Assembly (NCBI RefSeq): GCF_040741455.2
Contig: NZ_CP160328.2
Span: 1,364,001 to 1,428,000, forward strand
Length of the DNA: 64,000 nucleotides
Direction: 5' to 3'
Origin: Snodgrassella alvi
GTDB taxonomy: Bacteria; Pseudomonadota; Gammaproteobacteria; Burkholderiales; Neisseriaceae
Shown piece after piece: positions 1 to 64,000 of the stretch; the stretch's first letter is position 1; every line of letters starts with the position of its first letter. A program made the translations under genes and the position numbers. The notes beneath the pieces are model-generated. The model was not told where the DNA came from. It worked only from the letters and a program-made list of their open reading frames with translations, and ran no database searches.

Positions 1-211
1 TCATGCAAGCAAATGCCGAGGAAATACAGGTAGCCACAAAAACGGCACCGAAATCCATTCCTGCATCCTTCAGAATGGATGGGTTGACTACCAGAATATA
101 ACTCATTGCCAAAAAAGTAGTCAGGCCTGCCAGCACCTCAGTGCGCACACTACTGCCACTTTCTTTAATTTTAAAAAAACGATCCAAAAAAGAAATACCC
201 ACTGGGCTCAT
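1..211 (-). CDS. NCS2-family purine permease, N-terminal part (runs off the window)
   Basis: The first 70 codons of a membrane transporter are visible. The N-terminus has a short amphipathic lead with [14 protein letters not shown], followed by [21 protein letters not shown], which is the typical start of AzgA/PbuG-type adenine/guanine/hypoxanthine proton symporters of the NCS2 family. The first membrane helix follows the charged lead. The ATG at 209-211 is preceded by AAAAGGAATT, a good ribosome binding site. The remainder lies beyond base 1, so substrate and completeness cannot be judged. It is transcribed away from miaB's end and separated from it by about 200 bp of AT-rich DNA. Confidence 0.85.
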
Positions 212-413
212 GCCAATTCCTTTTAATACCGAAAAAAGGCCACACAAAACCGGCTAACACAATTAAACAGATAGGTAACCGGACAAAAACACTACCATAT
301 TGCAGCTAATCGAATAACCAATACAGCCTTCTTGTTTGTATTTATATGCATATTGATCTGCATTTCCAAACCTCATTAGCGCTTTGCTTTCCTCTGCTTT
401 CCTAATGAATTAT

Positions 414-1742
414 TCATTCGGCCAAAACAATTTTTCCGCGTAACGAGAATGTATGTGCCTCAGTAATTTCCAACTCAACCATTTGATTTATCAGACGTGG
501 ATGGCCGGTAAAATTTACCACTCTGTTATTAGCTGTTCGAGCCTGCAACTGATCTGGATCCTTTTTGGAGACACCTTCCACCAGACAGCGCTGTACACTT
601 CCAAGCATTGATTGATTAATACGAGCCGTTTCAGCCTCTATCACTTCATTTAAAGCCTCCAGCCGACGTACCTTTTCAGTATGTGGCGTATCATCTGGCA
701 AATTAGCCGCAGGCGTACCTGGCCGCGGACTATAAATAAAGACGAAACTTAAATCAAAAGCCAGATCCTGTACCAGCTTCAACGTCTGCTCAAATTCTCG
801 TTCCGTTTCACCCGGAAATCCTACAATAAAATCTGAGCTCAAACATAAATCCGGACGTATAGCACGTAATTTACGAATAATATGTTTATATTCCAATGCA
901 GTATAGCCACGTTTCATTGCTGCTAGCACACGATCAGAACCAGACTGTACTGGCAAATGCAGATGCGATACCAATTTTGGCAAGTCCCGATAGCACTCAA
1001 TAATAGCGTCAGAAAATTCACGAGGATGGCTCGTTGTGAAACGCATGCGCTCAATACCAGGTATCTCATGGACAATACGCAGCAAAGTAGCAAAATCACA
1101 TATTTCACCATTGCCCATATCGCCCCGATAAGCATTTACATTCTGCCCTAGCAGGTTAATTTCCTTAACACCTTGTTGAGCCAGTCCGGCAATTTCAGTT
1201 AACACATCCTCCAATGGACGAGAAAACTCTTCACCACGCGTGTAAGGGACAACACAGAAACTACAATATTTGGAACAGCCTTCCATAATGGAAACAAAAG
1301 CCGCTCCTCCCTCTACACGTGCCGGTGGCAAATGGTCAAATTTTTCTATTTCAGGAAAAGAAATATCTACCTGAGAAAGACCACTCGTCTCCTTATCCAA
1401 AATCATTTGCGGCAAACGGTGCAAAGTCTGCGGTCCAAAAACAACATCTACATAAGGCGCCCGCTGAATGATTGCCTCACCTTCCTGAGAGGCCACACAG
1501 CCGCCCACTCCGATGATTAAATTCGGATTTTTAGCCTTTAACGGCCGAATACGTCCCAAATCTGAAAATACTTTTTCCTGAGCTTTTTCCCGTACTGAGC
1601 AAGTATTAAACAGAATAATATCCGCATCTTCAGCTCTGTCAGTACGCTCTAAAGATTGCCCTTCCGCAAGTACAGACAGCATTTTTTCGCTATCATACTC
1701 ATTCATTTGACAACCAAAGGTTCGTATAAATACTTTTTTCAT
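414..1742 (-). CDS. miaB: tRNA-2-methylthio-N6-dimethylallyladenosine synthase MiaB
   Basis: Radical-SAM methylthiotransferase that adds the 2-methylthio group to i6A37 of tRNAs reading UNN codons. The N-terminal MTTase domain carries the three cluster cysteines in FGCQMN, NTCSVRE and GGCVAS. The radical-SAM triad is CSKYCSFC near residue 155, and the C-terminal 65 residues are a TRAM RNA-binding domain. I chose the ATG at 1740-1742 ([10 protein letters not shown]) because it follows TTAGGTG. An in-frame TTG four codons upstream would only add MLGV. The length of about 442 residues is normal. It lies 14 bp downstream of the small exported protein and is probably cotranscribed with it. Confidence 0.97.
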
Positions 1743-1756
1743 AACACCTAACAATA

Positions 1757-2143
1757 TTATTCAACCTGAGGATTATTCGGGCGGATCAACTCATTCTGTT
1801 CCTCATCCGTCAACACCCAGATTTCTTGAATCTGATTCATCCTGTCAAAGCGTACCGCTATCGGAGAGTTCTTGAATCTAGGCAAATTATTATAAGTAAT
1901 AAAACGGTTATTAGCATCATGCACTCTTACGGCACGACTCAATTGAAATGTTTTATTACTATTGATTAAGCCCAGACTCAGGGTACGTAACCAGGCCTTT
2001 TTCGCAGTTCCCAATACAACCTGTTGCCCCTCAGCATTTTTCAGCACTACAATCTGAACATCGCGAGGTAAAATACGGCCTGCCCATGCAAATGAAGCAG
2101 TCAACAAAATCAAACCACATAACGCCAAACGCAAGTACTTCAT
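1757..2143 (-). CDS. small exported protein of unknown function
   Basis: A 128-residue protein starting [10 protein letters not shown] with a clear Sec signal peptide: a basic N-terminus, the hydrophobic run [13 protein letters not shown], and a likely AWA|G cleavage. It is preceded by AAGGAG five bases before the ATG at 2141-2143. A longer reading frame extends 30 codons upstream, but that would bury the signal peptide and ignore the ribosome site. The mature part is about 105 residues, with no cysteines and a beta-rich look, probably periplasmic. It has no motif I recognise. It sits directly upstream of miaB in the same direction, which may be cotranscription only. Confidence 0.8.
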
Positions 2144-2634
2144 AGTTTCTCCTTGAATAACAATGGTTAATTTACGGGAAACAATTATACGCAGAAGACG
2201 ATTTATCAGCAGCCATTCTAGCAAAGCAGTCAAATGAGAACTGATAAATAAAATAATGAAATTATTAATCTGCGTTTAAACATTTAATTACATCATATCG
2301 AGCTTCAACTAAAGATATATATATGGATTGGATGGAATATCATCATGTACAAAGATTTAGCTAAGAATTAAGAATTTAATAGCGCTACTAAATAATCAGT
2401 GTTAACAAATTCACCTAGCAAACAATTCAATTCATACCATACATCTTATACTTATAATTATTGCTAGTTATACCCATTAATTATTGCGTGAATCCTCATT
2501 TTTTACTTAATGACAAAGCGACCAAATCTTCTTTTAATAAAACTTGTCGATACCTATCAAGCATTTAAAATAATTTCACAAGTAAAATTTCTACACAATC
2601 ATAATTGTATTAACGAGCAAATAAACAAAATGAA
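2144..2634. other. AT-rich intergenic region between the exported-protein gene and the rplQ terminator
   Basis: About 490 bp with very low GC content and no credible gene; the only longer frames are antisense to rplQ or lack a ribosome site. It should hold the promoter of the exported protein-miaB pair, but I cannot single out a convincing -35/-10. Confidence 0.6.
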
Positions 2635-2660
2635 ACAAGCCAGCCTAACGGCTGGCTTGT
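2635..2660 (-). terminator. Rho-independent terminator of the ribosomal protein superoperon
   Basis: A perfect 11-bp stem ACAAGCCAGCC / GGCTGGCTTGT with a 4-base loop lies 13 bp past the rplQ stop codon. Read on the minus strand it is followed by TTTCATTTTGTTT, a T-rich tail, as expected for the end of the alpha operon. Confidence 0.85.
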
Positions 2661-2673
2661 ATTTGAAGTCTGA

Positions 2674-3057
2674 TTACTCAGCAACAGCTTCAGTTTCAGG
2701 TGCTTTCTCTACTAACTCAACCAGAGCCAATGGAGCATTATCACCTTTACGGAAACCATATTTCAAAATGCGCAGATAGCCACCATTTCGATTAGCGAAG
2801 CGCGGGCCCAATTCATTAAATAACTTTACAACAACTTCACGATCACGTGTACGATTAAAAGCTAAACGATGATTGGCCAGTGAAGGCTTTTTACCTAAAG
2901 TAATCAACGGTTCAGCAACACGGCGTAACTCTTTAGCTTTCGGCAAAGTAGTTACAATCGCTTCGTGAGTCAACAATGAATTAGCCATATTACGCAACAT
3001 AGCAGCACGATGACTGCTGGTGCGGTTTAATTTGCGGTTACCATTACGATGACGCAT
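2674..3057 (-). CDS. rplQ: 50S ribosomal protein L17
   Basis: Large-subunit protein lining the peptide exit tunnel region. The N-terminus [17 protein letters not shown] is diagnostic, followed by the conserved [18 protein letters not shown] segment. At 127 residues it has the usual bacterial length, with a short acidic tail ending EAVAE. It is the last gene of the superoperon, 18 bp behind rpoA, and is followed by a strong hairpin terminator. Confidence 0.99.
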
Positions 3058-3075
3058 GTCATTATCCTTTAATCA

Positions 3076-4062
3076 TCAAACTTGTGGCTTTTCCAGACTG
3101 GCCGGCGGCCAGGCTTCCAGTTTTGAACCCAACGTCAAACCTTTGGAAGCCAGGACTTCCTTGATTTCATTCAGAGATTTTCTACCCAGATTCGGAGTTT
3201 TCAACAGTTCAGTCTCTGTACGTTGAATCAAATCGCCAATATAGTAAATATCTTCAGCTTTCAAACAGTTTGCTGAACGAACGGTCAACTCCAGATCATC
3301 CACAGGACGAAGTAGAATAGGATCAATAGGTGGTTCTTTTTCTTCCACTACTGCTACCGGCGTACCCTGTAAATCAGCAAAGATTGACATCTGATCAATC
3401 AAAATACAGGCTGCACTGCGTACCGCTTCTTCCGGATCAATTGCACCATTGGTTTCAATATCCAAAACTAAGCGGTCTAAATCAGTACGTTGCTCCACAC
3501 GAGCCGGTTCCACTTCAAAGCTGACACGACTGATAGGCGAAAAGCTTGCATCCAGTTGAATAGCGCCGATGCGTTTGTGATCGTCTTTATTTCGACGACC
3601 AGACACAGCTTCATAACCACGTCCTTGCTCAACCTTGATTTCCATATTAATACTTCCACCTTCTGACAGATGGCAGATAACATGATCAGGATTAACAATT
3701 TCGACGTCATGTGGTAACTCGATATCAGCAGCAGTAACAACCCCTGCTCCGGATTTTTTCAGACTTAAAGTTACCTCTGTGCGGCCATGCACTTTAAATA
3801 CTACGCCCTTCAGATTCAGAAGAATATCAACAACATCTTCCTGAACACTGTCAAGCGTAGAGTATTCATGCAATACGCCTTCAATCGTTACTTCTGTCGA
3901 CGCATAACCATTCATTGATGACAGTAAGATACGACGCAAAGCATTACCCAACGTATGGCCGAAACCACGTTCAAACGGCTCCATAGACACTTTGGCTCGA
4001 GTAGCAGACAAGGTGTCAACGTCAATTTGACGCGGTTTCAAAAATTCGGATGTGTTTTGCAT
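3076..4062 (-). CDS. rpoA: DNA-directed RNA polymerase subunit alpha
   Basis: Alpha subunit that dimerises to nucleate RNA polymerase assembly and contacts UP elements and activators. The N-terminal domain (about 1-230) includes [21 protein letters not shown], the dimer interface. After a linker, the C-terminal domain (about 250-320) has the helix-hairpin-helix stretch [19 protein letters not shown]. At 328 residues it matches betaproteobacterial alpha. It lies between rpsD and rplQ, the normal alpha-operon order. Confidence 0.99.
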
Positions 4063-4086
4063 TTAACTGTCCTCACTTAACCAGCT

Positions 4087-4707
4087 TTATTTAGAGTAAA
4101 ACTCTACCACCAGCTGTTCATTAATATCGCCACTCAATTCAGTGCGATCTGGCATGTTTTTGAAAACACCTTCCAGTTTGCCTTCTTCAACAGAAACCCA
4201 GCTTGGTAAGCCGATCTGACTGGCCAGACTGAAAGCTTCTTGAATACGCACCTGTTTTTTGGCTTTTTCGCGAACAGCAACTACATCACCAGCTTTTACT
4301 TGAAAAGAAGGGATATTGACAACTTGGCCGTTCACGGTAATGGCTTTGTGAGATACCAACTGACGGGCTTCAGCACGTGTAGAACCAAAACCCATGCGGT
4401 ATACCACGTTGTCTAAACGAGATTCCAACAACTGAAGCAGCAATTCACCAGTCGAACCTTTACGACGGGCTGCTTCAGCAAAATAACGGCGGAACTGACG
4501 TTCCAAAACGCCGTAAATACGACGAATTTTTTGTTTTTCACGCAATTGCAATCCATAGCCAGACAGGCGAGGTTTTTTCGCACCGTGCTGACCTGGAGCA
4601 GAATCCAGCTTACATTTAGAATCCAGAGAGCGACGAGCACTCTTCAGAAAAAGATCAGTACCCTCACGACGGGCTAATTTACATTTCGGGCCGGTATAAC
4701 GTGCCAT
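4087..4707 (-). CDS. rpsD: 30S ribosomal protein S4
   Basis: Primary 16S rRNA-binding protein of the 5' domain; in enterobacteria it is also the translational repressor of the alpha operon. It shows [19 protein letters not shown] at the start and an S4 RNA-binding domain around residues 95-155 ([20 protein letters not shown]). At 206 residues it is normal length. There is no zinc-binding CxxC at the N-terminus, so this is the zinc-independent form. Confidence 0.99.
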
Positions 4708-4722
4708 ACTCGAATACTCCTG

Positions 4723-5115
4723 TTAGATACGACGTTTTTTAGGTGGCCGACAACCATTGTGTGGCAATGGAGTAACGTCTGTAATACTGGTAATCTTGAA
4801 ACCAAGAGCGTTGAGCGCACGTACAGAAGATTCGCGACCAGGACCCGGCCCCTTTATACGAACTTCCAGATTTTTTACGCCATACTCTTGGGCAACTTTG
4901 CCAGCTGCTTCAGCCGCAACCTGAGCGGCAAATGGTGTGCTTTTACGTGAACCTTTAAAACCAGCACCGCCAGAGGTAGCCCAAGATAATGCATTGCCCT
5001 GACGGTCAGTGATAGTAATGATGGTATTATTGAAAGATGCATGTACATGCACAATACCTTCACTTACGGATTTACGTACTTTCTTGCGCACACGAGCTGT
5101 GTTTGCTTTAGCCAT
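4723..5115 (-). CDS. rpsK: 30S ribosomal protein S11
   Basis: Platform protein of the small subunit at the mRNA exit (Shine-Dalgarno) region. It contains [20 protein letters not shown] and the C-terminal [13 protein letters not shown], both highly diagnostic. Length is 130 residues. It sits 15 bp upstream of rpsD and 16 bp downstream of rpsM, in the standard alpha-operon order. Confidence 0.99.
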
Positions 5116-5131
5116 TATTGTTCCTTATCAA

Positions 5132-5494
5132 TTATTTCTTGCCTGCAATCGCTTTACGCGGACCTTTACGAGTACGCGCATTGGTACGGGTACGCTGACC
5201 ACGGCAAGGCAAACCACGACGATGACGCAGACCACGATAGCAGCCCATATCCATCAATCGTTTGATGTTCATGGTTACTTCACGACGCAAATCACCTTCT
5301 ACATGGTATTTGGCAATTTGTTCACGTAAAGCATCAAGTTGAGCCTCGTCCAAATCTTTAACTTTAGTGCTCGGCACAACGCCGGCAGCTTCGCAAACCA
5401 GTTTAGCGCGAGACGAACCAATACCATAAATAGCCTGAAGGCCAATTACGATATGGGCATTGTTAGGGATATTCACCCCTGCAATACGAGCCAT
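5132..5494 (-). CDS. rpsM: 30S ribosomal protein S13
   Basis: Head protein contacting the P-site tRNA and the L5 bridge. The start [20 protein letters not shown] and the basic tail [16 protein letters not shown] are characteristic. At 120 residues it is normal. It follows rpmJ with a 58-bp gap, larger than most spacers here, consistent with a processing site or internal promoter at the spc/alpha junction. Confidence 0.99.
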
Positions 5495-5552
5495 ATTTTT
5501 TCCTTAGGGCAAAAAGTCTGTCACTATAACATAAAGACTTAGGGTTATCCAA

Positions 5553-5666
5553 TTAGCCTTGACGTTGTTTGTGACGAGGGTCGGTACAAATCACACGTAC
5601 AACGCGGTTGCGACGGATGATTTTACAATTGCGGCAAATTTTCTTTACCGACGGCTGAACGCGCAT
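5553..5666 (-). CDS. rpmJ: 50S ribosomal protein L36 (zinc-binding form)
   Basis: A 37-residue protein [14 protein letters not shown]... ending KQRQG. The zinc ligands C11, C14, C27 and H32 (CxxC...C....H) are all present, so this is the zinc-containing type replaced under zinc starvation in some bacteria. It lies between infA and rpsM, 18 bp after infA, with an ATG at 5664-5666. Confidence 0.98.
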
Positions 5667-5684
5667 ATTATTTCCTTTCTACTC

Positions 5685-5903
5685 TTAGCGGGCGCGGAAA
5701 ACGATGCGAGCACGAGTCAAATCGTACGGAGTCAATTCCACAGTCACCTTATCTCCAGGAGAAATACGTATGTAATGCATACGCATTTTTCCAGAAATAT
5801 GACCTAAAACGACATGATCGTTTTCAAGTTTAACTTTAAAAGTTGCGTTGGGCAGGGTTTCAAGGATTTCACCCTGCATTTGTATGGTATCTTCTTTAGC
5901 CAT
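5685..5903 (-). CDS. infA: translation initiation factor IF-1
   Basis: A 72-residue S1/OB-fold protein, [20 protein letters not shown], which occupies the ribosomal A site during initiation. Its position between secY (5 bp upstream) and rpmJ is the common betaproteobacterial arrangement and ties initiation factor supply to ribosome synthesis. Confidence 0.99.
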
Positions 5904-5908
5904 AATAC

Positions 5909-7225
5909 TTAACGACGTGATGATAATGATTTCATCGCAGAACGCTTCATTAGATGTTCATACTGACTACTCATCACATAAGAAGCAATTTGCGTTTTAA
6001 AATCCATGGTCACCACCACCAGAATAAGTAGTGAGGTGCCACCTAGGTAGAAAGGTACATTCATCGCAGAAGTTAATACTTCCGGAATCAGGCACACGAT
6101 AGCTATATAAATTGCGCCCCAGAAGGTTAAACGCAATACAACTTTCTCCAGATAACGACTGGTTTGTTCACCAGGGCGAATACCCGGCACGAAAGCACCA
6201 CTTTTCTTCAGATTTTCTGCCATTTCTCTTGGACTGAATACCAACGCCGTATAGAAATAACAAAAGAAGATAATAGTAGCTGCAAATAGCAAAATATAAA
6301 CAGGCTGACCATGCTGCAAAAGTGTGGCCAGTTTCTGCAACCATCCATCTTGATTAGCTGAACCAAACCAGCTTAATAGAGTAGAGGGAAACAGAATAAT
6401 ACTAGACGCAAAAATTGGCGGTATCACGCCGGCCATATTCAATTTAAATGGCAAATGTGAATTCTGAGCCTGCATAATGCGATTACCTACTTGCCGCTTA
6501 GCATATTGCACCGGTACTTTACGTTGTGCACTTTCGATGTATACAACAGCATAAATCAAAGCTAATGCCCCAACAATCAGTGCAACAGCCATCAAATAAC
6601 TGATTGAACCCTGACTAGTCAGTGTTAGTAAGCGACCAATACCGGCAGGCAGACTGGCTGCGATACCGGCAGTAATAATCAGCGAAATACCATTACCAAT
6701 ACCACGTTCTGTAATCTGCTCACCAAGCCACATAAGAAACATGGTTCCGGTAACCAGACACACCATGGTAGTCAAATAAAATTCAAACTGGCCAGATACC
6801 ACTACATTTTGTTGATAAACAAATGCTGCAGCACCGAAACTTTGTAGAGTAGCCAACAATACAGTGCCATAACGCGTATATTTCGTCAAAGTCCGACGTC
6901 CAGCTTCACCTTCCTTTTTGAGTGCTTTCAGGGAAGGGATAATTTCAGAAGCCAGCTGTACAATAATTGAAGCTGAAATATATGGCATAACACCAATTGC
7001 AAAGATACTGAACCGTTGCAGAGAACCGCCGGAAAACATATTGAGCATGCTCAATATGCCTCCGCCGGCACTTTCATACAGTTTGGTCAAAGCAGCACCA
7101 TCCACACCGGGCACTGGAATATGCGATCCGATGCGGAATACAACCAACGCACCAAGCAAAAATAACAGACGATTTTTTAAATCACCAAACTTTGAAAGTC
7201 CTGTTGCGGATTGCGGATTAGCCAC
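5909..7225 (-). CDS. secY: protein translocase subunit SecY
   Basis: The core channel of the Sec translocon, with ten predicted membrane helices over 438 residues. Characteristic pieces are [13 protein letters not shown] near the N-terminus, [20 protein letters not shown] (helix 2b and plug region), and the cytoplasmic loop [13 protein letters not shown] used for ribosome/SecA docking. It follows rplO by 13 bp as in the spc operon of E. coli. Confidence 0.99.
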
Positions 7226-7238
7226 TTGTTTCCTTGCC

Positions 7239-7673
7239 TTATTCTGCTACTTTACCACCGGCAGCTTCAATGGCCTGTTGCGCACCTTTGGTGGCTTTAA
7301 TACCATTTAAAGTTACCGCCTTATCAATGTTGCCAGATGCAATAATTTTGACATTCAAGGCAGTTGCAGGTACCAATCCGGCCTGTTTCAATACCAGAAC
7401 ATCAATTTCGTTTACTGCAACTTTTGCCAGTTCATCCAGACGCACTTCAGCATTTAGATGAGCTGTCATAGATTTAAAGCCACGTTTCGGCAAGCGACGC
7501 TGCAAAGGCATTTGTCCGCCTTCGAAACCAACTTTATGATAACCACCTTTACGGCTTTTCTGACCTTTGTGCCCACGGCCACAGGTTTTGCCTAAACCAC
7601 TGCCGATGCCACGACCCACGCGGCGAGCCGCATGTTTAGCACCTTCAGCAGGCTGAATGGTATTCAAAAGCAT
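7239..7673 (-). CDS. rplO: 50S ribosomal protein L15
   Basis: Late-assembling 50S protein. It begins [20 protein letters not shown] and has the glycine-rich arm [20 protein letters not shown] typical of L15. Length is 144 residues. It is separated by a single base from rpmD and precedes secY. Confidence 0.99.
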
Positions 7674-7674
7674 G

Positions 7675-7860
7675 TTACTTCTCCACTTTCAAAAGGTAGC
7701 TGATTTTGTTGATCATGCCACGATTTTCGGGGGTATCAAGCACTTCAACAGTATGCTCACGATGACGCAAACCTAAGCCACGTGCGCAGGCACGGTGAGC
7801 GGCAATAGTGCCAATCAAGCTTTTAACCAGTGTAATGCGTACGGTTTTCTGCTCACTCAT
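7675..7860 (-). CDS. rpmD: 50S ribosomal protein L30
   Basis: A 61-residue protein with [19 protein letters not shown] and the C-terminal [13 protein letters not shown] typical of bacterial L30. Its start overlaps the end of rpsE by 8 bp, indicating translational coupling. Confidence 0.98.
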
Positions 7861-8371
7861 GATCTGCTCCTAAAATTTCTTCTACGGTCAGGCCACGTTT
7901 GGCAGCAATTTCAGCTGGTGTATACAGTCTAGACAAACCATCCAATGTTGCACGAACAATATTGTAAGGATTTGTTGAACCATGCACTTTAGCAGAGATA
8001 TTATGAATACCCATTGCATCAAATACCAAACGCATCGGACCACCTGCTTTCACACCATTACCTTCTTTGGCAGGCTGCATGAATACGCGAGTAGCGCCAT
8101 GACGACCGATTACTTCATGATGAATTGTACGGCCATTTAATGGCACTTTAATCATGTTACGACGCGCATGATCCATGGCTTTCTGTACAGCAACAGGAAC
8201 CTCTTTAGATTTACCTTTGCCCATACCGATGCGACCATCGCCATCACCTACTACGGTTAAAGCTGAAAAAGCCATAATGCGGCCACCTTTAACCACTTTG
8301 GTCACACGGTTTACGGCAACCATCTTTTCGATCAGGCCGTCACCGCGTTCTTCAGTTTCGTGTTTTGCCAT
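7853..8371 (-). CDS. rpsE: 30S ribosomal protein S5
   Basis: Small-subunit protein affecting decoding fidelity and mRNA helicase activity. It has the N-terminal dsRNA-binding-like domain ([20 protein letters not shown]) and a C-terminal ribosomal S5-fold domain ([20 protein letters not shown] region). Length is 172 residues. It overlaps rpmD by 8 bp. Confidence 0.99.
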
Positions 8372-8390
8372 ATTTCTGGTCTCCAGTTTA

Positions 8391-8744
8391 TTAGAAGCTT
8401 AAGCCGTTTTCACGGGCTGCCTCAGCCAAGGCTTTAACGCGACCATGGTATTGAAAACCTGAACGGTCAAATGCCACTGCTTCAATGCCGGCTGCTTTAG
8501 CTTTTTCAGCAATGCGTTTGCCAACCACTACAGCAGCGTCTACATTGCTGCCGTATTTGATGCTGGCACGCACATCAGCCTCAAGAGTAGAAGCCTGAGC
8601 CAATACTCGATCACCTTCAGCGCTAATAACCTGGGCATAAATGTGATTATTGGTACGAAAAACGCACAATCTCACTTTGTTCAGGGCTGCAATTTTGGCA
8701 CGGGTTTTACGTGCACGACGCAGTCTTGCTACATTTTTATCCAT
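8391..8744 (-). CDS. rplR: 50S ribosomal protein L18
   Basis: 5S rRNA-binding protein of the central protuberance. The segment [17 protein letters not shown]-type core (here [19 protein letters not shown]) and the ending [20 protein letters not shown] are diagnostic. At 117 residues it is normal. It lies between rplF and rpsE with short spacers. Confidence 0.99.
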
Positions 8745-8757
8745 CAGTGAGCCTCAA

Positions 8758-9291
8758 TTATTTTTTCTTGGTTTCTTTAATAACGACACGCTCATCAGCA
8801 TATCGTACACCTTTACCTTTATAAGGTTCAGGCGGACGGAATCCACGAATTTCAGCAGCAACTTGCCCTACTACCTGTTTGTCAGCACCAGCAATGATAA
8901 TTTCGGTAGCTGAAGGTGTAGTAGCTGTAATGCCTTCTGGCAATTCGTAATTAATCGGATGAGAGTAGCCCAAAGAAAGATTCAATACCTTTCCTTGAGC
9001 TTGAGCGCGATAGCCTACACCAATCAATTGCAGTTTTTTCTCAAAACCATTGCTTACACCAACAACCATGTTGTGCAGTAACGCACGCACGGTACCAGAT
9101 AAAGCATTCGCTTTTGTACTGCTGTCGTTGGCAGTGATAACTAATTGTCCATCATTTAATGCTACATTTACTTCAGCATGCTGATGCAGGGACAGTTCGC
9201 CGTTTTTACCTTTAACAATGATAGCTTCTGGAGAGAACTTAACGTCAACGCCAGCCGGAACGACTACCGGATGTTTAGCAATTCGAGACAT
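8758..9291 (-). CDS. rplF: 50S ribosomal protein L6
   Basis: Protein near the factor-binding site of the 50S subunit. It has two repeated L6 domains; the first begins [15 protein letters not shown], and the second ends with [14 protein letters not shown], the L6 signature. Length is 177 residues. Confidence 0.99.
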
Positions 9292-9300
9292 GTTTTCCCC

Positions 9301-9693
9301 TTAGGCAACCACGCATAACAACTCACCGCCGATACCATTGGCACGGGCTTTGCGGTCAGTCATTACACCTTTAGAAGTGCTCACAATCACAACGCCCAAA
9401 CCATTCATTACTGAAGGAATGTCGTTGGAACCTTTATACACACGCAGACCAGGACGTGAAACGCGTTGAATGCGTTCAATCACAGGCTGACCAGCGTAGT
9501 ATTTTAATTGTATTTCCAATGTCGCCTTGGTTTCGGTAGATACGGCAAAGTCTTCTACGTAACCTTCTTCTTTCAAAACTTTGGCAATAGCCACTTTCAG
9601 TTTGGAAGACGGCATGCTTACAGATGCTTTATTAGCACGCTGAGCATTACGAATACGGGTCAACATATCGGAAATAGGATCATGCATACTCAT
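9301..9693 (-). CDS. rpsH: 30S ribosomal protein S8
   Basis: Central-domain 16S rRNA binder; in E. coli it is the translational repressor of the spc operon. It begins [17 protein letters not shown] and contains the C-terminal signature [13 protein letters not shown]. Length is 130 residues. Order rpsN-rpsH-rplF is standard. Confidence 0.99.
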
Positions 9694-9707
9694 ATTTTAT
9701 ACTCCTA

Positions 9708-10013
9708 TTACCAGCTGGCTTTGATTACGCCCGGAATTTCACCACGCATGGCGATTTCACGGATTTTAGTACGGGCCAAGCCGAATTTACGGAAATTACC
9801 ACGCGGACGACCTGTCAAAGCGCAGCGACGACGTTGACGAATCGGAGCAGCATTACGCGGAATAGCCTGCAGTTTCAATCGAGCCTGAAAATGCTCTTCA
9901 TCAGTCGCATTGGCATCATTGATGATAGCGAAAATGGCTTCGCGTTTGGCAGCATATTTTTTTGCCAAAGCTTCGCGCTTCAGCTCACGATTAATAAGTG
10001 CTTTCTTAGCCAT
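9708..10013 (-). CDS. rpsN: 30S ribosomal protein S14 (long, zinc-independent form)
   Basis: A 101-residue S14 with [20 protein letters not shown] and the C-terminal [19 protein letters not shown]. Only one cysteine is present, so it lacks the CxxC-CxxC ribbon and is the long C-minus form. It starts 2 bp after the rplE stop codon. Confidence 0.99.
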
Positions 10014-10015
10014 AA

Positions 10016-10555
10016 TTAACCCTTAAACGGAAATTTGAACAGAGACAACAGTGCTTTGGCTTCTGCATCAGTTTTGGCAGTCGTGGTGATGGTAATATTC
10101 AGACCACGCAAAGCATCAATTTTGTCGTATTCAATTTCCGGGAAAATAATTTGTTCACGCACGCCCATGTTGTAGTTACCACGACCGTCAAATGATTTAC
10201 CGTTTACGCCACGGAAGTCACGCACACGTGGTAGGGCAATGGCAATTAATCGATCCAGAAACTCATACATACGGTCACGGCGTAAAGTTACTTTACAACC
10301 GATTGGATAGTTATCACGGATTTTGAAACCCGCAATTGATTTACGTGCTACGGTTACTACCGGTTTCTGACCAGCAATTTTCTCTAAGTCACCAACTGCA
10401 TGTTCCATTACTTTCTTATCGGCAACCGCTTCGCCCACACCCATATTCAGAGTGATTTTTTCAATACGCGGTACTTCCATAATAGATTTGTAACCGAACT
10501 GTTTGGTCAACTCAGGAACAACAGTGGTGTTATAAAAGTCTTTTAAACGAGCCAT
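10016..10555 (-). CDS. rplE: 50S ribosomal protein L5
   Basis: 5S rRNA-binding protein forming the B1b bridge with S13. It has [16 protein letters not shown], the core [18 protein letters not shown], and [20 protein letters not shown], all typical. Length is 179 residues. In E. coli the rplE start is the S8 repressor target; I did not model that structure here. Confidence 0.99.
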
Positions 10556-10565
10556 TGATTACTCC

Positions 10566-10889
10566 TTAAGCTCCCACGACAGCACCGGTAGATTTGTATA
10601 CACGTGTACGTACTACTTTACCGTCTACAGTTTCTACTTTAATGCCTACGCGGTCAGCTTTTTGGGTTTCCGGATTGAAAATCGCTACATTGGAGATAGC
10701 CAATGGCGCATCTTTGGTAATTACACCACCTTCAATTCCACGCATGGGATTTGGTTTTTGGTGACGTTTTACGCGGTTCACACCATCAACAATCACCTTC
10801 TCACCGAGAACACGTACGACTTTACCCTGTTTGCCCTTATCTTTACCGGCAATGATGATCACCTGATCACCAGTTTTAATCTTTTTCAT
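10566..10889 (-). CDS. rplX: 50S ribosomal protein L24
   Basis: Assembly-initiator protein of the 50S subunit. A KOW motif sits at the N-terminus ([20 protein letters not shown]) followed by [12 protein letters not shown], typical of L24. Length is 107 residues. It lies between rplN and rplE with spacers of about 10 bp. Confidence 0.99.
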
Positions 10890-10900
10890 TGCAACCTCAC

Positions 10901-11269
10901 TTACAGTACTTCAGGAGCCAATGAAACGATTTTCATGAATCGCTCAGTACGTAGCTCACGGGTTACCGGGCCAAAAATACGGGTACCAATTGGTTCCAAT
11001 TTAGTATTCAACAGCACGGCTGCATTGTTATCAAACTTAATCAGTGCACCGTCATTACGACGTACACCTTTTGCTGTGCGAACAACTACAGCATTATATA
11101 CATCGCCCTTTTTTACGCGACCACGAGGAGCTGCGTCTTTAACGGCCACTTTGATGATGTCGCCTACAGATGCGTAGCGACGCTTAGATCCACCTAATAC
11201 TTTGATGCACATTACACGGCGTGCACCAGAGTTGTCAGCCACATCTAAGATGGTCTGCATTTGAATCAT
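10901..11269 (-). CDS. rplN: 50S ribosomal protein L14
   Basis: Core 50S protein forming bridge B8. It begins [20 protein letters not shown] and contains the [19 protein letters not shown] segment. Length is 122 residues. In E. coli rplN is the first gene of the spc operon, and here it follows an unusual 232-bp hairpin-rich gap. Its ribosome site is AAAAGGTAATAAC before the ATG. Confidence 0.99.
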
Positions 11270-11501
11270 GTTATTACCTTTTAAAATCCAACTTAATTTA
11301 CCGCTTTCAAACAGCCTATTACCTCTTTATGGCTGTTTGAAACCTTTAACGGTTCTAGTAAACCAGTCTTGGGTCCCGAAGGGAGAGTTCCGGCGAGCGC
11401 CGGAAACTTTCAGGAAACTGAAAGTTAAGGAACGAAGTTTACAGACAATATTGGATTGTCGCAATACTTCGTTCCCTAATTGCAGCACTTTGTTGTGTTA
11501 A
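11270..11501 (-). other. Hairpin-rich spacer at the S10/spc operon boundary
   Basis: This 232-bp gap between rpsQ and rplN is far longer than any other spacer in the superoperon. It contains four inverted repeats. In plus-strand coordinates they are 11305-11316/11331-11342 (perfect 12 bp), 11388-11405 (GC-rich 7-8 bp), 11405-11413/11418-11426 (perfect 9 bp, 4-base loop), and 11429-11438/11466-11475 (perfect 10 bp, enclosing a further 6-bp stem 11444-11449/11455-11460). The loop of the rplN-proximal hairpin holds AAAGAGGTAATA, resembling the rplN ribosome site. No protein-coding gene is supported here. Confidence 0.85.
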
Positions 11502-11765
11502 TTACACATTGCGTGCTTTTTCAATCAGCTCAGTTACAACCCAGCTTTTGGTTTTTGACATTGGGCGACCTTCGGAAATGACAACAACGTCACCAATACC
11601 GTATTGGTTTTGCTCATCGTGGGCATGGATTTTAGTCGAACGACGAATCACCTTACCATACAACGGGTGTTTTACTTTGCGTTCAACCAGTACGGTTACG
11701 GTTTTATCCATTTTGTCGCTCACGACTTTGCCCTGCAAAGTACGTACGTTTTTAGCTTCAGTCAT
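11502..11765 (-). CDS. rpsQ: 30S ribosomal protein S17
   Basis: OB-fold 16S rRNA-binding protein, 87 residues. It has [19 protein letters not shown] and [19 protein letters not shown], both diagnostic. It overlaps rpmC by one base and is the last gene before the long spacer at the S10/spc boundary. Confidence 0.99.
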
Positions 11766-11956
11766 TATTCACCATCCTTCTGATGCAAAATGGTTTTTAC
11801 ACGAGCAATATTACGACGCACTTTTTTCAGCTCACTGTTTTTACCCAGCTGGCCGGTGGCATGCTGCATACGCAATCCGAATTGCGCTTTCAGCAGGCCA
11901 ACCAGTTCTTCGTTTAACTGCTCAACAGATTTGTCTTTCAATTCACTGGTTTTCAT
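11765..11956 (-). CDS. rpmC: 50S ribosomal protein L29
   Basis: A 63-residue coiled helical protein near the exit tunnel, a docking site for trigger factor and SRP. It begins [18 protein letters not shown] and ends with [14 protein letters not shown]. It overlaps both neighbours by one base (stop/start), a sign of translational coupling. Confidence 0.99.
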
Positions 11957-12372
11957 TATTGACCTACCTGGCGTTTAACAAATACGGTCTGAATCGGCAA
12001 TTTGGCAGCAGCCAGCTCGAAAGCCTGACGAGCCAAAGTTTCATCTACACCGTCCATTTCGTAGAGCATTTTGCCCGGCTGAATTTCGGCGATGTAATAT
12101 TCAACATTACCTTTACCGCCGCCCATACGAACCTGAATCGGTTTCTCGGTAATGGGTTTATCCGGGAATACACGAATCCAGATGCGACCGCCACGTTTGA
12201 TATGACGAGTCATTGCTCGACGTGCTGCTTCAATTTGGCGTGCAGTCAGACGACCACGACCCACAGCTTTCAGACCAAAATCACCGAAGCTAACTTTATT
12301 GCCACGAGTAGCAATACCGGTATTGCGGCCTTTCTGCTGTTTGCGGTATTTCATTCTAGTTGGCTGCAGCAT
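11956..12372 (-). CDS. rplP: 50S ribosomal protein L16
   Basis: 50S protein near the A site. I start it at the ATG 12370-12372 ([17 protein letters not shown]), giving the family-typical 138 residues. An upstream in-frame ATG would add 20 residues foreign to L16. The gene overlaps the end of rpsC by 17 bp. It contains the conserved [20 protein letters not shown] core. Confidence 0.98.
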
Positions 12373-13060
12373 TTCGACCACCTGCCTTTCTGCTGTGTTT
12401 CTTTTCCTGTTCCGGCTTGGCCTGAATTTCACCTGGTGTCAGTTCACCTTTGTAAACCCAAACTTTTATACCGATGATGCCGTATGTGGTTTTGGCTTCG
12501 CTGGTTGCGTAGTCCACATTAGCACGCAGGGTATGCAGAGGCACACGACCTTCGCGATACCATTCGGTACGAGCAATTTCAATACCGTTTAATCGGCCGG
12601 AAGACATGATTTTGATACCTTTGGCACCAACACGCATGGCATTTTGCATAGCGCGTTTCATGGCACGGCGAAACATTACACGTTTTTCCAACTGGGCTGC
12701 AATATTATCAGCAATAATTTGCGCATCAATTTCCGGTTTACGTATTTCTTCGATGTTGACATGTACCGGCACACCCATGATTTTCTGCAAATCACGTTTT
12801 AATACTTCGATGTCTTCACCTTTTTTACCAATTACAATTCCTGGACGGGCACTATAAATGGTAATTCGTGCAGATTTAGCCGGACGCTCAATAACTACGC
12901 GACCAACAGAAGCATTAGCCAGTCGTTTGCGCAGAAAATTACGTACGTCAATATCTTCTTTCAGCACTTTGGAAAAGTCGCCGCTTTTGGCAAACCATTT
13001 GGAAGACCAATCTTTATTCACTGCCAGGCGAAAGCCTGTAGGGTTAATTTTTTGTCCCAT
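12356..13060 (-). CDS. rpsC: 30S ribosomal protein S3
   Basis: mRNA entry-tunnel protein with helicase activity together with S4 and S5. It begins [18 protein letters not shown], contains a KH domain ([14 protein letters not shown] region, residues about 40-110), and a C-terminal S3 domain. Length is 234 residues with a basic tail. It overlaps rplP by 17 bp. Confidence 0.99.
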
Positions 13061-13069
13061 CGCTTTTCC

Positions 13070-13399
13070 TTAGTTGCCCACAATCACGTTGATGTGACAA
13101 GTTTGTTTTTCGATGCGATTACCACGACCTTTGGCACGTGCCTGAAAACGTTTCAGGCTCGGACCTTTGTCGACATAAATGGTAACCACTTTCAATTCGT
13201 CAATATCAGCACCTTCGTTATGCTCGGCATTGGCCACAGCAGACTCCAGTACTTTTTTGATCAGCTCAGCACCCTTTTTAGGGCTGAATGTCAAAATATT
13301 CAACGCTTGGGCAATATCTTTGCCACGCACCAAGTCAGCAACAAGACGGGCTTTTTGCGCAGAAATGCGGGCATTTTTGTGTTGTGCACTAACTCTCAT
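13070..13399 (-). CDS. rplV: 50S ribosomal protein L22
   Basis: Exit-tunnel protein, 109 residues. It has [20 protein letters not shown] and the tip hairpin and tail [13 protein letters not shown] typical of L22, a known site of macrolide-resistance changes. No insertion in the loop is seen. It lies between rpsS and rpsC. Confidence 0.99.
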
Positions 13400-13409
13400 G
13401 TTTTATCCC

Positions 13410-13685
13410 TTATTTTTTAGCCTTCTTATCAGCCAGATGGCCTTTGAAGGTACGGGTCAATGAGAACTCACCCAATTTATGGCCTACCATGTTGTCGCTA
13501 ATAAACACGGGCACGTGGGTACGGCCGTTGTGTACAGCGATGGTCAAACCGATAAAATCAGGCAGAATAGTGGAACGACGTGACCAGGTTTTAATCGGGC
13601 GCTTGTCGTTATTAGCACGAGCCGCATCGACTTTTTTCAGTAAATGCAGGTCGACATATGGGCCTTTTTTCAATGAACGAGCCAT
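13410..13685 (-). CDS. rpsS: 30S ribosomal protein S19
   Basis: Head protein of the small subunit, 91 residues. It begins [19 protein letters not shown] and contains [20 protein letters not shown], diagnostic for S19. It is 5 bp downstream of rplB. Confidence 0.99.
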
Positions 13686-13690
13686 ATCAG

Positions 13691-14527
13691 TTAACCTTTA
13701 TTTGAGTAACGGCGGCGAACAATCATGTTGTTCGTGCGTTTATTACGACGAGTACGATAGCCTTTGGTCGGTGTACCCCATGGGCTAACCGGTTCGCGGG
13801 CTTCACCTGTACGACCTTCACCACCACCATGCGGGTGATCTACTGGGTTCATTACTACACCGCGAACGGTCGGACGAACACCGCGCCAGCGTTTGGCACC
13901 AGCTTTACCCAGTTTTTGCAGGCTTTGCTCTTCGTTGCCTACTTCACCAATAGTGGCACGGCAGTCAACGTGAATTTTTCGCACTTCACCAGAACGTAGA
14001 CGCAACTGAGCATATACACCTTCTTTTGCAAGAAGTACGGCGGATGCGCCAGCGGAACGAGCAATCTGTGCGCCTTTACCCGGTTTCATTTCGATACAGT
14101 GCAGTGTAGTACCAACCGGAATATTGCGAATAGGCAGGTTGTTACCTGCTTTGATTGCAGCTTCGGAACCGGAAACCAGCACAGCACCAACCTGTACATT
14201 GCGCGGAGCAATGATATAACGGCGCTCACCATCGGCGAAGCACAACAAGGCAATATGCGCGGTACGGTTTGGGTCATACTCAATGCGTTCAACTTTAGCA
14301 GCGATACCGTCTTTGTCGTTACGTTTGAAGTCTACAACGCGGTAGTGATGCTTGTGACCACCACCTTTGTGGCGAGTGGTAATGCGACCACCGTGGTTAC
14401 GGCCAGCAGTTGAAGACTGTTTTTCCAATAATGGTGCATATGGAGCACCTTTGTGCAAGCCTTCTGTTACCACGCGTACCATGCCGCGACGGCCAGCAGA
14501 AGTCGGCTTCATTTTAACAATAGCCAT
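13691..14527 (-). CDS. rplB: 50S ribosomal protein L2
   Basis: Peptidyl-transferase-centre scaffold protein, 278 residues. It begins [19 protein letters not shown] and contains the C-terminal signature [15 protein letters not shown] with the critical histidine. It lies between rplW (5 bp) and rpsS. Confidence 0.99.
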
Positions 14528-14532
14528 AGTGC

Positions 14533-14853
14533 TTATTCCTTATCTGCAGAAGCGGCAGCAGATTCAATGTCCAGCTCCTGACCAGCCGCAAGACTGACAT
14601 AAGCTTTTTTCACATCACTGCGCTTACCGATGGTACGGCCAAAACGTTTATTTTTGCCTTTAATGATGGTGGTGGCTACTGAGTCCACTTTCACATTAAA
14701 TAATAGTTCCACGGCTGCCTTGATTTCAGGCTTGGTGGCATTTGACAATACTTTAAACGTCATCTGGTTGCGTTTTTCAGCCAGCATGTTGCTTTTTTCA
14801 GAAACAACAGGAGCCAAGAGCACTTGCATTAAACGTTGTTGATTCATACCCAT
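14533..14853 (-). CDS. rplW: 50S ribosomal protein L23
   Basis: Exit-site docking protein for trigger factor and SRP, 106 residues. It contains [20 protein letters not shown] and [14 protein letters not shown], typical of L23. The start overlaps the rplD end by 10 bp. Confidence 0.99.
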
Positions 14854-15464
14854 TGCTCCTCAAGTTGTGCAACTGCTGCTTTGGTAAGCACTACTTTCTT
14901 AAAGCGTAACAGATTGTACGGATCAGTTTGCTGTGCTTCCAAAACCAGTACATTTGGCAGGTTACGGCTGGACAGATAAACGTTTTCATCCAACTGTTTG
15001 GTGATGAACAGTACTTGTTCCATACCCAGATTTTTCACCTGTTCGGCAAAGGCTTTGGTTTTAGGTGTAGCAGCAGATAATTCGTCAATTACAAACAGGC
15101 GTTCATCACGTACCAGCTGAGACAGAATAGCTGCCATACCCGCACGGTACATCTTGCGATTTACTTTCTGGGTAAAGTTTTCATCTGGTTTATTTGGGAA
15201 CGCACGGCCACCACTGCGCCACAGCGGAGAAGAAGTCATACCAGAACGGGCACGGCCAGTTCCTTTCTGACGCCATGGTTTTTTAGTGGAATGTTTTACT
15301 TCAGCACGAGTCAGCTGTGAACGGTTACCAGAGCGAGCATTAGCCAAAAAGGCCGTTACAAGCTGGTGAACCAGATCTTCATTGTATTCACGTGCAAACA
15401 ATGCGTCAGAAGCAGCAACCGCACCTGCAACCTGACCTTGAGCATCAATTAATTTCAGTTCCAT
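14844..15464 (-). CDS. rplD: 50S ribosomal protein L4
   Basis: Exit-tunnel protein, 206 residues, with the long internal loop [20 protein letters not shown]. In E. coli it also autoregulates the S10 operon by attenuation and translational repression through a leader upstream of rpsJ. Here rpsJ is missing, so any L4 control would have to act on the rplC leader. It overlaps rplC by one base and rplW by 10 bp. Confidence 0.99.
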
Positions 15465-16108
15465 TACGCACCTACCTTCACGCTCGGACGCACGACAACG
15501 TTGCTGTTAACCGCACCGGGCACCGCACCTTTCACCAGCAGCAGCTGACGTTCGGTATCTACGCGCACGATTTCGAGATTCTGAATGGTGGATTTAACGT
15601 TACCGTACTGACCAGCCATACGTTTACCCGGGAATACGCGACCCGGATCCTGCGCCATACCAGTTGAACCAGGTACGCGATGAGAACGGGAGTTACCGTG
15701 AGAAGCACGCTGAGAACCAAAATTGTGACGTTTGATGGTGCCAGAAAAGCCTTTACCTTTGCTGGTACCAGTGACATCAATCAACTGACCTGCTGCAAAC
15801 ATGCCGACATTGATTTCAGCACCTGCAGACAATTCAGCCAGTTTTTCAGCAGAAACAGCAAATTCAACCAAACCACGTCCGGCTTCAACACCAGCTTTGG
15901 CAAAGTGACCTGCCTGTGCCTTGCTTACGCGATTGGCTTTTTTCTGACCAAAAGTCACCTGTACGGCAGTGTAGCCGTCGGTAGCTTCGGATTTGAGTTG
16001 AGTGACGCGGTTAGCAGACATATCCAGTACGGTTACTGGAACGGATGCGCCGTTCTCATCGAACACGCGCGTCATGCCTACTTTGCGCCCAACCAGACCT
16101 AAAGTCAT
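15464..16108 (-). CDS. rplC: 50S ribosomal protein L3
   Basis: Assembly-initiating protein reaching the peptidyl-transferase centre, 214 residues. It begins [20 protein letters not shown] and has the extension [20 protein letters not shown], whose glutamine is methylated by PrmB in E. coli. It is the first gene of the superoperon here, since no rpsJ precedes it. The ribosome site is AAAGGAAATAACT before the ATG. Confidence 0.99.
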
Positions 16109-16165
16109 AGTTATTTCCTTTTATAAAGGGACCAATTACGATTGATTGGCCTCGCACAAATAAAG

Positions 16166-16194
16166 AATCTTGCCGACGTAAAATCGGCAAGATT
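16166..16194 (-). other. 5'-terminal stem-loop of the ribosomal operon mRNA
   Basis: A perfect 11-bp inverted repeat AATCTTGCCGA / TCGGCAAGATT with a 7-base loop. It sits at or within a few bases of the transcription start predicted from the promoter just upstream, and about 58 bp before the rplC start. In the transcript it is followed by CTTTATTTG, so it could act as an mRNA-stabilising 5' hairpin or as a weak attenuator. Confidence 0.7.
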
Positions 16195-16197
16195 GTG

Positions 16198-16227
16198 ATA
16201 ATATCATGTTTATTCTGCTTGAATCAA
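16198..16227 (-). promoter_or_regulatory. Sigma-70-type promoter of the ribosomal protein superoperon
   Basis: On the minus strand TTGATT (16222-16227) is separated by 18 bp from TATTAT (16198-16203), and the latter is preceded by TG one base upstream, giving an extended -10. The predicted start is near 16191. Position and strand fit the rplC-led operon. Confidence 0.75.
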
Positions 16228-16365
16228 TTTTTTATGTAACTAAAGCACGGATTTTTAGGTAAAAACAACGATTACGCCTTACTGATAAAGTCTAGATTGG
16301 GTTTAGACGTTTTATCGTCATGAAATATCAATCGTTTAGCTGCATTTTTTGTTTGTTAGCAGATG

Positions 16366-17250
16366 TCATTTGCTTAATTCATCTGTGATATTTTGCAGAA
16401 AACGCAACCTCTCTGGTTTTAGCTTACCTTCAGCTAATGCTTGCTTGAGAGCGCAGCCCGGCTCCTGACGGTGGGTGCAATTATGAAACCGGCATTGACC
16501 GATATAAGAACGCATATCAGGAAAGTAATGCAGCAAATCGCCTGTATGTAAATAATGCAGCCCAAATGCCTGCAACCCGGGTGAATCGATTAACTGACTC
16601 TCAGTATTGAGATCATATAACTGCGCATGAGTTGTGGTATGACGTCCGGAATCCAGCGCAGATGAAATCGTACCCACCCGAGCCTGCTCTTTACCCAGAA
16701 GGGCATTGGTTAAAGTAGATTTACCCATACCGGACTGTCCTAGCAGGATAGCACATTCACCCTGTAAATGTTCACGCAATAGAGTTATATCATTCAGAGC
16801 GCTGATGTTGATTACCTTATAGCCGAGGCTCTGATAATAAGATAGTTTTACCAACCATTCAGCATTCTGAGGTAAGTCAGCCTTATTTAAGATAATCAGT
16901 GGCGTTATGTCGGCCGCTTCAGCAGCCAGCAATGCCCGCTGCAACAGCAATTCACTTGGTGTAGGTACCGCCGCCAGCACTATTAGCATCAGAGTAACAT
17001 TGGCTGCTATAAGCTTAGTGCGTGTTGCATCCTGACGGTATAGCAGGCTGCGACGGGGTAAATAATCTTCAATCACGGCTTGTTGTTGGTTAATATGTCC
17101 GATATGCACAATATCACCGCAAGCAAAATCTATTCTTTTTTTTCGGGTAGTAGCCTCGTACATTTTTCCGGCGGCAGTACGCACCTGAAAACGCCGACCG
17201 AAACTGGTAACAATTTGCGCCGTTAATAACTTATCCGTCTGCTGCACCAT
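16366..17250 (-). CDS. rsgA: ribosome small subunit-dependent GTPase A
   Basis: Circularly permuted GTPase that checks late 30S maturation. After an N-terminal OB domain come G4 (LNKADL) and then the P-loop GQSGMGKST, the permuted order diagnostic of RsgA/YjeQ. G3 appears as DSPGL. The C-terminal zinc finger CRFHNCTHRQEPGC is complete. At 294 residues it is the normal size. It is upstream of the ribosomal operon on the same strand, and 10 bp behind the M48 protease gene. Confidence 0.97.
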   Translation of the reverse strand: MVQQTDKLLTAQIVTSFGRRFQVRTAAGKMYEATTRKKRIDFACGDIVHIGHINQQQAVIEDYLPRRSLLYRQDATRTKLIAANVTLMLIVLAAVPTPSELLLQRALLAAEAADITPLIILNKADLPQNAEWLVKLSYYQSLGYKVINISALNDITLLREHLQGECAILLGQSGMGKSTLTNALLGKEQARVGTISSALDSGRHTTTHAQLYDLNTESQLIDSPGLQAFGLHYLHTGDLLHYFPDMRSYIGQCRFHNCTHRQEPGCALKQALAEGKLKPERLRFLQNITDELSK

Positions 17251-17260
17251 TCCTAATGTC

Positions 17261-18547
17261 CTAATGTGCCTTTATTGCTGTCTGAAGTGCCGCAATACGT
17301 TCTCGTGCACCAGGATGAGAATCATAAAAGCGAGAATACCAGATATCTGAGACGAGACTGGCAGCATTGCTACGGTAGAGTTTGGTCAGCGCCTGAATTA
17401 AATCCTCAGCATGGGCATATTTAGCTGCAAACCGGTCGGCTTCAAATTCATTTTTACGAGACAAAACACTTGCCAGTGGTGAAAATGGGAAAGTAAACAG
17501 TGGTAGCACCAGCATAAACAATAATAAGGCCATGGCATGACTGGGCTCATGCACACCCAGCCCCAGATAAAAACCCGCCTGGGGCAATAGCCAACTTAAA
17601 ACCGCAAATACAATTAAGGCAAGTATAAAAGTAACAATCATTTGCTTGAATACATGCTTGTGAGCAAAATGTCCTAATTCGTGCGCCAGCACGGCTTCAA
17701 CTTCGTTTACTTGCATATCTTTTAGAAGGGTATCAAAAAATACAATGCGCTTGTGCTTCCCAAGACCTGTAAAGTATGCATTCCCATGTCCGCTACGTTT
17801 GGATCCATCCATGACAAAAATTCCATCACTGTGAAAGCCTGTACGTTGTAGCAGATTTTCGATACGAGCACGCATGACATCATCTTGTAATGGTTCAAAT
17901 TTATTGAATAATGGAGCAATCCATTTAGGAAATGCCCACATCAATAATAAAGAAAAACTTACCCAAACCAGCCAAACCACAAGCCACCATGCACCCCCAA
18001 ACCAGTTTGCTGCAATCAGAATCTGCATGATTAATAGTATGATGTACAGCAAAGGTAACCCAACAATAATAGCTAGCAAACATCCTTTGAATTGATCAGC
18101 AATAAATGTAGCTAGTGTCATTTTGTTAAAACCGAATTTAGCTTCAAGGCAAAAGCTGCGATACCATGCCAATGGCCAGCCCAATACCATATTCACCAGT
18201 GCAAACAAACCAATTAACAAAATTCCTTGTACTATATCGTGGTGTGTCCACTTTTGACTTAGACGTGCCAACAAATCTAACCCGCCGCCAAGTGTAAACA
18301 CCAATAGCAACAATGCCTGAAACAGTATTTCGTAACGAGCCAGACGTTGTTTGGCTAAAGTATAATCTGCTGCTTTCTGATGCTCATCCAATGATACGTT
18401 GGCTAAGAATGCAGCAGGCACGCGGCTTCGATGCGCTAATACAGCTTTACTCTGACGTATAGACAGATACAACTGACCACAGGTTGTAGATACGAAAAAT
18501 AAAAGAAATAGTAGATAGACTGTTTGGGCAGAAAGATAAAACGCCAT
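17261..18547 (-). CDS. M48-family membrane metalloprotease (Ste24/CAAX-protease-like)
   Basis: A 428-residue integral membrane protease. The zinc motif HELGHFAHKH lies near residue 290, with the downstream glutamate in the EFEADRFAAKY segment, both as in Ste24-type peptidases. Several hydrophobic segments precede the catalytic domain and two more follow it. Its bacterial substrate is not known; membrane protein quality control is the usual guess. It is probably cotranscribed with rsgA (10-bp spacing). Confidence 0.93.
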   Translation of the reverse strand: MAFYLSAQTVYLLFLLFFVSTTCGQLYLSIRQSKAVLAHRSRVPAAFLANVSLDEHQKAADYTLAKQRLARYEILFQALLLLVFTLGGGLDLLARLSQKWTHHDIVQGILLIGLFALVNMVLGWPLAWYRSFCLEAKFGFNKMTLATFIADQFKGCLLAIIVGLPLLYIILLIMQILIAANWFGGAWWLVVWLVWVSFSLLLMWAFPKWIAPLFNKFEPLQDDVMRARIENLLQRTGFHSDGIFVMDGSKRSGHGNAYFTGLGKHKRIVFFDTLLKDMQVNEVEAVLAHELGHFAHKHVFKQMIVTFILALIVFAVLSWLLPQAGFYLGLGVHEPSHAMALLLFMLVLPLFTFPFSPLASVLSRKNEFEADRFAAKYAHAEDLIQALTKLYRSNAASLVSDIWYSRFYDSHPGARERIAALQTAIKAH

Positions 18548-18812
18548 AAAAACACACTATAGCTTAAAAATAATGATTGTAGCGGAGTTTGTACGTTATG
18601 GGTGGATAAAAGCGGCAATTCGAAAATCCCTTTTTTTAAATAGAAATTTACCACGCTTTTAGCCTGTTTAATAAATTTCCATGCCTGTATTTATTAGTTT
18701 CTAAACCAGAATAAATTTTCAAATTATCTTTTAATTTACCGTAAAAAAATAAGCTATCAGCCATTAGAGAAAGCAGCTAAAATGATGTTTTGTTATCAAT
18801 CAAGATTAAGAT

Positions 18813-19361
18813 ATGCAAAACGATAAAAATCTTGTCTGGCTGGATATGGAAATGACTGGCTTAAATCCGGATACTGACCGGATTATTGAAGTCGCCATGA
18901 TCATAACCGATAGTGATCTTAATATTTTAGCTCAGTCTGAAGTACTAGTTATTCATCAGCCAGATAGTATTATTAATCATATGGACAAATGGAATACGTC
19001 TACCCACACACGTACAGGCTTGATAGATAAAGTAAGGGCTTCTACCTTGACTGAAGCGGAAGCGGAAGAAAAATTGTTAGCCTTTATCAGTGAGTGGGTA
19101 CCCGAAAAAGCTTCACCAATGTGCGGTAATTCAATTCATCAGGACCGTCGCTTTATGGTGCGATATATGCCGAAACTGGAAGCTTACTTTCACTATCGCA
19201 ATTTGGATGTATCTACATTAAAAGAATTGGCTAAACGTTGGAACCCGCCTGTTGCAAAAGGTATAAGCAAAAAAGGCGCTCATCAGGCTCTGGATGATAT
19301 TAAGGAAAGTATTGAAGAAATGGCTTATTATCGCAAACATTTCTTAACAGTATCTGCCTGA
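18813..19361 (+). CDS. orn: oligoribonuclease
   Basis: DEDDh 3'-5' exonuclease that degrades 2-5 nt RNAs and pGpG, finishing RNA and c-di-GMP turnover. It starts [20 protein letters not shown] with the first two acidic residues. It also carries [16 protein letters not shown] and the C-terminal [11 protein letters not shown] with the catalytic His and Asp. At 182 residues it is the usual length. It is divergent from the M48 gene and lies 45 bp before pgi. Confidence 0.98.
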
Positions 19362-19406
19362 TTTTGTATACTCCGCCTTTATTCTTTGCTGAAAAATTTT
19401 CCGGTT

Positions 19407-21068
19407 ATGATGAATCCATCTTGTCCTATTAATCAGACAGCCATCTGGGCACAGCTACATCAACATCAGCGCAGTACCCGTTTTTTGCACATGCGTGATC
19501 TATTTCGGCAACAGCCGGATCGTTTTGAACAAATGCATGAGCAATTAAATGGCCTATTACTGGATTACAGCAAAAACCGCATTACTGAAGATACTCTGAC
19601 ATTATTAATAGAGCTGGCCAATATTGCCGATGTACGAGGCTGGACAGATAAAATGCGGCGCGGCGAAAAAATCAATGTCAGTGAAAACCGCGCAGTGTTG
19701 CACACAGCGCTCCGGCTTCCCCCTCAGGCTGAAGTCTATGTCGATGATCACAATATCGTTCCCGATATTCATCATGAACTTGAACGTGCCTATAGCTTTG
19801 CCGAAGCGGTTCGTTGTGGAGAATACACAGGAGCTCAGGGAAACCGTATTACGGATATTATCAATATCGGTATTGGTGGTTCGCATTTAGGGCCGGAAAT
19901 GGTTACATTGGCATTACGACCGTTTCAGCAATCTGGATTGAATATTCATTATGTAGCCAATGTTGATGGCGCCAATCTGATGCAGGTATTAGAAAAAGTA
20001 AACCCTGCTACAACAATTTTTATTATTGCCAGCAAATCCTTTACTACACCAGAAACCTTACTGAACGCACAGACTGCACGAAGCTGGTTTATACAGCATG
20101 GCTTGCGTGAAACTGATATCGGCCGCCATTTCATTGCTATTACCAGTGCAATTGATAAAGCACAGGCTTTTGGCATAAAACCTGAGCACATATACGCTAT
20201 GTTTGAGTGGGTGGGTGGTCGCTACTCTGTCTGGTCAACAATTGGTCTGTCGGTTATCTTTGCCATTGGTAAAGATAACTTTCAAAATTTCCTCGCTGGC
20301 GGTCGGGCAATGGATGAACATTTCTTTCATGCGCCATTAAGACACAATATTCCCGTTTTACTTGGTTTGATTGGCCTGTGGTATCACACATTTTATACCA
20401 CCACCAGCCATGCAATTATCCCGTATGACCACGGATTGCGCCGTCTCGCAGCACATTTACAACAACTGGATATGGAAAGTAATGGCAAACAGGTAAGCCG
20501 TTATGGAGAGCGACTGGATTTTGATACGGGGCCAATCATCTGGGGTGAAGAGGGCGTAAACTGCCAGCATGCTTTTTTTCAGCTCCTTCATCAAGGGCCA
20601 CGTCTGATATCCTCTGACTTTATCATTCCGATTAATAGTTTCTACCGTGTGAGTACGCAACACAAGGTACTTGTAGCCAATGCGTTTGCTCAGACTGAGG
20701 CCTTAATGCATGGCAAAACACTGGCTGAAGCCTATGCAGAACTCATGACTTTAGACAATAAACGTCGTGATATCATGGCACCACAGAAAGTATTTCCTGG
20801 TAATCAACCATCTAATACCTTACTGCTAGATGAAATCAATCCTTTTAATCTGGGGATGTTGCTAGCAATGTATGAACATAAAGTCTTCGTTCAGGGCGTG
20901 GTATGGGGGATAAACTCTTTCGACCAATGGGGCGTAGAGTACGGCAAAGTTCTGGCGAAACACATAGAACCCGAATTGAGCAACACAGATACGCTTAGCC
21001 ATGATGCATCTACCAATGGCCTCATAGACTACTTTAGAAAACATCACCATGAGACAAACCCTGCATGA
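19407..21068 (+). CDS. pgi: glucose-6-phosphate isomerase
   Basis: Interconverts glucose-6-phosphate and fructose-6-phosphate. Signatures are GIGGSHLGPEMV, the phosphate-binding IIASKSFTTPETL, and the C-terminal GINSFDQWGVEYGK. I prefer the ATG at 19407 (MMNPSCP) over an in-frame TTG seven codons upstream, but no strong ribosome site decides it. The product is about 553 residues, of normal length. Its end overlaps the start of pncC by 20 bp. Confidence 0.97.
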   Translation: MMNPSCPINQTAIWAQLHQHQRSTRFLHMRDLFRQQPDRFEQMHEQLNGLLLDYSKNRITEDTLTLLIELANIADVRGWTDKMRRGEKINVSENRAVLHTALRLPPQAEVYVDDHNIVPDIHHELERAYSFAEAVRCGEYTGAQGNRITDIINIGIGGSHLGPEMVTLALRPFQQSGLNIHYVANVDGANLMQVLEKVNPATTIFIIASKSFTTPETLLNAQTARSWFIQHGLRETDIGRHFIAITSAIDKAQAFGIKPEHIYAMFEWVGGRYSVWSTIGLSVIFAIGKDNFQNFLAGGRAMDEHFFHAPLRHNIPVLLGLIGLWYHTFYTTTSHAIIPYDHGLRRLAAHLQQLDMESNGKQVSRYGERLDFDTGPIIWGEEGVNCQHAFFQLLHQGPRLISSDFIIPINSFYRVSTQHKVLVANAFAQTEALMHGKTLAEAYAELMTLDNKRRDIMAPQKVFPGNQPSNTLLLDEINPFNLGMLLAMYEHKVFVQGVVWGINSFDQWGVEYGKVLAKHIEPELSNTDTLSHDASTNGLIDYFRKHHHETNPA

Positions 21069-21522
21069 TATCACCACGAAACTAGAAGAACTCGGACACA
21101 CTGTAACCTGTGCAGAATCTTGTACAGGTGGCCTACTGGCAGCTGAGTTGACTCATCTTCCAGGAAGTTCCGGCTGGTTTAATATGGGCTATGTAACTTA
21201 CAGCAATCAAGCAAAGCAACACTTGCTCAATGTTAATGAAGTTACTTTACGACATTATGGTGCTGTAAGTGAAGAATGTGTACGTGAAATGGCTCTAGGA
21301 GCACTGATTGACGCCAAAGCTGATTATGCCCTTTCTATTTCCGGTATTGCCGGACCAACTGGCGGCAGTGCTGAAAAACCTGTTGGCACGGTCTGGTTCG
21401 GATTAGCTACCAAACAACGCATTTGGGCCAAACAACACCTTTTCAAGGGAGATCGTGACGTCATCCGATCACAGGCAGTGGAATATGCACTGCGGTTTTT
21501 GCGTCACTATTTATACCGCTAA
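21049..21522 (+). CDS. pncC: nicotinamide-nucleotide amidohydrolase (CinA C-terminal domain only)
   Basis: Deamidates NMN to nicotinate mononucleotide in NAD recycling. The 157-residue protein consists of the stand-alone PncC domain, with CAESCTGGLLAAELT, YVTYSNQAKQHLL, and SGIAGPTGGSAEKPVGTVW. The N-terminal MoCF-like domain of full CinA is absent, as in E. coli YgaD. It overlaps pgi by 20 bp and is followed by a strong terminator. Confidence 0.95.
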   Translation: MRQTLHDITTKLEELGHTVTCAESCTGGLLAAELTHLPGSSGWFNMGYVTYSNQAKQHLLNVNEVTLRHYGAVSEECVREMALGALIDAKADYALSISGIAGPTGGSAEKPVGTVWFGLATKQRIWAKQHLFKGDRDVIRSQAVEYALRFLRHYLYR

Positions 21523-21548
21523 GAAAATAAATCTGTCTAAAAAATAAG

Positions 21549-21590
21549 AAGCTGGCCGTAAACAATACCGGCCAGCTTGTTTTATTTTTT
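21549..21590. terminator. Bidirectional terminator between pncC and amtB
   Basis: A perfect 10-bp stem AAGCTGGCCG / CGGCCAGCTT with a 10-base loop, followed on the plus strand by GTTTTATTTTTT. On the minus strand the stem is followed by CTTATTTTTTAG, so it can serve both converging operons. Confidence 0.9.
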
Positions 21591-21605
21591 GCACAAACAA
21601 ATTAA

Positions 21606-22931
21606 TTATTCAATACGTTCACCATGAATGCTGACATCCATGCCTTCACGCTCAGCATCATGATCGATACGCAAACCACGGCATACCAGTGCTGCTATTT
21701 TAAGAATCAGATATGTCATTATTACACTGTAAACAACGGTAATTGCAACGTCTTTAACTTGTGCCAGCAGTTGACTGCCAACAGTGGATTCACCTCTGAA
21801 AATAGCATTACTGAATAGCAGACCGGTTAAGATCGAACCCACTATTCCGCCAAAACCATGAATACCGAAAGCATCAAGCGAATCATCATAACCAAATCTG
21901 CGTTTTAAAAATACAGCAGCAAAATATGCTGCTACCGCCGTTAGAATACCAATTACCAGTGCAGCCTGAGGACCAACAAAGCCAGCAGCCGGTGTAATCC
22001 CAACCAGTCCAGATACGGCTCCGGAAGCCATCCCTAAAGCAGAGGGTTTATGTCCGGCCAATTTTTCACAAAGCATCCATGTCAATGCAGCTGAAGCCGC
22101 CGCTACCTGAGTGACCGCCATAGCCATGCCCGCTGAAGCATCCGCCGCACCTGCAGAACCAGCATTAAAACCAAACCAGCCTACCCATAACATCGCAGCA
22201 CCAGTTAATGTTAACACCATATTATGAGGAGCCATAACATCTTTGCCATAACCGAGACGTTTACCAATTACCAATGCCGCTACCAGACCAGCAATACCGG
22301 CATTAATATGAACGACAGTACCTCCCGCAAAATCAAGAACTGGCGTATGTGCGTCAGCCATAAAGCCACCACCCCATACCCAGTGACAAACCGGAGCGTA
22401 AACTAAAGTTACCCACAATCCAGAAAAAACCAATAATGCAGAGAATTTAAGACGTTCAGCAAAAGCACCGGTAACAATCGCAGTAGAAATAATCGCAAAC
22501 GTCATTTGGAAAAACATAAATACCGACTCGGGAACAGTACCACTACCATTTACGATGGTAGTCATTTCTCTGGTTTTATCCAATCCCATGCCAACCAGCA
22601 TAAATCTGTCTAGGCCGCCAATGAAAGCGTTTCCTGGAGTAAAAGCCAGTGAGTATCCTACTATCATCCACAAAACACTGACCAATGCTGCCACAACAAA
22701 ACTGTGCATCATGGTACCTAACACATTTTTTTTGCGCACCATACCGCCATAAAACAATGCAAGTCCTGGTACGGTCATCAGCAAAACAAGTACGGCGGAT
22801 GTCATCACCCATGCAGTATTACCAGCATTTATTTCCGACAGTGGCCGCCACCAGCCGGACAAATCGCCTGCTAGGAGCGGCAATGGCATCAGCAAGACAG
22901 CAGCTAACAAACATTTATTTATTTGATTCAT
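21606..22931 (-). CDS. amtB: ammonium transporter
   Basis: Amt/Rh-family channel moving ammonium or ammonia across the inner membrane. The 441-residue protein has a signal peptide-like start (LLAAVLLMPLPLLAG) and 11 membrane helices. Conserved pieces include GGMVRKKNVLGTMMHS, FAGGTVVHINAGIAGL (first pore histidine), and FGIHGFGGIVGSILTG (second pore histidine). It lies downstream of glnK on the same strand, the classical partnership in which GlnK plugs the channel under nitrogen excess. Confidence 0.98.
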   Translation of the reverse strand: MNQINKCLLAAVLLMPLPLLAGDLSGWWRPLSEINAGNTAWVMTSAVLVLLMTVPGLALFYGGMVRKKNVLGTMMHSFVVAALVSVLWMIVGYSLAFTPGNAFIGGLDRFMLVGMGLDKTREMTTIVNGSGTVPESVFMFFQMTFAIISTAIVTGAFAERLKFSALLVFSGLWVTLVYAPVCHWVWGGGFMADAHTPVLDFAGGTVVHINAGIAGLVAALVIGKRLGYGKDVMAPHNMVLTLTGAAMLWVGWFGFNAGSAGAADASAGMAMAVTQVAAASAALTWMLCEKLAGHKPSALGMASGAVSGLVGITPAAGFVGPQAALVIGILTAVAAYFAAVFLKRRFGYDDSLDAFGIHGFGGIVGSILTGLLFSNAIFRGESTVGSQLLAQVKDVAITVVYSVIMTYLILKIAALVCRGLRIDHDAEREGMDVSIHGERIE

Positions 22932-22962
22932 TTTATTTCCTTATTAAATAATACGTCTGTAT

Positions 22963-23843
<881 letters not shown>

Positions 23844-24686
23844 ATGCTAATTTGCAATCCATACGAAATCGTTATTCAAGGCATGACAAATAATGGTAAA
23901 CGCTTTCGCCCAAGTGACTGGGCTGAACGTTTATGCGGGGTATTGTCTTCTTTCGATCAAGGGCACAGGCTGTCTTATCACCAATGGGTTCGTCCTATTC
24001 TGGTTGATAATATCCGCTGCGTAGCAGTCGATCGCAAGTTAGAACAGATTAGCGCCACAGCCTTTAATTTTATGATGGATTTTGCGCGCGATAACGATCT
24101 GCGCATTCTGGATTGCAAAGCTTTATTAGAAGAACAGGAACACAGACAAATCAGCCTGACAGATGCTGTTGCGCAGGAAAATATCGAAGCGAAACAAACC
24201 AAACAAATCAATTCTTCAACCTCTGCCGAAACAAATTCTCAGATTCCAGTCAGTCAATTACGAGAACTGAAACCAGCCGAAATAAGCTCTGCCTTTGCTG
24301 CATTACATATGTTACATCCTGATATTCGGGATATCACTCAGTTTCAGGAATTGGTAACCATTCAGCAAGCAGAAGGTTATAGATTGCTGGGAATATTTGA
24401 AGAAGGTAAACAAAATGCAGTAACTGTTTGCGGATTTCGTATCGTCACCAACTTCACAGCTGGACGACATTTACATATAGATGATTTGGCCAGCCATCAC
24501 ATACCGGTTCAGGATGATCAGGTCAGCCAAATATTAGATGCATTGAAAGCCATCGGACTTAAAGAACAATGTAAGTGTATTCATGCAGATTCAAGTGTTT
24601 CATCTGATAACACTAATATGCATCACTTATACCTGAAACATGGTTTTATATTATCATGCCATAAATTCAGTTTTACGATTGAATGA
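23844..24686 (+). CDS. DUF3579 domain fused to a GNAT-type acetyltransferase domain
   Basis: A 280-residue two-domain protein. Residues 1-95 match DUF3579, a betaproteobacterial family of unknown role (IVIQGMTNNGKRFRPSDWAE, VRPILVDNIRCVAVD, FARDNDLRILDC). A glutamine- and serine-rich linker of about 35 residues follows. Residues about 137-280 look like a GNAT acyltransferase (LRELKPAEISSAFAALHMLHPDI, ITQFQELVTIQQAEGYRLLGIFE, HLHIDDLA, HLYLKHGFILSCH). The acetyl-CoA loop RGxGxG is not obvious, replaced by sequence around the DD and HIPVQDDQVS stretch. Substrate unknown. It stands alone, with a terminator after it. Confidence 0.8.
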   Translation: MLICNPYEIVIQGMTNNGKRFRPSDWAERLCGVLSSFDQGHRLSYHQWVRPILVDNIRCVAVDRKLEQISATAFNFMMDFARDNDLRILDCKALLEEQEHRQISLTDAVAQENIEAKQTKQINSSTSAETNSQIPVSQLRELKPAEISSAFAALHMLHPDIRDITQFQELVTIQQAEGYRLLGIFEEGKQNAVTVCGFRIVTNFTAGRHLHIDDLASHHIPVQDDQVSQILDALKAIGLKEQCKCIHADSSVSSDNTNMHHLYLKHGFILSCHKFSFTIE

Positions 24687-24730
24687 TAATAATTAGTAAA
24701 ATAGCTCAATCAACCATTGTTTCATTAAAA

Positions 24731-24768
24731 AAACCGGATTGAATAAATTCTTCAATCCGGTTTTTTTA
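24731..24768. terminator. Bidirectional terminator between the DUF3579 fusion gene and rpoH
   Basis: A perfect 13-bp stem AAACCGGATTGAA / TTCAATCCGGTTT with a 7-base loop. It is flanked by seven T on the plus side and by a run of A (T on the minus strand) on the other, so it can end both converging transcripts. Confidence 0.93.
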
Positions 24769-24778
24769 TTCAACTTCA

Positions 24779-25627
24779 TCATTCTGCTTCAGCCAAATAA
24801 CCACGTAATTTCTGCATTGCTTTAGCTTCAATCTGACGAATACGTTCGGCAGAAACACCATATTCACCAGCCAGATCATGTAAGGTTAATCCGCCATCAT
24901 CCGCAAGCCAGCGACTTTCCACAATATGACGGCTGCGTTCATCTAATTTGGCCAGAGCTGTTTGCAGACCATCAGTCTGTAACGCGTAATGAGCTTGCTG
25001 AGCCAGTACCTGTGTTGGTTCGTTAGAGCTATCTGTTAACCAGTCTATCGGTGCAAAATTGTCTTCATCATCATTTTCAGCCAGTAAAGACATATCCTTA
25101 CCAGTCATGCGCTGTTCCATTTCCAGCACTTCTGACAATTTTACTCCAAGATCATCTGCAATGGACTGGGCTTCTTTATTACTTAAAGCGGCCATTGATT
25201 TACGCATGCTACGTAAATTAAAAAACAGTTTACGCTGCGGTTTGGTGGTAGCTACACGTACTAAGCGCCAGTTACGTAAAATAAATTCATGAATTTCTGC
25301 TTTGATCCAATGTACCGCAAACGAAAATAATCGTACGCCCCTGCTAGGCTGAAAACGTTTTACAGCTTTCATCAAACCGATATTGCCTTCCTGAATCAAA
25401 TCAGCCTGATTCAGGCCATAACCATCATATCCACGTGCAATAGAAACCACTACACGCAAGTGTGACAGAATCAATTTTTTTGCAGCCTCTAAATCTCCTT
25501 CGGTCTGGCGTACCGCTAAATCCTGTTCTTCCTCGGGAGAAAGCATAGGAATATTATTTACGGTATGAATGTATTGCTCCAAACTACCATGCCCAGTCGG
25601 CACGGGTAATGCAAAAGCTGTATTCAT
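24779..25627 (-). CDS. rpoH: RNA polymerase sigma-32 (heat-shock) factor
   Basis: Heat-shock sigma factor. Region 2 contains LRVVVSIARGYDGYGLNQAD and LIQEGNIGLMKAVKRFQPSR. The RpoH box QRKLFFNLR is present, distinguishing it from RpoD and RpoS. Region 4 ends with YGVSAERIRQIEAKAMQKLR. I start at the ATG 25625-25627 (MNTAFALPV), preceded by AAAGGATAGG; an ATG 18 codons upstream is less consistent with the family. Length from there is 282 residues. Confidence 0.96.
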   Translation of the reverse strand: MNTAFALPVPTGHGSLEQYIHTVNNIPMLSPEEEQDLAVRQTEGDLEAAKKLILSHLRVVVSIARGYDGYGLNQADLIQEGNIGLMKAVKRFQPSRGVRLFSFAVHWIKAEIHEFILRNWRLVRVATTKPQRKLFFNLRSMRKSMAALSNKEAQSIADDLGVKLSEVLEMEQRMTGKDMSLLAENDDEDNFAPIDWLTDSSNEPTQVLAQQAHYALQTDGLQTALAKLDERSRHIVESRWLADDGGLTLHDLAGEYGVSAERIRQIEAKAMQKLRGYLAEAE

Positions 25628-25850
25628 GCCTATCCTTTCTGTTCGTGTTAGGTTATTGCTATTAATGTAACTGCAACACATTGTTTGTTACCTAAAAATC
25701 AATCAATAACCCAACTAATAATTTATCATTGTAATTAAAATAAGAATGTACTTCAATCACTATTTATGAATTGTTCATCATTGGTAAAATAATGTATTTT
25801 ATCAATTTCGATTGTATATTTTAATGATTATACACATCAGGATAATTTAT

Positions 25851-27413
25851 TCAACAACGATAACGCCTAAAAACATAGATTATTAATAATAAAATCAAGC
25901 TAATAATAGCTAAGGGCCAGCTGCTACCCAGCCACATATAGGGTGTAATGCCCCTGTAGCCGTAAATTTTACCTTCCAGCACACCTGCTGTATCCGGTTT
26001 CAGATGTGCGACAATCTGACCTTTGGGATTGATAATGGCTGTCATACCGGTATTAGTGGCTCGAACCATATAACGACCTGTTTCCAATGCCCGAGCCTGA
26101 GATTGCTGCATATGCTGTTCCATAGCATGGGAGTGTCCATACCAAGCCATATTACTTACATTGGCCAGCATACTGGCCTGACTGGCCGAATTAATGATTT
26201 CATCACCAAAACCATCTTCATAACATATATTAAAGGCTACACGCTGATTAGCCAGCTTTAAAGGTGCTTGAACAGCACCACCGCGAGAAAATCCGGCTAG
26301 CGGCATATCCATCCAGCGATACAACCAGCCAAGTAGAAAAGGCAATGGAATATATTCTCCAAATGGCACTAGGTGATTTTTCGCATAGTAAGGTAATCCA
26401 TTGACAGATAGTGGAGCTGTAAAATTTACTACCGAATTCAGATAACCTGATCCATCGGCGGTATACTGAGGAATACCAACTGCTAAAGCAGAGCCATTGT
26501 TTCGCGCTAGCTGGGTAAATACAGCTAGCTGCTTTGGTGACATATCCTGCCGCATTACTGGAATGGCTGTTTCGGGCAGAATAACAATATTGGCGTGCGT
26601 ACTGTTTATGAGGTCAAGATAACGCCTAAGTGTTGGCTGTAAAGATCGTTCATCCCATTTAAAAGATTGGGGAATATTACCCTGTGCTAAAGCCACTGAT
26701 GCATGCGTACCGTCAGGCTGAGTGAACTGACAATGCAATAAAACCGCACCGAGCAGCCACACACTCAATACGCTGATACTAAACCCTGTTTTAGCCTTAA
26801 TTGATTTAGCCAGTAACAGCTCTGCTAACCATGAACCAGTGGCAACAGTAAATACGGTAACCAGAAAAATTCCGCCTAAAGGTGCAAAACCAGCTAAAGG
26901 TGAATCAGCTATCTGGCTATAACCCCATATACCCCAGCCGAAACCGGTCAGTGCCCTTTCCCGTACGAATTCTGCCAACGCCCATAGCAACGGTAAAATT
27001 ATTGCATGACGAACGCTACGAGAAATTCTGAATTTTCCGAGTAGCCAGAATACTAGAGCAGGATAAACAGCCAGATAGGCGGGCAGCAGCAAAGTTAATG
27101 GCCAGGCCATTATCTGCGGTAAACCAGCTACATCATGCAATGCAATATCTATCCAGTAGAGTAAAACAGTATAGGCTGTGAATGCCCAAAGATATGCTGA
27201 ACGAACACGCCATTGTGGCCGTACTGATTGTAAAATCAGCAATATGGCCAATAAAACAGGTAAGAGCCAGAAATGATAATAGGGGGCATAAGCAAAAGGC
27301 ACCAGAGCAGCAGATAAGAATAAAAGTGGCCAGTACAGCCAAGGTTTGGCTAAAACAGCACCATATTTGAATTCATAAATAGGCTGTGCCGACTTATCCT
27401 TTTGTTTGGTCAC
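25851..27413 (-). CDS. lnt: apolipoprotein N-acyltransferase
   Basis: Inner-membrane enzyme that adds the third acyl chain to lipoproteins. About six N-terminal membrane helices precede a periplasmic nitrilase-like domain. The catalytic Glu (ILPETAIPV), Lys (YYAKNHLVPFGEY) and Cys (NICYEDGFG) are all visible, and a final helix (LAIISLILLLIIYVF) closes the 520-residue protein. It is on the same strand downstream of corC, the usual partner, but 230 bp away. Confidence 0.96.
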   Translation of the reverse strand: MTKQKDKSAQPIYEFKYGAVLAKPWLYWPLLFLSAALVPFAYAPYYHFWLLPVLLAILLILQSVRPQWRVRSAYLWAFTAYTVLLYWIDIALHDVAGLPQIMAWPLTLLLPAYLAVYPALVFWLLGKFRISRSVRHAIILPLLWALAEFVRERALTGFGWGIWGYSQIADSPLAGFAPLGGIFLVTVFTVATGSWLAELLLAKSIKAKTGFSISVLSVWLLGAVLLHCQFTQPDGTHASVALAQGNIPQSFKWDERSLQPTLRRYLDLINSTHANIVILPETAIPVMRQDMSPKQLAVFTQLARNNGSALAVGIPQYTADGSGYLNSVVNFTAPLSVNGLPYYAKNHLVPFGEYIPLPFLLGWLYRWMDMPLAGFSRGGAVQAPLKLANQRVAFNICYEDGFGDEIINSASQASMLANVSNMAWYGHSHAMEQHMQQSQARALETGRYMVRATNTGMTAIINPKGQIVAHLKPDTAGVLEGKIYGYRGITPYMWLGSSWPLAIISLILLLIIYVFRRYRC

Positions 27414-27643
27414 TTCTATCTTCTCCAGCGTTTTAACCGGTTTAGTAGATACAGATTTTTATAATCACTACTGACTTTAAGCTCGTATTGTAGCTATAAG
27501 CAATAAAGAATAAATATCCGCTTACTATAATCTGTTATGGTGCGTATCCACGCAATCAGACTGGATTTATTATTCCTTCCAATCTTGAAATATATGCAAT
27601 ACAGATAAAGTTTAATATAGTTTAAGCTTTAACCTTATCTGGT

Positions 27644-28483
27644 TTATGAATGAGCACTATTTTTTACCGTTACCATTAAAGTCTGTAGACGCCTTGCATC
27701 GGCACGGGCAACAGTAAAATTTAATTTTCCAATAGTAATTTTTTCGCCACGTACCGGCATATGACCCAATTCTTGAATCACCAAACCTCCTATGGTATCA
27801 ACTTCGTCATCTGAATAATCGGTACCAAAAAATTCGTTGATGTCTTCTATTTCAGTTACTGCATTAACGCGAAAACGTTCAGCTGAAACTGCGAAGATAT
27901 TGTCGGCACTATCATCTTCATCAAATTCATCCTCAATATCACCAATGATTGGTTCAATCACATCTTCAAACGTCACCAATCCAGAAGTGCCACCATATTC
28001 ATCGACGACAATGGCCATATGATTCCGTTGTTCACGAAATTCCTTGAGTAATGTATTCAGGGATTTTCCCTCTGGCACAAAGACAGCCGGTCGTATTACC
28101 TGTTCTAACTGAAAATGTTCGCTTCTGCCCCAGTACTTAAGCAAGTCCTTAGCATGTAGGATACCCAAAATCTGATCTTTATCTTCTCCGATTACGGGGA
28201 AACGTGAATGAGTGGTGTCAATAATATAGGCAATTATTTTATCCAGCGGATCTTCAATTTTGATTACATCCATCTGGCTACGCGTTATCATTGCATCACG
28301 CACTTCCAGATCAGCAAAATCCAGAACATTTTCCAAACATTGCAATGTATCAGCATCAAAAACCTGCCGTTCATGTGCTTCCCGTAACGTTTGTAAAACT
28401 TCAGCTTCAGTCTCTGGAGCCTCTCCAGAGATACGATTTACCAGTCGCTCAAAAAAACCGGGTTTCGACGAACTTTCGTCCAT
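27644..28483 (-). CDS. corC: CorC/HlyC-type CBS-domain protein
   Basis: Cytoplasmic protein of the magnesium/cobalt efflux family. It has two CBS domains (ITRSQMDVIKIEDPLDKII; VPEGKSLNTLLKEFREQRNH with VDEYGGTSGLVTFED) and a C-terminal CorC_HlyC domain (IGGLVIQELGHMPVRGE). There is no DUF21 membrane domain, so it is the soluble CorC type. I use the ATG at 28481-28483, because the first in-frame start is a TTG two codons earlier. The gene begins 2 bp past the ybeY stop, so translation is probably coupled. Confidence 0.93.
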   Translation of the reverse strand: MDESSSKPGFFERLVNRISGEAPETEAEVLQTLREAHERQVFDADTLQCLENVLDFADLEVRDAMITRSQMDVIKIEDPLDKIIAYIIDTTHSRFPVIGEDKDQILGILHAKDLLKYWGRSEHFQLEQVIRPAVFVPEGKSLNTLLKEFREQRNHMAIVVDEYGGTSGLVTFEDVIEPIIGDIEDEFDEDDSADNIFAVSAERFRVNAVTEIEDINEFFGTDYSDDEVDTIGGLVIQELGHMPVRGEKITIGKLNFTVARADARRLQTLMVTVKNSAHS

Positions 28484-28485
28484 AA

Positions 28486-29001
28486 TCAATATTCATCCTG
28501 TGCATATGGATTTGCATATCCTAACTGATGCAGGATACGGATTTCAAGCGCTTCCATAATTTCTGCTTCTTCATCTTCAATATGATCATAACCCATCAGA
28601 TGCAAGACTCCGTGGACTGTCAGATGAGCATAATGCGCTATCAGTGGCTTTTGTTGTTCAGCAGCTTCTTTCTCAATCACCTGCGGGCAAAATATAAGAT
28701 CCCCATTCAGCTCTCCTTTATCCGGCATAAATATATTTTCACCCTCATTTAGTGCAAAGCTTAATATATTAGTAGCATAATCCTTGTGCCGATAATCATG
28801 ATTAAACTGGCGTGCTTCTGTTTCATTGCATAAAAGAATAGCAATATTGGCACGTTTAAAACTATTTTTGCAGGTTTGCCATATCCACTGACGCCATTGG
28901 CTGAGTGTAGGAATATTTTGTGCATCACTGTGATTATCAAAATGTAAACTGAATACAGCATTTAAATGCTGTAAAAAAAGGCTTTTTTTGGCAACTTTCA
29001 T
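28486..29001 (-). CDS. ybeY: endoribonuclease YbeY (rRNA maturation factor)
   Basis: Single-strand endonuclease for 16S rRNA 3' maturation and ribosome quality control. The metal motif HGVLHLMGYDH (HxxxHxxxxDH type) lies around residues 131-141. At 171 residues it is normal. In many proteobacteria a phoH-like gene (ybeZ) precedes ybeY; none is present here. Confidence 0.96.
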   Translation of the reverse strand: MKVAKKSLFLQHLNAVFSLHFDNHSDAQNIPTLSQWRQWIWQTCKNSFKRANIAILLCNETEARQFNHDYRHKDYATNILSFALNEGENIFMPDKGELNGDLIFCPQVIEKEAAEQQKPLIAHYAHLTVHGVLHLMGYDHIEDEEAEIMEALEIRILHQLGYANPYAQDEY

Positions 29002-29366
29002 TTAATCATTTTTGTATCTTAATACGAATATTTTAGCAATTTCGGCTGGGAAATGCATTACTCTGCAATTTTGATTAGACTGTGAACTGAATCTTTATCA
29101 ATGAATTCAAGATAGGCTTACATGTTTTTAAGATAAGAAGATTTCAAAACAAGTTGCCAGTGATATCAAATAAATTGTTGTCAACTCAGGCTTAGTCTAT
29201 AAACAATTACAGAAGTAATATCACGTAGTATGTTTTTAATATTGCTGAAAAGAAATCATTTTTTTAGTCTAAATGCAATTTGAGACAACTTTGAATCACT
29301 ATTATGAATTCATAAACAATATATCCATCCGGATTCAGTGATAAACGCTAAAGTGAAATAATAAAT

Positions 29367-29414
29367 CCATAAGTAGATTCTGCTTTGAGATAGGAAACAT
29401 GAATCTACTTATGG
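29367..29414. repeat. Perfect 14-bp inverted repeat with 20-base loop
   Basis: CCATAAGTAGATTC and its exact reverse complement are separated by 20 bases. There is no T-run next to it on the plus strand, and only ATTTATTATTTC on the minus strand. It could be a regulatory RNA structure, a weak terminator or a remnant of a small repeat element. I found no second copy in the window by eye. Confidence 0.7.
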
Positions 29415-29517
29415 TTAAAGATATCTAGCAAATTGATTATGCCAGAAGAGGATATGAAGTTATAAATGGGTTACTTCAGACACGAACTTATTTAAAGTAT
29501 GGCTATAATAGGCTACC

Positions 29518-29544
29518 GCCCTGTTTGAGCTTTATAAACAGGGC
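29518..29544 (-). terminator. Hairpin after the Roadblock operon
   Basis: A perfect 9-bp stem GCCCTGTTT / AAACAGGGC with a 9-base loop, 18 bp past the last gene of the 29563-33768 operon. The downstream minus-strand sequence is not a T-run, so termination would be weak or Rho-assisted. Confidence 0.5.
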
Positions 29545-29562
29545 TGTATGCTGAATTTTCTG

Positions 29563-29928
29563 TTATCGTAAAATATCCACAATGCTGCGGGCAGCACGAC
29601 GAGCATCCAACAAAATCAAACCTAATTTGGCACCTTCATTAGCTGTCACAGCCAGTACATTGGTATCACCTGCTTGAATCAGCAGAATATAACCATGTTT
29701 ACCCTTTACCATAACTTGCTCCAGTTCATCACACTGTAATTCACGTGATGTGCGGTTACCCAGAGCAAGCAAAGCTGCCGCCATTGCACCAACGCGATCC
29801 GGATCAACACCATTTGGTAACAAGGTTGCTACCGGCAGACCATCGGAGGAAATTACAGCAGATGCGGTAATGTCAGCCGAGGAGCTGTTTAAATCGCTTA
29901 ATACCGAAACCAGTAATTGTTCTTGCAT
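29563..29928 (-). CDS. Roadblock/LC7 domain protein
   Basis: A 121-residue protein with the single-domain Roadblock/LC7 pattern: DLNSSSADITASAVISSDGLPVAT, an acidic turn, DPDRVGAMAAALLALGNRTSRE, then VMVKGKHGYILLIQAGDTNVLAVTAN. Bacterial proteins of this type (MglB is the best known) are partners or GTPase-activating proteins of small Ras-like GTPases. It is the last gene of a five-gene operon with such a GTPase, 21 bp after the preceding gene. No signal peptide or membrane segment is present. Confidence 0.88.
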   Translation of the reverse strand: MQEQLLVSVLSDLNSSSADITASAVISSDGLPVATLLPNGVDPDRVGAMAAALLALGNRTSRELQCDELEQVMVKGKHGYILLIQAGDTNVLAVTANEGAKLGLILLDARRAARSIVDILR

Positions 29929-29949
29929 CTTGATGTCTTTCTATTGATG

Positions 29950-30609
29950 TTATTCATTTACCACATGAATGTCTTCACCAGCCAATACATACAGGCCACG
30001 TACCATAGTGACGAAAGCCTCACTGTTGAGTAATGGCAATCCGGCAGTGACCAAAATATTTTTGGTATTCCCTATATATAAAGGGAAGAATGTTAATTCA
30101 CTCTGACCGGCAGGATCACATATCCCGATAGCGTTGTTGTATATATTGAGGTTATTTTTAATCAGCAGGCTGTGTTTTTCAGTCAGCCGTGTTGCCTCGC
30201 TGGCCAGATTGGCCACTTCTTCGGCAGTCTCATGATTAAAACCGACATTAGCAAAATAAAAACCATCCTGATCAACCAGCAATGCCTTATGGCTGTCTGA
30301 CAATTGACCCAGAATATCTTCGAATCCATCTGATGTTACCTTCACCAGCTGTGAGCTTGGTTTGGCTTCACCATATAAAAATTCCAGACGTTGCAAGCGA
30401 TATAATAAATTCAATGCAGTATGAACATCATCTGTCTCAGCCCATTGCTTTAAACGCTCTTCAGTTAATTTGGCGTTTATGTCTGCCTGCAGAATGTTAG
30501 CCAGTAACATACGGCTTGCACTGTGACTAGGGCTAGACACTGCATAAAATGCACCAGCCGGCATCACTTTTGGATATAAATCATGATGTAACTGTAATGT
30601 AGAATCCAT
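29950..30609 (-). CDS. Conserved protein of the GTPase operon, possibly Roadblock/longin-like
   Basis: A 219-residue soluble protein. I do not recognise the family with certainty. The N-terminal third is mostly helical (LANILQADINAKLTEERLKQ). The C-terminal half alternates strand and helix with HKALLVDQDGFYFANVGFNH and LFFPLYIGNTKNILVTAGLP-like strands, reminiscent of a Roadblock fold. It lies 5 bp after the GTPase gene and 21 bp before the clear Roadblock gene, so a role as GTPase partner is likely by context only. Confidence 0.7.
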   Translation of the reverse strand: MDSTLQLHHDLYPKVMPAGAFYAVSSPSHSASRMLLANILQADINAKLTEERLKQWAETDDVHTALNLLYRLQRLEFLYGEAKPSSQLVKVTSDGFEDILGQLSDSHKALLVDQDGFYFANVGFNHETAEEVANLASEATRLTEKHSLLIKNNLNIYNNAIGICDPAGQSELTFFPLYIGNTKNILVTAGLPLLNSEAFVTMVRGLYVLAGEDIHVVNE

Positions 30610-30614
30610 ACTGA

Positions 30615-31151
30615 CTATCCTTCCAATCCCGGATCAATGGAATACAGCATAGCAGTAACCAGTTGTTTCACGTCATCTTCATTGCGTGCATCAACTTCAA
30701 ACACAGGTACATTTAGATTGTGTTGTGCCAGATACTGCTGATAAACATCCACACCTGGCTGTGGATTTAAATCCATTTTGGTCACACCCACAACAACTGG
30801 TGCATCTTCCAGCAAATCGTGAAAAGAAGTCAGGAAGAATTTCAAATCTTTCAATGGATTCTGGCGAGTATTATCCAGTAACAGAATTAAACCCATACTG
30901 CCCTTACTCAGAATACTCCACATAAAATCGAAGCGTTCCTGACCTGGGGTACCATATAGATGAACTTTGGTATTATCGTCCAATCGAATAACACCATAGT
31001 CCATGGCGACAGTAGTATAGCCTTTTCTGTCCTGAGTCATGTCCGACGCACTGGCATCTGTCTGTACCGGAGGATCATCCGATAATGCAGCGATAGCAGT
31101 TGTTTTTCCCACCCCAACCGGGCCGGTAAAGATAATTTTATTTTCAACCAT
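30615..31151 (-). CDS. small Ras-like GTPase (MglA-type superfamily)
   Basis: A 178-residue soluble GTPase. The P-loop GPVGVGKT is at residues 10-17. A switch I Thr lies in KGYTTVAMD (46-47). G3 is YGTPGQERF (66-74) with the candidate catalytic Gln71, and G4 is TKMD (124-127). The GTPG form in place of DxxG is seen in several prokaryotic Ras-like groups. It lacks a lipidation site. In Myxococcus the related MglA sets cell polarity with MglB. Here it is flanked by Roadblock-type genes downstream and by a receiver-like protein upstream, 20 bp away, which supports a switch module. Confidence 0.9.
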   Translation of the reverse strand: MVENKIIFTGPVGVGKTTAIAALSDDPPVQTDASASDMTQDRKGYTTVAMDYGVIRLDDNTKVHLYGTPGQERFDFMWSILSKGSMGLILLLDNTRQNPLKDLKFFLTSFHDLLEDAPVVVGVTKMDLNPQPGVDVYQQYLAQHNLNVPVFEVDARNEDDVKQLVTAMLYSIDPGLEG

Positions 31152-31171
31152 GATTACTCCCTGCTTAGGTA

Positions 31172-32320
31172 TTAATTGCCACGCAAGCGACCCATCAAAC
31201 GTGCCAGTAAACCTTTCGGCTTGTCGTCATCGCTTTCATTATACTCTGACGTTGGTGCACCACCATCTGGTTTGGAAACCTTCTGTGGTGCTTTCCGGGT
31301 CAGAACCATTTCTTTTTCCTGTTGCGCAGCAGAATGAGTCAGCGGCTGCTCAATAATCAGGGAACCAATTGAATAAGTAGCAGCTATGTAGTTCAGGACA
31401 TCTTCCAGAGATACGGGCAACAACTTGTATAAAGTGTTGAGTGCTACGGGCGTACGTACCAGAAAAGCGGATAGACGCATAGCTTCAGGTAAAAACGCCA
31501 GACGAGTCATATTCGGCCAAGCTTTCAGCTTGATGATTGTATCTGGTGTAATCGGATCGATTAGGCGGCCGCGAGCTGTCCAAATTGATAGCTGCCATAT
31601 ACAGGACTGTAAGGTAAGTTTTGCTTTGTCATGCAACTGTGCGGTAGGTGCGGAAGCTGGGACAGTTTTAGTCTGCCATTCTGCATCAGTCTGCATACAC
31701 AATTGTTGTAAAGCATCATTATCAACAGCCAGTAATACTTTTTCAACACTTGGAAATACAATCAACACAGGTTTGTTTTCAAACAGAATTGCAGTATCTT
31801 CTGATTGCTGTGCCAGCTTTTGCACCATGCCCAGCAATGTTCCTTTTGTGTGAAAACGTACTACTGATACGGCTTGCTGAGTATGTTCAGACGCGTTTTG
31901 CTGCTCTAGTCTCTCGGCAGTTACGGTTTCCTCGCTGGCCGTTTCCTTGTGTGCAGCAGCTTTATCAGCCAGCCAAACACCATTGCCCTGCTGTAAATTA
32001 CGCAGATGTTGAAACAGGGTATCGAATCTGATGGGTTTCATCAGATAAGGAGCAGTAAATGACGGCGCATTACGTCCGAAAAATACGACTACAGCTTCAG
32101 GATATTTCTTTTTGGTCTGTTGCCATACTTCTTCACCATCGGCTGTGTCACCATCTACCAGAACCAACTCAGGTTTGAGGTTATCTTCAGGCTGTATCAG
32201 CTGATAGTTAACGCTATTGTACATTTTGAATGCCATGCGCAACATGGCTGTCTGGCGATCATCCACATTGACGAGCAAAACATAGGCAGTTTTTACTTTA
32301 GGTATTGAATTGTTCATCAT
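31172..32320 (-). CDS. Receiver-like protein of the GTPase operon
   Basis: A 382-residue protein. The N-terminal 110 residues look like a response-regulator receiver fold: VLLVNVDDRQTAMLRMAF with paired acidic residues, LVLVDGD at the phosphoacceptor position, a hydrophobic strand AVVVFFGRN, and YLMKPIRFDTLFQHL with the conserved Lys-Pro. An alanine/glutamate-rich linker follows. The C-terminal half includes LIDPITPDTIIKLKAWPNMTRL, then a helical stretch and an acidic, lysine-rich tail ending LLARLMGRLRGN. No HTH or enzymatic output domain is visible. It starts with ATGA overlapping the TPR gene's stop. Confidence 0.75.
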   Translation of the reverse strand: MMNNSIPKVKTAYVLLVNVDDRQTAMLRMAFKMYNSVNYQLIQPEDNLKPELVLVDGDTADGEEVWQQTKKKYPEAVVVFFGRNAPSFTAPYLMKPIRFDTLFQHLRNLQQGNGVWLADKAAAHKETASEETVTAERLEQQNASEHTQQAVSVVRFHTKGTLLGMVQKLAQQSEDTAILFENKPVLIVFPSVEKVLLAVDNDALQQLCMQTDAEWQTKTVPASAPTAQLHDKAKLTLQSCIWQLSIWTARGRLIDPITPDTIIKLKAWPNMTRLAFLPEAMRLSAFLVRTPVALNTLYKLLPVSLEDVLNYIAATYSIGSLIIEQPLTHSAAQQEKEMVLTRKAPQKVSKPDGGAPTSEYNESDDDKPKGLLARLMGRLRGN

Positions 32321-33768
32321 TGATTTTGCACACCACCGTGGTTAATACGTTTCAATAATTGACTCATAGCCAGTACAACTTCCTCAGGCGGGGTCTGAAT
32401 TTCAGCACGGATAACCTGTAACATTTTTTCCAGACGTGTCCATTCTTCTGCACGTTCGTATAAGTCAAATAAAGTAATGTAGAGCTGGGACTCCTGTGGA
32501 TAAAGCAGAACTGATTTTTCCAGTAAATCCATGGCTTCATCAAATTGACCGAATGTAAGCAATGATTCCACATCACGCAATACGCGTTCGGCCGGTGTTT
32601 CAGCCACATCATTATCTGAAGAAGCCTTATCAACCAGTGATAAACGCTTGGCCTTCAGTGCACTGCTATTCATGGGTAGATAACCCTGCGTTACCCCAAT
32701 ATCACGCAGTACGGTTTCACTAGGTCTGGTTTCTAACTGCTCAAACATCGGATGTTGTCCAAGGCTATAGCCCCATCCAAGCATACGCTCTTTTACGACA
32801 TTACCATATTGACCAAGCGTATAATATAAACGCCATAAATGCTGAGCGAATACATTAATATTATTGTGTCGGTAATCCAGCACCAGAGCATCAATAATCA
32901 AACCCGCCGGTTTTTTGGATGTTTTGATGGCTTTATTCAGACAGCGGATAGCAGCATCGTAGGGCAACTGCTCTTTCAACAGTCCGTAGCTGTTTTCCGG
33001 TTTAGAGAAGCTTAGCAGTACGTCACGCTCATCCCCTCTAATTTTAAAATTACCAACATTGCCTTCGACTAACAATTCATGCGGCTGTTCGTCGGTGTTT
33101 GACCCATTATTGGCTGATTCAACCGCTGGCTGTATATCTTCAGGTTTTTTATCCTGATTGATTCCGACTTCTTTTTCAGTTTCCTTGACATCCCACTGCA
33201 GCAAGTCTTCGGCCAGAACACGCAAACCCAGATGGTTTTCATCCAGGGCAAGCCCCTGACGAATCAGATTTTCTAGCTCAGTCCGATTTAAACACTTGCG
33301 ATACAGATCAATGACTTCGGCAAGTTTGTCGGTATTTTTGGCTTCCAGACACAGTCCAGCCAGCTCGTTGACCAATGTATTGGCCATTGCCGGGCTTAAC
33401 TGGTCGGCATTTTGTTCCAGATAGGCAGAGAGTGAGTCTGCTGCTTTCTGGAAATAGCCAAACTGTTTGTAAACTTTATATTCAGTCAGGTGATCCACAG
33501 TGGCAACAGATACTGTGGCTTTATCAGGCCTAGTTGGCTGCCAGTCCCAATCGTCGCCATCAAGTGCTTCTGCTGTTTCTTGTGCTGCGGGTGCCGTCTG
33601 AGCATCTACAGTTTTACTTCCAGTTTTTTTCTTACTTTTGGAAGCAGACTGCTTTTTACGAGCAGTATCTTTACTTTTAGCATGGTCGCCCGCTTTCTGA
33701 CGCTTTTTCAGAATAAGCAATGCAACCAGCAATATGACTAAAAGGGTAATTGGTAAATATAATTCCAT
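32317..33768 (-). CDS. Single-pass membrane protein with TPR-like repeats (FimV-like)
   Basis: A 483-residue protein. A single membrane helix at residues 4-20 (YLPITLLVILLVALLIL) is followed by a lysine-rich, alanine-rich linker and then helical repeats. Examples are YKQFGYFQKAADSLSAYLEQ near 100 and DEAMDLLEKSVLLYPQESQL near 415, typical of TPR. The arrangement, one helix plus cytoplasmic TPR, resembles FimV/TspA polar scaffolds, but no LysM domain is present. It is the first gene of the GTPase operon; GGGATG precedes the ATG. The next gene overlaps it by 4 bp. A role as membrane anchor for the switch is inferred. Confidence 0.75.
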   Translation of the reverse strand: MELYLPITLLVILLVALLILKKRQKAGDHAKSKDTARKKQSASKSKKKTGSKTVDAQTAPAAQETAEALDGDDWDWQPTRPDKATVSVATVDHLTEYKVYKQFGYFQKAADSLSAYLEQNADQLSPAMANTLVNELAGLCLEAKNTDKLAEVIDLYRKCLNRTELENLIRQGLALDENHLGLRVLAEDLLQWDVKETEKEVGINQDKKPEDIQPAVESANNGSNTDEQPHELLVEGNVGNFKIRGDERDVLLSFSKPENSYGLLKEQLPYDAAIRCLNKAIKTSKKPAGLIIDALVLDYRHNNINVFAQHLWRLYYTLGQYGNVVKERMLGWGYSLGQHPMFEQLETRPSETVLRDIGVTQGYLPMNSSALKAKRLSLVDKASSDNDVAETPAERVLRDVESLLTFGQFDEAMDLLEKSVLLYPQESQLYITLFDLYERAEEWTRLEKMLQVIRAEIQTPPEEVVLAMSQLLKRINHGGVQNQ

Positions 33769-33908
33769 AATTTACATCCCTTTTACGATTATCTGCCAGA
33801 AGCATGAGCGCATGGTTAAATGCATGTTTTTCATTTACGGTAACGCTTCACATACAATTGTCAATACTGTAACTATTTTACCTTAGCTTGCATTTGTTCG
33901 CCAGATTT

Positions 33909-35231
33909 TTATTTGACCTGGGGCAGCATTCCGTTAGGTAACAGTTGCCATACATAACCAGGGTATTTCATTTTACCAGCTAATGCGCCGGCTTCATCGC
34001 CATAACCCCAGAAATAATCCACTCTCACAGCACCGTTGATGGCACTACCGGTATCCTGTGCCATCAAGAGCCGGTTTAAGCCGAAACCATTGGCTGGATG
34101 AGTGGTAGCGACAAACAATGGAGCGCCTAGGTTGACAAAATGACTGTCTACGGCAGCGGAATAGCCCTTCGTCAGTGGAACACCTAATGCACCGGTAGGT
34201 CCGCTAGCCGGCTCTGCTGTGGCCCGGAAAAAAACGTAGCTCGGATTCTGACCCAGCACTTCGGCTAGTTGCTGTGGATGCCGCTGTAACCATGCTTTGA
34301 TACCTTGCATTGAAGTTTGCGCAAGTGGCAAATATCCCTTCCCAGCCATATATTTACCAATGGAAACATATGGGTAGTCATTTTTGTCGGCATAGCTGAG
34401 ACGCAGCATTTGTCCATCTGGTGTTTTTAATTGTCCGGAACCCTGTACATGTAGAAAGAATAATTCTACTGGATCATTAGCGTAACCCAGAATGGGGGCT
34501 TTGCCATTGAGGGCTCCGGCATTAATCTGTGCCCGAGTGTAATAAGGTACCAGCTGGCTGCCGCTGATTCGACCTTTTAATGCCCGTGTTTTCTCATTGA
34601 GGGGAAAAGCAGCCAGATTGGCAGTGTAATTACCGGTCGGTGTGATGACTCCGCTGTTGGGTCCGGTGAGGCGAATGCGCACTATCCCCTGACGCTGGCC
34701 GCTTGTAAGCGGTACGACAATAAAGTCGTTGGGGATGCCGTAAATTGGAAACCGTGCCTGAGCTGTTTGTTTAGTATCGCCCTGTAGCATGGGTTCGTAA
34801 TAACCAGTAACTGTGCCGGCGAGTTGTCCATTCTGACTGACCTGCCATGGCGTGAAGTAGCTTTCAAAAAAAGCTTTAGCTTGATGATTGTGTCTGCCTG
34901 TTCGGGCAGCTTGCTGACATACCGGCTGCCATGCAGGCTGCATTTGCAGTTTGCCGCAGCTGGTTTTGAATGCTTCTAGGCTGTCTACAAATGATTGGTC
35001 TGACCATTGGGGCAAATCGTGATAATTAACGACGCGATAGCTGACACCAGCTTTCCCCGGTGTGAAGACGTAACTGGGTGGCAATGGCTTGCTGGGTGCA
35101 ATAGCTGAACCACTGATACCGGACAAAATTTTATCTGTCGGTTTGTGTGTGATGCCACAGGCAGCAAGACATAAAACGCTAAACCACAATAGCCAATGAC
35201 GTATTGAGCTAAATTTTATTGATGGTTTCAT
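33909..35231 (-). CDS. mltA: membrane-bound lytic murein transglycosylase A
   Basis: Outer-membrane lipoprotein that cleaves peptidoglycan to 1,6-anhydromuropeptides. A lipoprotein signal peptide ends in the lipobox LAAC with Cys25. The MltA domain includes GTVTGYYEPMLQGDTKQTAQ and VELFFLHVQGSGQLKTPDG; the 3D domain follows with MAQDTGSAINGAVRVDYFWG containing the catalytic Asp. At 440 residues it resembles Neisseria GNA33. It is divergent from mutS. Confidence 0.97.
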   Translation of the reverse strand: MKPSIKFSSIRHWLLWFSVLCLAACGITHKPTDKILSGISGSAIAPSKPLPPSYVFTPGKAGVSYRVVNYHDLPQWSDQSFVDSLEAFKTSCGKLQMQPAWQPVCQQAARTGRHNHQAKAFFESYFTPWQVSQNGQLAGTVTGYYEPMLQGDTKQTAQARFPIYGIPNDFIVVPLTSGQRQGIVRIRLTGPNSGVITPTGNYTANLAAFPLNEKTRALKGRISGSQLVPYYTRAQINAGALNGKAPILGYANDPVELFFLHVQGSGQLKTPDGQMLRLSYADKNDYPYVSIGKYMAGKGYLPLAQTSMQGIKAWLQRHPQQLAEVLGQNPSYVFFRATAEPASGPTGALGVPLTKGYSAAVDSHFVNLGAPLFVATTHPANGFGLNRLLMAQDTGSAINGAVRVDYFWGYGDEAGALAGKMKYPGYVWQLLPNGMLPQVK

Positions 35232-35422
35232 TTGGACATGTTCTTGTGTAATGAATGGTACAGATTCTTACCGTATTTTTATTATTATGACAGTCCTTAG
35301 CCCTTTTGAACAAGGGTAGGCAAAAGGTGGTAGCTGTTGTGAATATGTGCTAGAGCATCAATTCAGGCTGAACACTCTGTTACAATAGCTTTTTTAGCCA
35401 AATCAAATATCTTGCCTACGCC

Positions 35423-38047
35423 ATGAGTAAACCTTCCCTGACACCGATGATGACGCAATATTTGGCCATTAAGGCCGACCATCAGGACAAGCTGTTGTTT
35501 TACCGGATGGGCGATTTCTATGAGCTGTTTCTTGATGATGCAGTGCAAGCAGCTCGTTTACTGGATATTACGCTAACTACCCGCGGGCAGATCAACGGCG
35601 AACCGGTGAAGATGGCTGGGGTGCCTTATCATGCGGTGGAACAATATTTGGCCAGACTGGTAAAGCTGGGTAAAAGTGTGGCGATTTGTGAGCAGACGGG
35701 TGAGGTGGGCTCGGGTAAAGGACCGGTGGAACGGAAAGTTGTGCGCATTGTAACGCCAGGGACGCTGACTGATTCAGCTTTGCTGGAGGATAAGGAAACC
35801 AATCGTATGGTGGCGGTTTCTTTATTAAAAAAACAGCTTGGTGTGGCCTGGCTGTCCCTGCAAAGCGGGGAATTCCGCTGCAAAATAATTGCACCAGAAG
35901 CTTTGCCAAATGAGCTGGCACGTCTGCAGGCAGCGGAAATCTTGATATCTGACCAGACACTGGAAAAGCTCAATCTGGATGAACAAAACCGAAAACTGAC
36001 TCGTTTACACGCGTGGCAATTTGCTGCTGATACTGGAGCACGCCTGATTCAACGTTATTTCGGCAGTCAGGATTTACGCGCTTTTGGTCTACAGATCGGT
36101 GACCATGATGCCGCTATTGGTGCGGCAGGAGCGTTATTAAATTATGTTCAGCAGACCCAGATGCAGCTGCCAAAGCATCTGGACAGTCTGACGCTGGAGC
36201 AGGAAACCACTTATATTGGTATGGATGCGGCTACGCGGCGCAATCTGGAAATAACTCAGACGTTGAATGGACATAAAGCGCCTACTTTGTTTTCGGTATT
36301 GGATACATGCGCGACACATATGGGCAGCAGACTGCTCGCACAATGGTTGCATCAGCCATTGCGCAGACGCGGACAGATTGTGGCTCGTCAACAGGCCGTG
36401 GCAGCACTCTCTTCTCAGCGTGAGCAAATAGTGACCATGCTGAATCAGGTGGCGGACATTGAGCGAATTGCAGCTCGTATTGCTATTGGCAGTGCACGGC
36501 CACGTGATTTATCAGCTTTGCGTGATAGTCTGGCAATATTGTCGGCATTTAGTTTGCAGGAGTCTGACCAGAGCTCGCTGGTACAGACGCTGCTGGAACA
36601 GTTTCCGCCTGCTGCACCGATTGCGCGCCAGCTAAGCAAAGCCATTATGGCCGAACCAGCTGTATGGTTACGTGATGGTGGTGTGATCAATGATGGTTTT
36701 GATGCTGAGCTAGATGAGTTGCGCCGTTTACAGAATCATGGCGATGAATTTTTGCAGCAATTGGAAAGCCGTGAACGTGAACGTACGGGATTATCCAGTT
36801 TGAAAGTGGAATTTAACCGTGTGCATGGTTTTTATATTGAGCTGAGCAAGCTACAGTCAGAACAGGCACCTGCGGATTATCAGCGTCGCCAGACTTTAAA
36901 AAATGCAGAACGTTATGTGACGCCGGAGTTGAAGGCTTTTGAAGAAAAGGTATTGAGTGCGCAACAGAATGCACTGGCACGGGAAAAACAGCTATATGAT
37001 GCTTTGTTGCTGCAATTGCAGGCAGAACTACCCGTATTGCAACGCTGTGCCCGTGCTGCAGCCAGTCTGGATGTGCTGGCTACGTTGGCAAAATATGCGG
37101 ATGAAGAACATTACTGCTTCCCTGAATTCGTAAATTATCCTTGTTTACAGATTAGTCAGGGACGTCATCCGGTAGTGGCTGCTCAGGTCAGTCAGTTTAC
37201 CGCTAATGATACCCAGCTGGATGATAAGCGGCGTCTGATGTTGCTTACTGGACCAAATATGGGTGGTAAATCTACGTATATGCGGCAAGTGGCTTTGATT
37301 GTCCTGCTGGCGCATATTGGAGCCCCAGTACCGGCAGATAGCTGCACTCTGGGTGAATTTGACCAGATTTTTACCCGTATTGGTGCTTCGGATGATCTGG
37401 CCGGTAATCGTTCTACTTTTATGGTAGAAATGTCGGAAACGGCTTATATTTTGCATCATGCAACTGAGCGTTCTTTGGTGCTGATGGATGAAGTAGGACG
37501 TGGTACATCTACTTTTGATGGTTTGGCGCTGGCACAGGCAATTGCTGAACATCTACTGCAAAAAAATCGTAGCTATACACTTTTTGCCACGCATTATTTT
37601 GAATTGACCCGTCTACCGGAACAGTATGCGCATGCTTTTAACATGCATCTGTCAGCACTGGAACAGGGACAAGATATTGTGTTTTTACACCATATTGAAC
37701 CAGGGCCGGCCAGTAAAAGCTATGGTATTGCGGTAGCCAAATTGGCGGGACTACCGGCACGTGCGCTGAATGCGGCTTACCGGCACTTGCAGACACTGGA
37801 ACAGCATGCGTCTCGTGACCAGGCGCAATTAGATATGTTTCAGACGCAGACAACTGAACAAGAGTCAGATGAAGTAACCCAGAGATACACCGGTAAGGAT
37901 AATACGGCTGTTGTGATGCCAGCCGATTTATCAGTGCTGCTTAATGCGCTTAATCCGGATGAGTTGACCCCAAAAGCGGCTCTTACCGCTATTTATGACC
38001 TTGTACATTGCTGGAAAAATCATCTATCAAATCAGACGACATCATAA
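35423..38047 (+). CDS. mutS: DNA mismatch repair protein MutS
   Basis: Mismatch-recognition ATPase of 874 residues. The mismatch-wedge motif GDFYELF is at about residues 30-36, with Phe32 and Glu34. The ATPase core carries the Walker [14 protein letters not shown], Walker [17 protein letters not shown], and the switch ATHYFELT. The C-terminus ends with a short tail, without an obvious unusual domain. The gene runs toward the initiator tRNA, from which it is separated by 70 bp. Confidence 0.99.
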
Positions 38048-38074
38048 AATATGTATGAAAAATAGGTTTAGTTG

Positions 38075-38102
38075 TTGACTTTGTTTTGTTAATGCGTATA
38101 AT
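38075..38102 (+). promoter_or_regulatory. Promoter of the initiator tRNA gene
   Basis: TTGACT at 38075-38080 and the consensus TATAAT at 38097-38102 are separated by 16 bp. The predicted start near 38109 is about ten bases before the mature tRNA. This is the closest match to a sigma-70 consensus in the window. Confidence 0.9.
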
Positions 38103-38117
38103 GACTTTCTTACCAGA

Positions 38118-38194
<77 letters not shown>

Positions 38195-38200
38195 GATTTT

Positions 38201-38230
38201 AAATGCCCTGTTTTTAACAGGGCATTTTAT
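38201..38230 (+). terminator. Terminator of the initiator tRNA gene
   Basis: A perfect 12-bp stem AAATGCCCTGTT / AACAGGGCATTT with a 3-base loop begins 6 bp past the tRNA and is followed by a T-rich tail (TATTTT). Confidence 0.88.
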
Positions 38231-38576
38231 TTTGGTGTTTAATCGATACGAGCTATGCGTAAGATCTTTTATTCGGTTATGCCAGCACTTTTCATTCTCA
38301 CCTAGACAGCTCTTTGCTCTTATTCAGGATTTTTCTGTTGGTGAACATTATCTAAGCGCTAAACTAGTAAGTTTGAGTTTATGTTTGCTCCATTCTGGAT
38401 TAACTTTCTTGATTTCTAGTTATTTGTATTTGTTTATCAAGAAGTATCTGCAATTTATTTAATTCTAAATTTCTTAAAATATATATTCTTAATGGTTATT
38501 ACCTCTGGCTGTAAATCTTGTAATTTATTAATTTATACATATATTTAATTGCTAAGCAGATTATTTATAAAAATAA
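38231..38576. other. AT-rich spacer after the tRNA
   Basis: About 345 bp, very AT-rich toward the right end. A 76-codon frame at 38232-38462 has no ribosome site and a composition unlike a gene. I see nothing functional. Confidence 0.5.
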
Positions 38577-38924
38577 TTATATTAAAATATCATTTTTATG
38601 CTGGTTACCCCACTGACACATTAAATCTAAAACGGGAACCAGAGATTTTCCCCGTTCTAATAATCCATATTCTACTTTAGGCGGTATTTGTGGATATTCT
38701 TTTCGGAATATCAGTTTGTCTTGCTCCATTTCTTTTAATGTGTTGCTTAAGGTTTTATAAGATATGCTGTTGATGCGGCGTTTAAGTTCGTTAAAACGCA
38801 TCACTGGCTGGTTTTCATTAAGCCAGTAAAGAATGAGTATTTTGTATTTTCCCCTGATAATAGAAAGAGTGTAGTTAAAACCACTATTTTCGAGCTCTTC
38901 TTCACTGCAATGGTGTTCTGACAT
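38577..38924 (-). CDS. HxlR-family transcriptional regulator, probable thiol/quinone sensor
   Basis: A 115-residue winged-helix protein of the HxlR family: IIRGKYKILILYWLNENQP, MRFNELKRRINSISYKTLSN, and the wing KVEYGLLERGKSLVPVLDLM. A cysteine sits at residue 6 (MSEHHC), the position used for redox sensing in YodB/QorR-type members. It is divergently transcribed from a flavodoxin-fold oxidoreductase at 39033, the standard genetic arrangement in which the regulator represses a quinone- or aldehyde-detoxifying reductase. Confidence 0.9.
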   Translation of the reverse strand: MSEHHCSEEELENSGFNYTLSIIRGKYKILILYWLNENQPVMRFNELKRRINSISYKTLSNTLKEMEQDKLIFRKEYPQIPPKVEYGLLERGKSLVPVLDLMCQWGNQHKNDILI

Positions 38925-38970
38925 CTTTTCACTTCCCTTTTGGTTAGTATCTATCTTTATTTACCGTACT

Positions 38971-38998
38971 TTGAATCAGTTTTTGGGTGAATTATTAT
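38971..38998 (+). promoter_or_regulatory. Promoter of the flavodoxin-fold oxidoreductase gene
   Basis: TTGAAT (38971-38976) and TATTAT (38993-38998) are spaced by 16 bp on the plus strand, 35 bp before the ATG. An AGTA...TACT pair (38946-38949 and 38967-38970) lies immediately upstream and could be part of the HxlR operator, though the symmetry is loose. Confidence 0.5.
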
Positions 38999-39032
38999 AT
39001 TTCGTTAATTATTAAGCTTTGGATTGTCTGTT

Positions 39033-39593
39033 ATGAAAGAAACGCTGGTGGTTGTCGCTCATCCTGATTTAGCTTCTTCTAAAGTAAATCAATGCTGGAT
39101 TAATGAACTATCTGTTTATGCTGATCAGGTAACGATACATGATTTATATGCATCTTACTTGAGTAATGTGATAAATGCTGTTTCAGAACAAATTTTGATT
39201 GAAAATCACCGAAATCTGATTTTACAGTTTCCTCTTTACTGGTTTAATTGCCCACCGTTGTTAAAATTATGGTTAGATGAGGTTTTAACATATGGTTGGG
39301 CTTTTGGGCGCAACGGGCTTAAGTTGAAGAATAAAAAAGTTGGCTTGGCGGTTTCTGCCGGTATCAGAAAAAGTGATTATGCTCCTGAAGGTCGCTTTCA
39401 TGTTTCATTGGAAGATATTTTAAAGCCATTCGAATTAACTATGAATTATGTGCAGGCTAATTATCAATCTGTATTTGCTGTATATGGCGCTAATAATGAA
39501 CCTGAAGCTGGTTATGGCATAACTCAGGAAGAAATTGATAATAGTGCCAGAGACTATATACACTGGATGAAAACATGTGAAATGCTGAAGTAG
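39033..39593 (+). CDS. Flavodoxin-fold NAD(P)H oxidoreductase (KefF/YwrO-like)
   Basis: A 186-residue protein with the quinone-oxidoreductase-type flavodoxin fold. It has TLVVVAHPDLASSKVN (phosphate loop), LQFPLYWFNCPPLLKLWLDEV (the typical FMN/active-site WY motif), and WAFGRNGLKLKNKKVGLAVS. Expected reaction is two-electron reduction of quinones with NAD(P)H. I start at the ATG 39033-39035, since the longer frame uses a TTG three codons earlier. Divergent from the HxlR gene. No KefC transporter is adjacent, so a KefF role is not supported. Confidence 0.9.
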   Translation: MKETLVVVAHPDLASSKVNQCWINELSVYADQVTIHDLYASYLSNVINAVSEQILIENHRNLILQFPLYWFNCPPLLKLWLDEVLTYGWAFGRNGLKLKNKKVGLAVSAGIRKSDYAPEGRFHVSLEDILKPFELTMNYVQANYQSVFAVYGANNEPEAGYGITQEEIDNSARDYIHWMKTCEMLK

Positions 39594-39658
39594 CTCTGAT
39601 GAAGAACTAATCTTCTAGGAATGTGTGTGTATGAATTTTAAATAAGATTTTAATTTGT

Positions 39659-40294
39659 TTATTTGATATCTGGATAAACCCACAGTTTATGTTCATGTAC
39701 TTCGGCTAGGAAAACTTCATCTAGTTTCTGTCCTAGACGGTCTAGTTCTTTTTCTAGCCATTCTTCATTATGACCCAAAGATTCAAGACTGGGATAATTG
39801 ATAACGCCGTTTTCAATCACAACAACTGCCATTGCTGGGTCACCTTTTTTTACTACGGTCATTTGGCCATTGTATTCAAACCAGACATCACTGAGCATTT
39901 CCAGACTGGTATAACCACGCTGATGAAGCAGCATAATGAAATCTCGGATGGATAGTTTGGCCTGACGGAAATTCTGTGATAGTAAGATGCCGTTTTTCAT
40001 CAGTCGGATTGATGTGCCGTCGACAAAATCCTTGGCGATACTGCGTTTAAATGTGGCATAACGAACCAGTAATAACAGGCCAGCCCAGAAAATGGAGGCG
40101 CTCATGAGTAAGGTGATGCTGATGGAGGGATTGTATAGGGGGCCGCCGATTATTGCACCCAATACGACGTTACCTACTTGATCAATAGCTGAAATCGGGG
40201 CAAGTGCACCTTTGCCGGATAAATTGATGTACACCAGCAGGATGCAGAAAGCGACCAGCATTTTGAAGATGATGTTGATGTAGATGGGATTCAA
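39659..40294 (-). CDS. DUF421 (YetF-like) membrane protein
   Basis: A 211-residue protein with two or three N-terminal membrane helices and a C-terminal soluble domain. The conserved helix segment VYINLSGKGALAPISAIDQV (normally MGKR in the family) is followed by FVDGTSIRLMKNGILLSQNF and the two-strand segment IRDFIMLLHQRGYTSLEML. The DUF421 family is widespread and mostly uncharacterised. It is a monocistronic gene with no informative neighbours. Confidence 0.88.
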   Translation of the reverse strand: MNPIYINIIFKMLVAFCILLVYINLSGKGALAPISAIDQVGNVVLGAIIGGPLYNPSISITLLMSASIFWAGLLLLVRYATFKRSIAKDFVDGTSIRLMKNGILLSQNFRQAKLSIRDFIMLLHQRGYTSLEMLSDVWFEYNGQMTVVKKGDPAMAVVVIENGVINYPSLESLGHNEEWLEKELDRLGQKLDEVFLAEVHEHKLWVYPDIK

Positions 40295-40574
40295 GGTGGC
40301 TTCCTTTGTCTGTGCGGTGGCTTTAGTCCAACATGATTTGCATTTTTGGTTTTTGCAATCATGGTTTTATCGATACCATGATGTGTTTACTGTAGCTGTT
40401 ATATTTGCGGCAGACTATGGTTAACACCTGTTTTTTATGGCTTATTTACATTAATTTCCTTAAATGTTCTTTTTTTGAATACAGAATTTTTCTGTGTTGG
40501 TTTAAACACAAGTATTTTTATGTCTTTTTTGTGCTGAGCTGTCTCTGTGATTTGAATATATTTTTATTTCTTCG

Positions 40575-40976
40575 TTATATTATATTTTCGTCAAATTGTA
40601 AGCCACCATCACAGATAGAATCCCAGTTTGCTTTGGATTGAGTGTAAATATGTATTTTTTGCTGGGGGTAAATTGCTGTATTTAGTGTGCCAGCACGCAA
40701 ACGATAAATATTTGGCATACTGTCTCGTGAAGTATAGAGGTTTGATCCACATTCAGAACAGAAAAAACGGTTTACGCCATTAACTGAAAATTTTTTTAGC
40801 TTATCCCGACCTGATAGGATTGTGAAAGCATCGCTGTTTATTTGAACCGCTGAATTAAATGCGGAACCACTCCATTTGCGGCAGCGTTGACAGTGGCAGA
40901 AGACCATTTTTTCAATTTGGTCACTCATGGCAATCTGGTATTGGATTGCAGTACATAAACAGCTTCCTGTCAGCAT
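40575..40976 (-). CDS. GFA-family zinc protein (glutathione-dependent formaldehyde-activating enzyme-like)
   Basis: A 133-residue protein with the GFA fold's zinc cysteines: GSCLC at the start, CHCQRCRKWSG in the middle, and FFCSECGSNLY further on. The family name comes from one member assigned to S-hydroxymethylglutathione formation; most homologues are uncharacterised. Placement next to no aldehyde dehydrogenase gives no support for a formaldehyde role. The product ends IICDGGLQF-like, then DENII. Confidence 0.9.
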   Translation of the reverse strand: MLTGSCLCTAIQYQIAMSDQIEKMVFCHCQRCRKWSGSAFNSAVQINSDAFTILSGRDKLKKFSVNGVNRFFCSECGSNLYTSRDSMPNIYRLRAGTLNTAIYPQQKIHIYTQSKANWDSICDGGLQFDENII

Positions 40977-41506
40977 ATATTTCTCCAGTACTTTTCCTGT
41001 AAATTGCTATCTTTTGGCGCATTGACACTGGCACAATATTATCAGATTGACGCTAAACATTTCTTTATTGACTAGATTTTTGTGTGAGAGGGTTTATCTG
41101 AATCTGTAGTCGGTGATTTCTGTGCTCAATATTATTATCACTGCTAAGCTGACTGGTTTTTGTACTGATGCGTATTTATCACCGTAACATTGTGGATTAA
41201 ATCGAATGAATTGAGGCAAGAATCTTTGATTGTGCTAAACATTTTATTCGATAGAGTGAATAAATCAGAATGTGAAATGAATCATGCTATTCGTTTTGCT
41301 TTAATTACTTTTTTCAGGTATATGGAGAAATGTTACACAACTATTTTTTGTTGTCTGACTCTCCTACCCCACAGAAAAACACTTTTTTGATTATCTCTTT
41401 CTTTGGTTTAATTAATTCAACTGAGCTTATGTGCTGTAAGCTCAGTTGTGTACTATGAAAATAAAGTAATCAGCTTTATAGACGATGGATGCACTGGTCT
41501 AAAACA
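40977..41506. other. Intergenic region upstream of the GFA gene and downstream of prfH
   Basis: About 530 bp with only a 66-codon plus-strand frame (41190-41390) that has no ribosome site or recognisable sequence. A 12-bp perfect inverted repeat at 41418-41447 is the only structure I see. Confidence 0.55.
41418..41447 (-). terminator. Probable terminator hairpin after prfH
   Basis: A perfect 12-bp stem CAACTGAGCTTA / TAAGCTCAGTTG with a 6-base loop, 60 bp past the prfH stop. The downstream minus-strand sequence is AATTAATTAAACC, AT-rich but without a T-run, so efficiency is uncertain. Confidence 0.55.
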
Positions 41507-42115
41507 TTATAAAGGTTTGAAATCCTGTCCGATAAATATTCGTGTGGGATTTCCGCGCGCTATTTGATGATGGTGCTGATGACGCTCTGCTTTGTGTTTG
41601 GCGTATAACTGTTGTTTCTGTTGCGCCAGTTTGTGTTGTAGCAGTAGAACAGCCAGTTTTTTATTGGTATGTTGGCTACGTGCAGTCTGGATTTTTACGC
41701 TGATACCGCTGGCTAGGTGGGTGGCTCGGACAGCCGATTCTGTTTTGTTAATATGCTGACCTCCCGCACCGGAGGCACGCATGGTGTCAAAGATAATTTC
41801 ATCAGATTGATGCTGAGTAATTGTCTCGTAACACGCGGCTCCGATAAACCAGTTTTTACGTTTGTGTTTTGGGCGGTAGGGGCTGGGACAAATCCATTGA
41901 ATGGTTCCCACCCACTGTTTAGCTAAGGATCTTTCTAGCTCACCATTAAGAGCAAGCAGTACTGAGTGAAGTCCATGCTTTGACTGTTCTTGCTCCAATA
42001 TGTCTATTTCAACCTGAATCTCTATGGCTTCGTGTTGCAGGCGTGCCAGTGCTTTTGCTACGGCCAGACAGCATTCAGCCGGTCCGTAAGCCGCTGATAA
42101 TTGTAAAAGCAGCAT
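41507..42115 (-). CDS. prfH: Peptide chain release factor homologue PrfH
   Basis: A 202-residue class-I release-factor-like protein. The catalytic GGQ is in [19 protein letters not shown]. The regions for stop codon reading and the N-terminal domain of RF1/RF2 are missing or replaced, as in PrfH. Homologues paired with RtcB2 have been reported to release peptides from ribosomes cut in the decoding centre so that the ligase can repair them. The start ATG overlaps the rtcB stop by one base, indicating translational coupling. Confidence 0.93.
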
Positions 42116-43251
42116 TATTTTTTCTCCGTTTTTACTTTATAGGTGATAACTGGCTTGAAACGAGCTATTGGCCGGATTAATTCAGCCTGCACCATGGCAG
42201 TAATGACGCTGTCGATTGATTTATAGGCCTGCGGTGCTTCTTCATAGATAAGTTCACGGTCAGCACAAATCACACGGCTGCCATGGACAGTACGGCTTAG
42301 CTGTTCGGCGGTATAACGTCGGGATAGTCTGCCTTTGCAGGCTGAACGCTGCCATTTGCGTCCTGCACCATGTGCGAGGGAGTAAAGGGCGATTGGGGTA
42401 TCCAATGGTTGAACCAGATAGCTGTAATCGCCGCGCGAACCCGGTATCACGACTAGCCCTTGGGTAGCAGGTGCTGCACCTTTACGGTGCAGCCAGCCGC
42501 TTTCGCCATGGATGCAGGCCGCTTCGATAAAGTTGTGGCTGATGTCTGCTAGTTTTTGCCCTCGTGCACGCAGATTTGTCAGTATGCGGCGGGCAATCAG
42601 TTCCCGATTTTGCCGTGCATAGGCCAGTGCCTGATTGTGCTGTGTAAGATAGGATTTACCGGCTTCACTGTCTGCGATTAAGCCCTGATGACCATACTGA
42701 CGGATGTGTTTGTCCAGAATCGCACCACCGAGTCCGCGGGAACCACTGTGTACCATTAGTTGCAGGTGCTGCTTATTTAAACCGATTTGTTTGGCGATTT
42801 CCGCTACATAAATGGTATCCAACATTTGTAATTCGGCAAAATGATTGCCTCCGCCTATGGTGCCGGATGCAAAGTTATGCTGTTGTAGCGGCTGTATATC
42901 TGGCCAGAGGCTGATACATTCTGATGCACTCAGTGGCTGGTCTAGATTGCCCAGTTGTTTGATTAGTTTGGCCTGATTCATGGCATGGGTTTTAAGTGAT
43001 GTTTGCCATAATGACATGCCGCAGCCAATATCGCCGCCAATCAGTGCTGGATAAATAAGTTGTGTAGTAAAAAAAGCAGCGCCAACGGGATAGCCGCGGC
43101 CGGGATGAATATCCGGCATAGCGGCTGCATAGCTGATGTCAGGCAGTGCTGCTGTTGTGTGTAGTTGCCGGACGGCTTCGCCCTCTAACCACAGTTCGGT
43201 GGTGACAATGAGGGTGATGCCGGCAGACGGCTGCTGAATAGAATTGCCCAT
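42115..43251 (-). CDS. rtcB: RtcB-family RNA ligase (RtcB2-type, paired with prfH)
   Basis: RNA 3'-phosphate/5'-OH ligase, GTP- and Mn2+-dependent. It carries the metal-binding [30 protein letters not shown] with the Mn-binding Cys, [19 protein letters not shown], and the guanylylated His in the [10 protein letters not shown] stretch. I start at the ATG 43249-43251; a TTG five codons upstream also fits. At 378 residues it is the shorter bacterial RtcB2 form. It is the first gene of the prfH pair. No RtcA or RtcR gene is adjacent. Confidence 0.94.
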
Positions 43252-43556
43252 TCTGATCCATTCCAATTTATTTTATTTAAATAATAAGCAGGCGTTGTCA
43301 TCCTTGTTTATTAGAAATGAACAGGAATAACGTGCTGTAAAGAAATTGGCAGGCCGAAGCCAAGGATCAGGAGGTGATTAGCCCTGGGTTGACCTGCAAG
43401 GGATAGGTAGTACAAACATAATGATTCCTTTCCGTTGCAATATGGATAATTTGATGTGTGCGGTACTTTAAATCAGCTTCTACTGGCCGTCAAATATTCA
43501 GTTGTTTTTTTCTGGTCGGCTGGTGCGTTGTGGCTGTTTCGGCACGCTTGTTGGCC
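43252..43556 (-). other. Leader region of the rtcB-prfH operon
   Basis: About 305 bp between the acetyltransferase gene and rtcB. On the transcribed strand it contains ATCACCTCCT (43369-43378 in plus coordinates), identical to the anti-Shine-Dalgarno tail of 16S rRNA. A 5-bp hairpin TTGGC/GCCAA follows it (43346-43362). A 13-codon mini-ORF (MFVLPIP...) precedes it. No gene is supported. Confidence 0.5.
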
Positions 43557-44012
43557 TTAGTTTAAGTTTAAAAAATAATAAACAAATTGTTCATCAATCT
43601 GATAGCCAGCCTGTTCATAAAGGGCTCTTGCCTTGTGGTTGTCGTTGGCGGTACACAATGAAATACCACTGTAGCCATTATCACGTGCAAATTGTGTGAC
43701 GTATTGCATCAGTTGTGTGGCAATCCCTTTTTGTCTGTGGTTTTCAGGGACATATAGGTCATTGAGTATGATTGTGGGCGATACGGATAATGAAGAAAAG
43801 GAGAAATATAGCTGTACAAACCCGCAAGCTTGTTGTTGATCATAGGCAATAAAGATGGCGGAATCCTGCTTTTCCAGTCTTTCTTGAATAAAATTTCTGC
43901 TTGCTGTCTGTTTGTCCGTCAAGCCATAGAACTGTCGATAGCTGGCAAAAAGCATGATGGTATCATCAAGCTGTTCTGATGTTGCTCGGATGATTGTAAT
44001 TTGATTTAACAT
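43557..44012 (-). CDS. GNAT-family N-acetyltransferase
   Basis: A 151-residue protein with the complete GNAT core. It has IIRATSEQLDDTIMLFASY, the central strand ILNDLYVPENHRQKGIATQL containing the acetyl-CoA loop (HRQKGIA), and SLCTANDNHKARALYEQAGY typical of the C-terminal part. The substrate cannot be predicted. It lies 15 bp downstream of the end of the macro-domain pseudogene on the same strand, so the two were probably once one operon. Confidence 0.92.
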   Translation of the reverse strand: MLNQITIIRATSEQLDDTIMLFASYRQFYGLTDKQTASRNFIQERLEKQDSAIFIAYDQQQACGFVQLYFSFSSLSVSPTIILNDLYVPENHRQKGIATQLMQYVTQFARDNGYSGISLCTANDNHKARALYEQAGYQIDEQFVYYFLNLN

Positions 44013-44027
44013 TAGATAATTTTTCTA

Positions 44028-44505
44028 CTAATGTGATTTAGGGGACACATATTTTACAATAATTACCCGTGCGTTAGTTTCAATTGGTAATCATGTTTCC
44101 TGCATAAATTGCAGTGCCTGCTCTGGACTAAAGCCACCTGAACCGGCGCCAATCAGAGGAAAGGCGACTGAAGTATAATTGCGGGTATTGACTATGTGCA
44201 TGGCAGAAATAACTGAAGTACGAATTGAATAGGCGCTGGCACGCCAGAACATGTTGATACCGGCTACGTGGATAATGGCTTGATAAGGCAATTTACCGGC
44301 ACTGGTTACCACTGCGGAACCTTATTTAAGTGCACCTGTTCGGCCAAGTTCGCGAAAAGGGGCATAGCCGGCTTTTTTCTTGATGGCATCGGATACCCCA
44401 CTGCGGCAACAGTAACCACCACGGAATAATATTGCGATTCCATGTGTTGACGATGACCTCGACCGGTTGTTCAAGTAAATTTCCCAGAATAATTTCAAGC
44501 TGCAT
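44028..44505 (-). pseudogene. Macro-domain protein, degraded
   Basis: Reading the minus strand from the ATG at 44503-44505, the sequence MQLEIILGNLLEQPVEVIVN and NRNIIPWWLLLPQ matches a macro-domain family of ADP-ribose binding/hydrolysing proteins. A one-base shift at about 44400 then moves to a frame encoding GVSDAIKKKAGYAPFRELGR. That frame meets TAA at 44322-44324, resumes with GSAVVTSAGKLPYQAIIHVA through FPLIGAGSGGFSPEQALQFM, is stopped by TGA at 44091-44093, and continues in the same frame with IETNARVIIVKYV to TAG at 44028. Three lesions in one gene make a functional product very unlikely. Confidence 0.88.
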
Positions 44506-44681
44506 GATGAGTTTCCCCTTTAAATGCTGTAAATTTTGCAGCGCAATTTTATGCTGGCTGTACCGCTTTACGGTCAGTCATGTTTCTTTATCAGCAATTG
44601 GCATATTTTACCTGTCAGTTTGACAGGCTTATGTTTAGAATAGCTCTTTATTGTAATAAATGTGAAATAAGGAAGACGAGT

Positions 44682-45302
44682 ATGGCTCAGTTTTTTGCTA
44701 TTCATCCTGACAATCCGCAGGAACGTTTGATTGCACAGGCAGCGGATATTGTACGCCATGGTGGTGTGGTTGTTTATCCAACTGATTCCTGTTATGCGTT
44801 GGGCTGTCAGCTAGGTAATAAGGAGGCAATGGAACGGATTCTGCGTATCCGTGGTATTGACCAGAAACACCATCTGACGTTGATGTGTCATGATCTGAGT
44901 CAGCTTAGTATTTACGCCAAAGTGGATAACAGTCAGTTCCGGCTGCTGAAATCTTCTACTCCGGGTAGTTATACTTTTATTTTGCAAGCCACTAAAGAGG
45001 TACCGGCGCGCACGCTGCATCCGAAACGTAAAACTATTGGGTTGCGGGTACCGGACAACCGGATTGCTTTGGCGCTATTGCAGAATCTGGGGGAGCCGAT
45101 GCTGTCGTGCACACTGATGCTGCCCCATGAAAATGAACCCTTAACTGACCCTTATGAGATTCGTGACCAGCTGGAACATGAGGTTGATCTGGTGATTGAT
45201 GGCGGTTGGTGTGGTACAGAGCCGACTACGGTAATTGATATGACCGATGGAATTGATCTGGTACGAGCCGGTAAGGGGAATGTTGCTGTATTTGGTTTGT
45301 AA
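44682..45302 (+). CDS. YciO/YrdC-family protein (Sua5-like fold)
   Basis: A 206-residue protein with the YrdC fold: IVRHGGVVVYPTDSCYALGC, LRIRGIDQKHHLTLMC, PGSYTFILQATKEVP, and KTIGLRVPDN. This pattern follows the YciO subgroup more than TsaC; YciO homologues have uncertain roles, though weak threonylcarbamoyl-adenylate synthase activity is known in the superfamily. I start at the ATG 44682 (MAQFF) because AAGGAAG precedes it; a longer frame starts at 44580. The upstream gene is the degraded macro-domain ORF on the other strand. Confidence 0.9.
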   Translation: MAQFFAIHPDNPQERLIAQAADIVRHGGVVVYPTDSCYALGCQLGNKEAMERILRIRGIDQKHHLTLMCHDLSQLSIYAKVDNSQFRLLKSSTPGSYTFILQATKEVPARTLHPKRKTIGLRVPDNRIALALLQNLGEPMLSCTLMLPHENEPLTDPYEIRDQLEHEVDLVIDGGWCGTEPTTVIDMTDGIDLVRAGKGNVAVFGL

Positions 45303-45367
45303 TGGACAAGCTGGTACTATGTTTTACCCACAGTGGTTGTTTATTTTAGCATCTGAAGGATTTTACC

Positions 45368-46018
45368 TTGCAAAACTTTGATTGGGCTTATTTTGTTCTG
45401 GCAATTCTGCCTATTTTACTGGCCATTACGCTCTCTGAAGCAGCATGTGGATATATGGCACGTTTTTGTGGTGACCGTACAGCAGAAACAATGGGTAGGC
45501 TAAGCCTGAATCCGGCTAAATACATTGATATTATTGGCACCATTATTATTCCAATATTCACGATGATTGTTTTACAGGGCTATTTGATGGTTGGCTGGGC
45601 TAAGCCAGTGCCGATTGATCCACGCAATTTTAGAAACAGACGTAAAGGTGAACGTTTGGTAGCCATTGCCAGCCCGCTTGCTAATCTTCTGATGTGCCTA
45701 TGCTGGGCAGTTGTGATGATTATTAGTCAGTGGGTACCTGAATATTTCCAAAAACCGATGGCGCTAATGGGGTTAATGGGTATTCGGTTTAATGCGGTAT
45801 TTTGCTTTTTCAGCCTGCTACCGATTCCCCCTCAACCGGGTGCTCAGTTTATTGATAGTTTTCTCTCACCCCGCGCTTCGATGCAGTATCGAAAGCTGGC
45901 TCCATATGGAACGTGGATAATTTTATTTTTGATTATCAGTGGTTTGCTGATGTTTATTTTGCAGCCATTTATTAACTTTGTTACTTCACTAATGCTGTTT
46001 ATTGTTAGTCTGTTCTAA
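45368..46018 (+). CDS. Site-2 protease homologue with a degraded active site
   Basis: A 216-residue polytopic membrane protein matching the M50 (site-2 protease) family: GDRTAETMGRLSLNPAKYID, GWAKPVPIDPRNFRN, and LVAIASPLANLL. The zinc motif HExxH is replaced by SEAAC (Ser23, Glu24, Cys27), and the second-site aspartate in LPIPPLDGG is replaced, reading LPIPPQPGAQ (Pro157). The His in LNPxxHID is also Tyr52. The frame is uninterrupted, so it is probably expressed. Translation appears to begin at TTG 45368-45370, with GAAGGA about 10 bp upstream. It follows the YciO gene by 65 bp on the same strand. Confidence 0.85.
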   Translation: MQNFDWAYFVLAILPILLAITLSEAACGYMARFCGDRTAETMGRLSLNPAKYIDIIGTIIIPIFTMIVLQGYLMVGWAKPVPIDPRNFRNRRKGERLVAIASPLANLLMCLCWAVVMIISQWVPEYFQKPMALMGLMGIRFNAVFCFFSLLPIPPQPGAQFIDSFLSPRASMQYRKLAPYGTWIILFLIISGLLMFILQPFINFVTSLMLFIVSLF

Positions 46019-46052
46019 GCAAATTGTTTATATACTGGTAATCATACTAGCT

Positions 46053-46084
46053 ATTAGGCCATAGAATCTTTTCTATGGCCTAAT
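46053..46084. terminator. Long hairpin between the site-2 protease homologue and prmC
   Basis: A perfect 14-bp stem ATTAGGCCATAGAA / TTCTATGGCCTAAT with a TCTT loop, followed on the plus strand by GGTTTTAT. It is placed midway between two converging genes and is likely to end both transcripts. Confidence 0.8.
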
Positions 46085-46106
46085 GGTTTTATATGTGAAT
46101 AGTTGA

Positions 46107-46952
46107 TTATGGCGCATCGCTCTTTATCTGTCCCAATGTCACTCTGTCCAGACCGGCCAAATCGGCAAGCGTCTGGATTTTTCTGAATTTATACTGCAAT
46201 AATATATTTCGCACTGCCTCCCCTTGATCATATCCGTGCTCGAATAGCAACCATCCATCCGCCCGCAGAAAATCTGGGGCGCCGGCAATAATGGTTTCGA
46301 AAGCACTCAGACCATTGTGATTATCTGTAAGTGCTTGCTGTGGTTCAAAACGTAAATCACCCTGCTGCAAATGCGGGTCTTGGGCGTCGATATAGGGAGG
46401 ATTGGAGACAATGACATCCACGCTGTGGGGCGCTGGCTGCGGCTGTGCCTGATACCATGAACCCTGCCCGAACCGCACTTGCGCTTGCAGCGCGCTGGCA
46501 TTGGCTTGTGCGACTGCCAGTGCTTCCTCACTGATGTCTGCCGCCCATATTTGTGCATCAGGTCGTTCGCAGGCTATAGTTACGGCGATGGCACCACTGC
46601 CGGTACCTAAATCCCAAAGGGTGCCCTGTGCCGGCAAATGCGCCAGTACTGCATCGACAAGATGTTCTGTTTCTGGACGAGGAATCAGCACTGCTTCTGA
46701 AACCTGAAAACGCCGGCCATAGAATTCGCGCCAACCGAGTAGATAGGCCAGTGGTTCGCCTGCTAGCCTTCGCCGACACAGTTGATTCAAACTTGCCAAC
46801 TCGCTGTTGCTAAGGAGCTGTGTGCCATGGGCTATTATGTGGCTATGGCTTATTGTCAGTACGTGCTGGAGCAGCATGCGTGCTTCCAACCGCGGCAGAC
46901 CGGAGTTGTTTAACCAACTTTCTAGGGTAACTGGGATATTGGTTTTGGTCAT
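46107..46952 (-). CDS. prmC: peptide chain release factor N5-glutamine methyltransferase
   Basis: Methylates the GGQ glutamine of RF1 and RF2. The 281-residue protein has the N-terminal helical domain and the SAM-binding domain with DLGTGSGAIAVTIACERPDA. The catalytic motif VSNPPYID is present. It is 17 bp downstream of mgtE, an unusual neighbour; in many genomes it follows prfA. Confidence 0.96.
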   Translation of the reverse strand: MTKTNIPVTLESWLNNSGLPRLEARMLLQHVLTISHSHIIAHGTQLLSNSELASLNQLCRRRLAGEPLAYLLGWREFYGRRFQVSEAVLIPRPETEHLVDAVLAHLPAQGTLWDLGTGSGAIAVTIACERPDAQIWAADISEEALAVAQANASALQAQVRFGQGSWYQAQPQPAPHSVDVIVSNPPYIDAQDPHLQQGDLRFEPQQALTDNHNGLSAFETIIAGAPDFLRADGWLLFEHGYDQGEAVRNILLQYKFRKIQTLADLAGLDRVTLGQIKSDAP

Positions 46953-46969
46953 ATTCTGTTACAGCCGAT

Positions 46970-48403
46970 TTACAACAAGAATAAGGTGGCCAGCCCCAAG
47001 AAGATAAAAAACCCGCCGGAATCGGTAACTGCGGTAATCAGCACGCTGCTACCAAGCGCAGGATCGCGGCCGGATTTCTGCATACACACTGGAATTAGTA
47101 CTCCAACGGTGGCTGCCAGTAACAAATTCAGCGTCATTGCTGCTACCATCACCAGTCCTATACCAACGCTGTGATAGAGAAAATAGGACACGAGCCCCAT
47201 TACTGAACCCCATATCAGGCCGTTTACCAGTGCGACGCCCTCTTCTTTACGCAGCAGTCGCCACGCCTGACTGTTGCTTATCTGGCCGGAAGTCATGGCA
47301 CGCACAATCATGGTGATGGTCTGGTTGCCGGAATTGCCGCCTATGCCGGCTACTATCGGCATGAGGGTAGCCAGTGCAACGATTTTTTCAATTGAATTTT
47401 CAAACATGCCAATCACACGGCTGGCGATGAAAGCGGTACATAGGTTAACTGCTAGCCATATCCAGCGGTTTCTGACGGAATCGATAACGGGGGCAAACAG
47501 GTCTTCTTCTTCGCGCAAACCGGCCATGTTCAGCATGTCATTTTCGGATTCTTCGCGAATAACGTCTACCATTTCATCTACGGTGATGCGGCCGATAAGT
47601 TTAAGGTTGTTGTCTACCACAGGTGCGGTAACCAAATCGTAACGTTCAAACGCAGCAGCGGCTTCTTCGGCGTCGTCTTCTGGACGAAAAGTCACCACAT
47701 CATCGGCCATAACGCTGGAAACGAGTAAATCAGGGTCGGCAACCAGCAGACTACGTATGGGCAGGACGCCTTGTAGGACATCATAGTTATCGACTACGAA
47801 GATTTTGTCGGTATGGTCGGGCAGGCGTTCAAAGCGCCGAAGATAGCGTAGTACCACTTCACAGGTCACATCCGCGCGGATGCTGACCAGCTCAAAATCC
47901 ATGAGGGCGCCGACTTGATTGTCTTCGAACGACATGGCTGAGGTAATTTGTGCCCGCTCTTCTTCATCGCGACTGCTTAAGGCTTCGTAAACAACTTCTT
48001 TAGGTAAATCGGGTGCCAGTTCGGCCAGCTCGTCGGCGTCCAGATTGCCAACCGCGGCCAACAGCTCCTGCTGCGCCATGTTTTCAATCAGAGTTTCGCG
48101 TACTGGATCCGATACTTCGAGCAATACTTCGCCGTCTTCTGTCGGGGTAGCCAACCGCCATACCAGCATACGTTCTTGTAATGGCAGAGATTCGAGTAAG
48201 GTAGCCATGTCCGCCGGATGAAGCTCATGCAGGGCGTCTATTAGCTCGTTCAGGGCCTGTTTTTGTTCCGGAGTCTGTAAATAGGACTGGGTGGGAGAAT
48301 GAATATGCTCAGCAACCGGTAACAGGGTCGCTACAAGCGCACAGATGTGGTCGGTATCCAGATGCAGGCGCTCCAGCTCGCTGATGTTGCTATGGCTTTC
48401 CAT
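46970..48403 (-). CDS. mgtE: magnesium transporter MgtE
   Basis: Magnesium channel of 477 residues. An N-terminal helical MgtE domain (LHELHPADMATLLESLPLQE) is followed by two CBS domains (VLPIRSLLVADPDLLVSSVM and KLIGRITVDEMVDVIREE). The membrane domain has five helices, including GIGGNSGNQTITMIVRAMTSG, the pore signature. The product ends near LFIFLGLATLFLL-like residues. A hairpin lies about 105 bp upstream of the start. Confidence 0.96.
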   Translation of the reverse strand: MESHSNISELERLHLDTDHICALVATLLPVAEHIHSPTQSYLQTPEQKQALNELIDALHELHPADMATLLESLPLQERMLVWRLATPTEDGEVLLEVSDPVRETLIENMAQQELLAAVGNLDADELAELAPDLPKEVVYEALSSRDEEERAQITSAMSFEDNQVGALMDFELVSIRADVTCEVVLRYLRRFERLPDHTDKIFVVDNYDVLQGVLPIRSLLVADPDLLVSSVMADDVVTFRPEDDAEEAAAAFERYDLVTAPVVDNNLKLIGRITVDEMVDVIREESENDMLNMAGLREEEDLFAPVIDSVRNRWIWLAVNLCTAFIASRVIGMFENSIEKIVALATLMPIVAGIGGNSGNQTITMIVRAMTSGQISNSQAWRLLRKEEGVALVNGLIWGSVMGLVSYFLYHSVGIGLVMVAAMTLNLLLAATVGVLIPVCMQKSGRDPALGSSVLITAVTDSGGFFIFLGLATLFLL

Positions 48404-49666
<1,263 letters not shown>

Positions 49667-49676
49667 GGTTGGTGGG

Positions 49677-50714
<1,038 letters not shown>

Positions 50715-50760
50715 TTACTCTGTGTGTATGTGCGGATTAAGTATTGTGATGTTTATAGGC

Positions 50761-50779
50761 TTATGAATAACATTCATAA
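50761..50779. promoter_or_regulatory. Palindrome upstream of the aldo/keto reductase gene
   Basis: TTATGAAT-AAC-ATTCATAA is a perfect 8-bp dyad with a 3-base spacer, about 95 bp upstream of the reductase start. It has the form of a dimeric regulator operator; which regulator would bind it is unknown. Confidence 0.4.
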
Positions 50780-50814
50780 ATATGTGCAGAATATGGCAAC
50801 CAGTTTCGCGGCTG

Positions 50815-50849
50815 AAAAAAAACCACCGTCCGATATTGCCGGCCGGTGG
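50815..50849 (-). terminator. Terminator of dld
   Basis: On the minus strand CCACCG pairs with CGGTGG across a 15-base loop that itself can form CCG/CGG pairing, and the stem is followed by eight T. It begins 17 bp past the dld stop codon. Confidence 0.9.
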
Positions 50850-50865
50850 CTGAGAGGGGAAAAGT

Positions 50866-52563
50866 TTACGCCCAGTATTTCTTTTTCGAGGTTTTACCGA
50901 TACCGGGATTGAAGCTGTTGGTTGGATCAAGCTGACGATAGAATTTTTTTAATTCCGGCTTGGCATGATACAGGTGTCCGACATTGTGTTCCGCCGGATA
51001 TTGTGCACCACGCTGATCCAGCAGTACCAGCATTTCGTCTTCAACTTTATTGCAGTCAGTTCCCTTTTTGGCGATGTAATCCTGATGGAATACATGGCAG
51101 AAGAAGTGGCCGTAATACATTTTATGGATAAAGTGCTGATTGATGCTGTCAGGTAAGGTTTCAAACCATTCTGTATCATTGCGGCGCAAAGCTACATCCA
51201 GTGCAACAATGTTTTCTACGGTATCGCTGTGCACATTGCGGTAGGTAGTGGCGGCACCGGCTGCGGCAAAACGATGCAGCATGGCAGCTTCGGCTTCTTT
51301 TTCGTTACAGCGGAAATAGCTGCCGCTTTTCTGCTCAAAAAAGGTTTTTAAAAATGCTTCAGCTTCGGCAATGCCTTCATCTGCCATTTTCAATATTAGG
51401 TGATGCTCATAACGGTCTCGATAATCGCGGATGGACTGCGGTAAGTGCTGGGGCAGGAATTTGCAGATGAATACGGCAAAATGGTCAGAGAAATTCTTGG
51501 GAAAAAACGGAATTTTGGCCATGGTGCGGTCGACGAAATTCTTGAACGCAAACAGACGCGGCATCGCATCGGTACCGAATTTCTGGATGGCTACAAATAT
51601 GTCTTTGCCGTATACCGCTGCGATATCAAAAGCTTCGCGGTGCATGTATTCGCCGGATACCGGCAGATTTTTAAAGGTACCGAGAATATGGCGACGGATG
51701 TCGTCTAGCTCATGAGTATCATTGCTGCCGATGTAGAATACGGCAGAGGTTTTTTCCAGTGGGAATGTATCCAGACGTACGGCAAAAACCATCAGACGAC
51801 CGGCACTGCCGGAAGCTTCATAGTGGCGCGCAGGATCGGCGTTAAAGCGCGCTGGTGTGTCGGCATCTATTTCGCGTACGTGGTTGCGGTAGTCGTGGTC
51901 ATGCCCCATACCTGCATCGCGTTTGATATCTTTTTCGGTGTAATGGCGGTTTTGCAGATTAGTCAGAATGGTTTCGGGATCGTCTCCCAGCTCTATGCCA
52001 AGGTGGTTAACCAGATGTAGCTGGCTGTTTTCATCTAGCTGGGCGAAAACCGCCATCTGGGTATAAGCGGGGCCACGCTGAATAAGCGAACCGCCAGAGT
52101 TATTGCAGACGCCACCCATTACTGAAGCTCCGATACAGGATGAACCAATCACAGAATGCGGGCCGCGCTGGTATTTTTTCAGTTCTTTTTCCAGCCGGTA
52201 GAGGGTACTGCCAGGCAGACACACGACTTGTTCACCATTTTCAATCACCTGAATACCATCCAGCCGACGGGTGCTGACTATCACAATTGGCCGGTCGTAA
52301 TCGTTGCCATCCGGTGTGGAACCACCGGTGAGCCCGGTATTGGCAGATTGGGTGATGACAATTACATCGGCTTCGACACAGGCTTTTAACACACGCCACT
52401 GTTCAACCAGTGTGCCCGGAAGCACGACGGCTAACGCATTGCCCACACCAAACCGAATACCCTGCCGGTATGGCAAGGTGTGCGCAGGATCAGTAAGGGT
52501 GTGCTCGTTACCAACTATCCCCTGTAATGTTTGAATCAGTTGTGACTGTGTATGGACATCCAT
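50866..52563 (-). CDS. dld: Quinone-dependent D-lactate dehydrogenase
   Basis: FAD enzyme at the inner membrane oxidising D-lactate to pyruvate with electrons to quinone. At 565 residues it is the length of E. coli-type Dld. The FAD-binding domain contains VITQSANTGLTGGSTPDGND and VIGSSCIGASVMGGVCNNSG. The C-terminal portion carries the membrane-binding cap of the Dld family (ending near PTNSFNPGIGKTSKKKYWA). A dedicated terminator follows it. Confidence 0.97.
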   Translation of the reverse strand: MDVHTQSQLIQTLQGIVGNEHTLTDPAHTLPYRQGIRFGVGNALAVVLPGTLVEQWRVLKACVEADVIVITQSANTGLTGGSTPDGNDYDRPIVIVSTRRLDGIQVIENGEQVVCLPGSTLYRLEKELKKYQRGPHSVIGSSCIGASVMGGVCNNSGGSLIQRGPAYTQMAVFAQLDENSQLHLVNHLGIELGDDPETILTNLQNRHYTEKDIKRDAGMGHDHDYRNHVREIDADTPARFNADPARHYEASGSAGRLMVFAVRLDTFPLEKTSAVFYIGSNDTHELDDIRRHILGTFKNLPVSGEYMHREAFDIAAVYGKDIFVAIQKFGTDAMPRLFAFKNFVDRTMAKIPFFPKNFSDHFAVFICKFLPQHLPQSIRDYRDRYEHHLILKMADEGIAEAEAFLKTFFEQKSGSYFRCNEKEAEAAMLHRFAAAGAATTYRNVHSDTVENIVALDVALRRNDTEWFETLPDSINQHFIHKMYYGHFFCHVFHQDYIAKKGTDCNKVEDEMLVLLDQRGAQYPAEHNVGHLYHAKPELKKFYRQLDPTNSFNPGIGKTSKKKYWA

Positions 52564-52663
52564 ACGACTTCTCCTTGTTATAGCGTTAATTATTCAAAAT
52601 CAATTGCAGCCATTGTAGAACAGTTATATGTTAACGAAAAGAGTTGTGGTGCAGTGGTTATAT

Positions 52664-54505
52664 TCAGTTCTCAGGCAAAAAACCGCCGCTCTGGCGCTGC
52701 CACAACATGGCATAAACACCGTTTCGAGCCAGTAGCTCGCTATGGGTGCCTTGCTCAACTATCTGTCCTTTGTCCATGACAATCAGTCGATCCATGGCGG
52801 CAATGGTTGATAGGCGATGTGCAATGGCCACTACAGTTTTGCCCTGCATCAGACGGGTCAGGTTTTCCTGAATCGCGGCTTCTACTTCTGAATCTAGGGC
52901 GCTGGTGGCTTCATCTAACAGCAGAATCGGCGCATCTTTTAAAATCACCCGCGCAATAGCAATGCGCTGACGTTGGCCACCGGACAGTTTCACACCACGC
53001 TCTCCGACGTGTGCATCATAGCCATGTCGTCCTCGGGTATCGCTCAGACCCGGAATAAAGCCGTCTGCAGCGGCCTGCTGTGCCGCCTGCTGCATGGCTG
53101 ATTCAGAAGCATCAGGGCGGCCATAGACAATATTGTCCCGCACGGAACGGTGCAGCAACGATGTATCCTGTGTAACGAGCCCTAGTGCAGCACGCAAACT
53201 GTCTTGTGTGACATCGCGGATATCCTGCCCGTCTATTAAAATGCGCCCACTCTGCACGTCATAAAACCGCAGTAACAGGTTAGTAAGTGTGGTTTTACCT
53301 GCACCACTACGTCCGACCAGACCGACTTTTTCGCCGGCGCGGATGTGCAGATTAAAATCGTTTAATAGGGGTTTGTCAGCACTGTAGGCAAAGCTGATAT
53401 GCTCAAAATCAATGGCGCCGTGGTTTACTTTTAATGGCAAGGCTTTAGGTTTGTCGACTATGGCATGAGGACGGGATAAGATGTTCATGCCGTCTTCAAC
53501 GGTACCAATGTTTTCAAACAGGCGCGCACTTTCCCACATTACCCAGCGTGACAGCCCATTGATGCGTGAGGCCATAGCCGTAGCGGTGGCAATGGCGCCG
53601 ACTCCCACTTGCCCGTTTATCCATAGCCAGATGCCCAGACCAGCTGAGCTGACCACCAATAAAATATTGATAGCGGTACTCAGGCTGTCTAGCAAAGTTG
53701 CCAGCCTCATCTGAGCATTCACTGTAACCAGAAACTCCTGCATGGAAGCTTTGGCATAAGCTGCTTCACGCGCGCTGTGAGAAAACAGTTTCACGGTGGC
53801 AATGTTTGTATAGGCATCGGTGATGCGTCCGGTCATCAGGCTGCGTGCATCTGCCTGCTGCTGTGCCGTTTTGGATAGGCGCGGAATCAGAAAGCGCAAT
53901 ACCAGTACAAACAGCACAATCCACATGATAAAGGGTAGCAACAGCCAACCGTCCATACCGGCCAGTATGATGCCGCTGGTGACGAAATATACCAGCACAT
54001 ACACCAGCATATTGGCTACTGACATCACAGTGTCGCGCACCGCCAAGGCCGTTTGCATCACTTTAGCTGACACGCGTCCGGCAAATTCGTCTTGATAAAA
54101 ACCCATGCTTTGGCCAAGCATCAGACGATGAAAATTCCAGCGCAGGCGCATCGGAAAGGCACCCTGAAGCGTCTGAAACTGTACATTGGAAGATAGGAAA
54201 GACCAGAATATGCTGAACACCATGACCGCTGCCATTAGCAGCAGTTCGTGGCCTTTTTCCGGCCACAATCTGGCCGGTGCATACGCCCCCAGCCAATCGA
54301 TAACGGTGCCGAGAAAGCGAAACACCAGTGCTTCTAGTATCCCGGTACCTATGGTCATTATAACCATCACCAGTAGCCACAGCCGCGCGCCTTCCAGACA
54401 GCTCCAGATAAATGGCAGTACACCTTTTTTTGGCGGCTGCGGCAAGGTTTCAGGGTATGCATCAATGCGGTTTTCAAACCAGCTGAAGAATCGGTTCAGT
54501 AACAT
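52664..54505 (-). CDS. ABC transporter, fused permease and ATPase
   Basis: A 613-residue half-transporter of the exporter (MsbA-like) class. The membrane domain with six helices covers about residues 30-340, and the ATPase domain follows: Walker A GRSGAGKTTL, Q-loop LVTQDTSLL, signature LSGGQRQR, Walker B ILLLDEATSALD, and H-loop AHRLST. Substrate unknown; multidrug or lipid-linked export is typical. It acts as a homodimer. It lies about 100 bp upstream of dld on the same strand. Confidence 0.94.
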   Translation of the reverse strand: MLLNRFFSWFENRIDAYPETLPQPPKKGVLPFIWSCLEGARLWLLVMVIMTIGTGILEALVFRFLGTVIDWLGAYAPARLWPEKGHELLLMAAVMVFSIFWSFLSSNVQFQTLQGAFPMRLRWNFHRLMLGQSMGFYQDEFAGRVSAKVMQTALAVRDTVMSVANMLVYVLVYFVTSGIILAGMDGWLLLPFIMWIVLFVLVLRFLIPRLSKTAQQQADARSLMTGRITDAYTNIATVKLFSHSAREAAYAKASMQEFLVTVNAQMRLATLLDSLSTAINILLVVSSAGLGIWLWINGQVGVGAIATATAMASRINGLSRWVMWESARLFENIGTVEDGMNILSRPHAIVDKPKALPLKVNHGAIDFEHISFAYSADKPLLNDFNLHIRAGEKVGLVGRSGAGKTTLTNLLLRFYDVQSGRILIDGQDIRDVTQDSLRAALGLVTQDTSLLHRSVRDNIVYGRPDASESAMQQAAQQAAADGFIPGLSDTRGRHGYDAHVGERGVKLSGGQRQRIAIARVILKDAPILLLDEATSALDSEVEAAIQENLTRLMQGKTVVAIAHRLSTIAAMDRLIVMDKGQIVEQGTHSELLARNGVYAMLWQRQSGGFLPEN

Positions 54506-54629
54506 ACTGCATAAACTTTCTGCATAATGGTGCCAAATCGGCGGTACTCGCTGCGGGGACAGCAGGAATAATGATGAATGAAATCATTATACATAATCTG
54601 AAATATAAATCAGCTTTGAGGGTTTGTGT

Positions 54630-54635
54630 TAAAAT
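54630..54635 (+). promoter_or_regulatory. -10 element of the rnpB promoter
   Basis: TAAAAT lies 6 bp before the first base of the RNase P RNA helix P1, at the right distance for a start at the mature 5' end. I see no good -35 hexamer at the expected position. Confidence 0.5.
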
Positions 54636-54641
54636 CGCGCC

Positions 54642-55006
54642 GGCACATCAGCATACCAGACAGTCGCTGTGTACTTTTAAGTGCATGGAGGAAAGTCCGG
54701 GCTCCGCAGAGCAGAATGCCGGCTAACAGCCGGGCGCCGTGAGGCGACGGAAAGTGGAACAGAAAGCATAACCGCCGATGGCTATGTTTCATAGCACAGG
54801 TAAGGGTGAAATGGTGCGGTAAGAGCGCACCGTGCCGTTGGTAACAACGTGTAGCAGGCCAAACCCCATTCGGAGCAAGACCAAACAGAATGCGCTGACG
54901 CTGCTCGCCGAGCATTCGGGTAGGTTGCTTGAGCGGCACAGTAATGTATCGCCCAGATGAATGACTGTCCACGACAGAACCCGGCTTATCGGTTGTCTGA
55001 TGTGCC
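54642..55006 (+). ncRNA. rnpB: RNase P RNA (bacterial class A)
   Basis: Catalytic RNA for tRNA 5' processing. Helix P1 is formed by GGCACATCAG (54642-54651) and CTGATGTGCC (54997-55006). The universal sequences are present: GACAGTCGC, GAGGAAAGTCCGGGCTCC, AACAGAAAGCATAACCGCCGATGG, GGTAAGGGTGAAAT, and ACAGAACCCGGCTTATCGG. The length of about 365 bases fits class A. Confidence 0.97.
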
Positions 55007-55610
55007 CTTGCATCTTTCTAAATTTTTTGCTCTGGCTACTTTTTCTCTAGCAGCCATGTACCGGCTAATCATTTATTACCAATGCTGTCACTGTTGAGTA
55101 CGGATTGGCAAATCGTGTGGGTCGGGTGCTGATAGCTTTCAGATTCACTAACTCAATCTACTGCGTTTACCCTTTTATTATCTGCTTTGCTGCTTTATTA
55201 ATTATTGTATCTTTGTCCAGTGTCAGACATATGTAATAAGAACAACAAAACGCAAAATTATGGTTTTACTTTCGCGCTGATGGAGCGAACCTAGTGTTCA
55301 CAAATCGGAAAAAATTAGGTATTAGACACGATTGCCCTGATTTATAAAACATACATAACCATCAGGCAGTATCTATTTGTCTGTATTTGAAAAATTAGGT
55401 TTTTGTTTGCATGCTAAGACTGCTTACAGCCGATGCTAACGATTATTAAGCGCGGTTAAACTTCAGGCGTAATACATGCTGTAGCAGGGGCTGGTGTATG
55501 AGCGGTCATTGCATTGTCTGTTAATTTAACGTTTATTCTGCTTGCAACAAGCTTTACACTGACAGCTGTTTTATGTCAGGCTTGGCAATTGTTTAATTTT
55601 CGGTATCAGC
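55007..55610. other. Spacer between rnpB and the MFS gene
   Basis: About 600 bp. A T-rich stretch (CATCTTTCTAAATTTTTT) follows rnpB. I see no gene, tRNA or strong hairpin; the frame at 55514-55723 is out of frame with the MFS gene and lacks coding character. Confidence 0.5.
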
Positions 55611-56918
55611 ATGCATACACGTCAGTTTCTGTCTTTGTACGGTTCGATTTTTTTTCTGTTTTCCGGTTACGGGCTGTTTCTGAATTCGGCTGGGGTGAAA
55701 CTATCCCAGATGGGAGTCAGTAATATCACCATTGGGGTGCTGAATGCTGGCTTTTTTATTGGTGGTACTATATCCGCCATTGTCTCCCACCGTATTATTT
55801 CGCGTGTTGGTCATATTCGCAGCTTCAGTGTTTTTGGTGCGCTGTTTGCCATTGCCGCCCTCGCCCATCTGATGGTGGAACAGCTGTGGATGTGGGGTGT
55901 GCTGCGTGCTGTATTGGGTTTTTGTCATTACAGTTTGCTGATGGTGGTGGAAAGCTGGTTTACGGCGCGTACTGTGCCACAGACACGCGCTAAGATACTG
56001 GCCTTATATGAAGTGGTGTATTACATTTCTTCTGCTACCAGTGTCTTGCTGCTGAGTCTGAATATGTCCAGTAATAACATCTTTACGCTGGCAGCGATAT
56101 TGGTGATAGCAGCGACACTGCCGGTAGGACTGACCAGAATGAAGCAGCCGGAGATTCCAAAGCGAGAGCGGATTAGTCTACCGCATGTGCTGTCGATCGT
56201 ACCGCTGGCGTGGATAGCCTGCTTTATGGCCGGCATATTCATCAATGGCTTCTTTACCATGGGCTCGGTGTTTATGCTGAAACTGGGCTACAGTTTACCT
56301 AAGGTTTCTCTTTTTCTGGGCTCGGCAATGGTGGGCGGCTTCACGATTCAGCTATTTATTGCGTGGCTCTCAAATAAATTTGGCCGTCCGCGCACCATTT
56401 TCGGCTGCGCCTGTGTCGCCACGACAGCAGCAATCAGTGGCATGATGCTGTTACTCATTCTACCGGGCAATATCTGGGCACAATGTGTAATCGCGCTGGC
56501 TATCGGTTGCAGTGGCTTTCCCATGTATGCTCTGGGGCTTGCACGAGCCAATGATGTACTGCCAGCCAATATGAATACGGTGGAAGTTAACCGCTGCCTG
56601 CTGTTTGTATATGGTCTGGGTTCATTAGTGGCACCATTGCTGCTGGGTACAATGATGCAGCTATTTAACCATTTCGGTTTTTATAGCGTTTATGCAATTA
56701 TGGCTGCTTTGCTGGCAATTTACGCGTTTATGCAGCCCTCTGTTCCGGTTTCCCAGCGCAGTGTTTATGTACCGGTATCGGGTAATGTGGGACCGATGAC
56801 CGCTGAGCTCGACCCGCGTAATAATGCAGCTACAGACACGCCATATGATGCACATAGTGCTGAGCAGCATGTGCATGATACTTTACAAAATTCTGATAGT
56901 CAGCATGGGGATAATTAA
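55611..56918 (+). CDS. MFS transporter (YcaD-like)
   Basis: A 435-residue major facilitator with about 12 membrane helices over residues 1-380 and a hydrophilic tail (about 50 residues, rich in Asp, Asn and His). The first helix begins FLSLYGSIFFLFSGYGLFLN. The loop after the second helix contains SHRIISRVGHIRSFSVFG (MFS loop A type), and the repeat's equivalent appears as WLSNKFGRPRTIFGC. Substrate unknown. The tail ends SDSQHGDN and is probably cytoplasmic. A strong hairpin follows. Confidence 0.88.
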   Translation: MHTRQFLSLYGSIFFLFSGYGLFLNSAGVKLSQMGVSNITIGVLNAGFFIGGTISAIVSHRIISRVGHIRSFSVFGALFAIAALAHLMVEQLWMWGVLRAVLGFCHYSLLMVVESWFTARTVPQTRAKILALYEVVYYISSATSVLLLSLNMSSNNIFTLAAILVIAATLPVGLTRMKQPEIPKRERISLPHVLSIVPLAWIACFMAGIFINGFFTMGSVFMLKLGYSLPKVSLFLGSAMVGGFTIQLFIAWLSNKFGRPRTIFGCACVATTAAISGMMLLLILPGNIWAQCVIALAIGCSGFPMYALGLARANDVLPANMNTVEVNRCLLFVYGLGSLVAPLLLGTMMQLFNHFGFYSVYAIMAALLAIYAFMQPSVPVSQRSVYVPVSGNVGPMTAELDPRNNAATDTPYDAHSAEQHVHDTLQNSDSQHGDN

Positions 56919-56948
56919 TACGTGTAGACAATTCCTGCAACTTTACAA

Positions 56949-56993
56949 AACAAACTGTCCGAAATAGTTAAGCTATTTCGGACAGTTTGTTTG
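56949..56993. terminator. Long hairpin between the MFS and acyltransferase genes
   Basis: A perfect 17-bp stem CAAACTGTCCGAAATAG / CTATTTCGGACAGTTTG with a 5-base loop (56951-56989), followed by TTTGTTGG on the plus strand and TTTTGTAAAG on the minus strand. It ends both converging genes. Confidence 0.85.
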
Positions 56994-57007
56994 TTGGTGT
57001 AAGAACT

Positions 57008-58144
57008 TTATTGTTTTAACCACGGCGATTTACGCCGGCCTGAGGCCATAAACGGTTTTTCGATATACTGATACGTGAGCGTGCAAATAATCAATACACT
57101 CACCAATACTAGGGTAGCTAATAAAGTGTATTCGGTCTGACTCAAGTTAATTGTATTAAGCTGTATGGTTTTATTCAGACAAAACCAACCTATTCCGTGG
57201 AGCAGATAAATGCTGTAGCTGGCATCACCCAGCCGCACGAAGGCTTTCAATCGCAGTAATCCGAAAAGATCACCACCCAACGCGATGAGGATAAAGAGTA
57301 GTCCATACAAGGGGAGAAAGCTGATTTGGTAGCGGCCATTTGTGATACTAAAAATCAGCAGCAGAATAAGCACGCTCCCGTAATCACACATTTTTTTGGG
57401 TGCTTGTACGGTGTCGGACACCGCTCTGGCAAGTACGCCGACGGCAAAGCAGGCAATAAAATACGCTTTTTGTGCATTGAATGCAGCGATTCCATAAGCT
57501 GAGATAAATAAGACAACCAATGCCAATGGTAACAAACCAGTTTTCTGGCGTAGGAGACACCACAATGGCAGGGAGAAATAGAATGCCCATTCCCAGTATA
57601 AGCTCCATGCTACACCAGCGTTTATTAGGCGCGCATCCTGCATGCCAAACAGGGCGGGTTTGATGCCGCTGATGCCGGCATCAAACCAGTAATATAGGTT
57701 TAGCAGCATATCGCGGCTGACGAATGTGTGCCGTTGCAGATACAGTGCCAGCAGTACGCAACAGGCGGAGGAAAGATAAAACAGCGGGGCGATTCGCAGG
57801 AAGCGTTTGCGGTAAAACGTCAGCCACGAAGCCGGACTGCTTCGGGCAAACAGGTAGCCTGACAGCATAAAAAATAAGCTGACGCCGAAAGGACCCATAC
57901 GCAGATTGAGCTGATTATAGCTAAATACCGCGGGTGTCCATGGTTGACCATGTAGATAATGGTAACTATAAACAAAATGGTGCATAGCGACGCTAAATGC
58001 CAGTATAAAGCGTAGGCCATCCAACCGTTCAACGCGCCGGTCTTCGGCTGCATCCATAAAAGCAAACAGCCGTGAACCGAACAGTATCCAAGATAGTAAT
58101 AATAATCCCAGTATCCAGACATACATCTGGTATGAATAAAGCAT
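57008..58144 (-). CDS. Acyltransferase family 3 membrane protein
   Basis: A 378-residue protein with about ten membrane helices. It has RRVERLDGLRFILAFSVAMHHF, the AT3 motif carrying the likely catalytic His, then FGVSLFFMLSGYLFAR and YRKRFLRIAPLFYLSS. Such enzymes O-acetylate surface carbohydrates or peptidoglycan. No SGNH domain is attached and no glycan cluster surrounds it, so the acceptor is unknown. It lies downstream of cysJ on the same strand, at the place where cysI might be expected. Confidence 0.92.
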   Translation of the reverse strand: MLYSYQMYVWILGLLLLSWILFGSRLFAFMDAAEDRRVERLDGLRFILAFSVAMHHFVYSYHYLHGQPWTPAVFSYNQLNLRMGPFGVSLFFMLSGYLFARSSPASWLTFYRKRFLRIAPLFYLSSACCVLLALYLQRHTFVSRDMLLNLYYWFDAGISGIKPALFGMQDARLINAGVAWSLYWEWAFYFSLPLWCLLRQKTGLLPLALVVLFISAYGIAAFNAQKAYFIACFAVGVLARAVSDTVQAPKKMCDYGSVLILLLIFSITNGRYQISFLPLYGLLFILIALGGDLFGLLRLKAFVRLGDASYSIYLLHGIGWFCLNKTIQLNTINLSQTEYTLLATLVLVSVLIICTLTYQYIEKPFMASGRRKSPWLKQ

Positions 58145-58234
58145 AATACTGCCCAGTAATATGGTTGGCTACCACGACATATTAACGGGTTTGATTAGGA
58201 TAGTTGAATTTTTATTACCAGAATGATGCAAGTT

Positions 58235-60019
58235 TCAATAGACATCGCGCTGATATCGCTGCTCTTGTCTAAGTTCACTCAGGTATTCATCGGCGTCTTC
58301 GGTGCTAAGCTGCCCTTGTGCTGACACAATGTCTAAGAGCGCTTGCTCTACATCTCGCGCCATTTTAGTGGCATCGCCACACACATAGATATGTGCTCCG
58401 CGTTGCAGCCATGCCCAGATATCGGCGGCTTGTTCACGCAGTTTGTGCTGCACATAGATTTTTTCATTAGCCTGCCGGCTCCATGCGAAATCGTAACGTG
58501 TCAGCAATCCGTTTTTGCGGTATTGCAGCCATTCAGCCTGATAAAGGAAATCATCGGTAAATTTCTGATTCCCAAAAAACAGCCAGTTGTCGCCACTGGC
58601 ACCGTCAGCGTCGCGCTGCTGCATAAATGCACGGAATGGTGCGATACCGGTGCCGGCGGCAATCATGATAATAGGCGTAGCGCTATCTTCAGGTAAGCGG
58701 AAGCGGTGGTTTTCTTCGATAAATACGCGTACAGGTTCGCCCTCTTGCAAGTGTTCTCCCAGAAAACCGGAGGCACCGCCGGTGTATTGCTGCCCTCGTT
58801 GGCTGAAGCGTACCACGCCGACCGTTAAATGGACTTCTTCGCCAACTTCGTCCTGACTGGAAGCAATGGAATACAGGCGCGGGGTCAGTGGACGAAACAG
58901 GTCGTGCAGTGCTTGTGCGCTGAGTACATGGGGGTAAGTAGCCAGCAGACTCACCGGCGGGGTGGTGGCAATCAGCTGTCTGAGTGCCTCGGCATCAGCA
59001 ATGATTTCATTAAGCTCTGTATTCTGTATCTGCTGCGCATAGGCCTGAACCAGCGCTGGTGTGTTTTGGGTAATGTCGAGCTCCTGCTGTAATGCCTGTG
59101 CAACGGGTATTTCGCGACCATCGCTCAGCCGTACTGATGCTGCTTTATCGACCTGTGTATGTTGCAAAATTTCGTCTACCAGTGTGTCTGCGTTCTGATA
59201 GTACACGCCCAGCGCATCCCCAGGTTGATAGTGGATACCGGAGCCACTGAGATCTATTTCGACGTGTTCGACATCTTTATTGGCATTGGGGGTAGTAATA
59301 CGTTGACGCAGGCTCAGGCTGGCAGTAAAAGGCGCAGCTCGAGTGAATACCGCGGTCTGAGCGGCTACAACGCTTTGCTGAACCTCTGTATTTTCGCCAG
59401 CCTGAGTGGTGTTCAGCTCACTGATGATGGCAACAATTGTGTCCTGCCACGCGGCTGCACTGCTCTGGTAGTCAACGTCACAATCTACCCGTTCGGCCAG
59501 ACGCTCGCCACCAAGCTGTGCCAGTAGTTGGTCAAAATCCTTGCCACACTGGCAAAATTGCGGATAGCTGCTGTCACCTAGGCCTAGCACGGCAAAGTGA
59601 AGCTGATTCAGCACAGGTGCTTTTTTACCAGATAGGTATTTATACAACGGCAAAGCTTCTTCCGGCGGCTCGCCCTCGCCCTGTGTGGAGGTGACAAGTA
59701 GAAGAATGTCTTCACTGACCAGTTGTTTGTTTTTGTAATCGCCGCAAGCAGTTAGGGTCGCACTGATACCGGCTGCTTCTAGTTTCAGTTGCAGGTTTTC
59801 AGCCACGCGGCGAGCATTACCGGTTTGTGATGCAGACAATACCCGTACGTTGCGCGCTATTGGTGCTGTGCTGTTGATGGCGGCTGCGGTCGCCGTGGCA
59901 GAGGAGGTGGTAACTGTCTGCTGGCTTTGTGCCCATGTATAGCCAGAGAGCCACGCCAGCTGCGTTGGCGACAGCTGATTTAAAGATTGCAACAATTCGG
60001 GAGATAGAGGGATGGTCAT
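58235..60019 (-). CDS. cysJ: Assimilatory sulfite reductase flavoprotein subunit
   Basis: NADPH-dependent alpha subunit passing electrons through FAD and FMN to the hemoprotein CysI. The 594-residue protein has an FMN flavodoxin domain (LSASQTGNARRVAENLQ and TSTQGEGEPPEEALPLYKYL), an FAD domain with PRLYSIASSQ and GGASGFLGEHL, and an NADPH domain (MIAAGTGIAPFRAFMQQR), ending in the terminal aromatic RDVY. cysI is not in the window. cysN lies 3 kb upstream, separated by ldh and a repressor gene. Confidence 0.97.
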   Translation of the reverse strand: MTIPLSPELLQSLNQLSPTQLAWLSGYTWAQSQQTVTTSSATATAAAINSTAPIARNVRVLSASQTGNARRVAENLQLKLEAAGISATLTACGDYKNKQLVSEDILLLVTSTQGEGEPPEEALPLYKYLSGKKAPVLNQLHFAVLGLGDSSYPQFCQCGKDFDQLLAQLGGERLAERVDCDVDYQSSAAAWQDTIVAIISELNTTQAGENTEVQQSVVAAQTAVFTRAAPFTASLSLRQRITTPNANKDVEHVEIDLSGSGIHYQPGDALGVYYQNADTLVDEILQHTQVDKAASVRLSDGREIPVAQALQQELDITQNTPALVQAYAQQIQNTELNEIIADAEALRQLIATTPPVSLLATYPHVLSAQALHDLFRPLTPRLYSIASSQDEVGEEVHLTVGVVRFSQRGQQYTGGASGFLGEHLQEGEPVRVFIEENHRFRLPEDSATPIIMIAAGTGIAPFRAFMQQRDADGASGDNWLFFGNQKFTDDFLYQAEWLQYRKNGLLTRYDFAWSRQANEKIYVQHKLREQAADIWAWLQRGAHIYVCGDATKMARDVEQALLDIVSAQGQLSTEDADEYLSELRQEQRYQRDVY

Positions 60020-60144
60020 GGTTTGTGCTCAGTAAGGTGATGATTAATGTCATTATTTGGCGGTAGAATTCCATCCGGCCATACTAGCAAGCACTGGGAA
60101 GTTTGAGAAAGAAATGGCGCTTATTTAGTTAGAATCGGTAAGCA

Positions 60145-60172
60145 TATATAAAATGGCAGCCCGCAGGCTGCC
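60145..60172 (-). terminator. Terminator of the L-lactate dehydrogenase gene
   Basis: A perfect 7-bp stem GGCAGCC / GGCTGCC with a 4-base loop (60155-60172), followed on the minus strand by ATTTTATATATG, about 40 bp past the ldh stop codon. Confidence 0.75.
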
Positions 60173-60211
60173 TTGAGAAGAGGAATCTGGATTGTTTTAA
60201 GACTGTCTGTT

Positions 60212-61189
60212 TTAACGCTCAATACCGATTTCGGGAAAGGCATTGCGCATCACTTCATCCAGATGGCTGGCGGAGGCACTCATCAGACTTTGCTCTTTTT
60301 CGTTTAGGGGAATTTCTATAACCTGACGCACACCGTGACGGTCAAGCACTGCAGGGGTGCCGATATACATGTCTTTGACACCATACTGTCCATTGAGATA
60401 GACGGAAACCGGTAGTATGGTGTTTTCATCATCCAAAAGCGCCCGACATATGCGCGCCAGTGCAGCACCTACTCCATAATAAGTAGCCCCTTTGAGACGG
60501 ATAATGTCGTAGGCTGCATTGACCACGCGGTCAGCAATAATATCAAGGTCTGCTTCGGTAAAGCGTGGATCGCCTTTAATCCACTCTTCCATTGTCAGGC
60601 CACCAACACTCAGATGTGACCATGCCGGAAATTCGGTGTCGCCATGTTCTCCCAGTATGTAACCGCTTACGGTACGCGGATCAACATTGAGAAGATAGCC
60701 AACATATTTGCACAAGCGGGCTGAATCCAGTGAGGTACCAGAACCGATTACACGCTCGGCCGGAAAACCTGACAGTTTCCATGTGGCATAGGTAAGGATA
60801 TCCACGGGATTGGAAGCCACTAGAAAGATGCCGTTAAAACCGGATTCGACGACATGTGTAACAATACTTTTGATAATATGCAAATTACGGTTAACCAGAT
60901 CCAGACGGCTTTCACCTGGCTTTTGCGCTGCACCGGCGGTAATCACAACAATATCAGCATCGGCGGCGTCGCTGTAATTGCCGGCGTAAATGTTTTTGGG
61001 GTAAGTAAAGAGTAATGCATCTGCAATATCTTTTGCATCTCCATGCGCCTTATCCCGCGCTACGTCGACAATCACCAGTTCCTGACCGATACCTTGCAGC
61101 GTGGCTGCATAGGCAAATGTGGAACCTACGGCACCGGCACCAACCAGAACAATTTTCTGATGATTTTTGGCATTGGTGGGCTGTAACAT
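60212..61189 (-). CDS. ldh: NAD-dependent L-lactate dehydrogenase
   Basis: Interconverts pyruvate and L-lactate. The 325-residue protein has the Rossmann GAGAVGSTFAYAATLQGI, Gln89 in the specificity loop AQKPGESR (Gln marks lactate rather than malate dehydrogenase), the catalytic Asp155 in GTSLDSAR, and the active-site His182 in GEHGDTEFPAW. The positions that bind fructose-1,6-bisphosphate in Bacillus-type enzymes (Arg173 and His188) correspond to Cys160 and Ser175 here, so allosteric control is probably lost. This type is common in Firmicutes and rare in Neisseriaceae. Confidence 0.95.
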   Translation of the reverse strand: MLQPTNAKNHQKIVLVGAGAVGSTFAYAATLQGIGQELVIVDVARDKAHGDAKDIADALLFTYPKNIYAGNYSDAADADIVVITAGAAQKPGESRLDLVNRNLHIIKSIVTHVVESGFNGIFLVASNPVDILTYATWKLSGFPAERVIGSGTSLDSARLCKYVGYLLNVDPRTVSGYILGEHGDTEFPAWSHLSVGGLTMEEWIKGDPRFTEADLDIIADRVVNAAYDIIRLKGATYYGVGAALARICRALLDDENTILPVSVYLNGQYGVKDMYIGTPAVLDRHGVRQVIEIPLNEKEQSLMSASASHLDEVMRNAFPEIGIER

Positions 61190-61682
61190 AATTCAACCTC
61201 TTTCTAACGTAAATGCAAATCTATGCGAATTTATGCATAAATTGTAGCAAATTTGTACATGCTATATGCATTTTTTATTTATATTCATCATTAATTACAT
61301 TTTTTGGTGAAATATGTCATTAAATATTTTTTTGTATGATTTTTTTATGTTTTCCGCTAATTTTATGGCATTTTGTATATTTATGTTTAATTTTGAATAA
61401 TAGCAAACGTCTGCCAGCTAACATTTGAATAATTGTTTTTACTGATTTAGAGCCGCTTTTCTTATTTATGATTACGGTAGGTTTAAATCAGCTGAATTCA
61501 ATTGTTCAGATTCTAATAAACACATACAAGAGGCGATGGATTGAAATAATGTTAAATGAGATGTGTGATTCGGTTTAACGAATTTAAGATTTGCTGATAT
61601 AGTTTGTCTGCAAAAATGAGAGAATAGAAGATAGTAGGTGATGGGGTAAGCGGTTGGGATGCATTTGCCGGCTATATTCTGC
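61190..61682. other. AT-rich region upstream of ldh, with promoter-type repeats
   Basis: About 490 bp, very AT-rich, between ldh and the small ORF behind the repressor. It contains the ldh promoter zone and three phased ATGC repeats (61213-61240). A 74-codon frame at 61472-61696 has no support. Confidence 0.5.
61213..61240 (-). promoter_or_regulatory. Three 10-bp-phased repeats at the ldh promoter
   Basis: ATGCAAAT (61213), ATGCGAAT (61223) and ATGCATAA (61233) recur with an exact 10-bp period, so they lie on one face of the helix. A -10-like TACAAT (minus strand, 61241-61246) is immediately upstream, so the repeats cover the predicted transcription start, 25-50 bp before the ldh ATG, which has the ribosome site AAGAGGT. 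The repeats have the form of a regulator-binding array. Confidence 0.5.
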
Positions 61683-61826
61683 TTAGGCTTTTCCAAACTG
61701 GTAGATATTAAACAAAATCAGCCTCTTTGAAACCCGGCAGGCAACCCGTTTGGCCAATGTAAGAGCAGAAAAAAGTGCATCCTGCACCATCTCTTGAATA
61801 TGACAGTCTGCAAGTAGAGTGTGCAT
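61683..61826 (-). CDS. Small ORF (47 codons) coupled to the S24 repressor gene
   Basis: The ATG (61824-61826) immediately follows the repressor's TAA with no gap. The product is a 47-residue peptide MHTLLADCHIQEMVQDAL... ending FNIYQFGKA. Its middle (SALTLAKRVACRVSKRLIL) is cationic and could form an amphipathic helix. No family is recognised. No separate ribosome site is visible, so expression would depend on coupling to the repressor. It may also be a chance frame. Confidence 0.35.
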   Translation of the reverse strand: MHTLLADCHIQEMVQDALFSALTLAKRVACRVSKRLILFNIYQFGKA

Positions 61827-62489
61827 TTACAGCTCTACGGCATAATAAAATACTCTACCAATGATGATGATCTGTTTAACAGGGGCGCATTCATCCTGAT
61901 ACTCAGCAGTATTGTAAGCGTGCAGTCGTACTTCTTCATTTGGCATGGAATACAGTTTCCGGACGCGATAGCGGTGATTTTGCTTTATCAAATACAGGTT
62001 GCCATCGATGATGTTGGTACGGTTTAAGTCGACAGCAAAAATGGTTCCGTGCGGAAAAATCGGTTCCATGCTGTTGTCGCTCACCGGAAAACATACCACC
62101 ATCTCTGCATTGATTTTTTTACGCTCTAAAAGCTCGGTACTCAGGCTGAATTTTTTGCAATGCTGTTTATGTGCCTGTTTGGAACGCACACAGCCGGCCA
62201 GCTCAATGGAGGGGTACAGGCAGACAGCTACCTCATCCTGATTATACGGGCCGGAATCTATAGCAGCAGGAATATCGTCTGGTTGCGCTGGAAAAGGATT
62301 ACCACGACCTTCACGCAGCCAGGTAAGACTTACACCGAGTATGTTGGCCAGTATGTCCAGATTTTTGGGTTCGTAATTGCCGTTTTCCCATTTGAATACT
62401 GCGGTTTTGGAGACGCCCATTTTATCGGCTACCTGTTGCTGTGACAGGGCGATACGCTGCCGCGCCTGTTTGATGCGATCGCTTAACAT
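61827..62489 (-). CDS. HTH/S24-type (LexA/CI-like) transcriptional repressor
   Basis: A 220-residue protein. The N-terminal Xre-type HTH (residues 3-58) is IKQARQRIALSQQQVADKMG with VSKTAVFKWENGNYEPKN. The C-terminal half is a peptidase-S24-like domain with the nucleophile Ser140 in SDNSMEP. At the place of the general-base Lys, the sequence is YRVRKLY with Arg177, and Lys178 next to it. An Ala-Gly (98-99) is a possible cleavage site. GGGAG precedes the ATG. No phage genes are nearby. Confidence 0.9.
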   Translation of the reverse strand: MLSDRIKQARQRIALSQQQVADKMGVSKTAVFKWENGNYEPKNLDILANILGVSLTWLREGRGNPFPAQPDDIPAAIDSGPYNQDEVAVCLYPSIELAGCVRSKQAHKQHCKKFSLSTELLERKKINAEMVVCFPVSDNSMEPIFPHGTIFAVDLNRTNIIDGNLYLIKQNHRYRVRKLYSMPNEEVRLHAYNTAEYQDECAPVKQIIIIGRVFYYAVEL

Positions 62490-62976
62490 CTGTTATCTCC
62501 CGATTAAAAGACATAATGATGTTAACTTAATTTGTGTTATGTTTTGTTTATAGCAATAGTTATTTTCAATATATAAAACATGTCAGTTTATTCCCTATTT
62601 CACTGTAAAAATTATACCATCCACTTTATATAATAATATTAAGATGATAATTCGCTAGCAGGCTTAGTTAACATTCTCTTTCTTCTCTCAGCCCAACATC
62701 AAAAAAATTAATTTTTACATCATTTTTATCTGTTTTTTACACAAACCTCTTATTCAAATTCAATTATGAAGCTGGATTGATTTTATCCATATAACATATT
62801 TTTACATAATATTAACTCGTTTGTCGTATATGTGTGTTTTTATCAACGCCTGCTACCTAAACTGCTGCACCTATACCTGCAAAGCGTAAACAAGATGCAA
62901 CAGCATTCATGTTTTCTGCATACTGTGTTACGCGGAGACGGTATATTTTCACCGCGAACTTTTATGCATGTGACGC
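62490..62976. other. AT-rich spacer between cysN and the S24 repressor gene
   Basis: About 490 bp with no supported gene. It holds the repressor promoter; ACATAA (62511-62516) and TTATGT (62537-62542) form an inverted pair with GTTAAC between them, a possible autoregulatory operator. I see no integrase or attachment-site repeat. Confidence 0.5.
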
Positions 62977-64000
62977 CTAAGATAAGGCAACAATCATGCC
63001 GGCGGCAACTGTATGATTGGTGGCTTCATCAATTAGGATAAAGGCACCAGCCGCCGGATTGGCCTCGTAGTTAGTGGCAATAAGTGGTTTTTGCACACTG
63101 ATCTGTACCCGTCCAATGTCGTTTAGTTGTAGGCTGCTGCTGTCTTCTTGATGATTGAGACTTTGTACATCCAGCAGATATTCAACCTTTCTGATTTTGG
63201 CATACACGGTCTGCGTGCTGTGCTTGAGCCAGTACCGTCTGGCTGAGTTGAGTGGTTTACTGTCAAACCAGCACAACGATGCACTGATGTTGCTGACCGG
63301 ATGCAAATCACTGCCGGCAGCGACAATACTGTCTCCACGGGATACATCTACATCATCAGCCAGCACTAAAGTGAGCACATCACCTGCCTGAGCCTGGTCT
63401 ACGGCGCCATCTGGGCTGTATATGGCTGCAATGGTGCTACTCTGGCCGGCTGGTTCGATACGTACGGGCTCGCCTATTTTCAGGCCCCCCTGTTCTAGCC
63501 GACCCTGATAGCCGCGAAAATCATCAGCACTGCTGCCATCCAGCCGGGCGACGCGCTGTACTGGATAGAGAGCGGGTGCCTTCAGCAACTGACTGTGACG
63601 GTTAGCAGCAGGCAGGCTTTCCAATAAAGGCAACAGCGGTTGCCCTTGATACCATGGCATGTGTGCACTGGCAGTGACAATATTGTCGCCGTTTAGCGCC
63701 GATATTGGTACATAGCTGACGTGGCGCAAGTCCAGAGCGGTGGCCAGCTCGTTGTAAGCACGTTTGATGGCGTTGAATTTTTCTTCGCTGTAATCCAGCA
63801 AATCAAGTTTGTTTACCGCTACAATGATGTGCGGTGTACCCAGCAGTTTCAGAATGGCGCTGTGACGACGGGTTTGCGGCAGTAAGGCCGGCGTCTGTTC
63901 GCTGAAATCCAACCGTGTGGCATCTATTAGAATGATGGCGGCATCGGCAGTAGAGGCTCCAGTCACCATATTGCGGGTATATTGTTCATGGCCGGGGGTG
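62977..64000 (-). CDS. cysN: Sulfate adenylyltransferase subunit 1, C-terminal part (start outside the window)
   Basis: GTPase subunit of ATP sulfurylase. About 341 residues are visible, from TPGHEQYTRNMVTGASTAD (G3 motif of an EF-Tu-like GTPase), through VAVNKLDLLDY (G4), the EF-Tu domain 2 region (RLDGSSADDFRGYQGRLEQG), to the end GMIVALS. No fused CysC kinase domain follows. CysD would be upstream outside the window. In relatives cysJ usually lies close by; here a 3-kb block intervenes. Confidence 0.96.
   Translation of the reverse strand, partial: TPGHEQYTRNMVTGASTADAAIILIDATRLDFSEQTPALLPQTRRHSAILKLLGTPHIIVAVNKLDLLDYSEEKFNAIKRAYNELATALDLRHVSYVPISALNGDNIVTASAHMPWYQGQPLLPLLESLPAANRHSQLLKAPALYPVQRVARLDGSSADDFRGYQGRLEQGGLKIGEPVRIEPAGQSSTIAAIYSPDGAVDQAQAGDVLTLVLADDVDVSRGDSIVAAGSDLHPVSNISASLCWFDSKPLNSARRYWLKHSTQTVYAKIRKVEYLLDVQSLNHQEDSSSLQLNDIGRVQISVQKPLIATNYEANPAAGAFILIDEATNHTVAAGMIVALS

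Follow-up and report, generated by a model that had tools for sequence, protein, structure and literature searches.

What does a small Ras-like GTPase do when it is encoded in one tight cluster with Roadblock proteins, a receiver-like protein and a membrane TPR protein, and has such a set been described before? The question is raised by a locus in the 64,000-nucleotide stretch of Snodgrassella alvi DNA analysed here (the window). An earlier note, made from the letters of the window, had read this locus as a GTPase switch and was aware of no described function for the set in Neisseriaceae. The latter statement is outdated, as the module is already known, both as Group 3 MglA (PMC4316618) and as the published Snodgrassella mgl operon, for which Tn-seq and motility data are available (PMC11112851).

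Identity of the Five-Gene Operon

An ORF check of the window confirmed five minus-strand ORFs at 29563-33768 (Table 1). From the TPR gene on, the genes are spaced by a 4 bp overlap followed by gaps of 20, 5, and 21 bp, so that the position and all four spacings exactly match the earlier note. A promoter scan of the operon returned nothing above shuffles, and a terminator scan returned 6 matches vs. 4.4 in shuffles.

Table 1. Features of the five-gene operon, in window coordinates.
Feature	Position	Strand	Description
TPR membrane protein	32317-33768	-	483 aa; heads the operon; ORF
N-terminal hydrophobic segment, residues 2-20	33709-33765	-	Kyte-Doolittle maximum 2.67
C-terminal TPR block, residues 401-468	32365-32568	-	Pfam TPR_14/TPR_19; alignments; part common with short gamma homologues
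Receiver-like protein	31172-32320	-	382 aa; ORF; AlphaFold2 pLDDT 85.6; conserved in 41-member alignment
Receiver fold, residues 9-122	31955-32296	-	VIA-align Z 11.0, rmsd 2.3 over 100 residues to 2qxy; Foldseek E 8.8e-5
MglA-type small GTPase	30615-31151	-	178 aa; Pfam ATP_bind_1 E 5.7e-15, Ras E 7.1e-12
G1/P-loop GPVGVGKT, residues 10-17	31101-31124	-	invariant in 11 genus-level homologues
G3 TPGQ, residues 68-71, Thr replacing Asp	30939-30950	-	invariant in 11 homologues
G5 DAR, residues 154-156	30684-30692	-	D154 and R156 invariant; A155 in 9/11 homologues
RobA, Roadblock protein	29950-30609	-	219 aa; N-terminal helical domain and Roadblock domain; AlphaFold2 pLDDT 89.5
Roadblock/LC7 fold, RobA residues 89-213	29971-30345	-	VIA-align Z 11.2 to 3kye, 10.4 to M. 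xanthus MglB 6hjm; Foldseek E 4.9e-4
RobB, Roadblock/MglB-like protein	29563-29928	-	121 aa; Robl_LC7 E 1.5e-17

The Ras-like GTPase of the earlier note proved to be of the MglA kind. It is matched by Ras and ATP_bind_1, solved MglA structures are among its PDB matches, and its Ras-type G domain carries the TxxGQ of the MglA family. The Thr-for-Asp replacement in G3 is given as a mark of MglA in PMC3000849, and the G5 DAR motif is a mark of Group 2/3 MglA (PMC4316618). Together with DAR, the two adjacent Roadblock genes and a coupled protein with an N-terminal receiver fold place the window's module almost certainly among the Group 3 MglA systems, with which it shares the GTPase marks, two coupled MglB-type proteins, the receiver-like protein, and the beta/gammaproteobacterial spread (PMC4316618). 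Differences are also seen. The G4 motif of the window GTPase and of most Neisseriaceae homologues is TKMD, which retains the Lys of [NT]KxD that is frequently, although not obligatorily, missing in Group 3, and the published definition of the group includes neither a TPR gene nor a PAS/PhnD-like tail, both of which are added here (PMC4316618). A literature search found no biochemical study of any Group 3 GTPase. Within the genus, this very locus was described in Snodgrassella communis as mgl by Meng et al. (2024, PMC11112851), with mglA, mglB-1, mglB-2, and an orphan mglB-3 about 1 Mb off. The actinobacterial conservons (CvnA-D) likewise place MglB-like, MglA-like, and signaling proteins in one operon and share the unusual G5 DAR; their GTPase, however, belongs to Group 2, a histidine kinase (CvnA) replaces the receiver-like protein, and the four core components come without a TPR, PAS, or PhnD-like gene.

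The Roadblock partners were also borne out. RobB is recognized by Robl_LC7 at 63.5 bits (cut-off 23), and the 219-aa RobA, "unknown" to the earlier note, by its fold. The Robl_LC7 score of RobA is 18.8, under the Pfam cut-off of 23, and the domain is detected at E <= 0.01 in 15/34 RobA homologues. Since a profile-profile comparison between RobA and RobB was not significant, the assignment of RobA rests on the fold matches and the sub-threshold Pfam matches. Judging by sequence divergence, RobA would correspond to the published mglB-1 and RobB to mglB-2; the two co-transcribed partners may provide a candidate GAP and a candidate co-regulator.

The Receiver-Like Protein

The fold match of residues 9-122 upholds the description of the 382-aa protein as receiver-like. 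Within the 41-member alignment, D58 and K95-P96 are present in all members and D56 in 40/41, while switch position 82, a Ser/Thr in 35/41, is occupied by Gly in the protein of the window. Beyond the receiver, the protein has a middle domain (about residues 145-235) and a putative wHTH-like part. The C-terminal part is helical, contains the invariant residues W242, G251, W268, P269, and R273, and has a mostly positive net charge (0 or above in 39/41, median +4). Fold matches are confined to residues 9-122, and the lack of a structural match beyond the aligned ranges is not evidence for a new fold. Pfam and NCBIfam searches with the protein gave nothing significant, and a few family members have weak HTH matches. 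It corresponds to the conserved Group 3 protein without an assigned function, for which Phyre2 predicted a receiver and a winged helix (PMC4316618).

Gene Order and the TPR Protein

The five genes occur in identical order across Neisseriaceae genera with differing outer flanks, so the genes are genuine and the operon order is not due to chance. The order is also conserved in Chromobacteriaceae, Acidithiobacillus, Methylococcales, and Thiotrichales, and many genomes of Neisseria, Chromobacterium, Acidithiobacillus, and methanotrophs carry a Group 3 MglA system. Among 80 named loci found by their GTPase (the best 80 of >580 relatives, and hence a biased set), both Roadblock genes are present in 79, the receiver-like gene in 78, and the TPR gene in 76, with two of the four loci lacking the TPR gene being contig ends. 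The earlier note had made its reading depend on Roadblock and receiver folds in the 219- and 382-residue proteins and on a gene order shared by relatives; as structure prediction gave both folds and the neighborhood comparison showed conserved order, neither ground for refutation applies, and the reading is supported in part. A new finding is that the conserved set has the TPR gene as its fifth member in both beta- and gammaproteobacteria; its product is very probably a true component of the module.

TPR_14 matches residues 401-433 of the 483-aa protein (E 1.1e-5). The Kyte-Doolittle maximum is 1.75-3.31 in 22/22 long homologues and <=1.44 in 18 gamma homologues. Residues 2-20 are therefore a probable membrane anchor, present in the beta and Acidithiobacillus homologues and absent from the gamma ones, and the protein appears to be long and membrane-anchored in betas, and short and soluble in gammas. 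Of the "FimV-like membrane TPR protein" of the earlier note, the membrane-anchored TPR part is retained, by virtue of the hydrophobic segment, and the FimV part is not. Like FimV/TspA and Pil-Chp of Pseudomonas, which are polar pilus hubs, the operon pairs a receiver-type protein with a TPR protein anchored in the membrane. However, neither FimV_core (TIGR03505) nor FimV_Cterm (TIGR03504) matches in the operon, and a separate FimV gene matched by both models lies elsewhere in the window's genome (G000:C1:1085229-1087136).

A further counterpart is the MglA/MglB polarity module of Myxococcus xanthus, in which the GTPase and MglB are likewise joined by another Roadblock protein (MglC), by the response regulator RomR, and by a TPR effector, SgmX, in the control of pili. 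In contrast, its GTPase belongs to Group 1 and the partner genes are distant from mglA. SgmX is cytoplasmic, 1,060 aa long, and lacks a TM domain, and its likeness to the window TPR protein would be one of role. The SgmX model (NCBIfam NF052243) does not match the window TPR protein, and gives weak matches in 2/22 TPR homologues (best E 3.6e-4).

Sensor Genes and the mglB-3 Operon

In Methylococcales and Thiothrix the operon runs on into an Aer-type PAS gene and a PhnD-like gene, and this pair directly follows the five genes in most gammas. PAS and PhnD-like genes share the locus of the GTPase in 31 of the 80 named loci (the best 80 of >580), and also in genome G056. Protoglobin genes lie inside or adjoin the operon in three loci (L082, L096, L125), and a globin-GGDEF gene directly follows it in a fourth (L097); a fused globin-Roadblock protein has been published (PMC4476040). 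Apart from that fusion, no literature was found on an MglA module with PAS, PhnD, or aerotaxis. These neighboring sensor genes suggest how bacteria that crawl over surfaces might let oxygen guide their movement.

In the window's genome, a third Roadblock gene, mglB-3, lies about 1 Mb from the five-gene operon (G000:C1:38.4-40.6k), outside the window and so beyond the view of the earlier note. The main text of PMC11112851 treats it as an orphan and mentions no TPR, PAS domain, phosphonate, PhnD, or aerotaxis. Our analysis adds that mglB-3 is not alone but heads its own mglB-PAS-PhnD operon. A third Roadblock gene stands beside PAS and PhnD-like genes likewise in G006, G014, G015, and G022, and in a different order in G019; the chance of such a neighborhood is about 0.007 per genome. 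The satellite PAS is a stand-alone 167-aa protein that matches the PAS domain of E. coli Aer (8dik, E 1.9e-41). The RHPD...W motif of the FAD site is kept (R 43/43, H 43/43, D 41/43, and W 43/43 copies), from which the protein is predicted to bind FAD. Unlike the Aer aerotaxis receptor, it has no chemoreceptor signaling domain and shares an operon with an MglB-type protein.

Published mglB-3 mutations alter surface spreading and bee colonization; the G78R mutant shows altered spreading on 0.5% agar, and whether it wins or loses depends on the bee host (PMC11112851). All three mglB genes are reported as beneficial in Tn-seq (PMC11112851). In the five-gene betas Chromobacterium, Aquitalea, Vogesella, and Neisseria bergeri, a PhnD-like gene is absent and Pfam finds no third Roadblock gene, so the PAS/PhnD input is not universal.

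Proposed Mechanism and Alternatives

From the identity and architecture of the module we infer a mechanism in which the Roadblock proteins would determine whether the GTPase holds GTP or GDP. In its GTP-bound form the GTPase could then act via the TPR protein, in an SgmX-like role, and via the receiver-like protein, and this action would set the position or strength of type IV pili. Redox or oxygen state, and perhaps a small ligand, would enter via the Aer-type FAD-PAS and the cytosolic PhnD-like protein. As the best explanation overall, we lean slightly toward a GTPase switch that couples redox/oxygen state to pilus-based surface behavior. Of its parts, an output on pili or surface movement is fairly likely, and may run through type IV pili; a redox/oxygen input to the GTPase module is evenly balanced between true and false. 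The TPR gene would be the first candidate effector of Group 3 MglA, and the Aer-type PAS, globin, and PhnD-like genes its first candidate inputs. Far more tentatively, multiple MglB paralogues might wire the GTPase to PAS/protoglobin redox/oxygen sensors and a cytosolic PhnD-like sensor across beta- and gammaproteobacteria, giving pilus-driven steering along gradients without a classical chemotaxis array, which in Snodgrassella might set the gut settling site and explain the host-switching mglB-3 alleles. If true, this would be a route to energy taxis by twitching bacteria without a Che array. The sensor genes also turn the mglB-3 host-adaptation mutation into a testable redox-sensing hypothesis.

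For Group 3, Wuichet and Sogaard-Andersen suggested a transcriptional output (PMC4316618), in which case the receiver-wHTH-like protein would be a DNA-binding output gated by the GTPase and Roadblock proteins. Their Phyre2 winged helix, the invariant residues and positive charge of the C-terminal part, the weak HTH matches, and the conserved D56, D58, K95, and P96 are in keeping with such a regulator. It is nonetheless unlikely: no known DNA-binding family is significant, a regulator would hardly be expected next to a TPR partner anchored in the membrane, the window copy has Gly at the usual Ser/Thr switch position, and the published phenotype is surface spreading. A polarity or envelope module that places adhesins, secretion, or cell-wall machinery, and affects spreading and colonization indirectly, would agree with the adhesion and biofilm on which Snodgrassella colonization relies (PMC11112851), and with Neisseriaceae genus g9, where pili occur although the GTPase and all Roadblock genes are missing. 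Pili are nearly everywhere in the class, so that no exclusive module-pilus link is visible. PilM is found in 58/62 GTPase-positive vs. 196/261 GTPase-negative genomes class-wide (Fisher p 0.0009), but in genomes >= 2 Mb the association is lost (57/61 vs. 178/200, p 0.46, hand count) and the co-occurrence is therefore not used as support. On the other hand, every tested Neisseriaceae genome with the GTPase also has pilM and pilT, in genus g6 the GTPase and pilM are both missing, two loci (L076, L114) have a pilZ gene upstream, and MglA of Myxococcus, Thermus, and Bdellovibrio acts on pili (PMC7519303, PMC3983030). As the two GTPase-less genera are split, with g9 keeping pilM, the within-family comparison is uninformative. 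We give a non-pilus module little credence.

Whether the satellite speaks to the five-gene operon at all bears on the input. It could be a separate redox pathway that merely has a Roadblock fold, with the five-gene operon receiving some other input, and this would account for several betas having the five-gene core without a satellite, for the divergent, long-branched satellite MglB proteins, and for a Snodgrassella locus (L155) with a PAS-PhnD pair but no MglB. Such a separation is improbable, and the two operons probably belong to one pathway, given that, as described above, the GTPase's own locus can include both a PAS and a PhnD-like gene. In Hydrogenophilus (L078), two RobB genes are interleaved with PhnD-like genes in a single locus, the arrangement expected before a split.

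Assignment to the Group 3 MglA systems

All five ORFs of the operon claimed in the earlier note lie on the minus strand, at the positions and with the spacing it gave, so its observation held; its interpretation was half right, and the system is of a known kind. It is a Group 3 MglA system, a class described from beta- and gammaproteobacteria, including Neisseria, in which MglA is accompanied by one or two MglB proteins and by a conserved receiver-wHTH protein (Wuichet and Sogaard-Andersen, 2014; PMC4316618). In the published Snodgrassella mgl locus, mglB-1 and mglB-2 are coupled and mglB-3 lies about 1 Mb away; all three are beneficial for gut colonisation, according to re-read Tn-seq data, and mglB-3 G78R alters spreading on 0.5% agar, with a competitive effect in bees that depends on the host (Meng et al., 2024; PMC11112851). 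The window's genome (complete, 2.29 Mb) has the same three Roadblock genes. New here are the five-gene core with a TPR partner, a split sensor operon at mglB-3, and a putative redox/oxygen link.

Among the matches of the GTPase are the Ras and ATP_bind_1 models and solved MglA structures; its sequence is identical to that of the Snodgrassella alvi wkB298 copy and 94-97% identical to those of other Snodgrassella, which places the window in a Snodgrassella genome. Its G3 motif is TPGQ, of the type that marks MglA (PMC3000849), and its G5 motif is DAR, a mark of MglA Groups 2 and 3 (PMC4316618). Both proposed Roadblock-type partners were upheld: RobB (assigned to mglB-2 by sequence divergence) by a clear Pfam match (63.5 bits vs. 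a cut-off of 23), and the 219-residue RobA (likewise assigned to mglB-1), whose sequence scores under the Pfam cut-off and of whose 34 homologues 15 match Robl_LC7, by its predicted fold. In the AlphaFold2 model of RobA (pLDDT 89.5), a helical domain comes first and residues 89-213 then adopt a Roadblock fold (Z 11.2 to 3kye, Z 10.4 to M. xanthus MglB). Rumen Neisseriaceae and relatives (loci L038-L042 and L048-L051) carry extra Group-3-like GTPase genes, 43-51% identical and with quite different neighbors, and genus g5 has three GTPases per genome. Two genera of the family, g6 (G017, G026, G032) and g9 (G020, G028), lack the GTPase and any Roadblock gene; g6 also lacks pilM, which g9 retains.

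The 382-residue protein matched no family in Pfam or NCBIfam. Its AlphaFold2 model (pLDDT 85.6) bears out the receiver fold, which spans residues 9-122 (Z 11.0); D56, D58 and Lys95-Pro96 are kept in 40-41 of 41 sequences, and the D56/D58 region is probably the phospho-acceptor site. The Ser/Thr switch position is Gly in the window copy.

The five-gene core and its TPR partner

On one side of the operon, the window has what we take, from their translations, to be ybeY/corC/lnt-like genes; on the other side we recognise, in the same way, mltA and mutS-like ones. Stenoxybacter and Eikenella operons are also flanked by mltA-like genes; elsewhere in the family the outer neighbors vary and the five genes remain together, conserving the order. 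The TPR gene is present in 76 of 80 named loci (Neisseriaceae, Chromobacteriaceae, Hydrogenophilus, Acidithiobacillus, Methylococcales, Thiotrichales and others; the closest 80 of more than 580, not a sample of Group 3 as a whole), nearly always directly upstream of the receiver-like gene. The core of the module is thus five genes, the TPR gene included, which adds to the published description.

The window TPR protein has an N-terminal membrane segment and C-terminal TPR repeats. It is not FimV: the two FimV models both miss it and hit a different gene of this genome. In betaproteobacteria and Acidithiobacillus the protein has about 450-560 residues and the N-terminal segment, whereas in gammaproteobacteria it is shorter, at about 230-295 residues, lacks that segment and shows weak similarity (E 1e-4 to 1e-10). 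Membrane anchoring is therefore a lineage trait, and the TPR partner is general.

The module may act on pili, by analogy with the general biology of MglA, for which SgmX is a TPR effector on pili, and given the mglB-3 spreading phenotype and the pilZ genes upstream in two loci. Co-occurrence does not help here, because pilM and pilT are found in all tested GTPase-positive family members but equally in most of the class's genomes, and across the class the GTPase-pilus association vanishes among genomes of at least 2 Mb.

Sensor genes and the mglB-3 satellite

Genes for a PAS protein (about 160 residues) and a PhnD-like protein (PF12974; about 250 residues, no evident signal peptide at the start) share the locus in 31 of the 80, usually right after RobB. 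The window operon lacks both; a PhnD-like search of its genome found a match adjoining the "orphan" mglB-3, and the 1-bp PAS-PhnD spacing there suggests a single operon (see table). The trio is adjacent in G006, G014, G015 and G022 and differently ordered in G019, all relatives' genomes, and MglB and PhnD-like genes lie at most 1 kb apart in N. elongata; the chance of such adjacency is about 0.007 in one genome. G056, an order-level relative, has the GTPase, RobA, RobB, PAS and two PhnD-like genes in a single locus; in Hydrogenophilus (L078), PhnD-like genes are interleaved with a pair of RobB genes. The most economical reading is one larger module, split in Neisseriaceae. In the tree, the satellite MglB proteins cluster to one side; their branches are long and the support is weak. 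In the Roadblock and PhnD-like searches, N. bergeri and several Chromobacteriaceae gave no third Roadblock gene and no PhnD-like gene, so the satellite is not kept by all members.

Coordinates of the features discussed
Feature	Coordinates	Arrangement
Gene-free AT-rich stretch, 561 bp	window 29002-29562	separates operon end from ybeY-like gene
mglB-3 satellite	G000:C1:38438-40569 (L135 3939-6070)	mglB-3, then PAS (167 aa), 1 base, then PhnD-like (248 aa)
PhnD-like match	window's genome 38447-39172	adjoins mglB-3
mglB-3	window's genome 40201-40464
Second PAS-PhnD-like pair, window's genome	G000:C1:395.8-397.0 kb (L155 3278-4515)	without MglB
TPR gene in two ORFs	L028 7554-9073 (G033)	frameshift or broken gene
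Protoglobin gene	L082 3737-4390	downstream of RobB
Protoglobin gene	L096 3537-4100	between RobA and RobB
Protoglobin gene	L125 7763-8320	between RobB and PAS
DosC-like globin-GGDEF gene	L097 7595-8983	after RobB
PAS-SpoIIE phosphatase-HATPase (903 aa) and STAS-PhnD fusion	L114 7217-11061	between RobA and RobB

A possible oxygen or redox input

Over 121 residues, the PAS protein of Snodgrassella aligns with the PAS domain of Aer, the aerotaxis receptor of E. coli (E 1.9e-41). The RHPD...W stretch, which holds the FAD-binding residues of Aer, is kept in 41-43 of 43 copies. Independently, other loci carry genes for globin O2 sensors, three protoglobins and one DosC-like globin-GGDEF protein (see table), and a fused globin-Roadblock protein has been published from Methylacidiphilum (PMC4476040). 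Two unrelated types of oxygen/redox sensor at one position suggest oxygen or redox as the module's input, a link by which the published host-adaptation allele of mglB-3 would become testable. In a gammaproteobacterium (L114), the genes lying between RobA and RobB suggest a partner-switching input.
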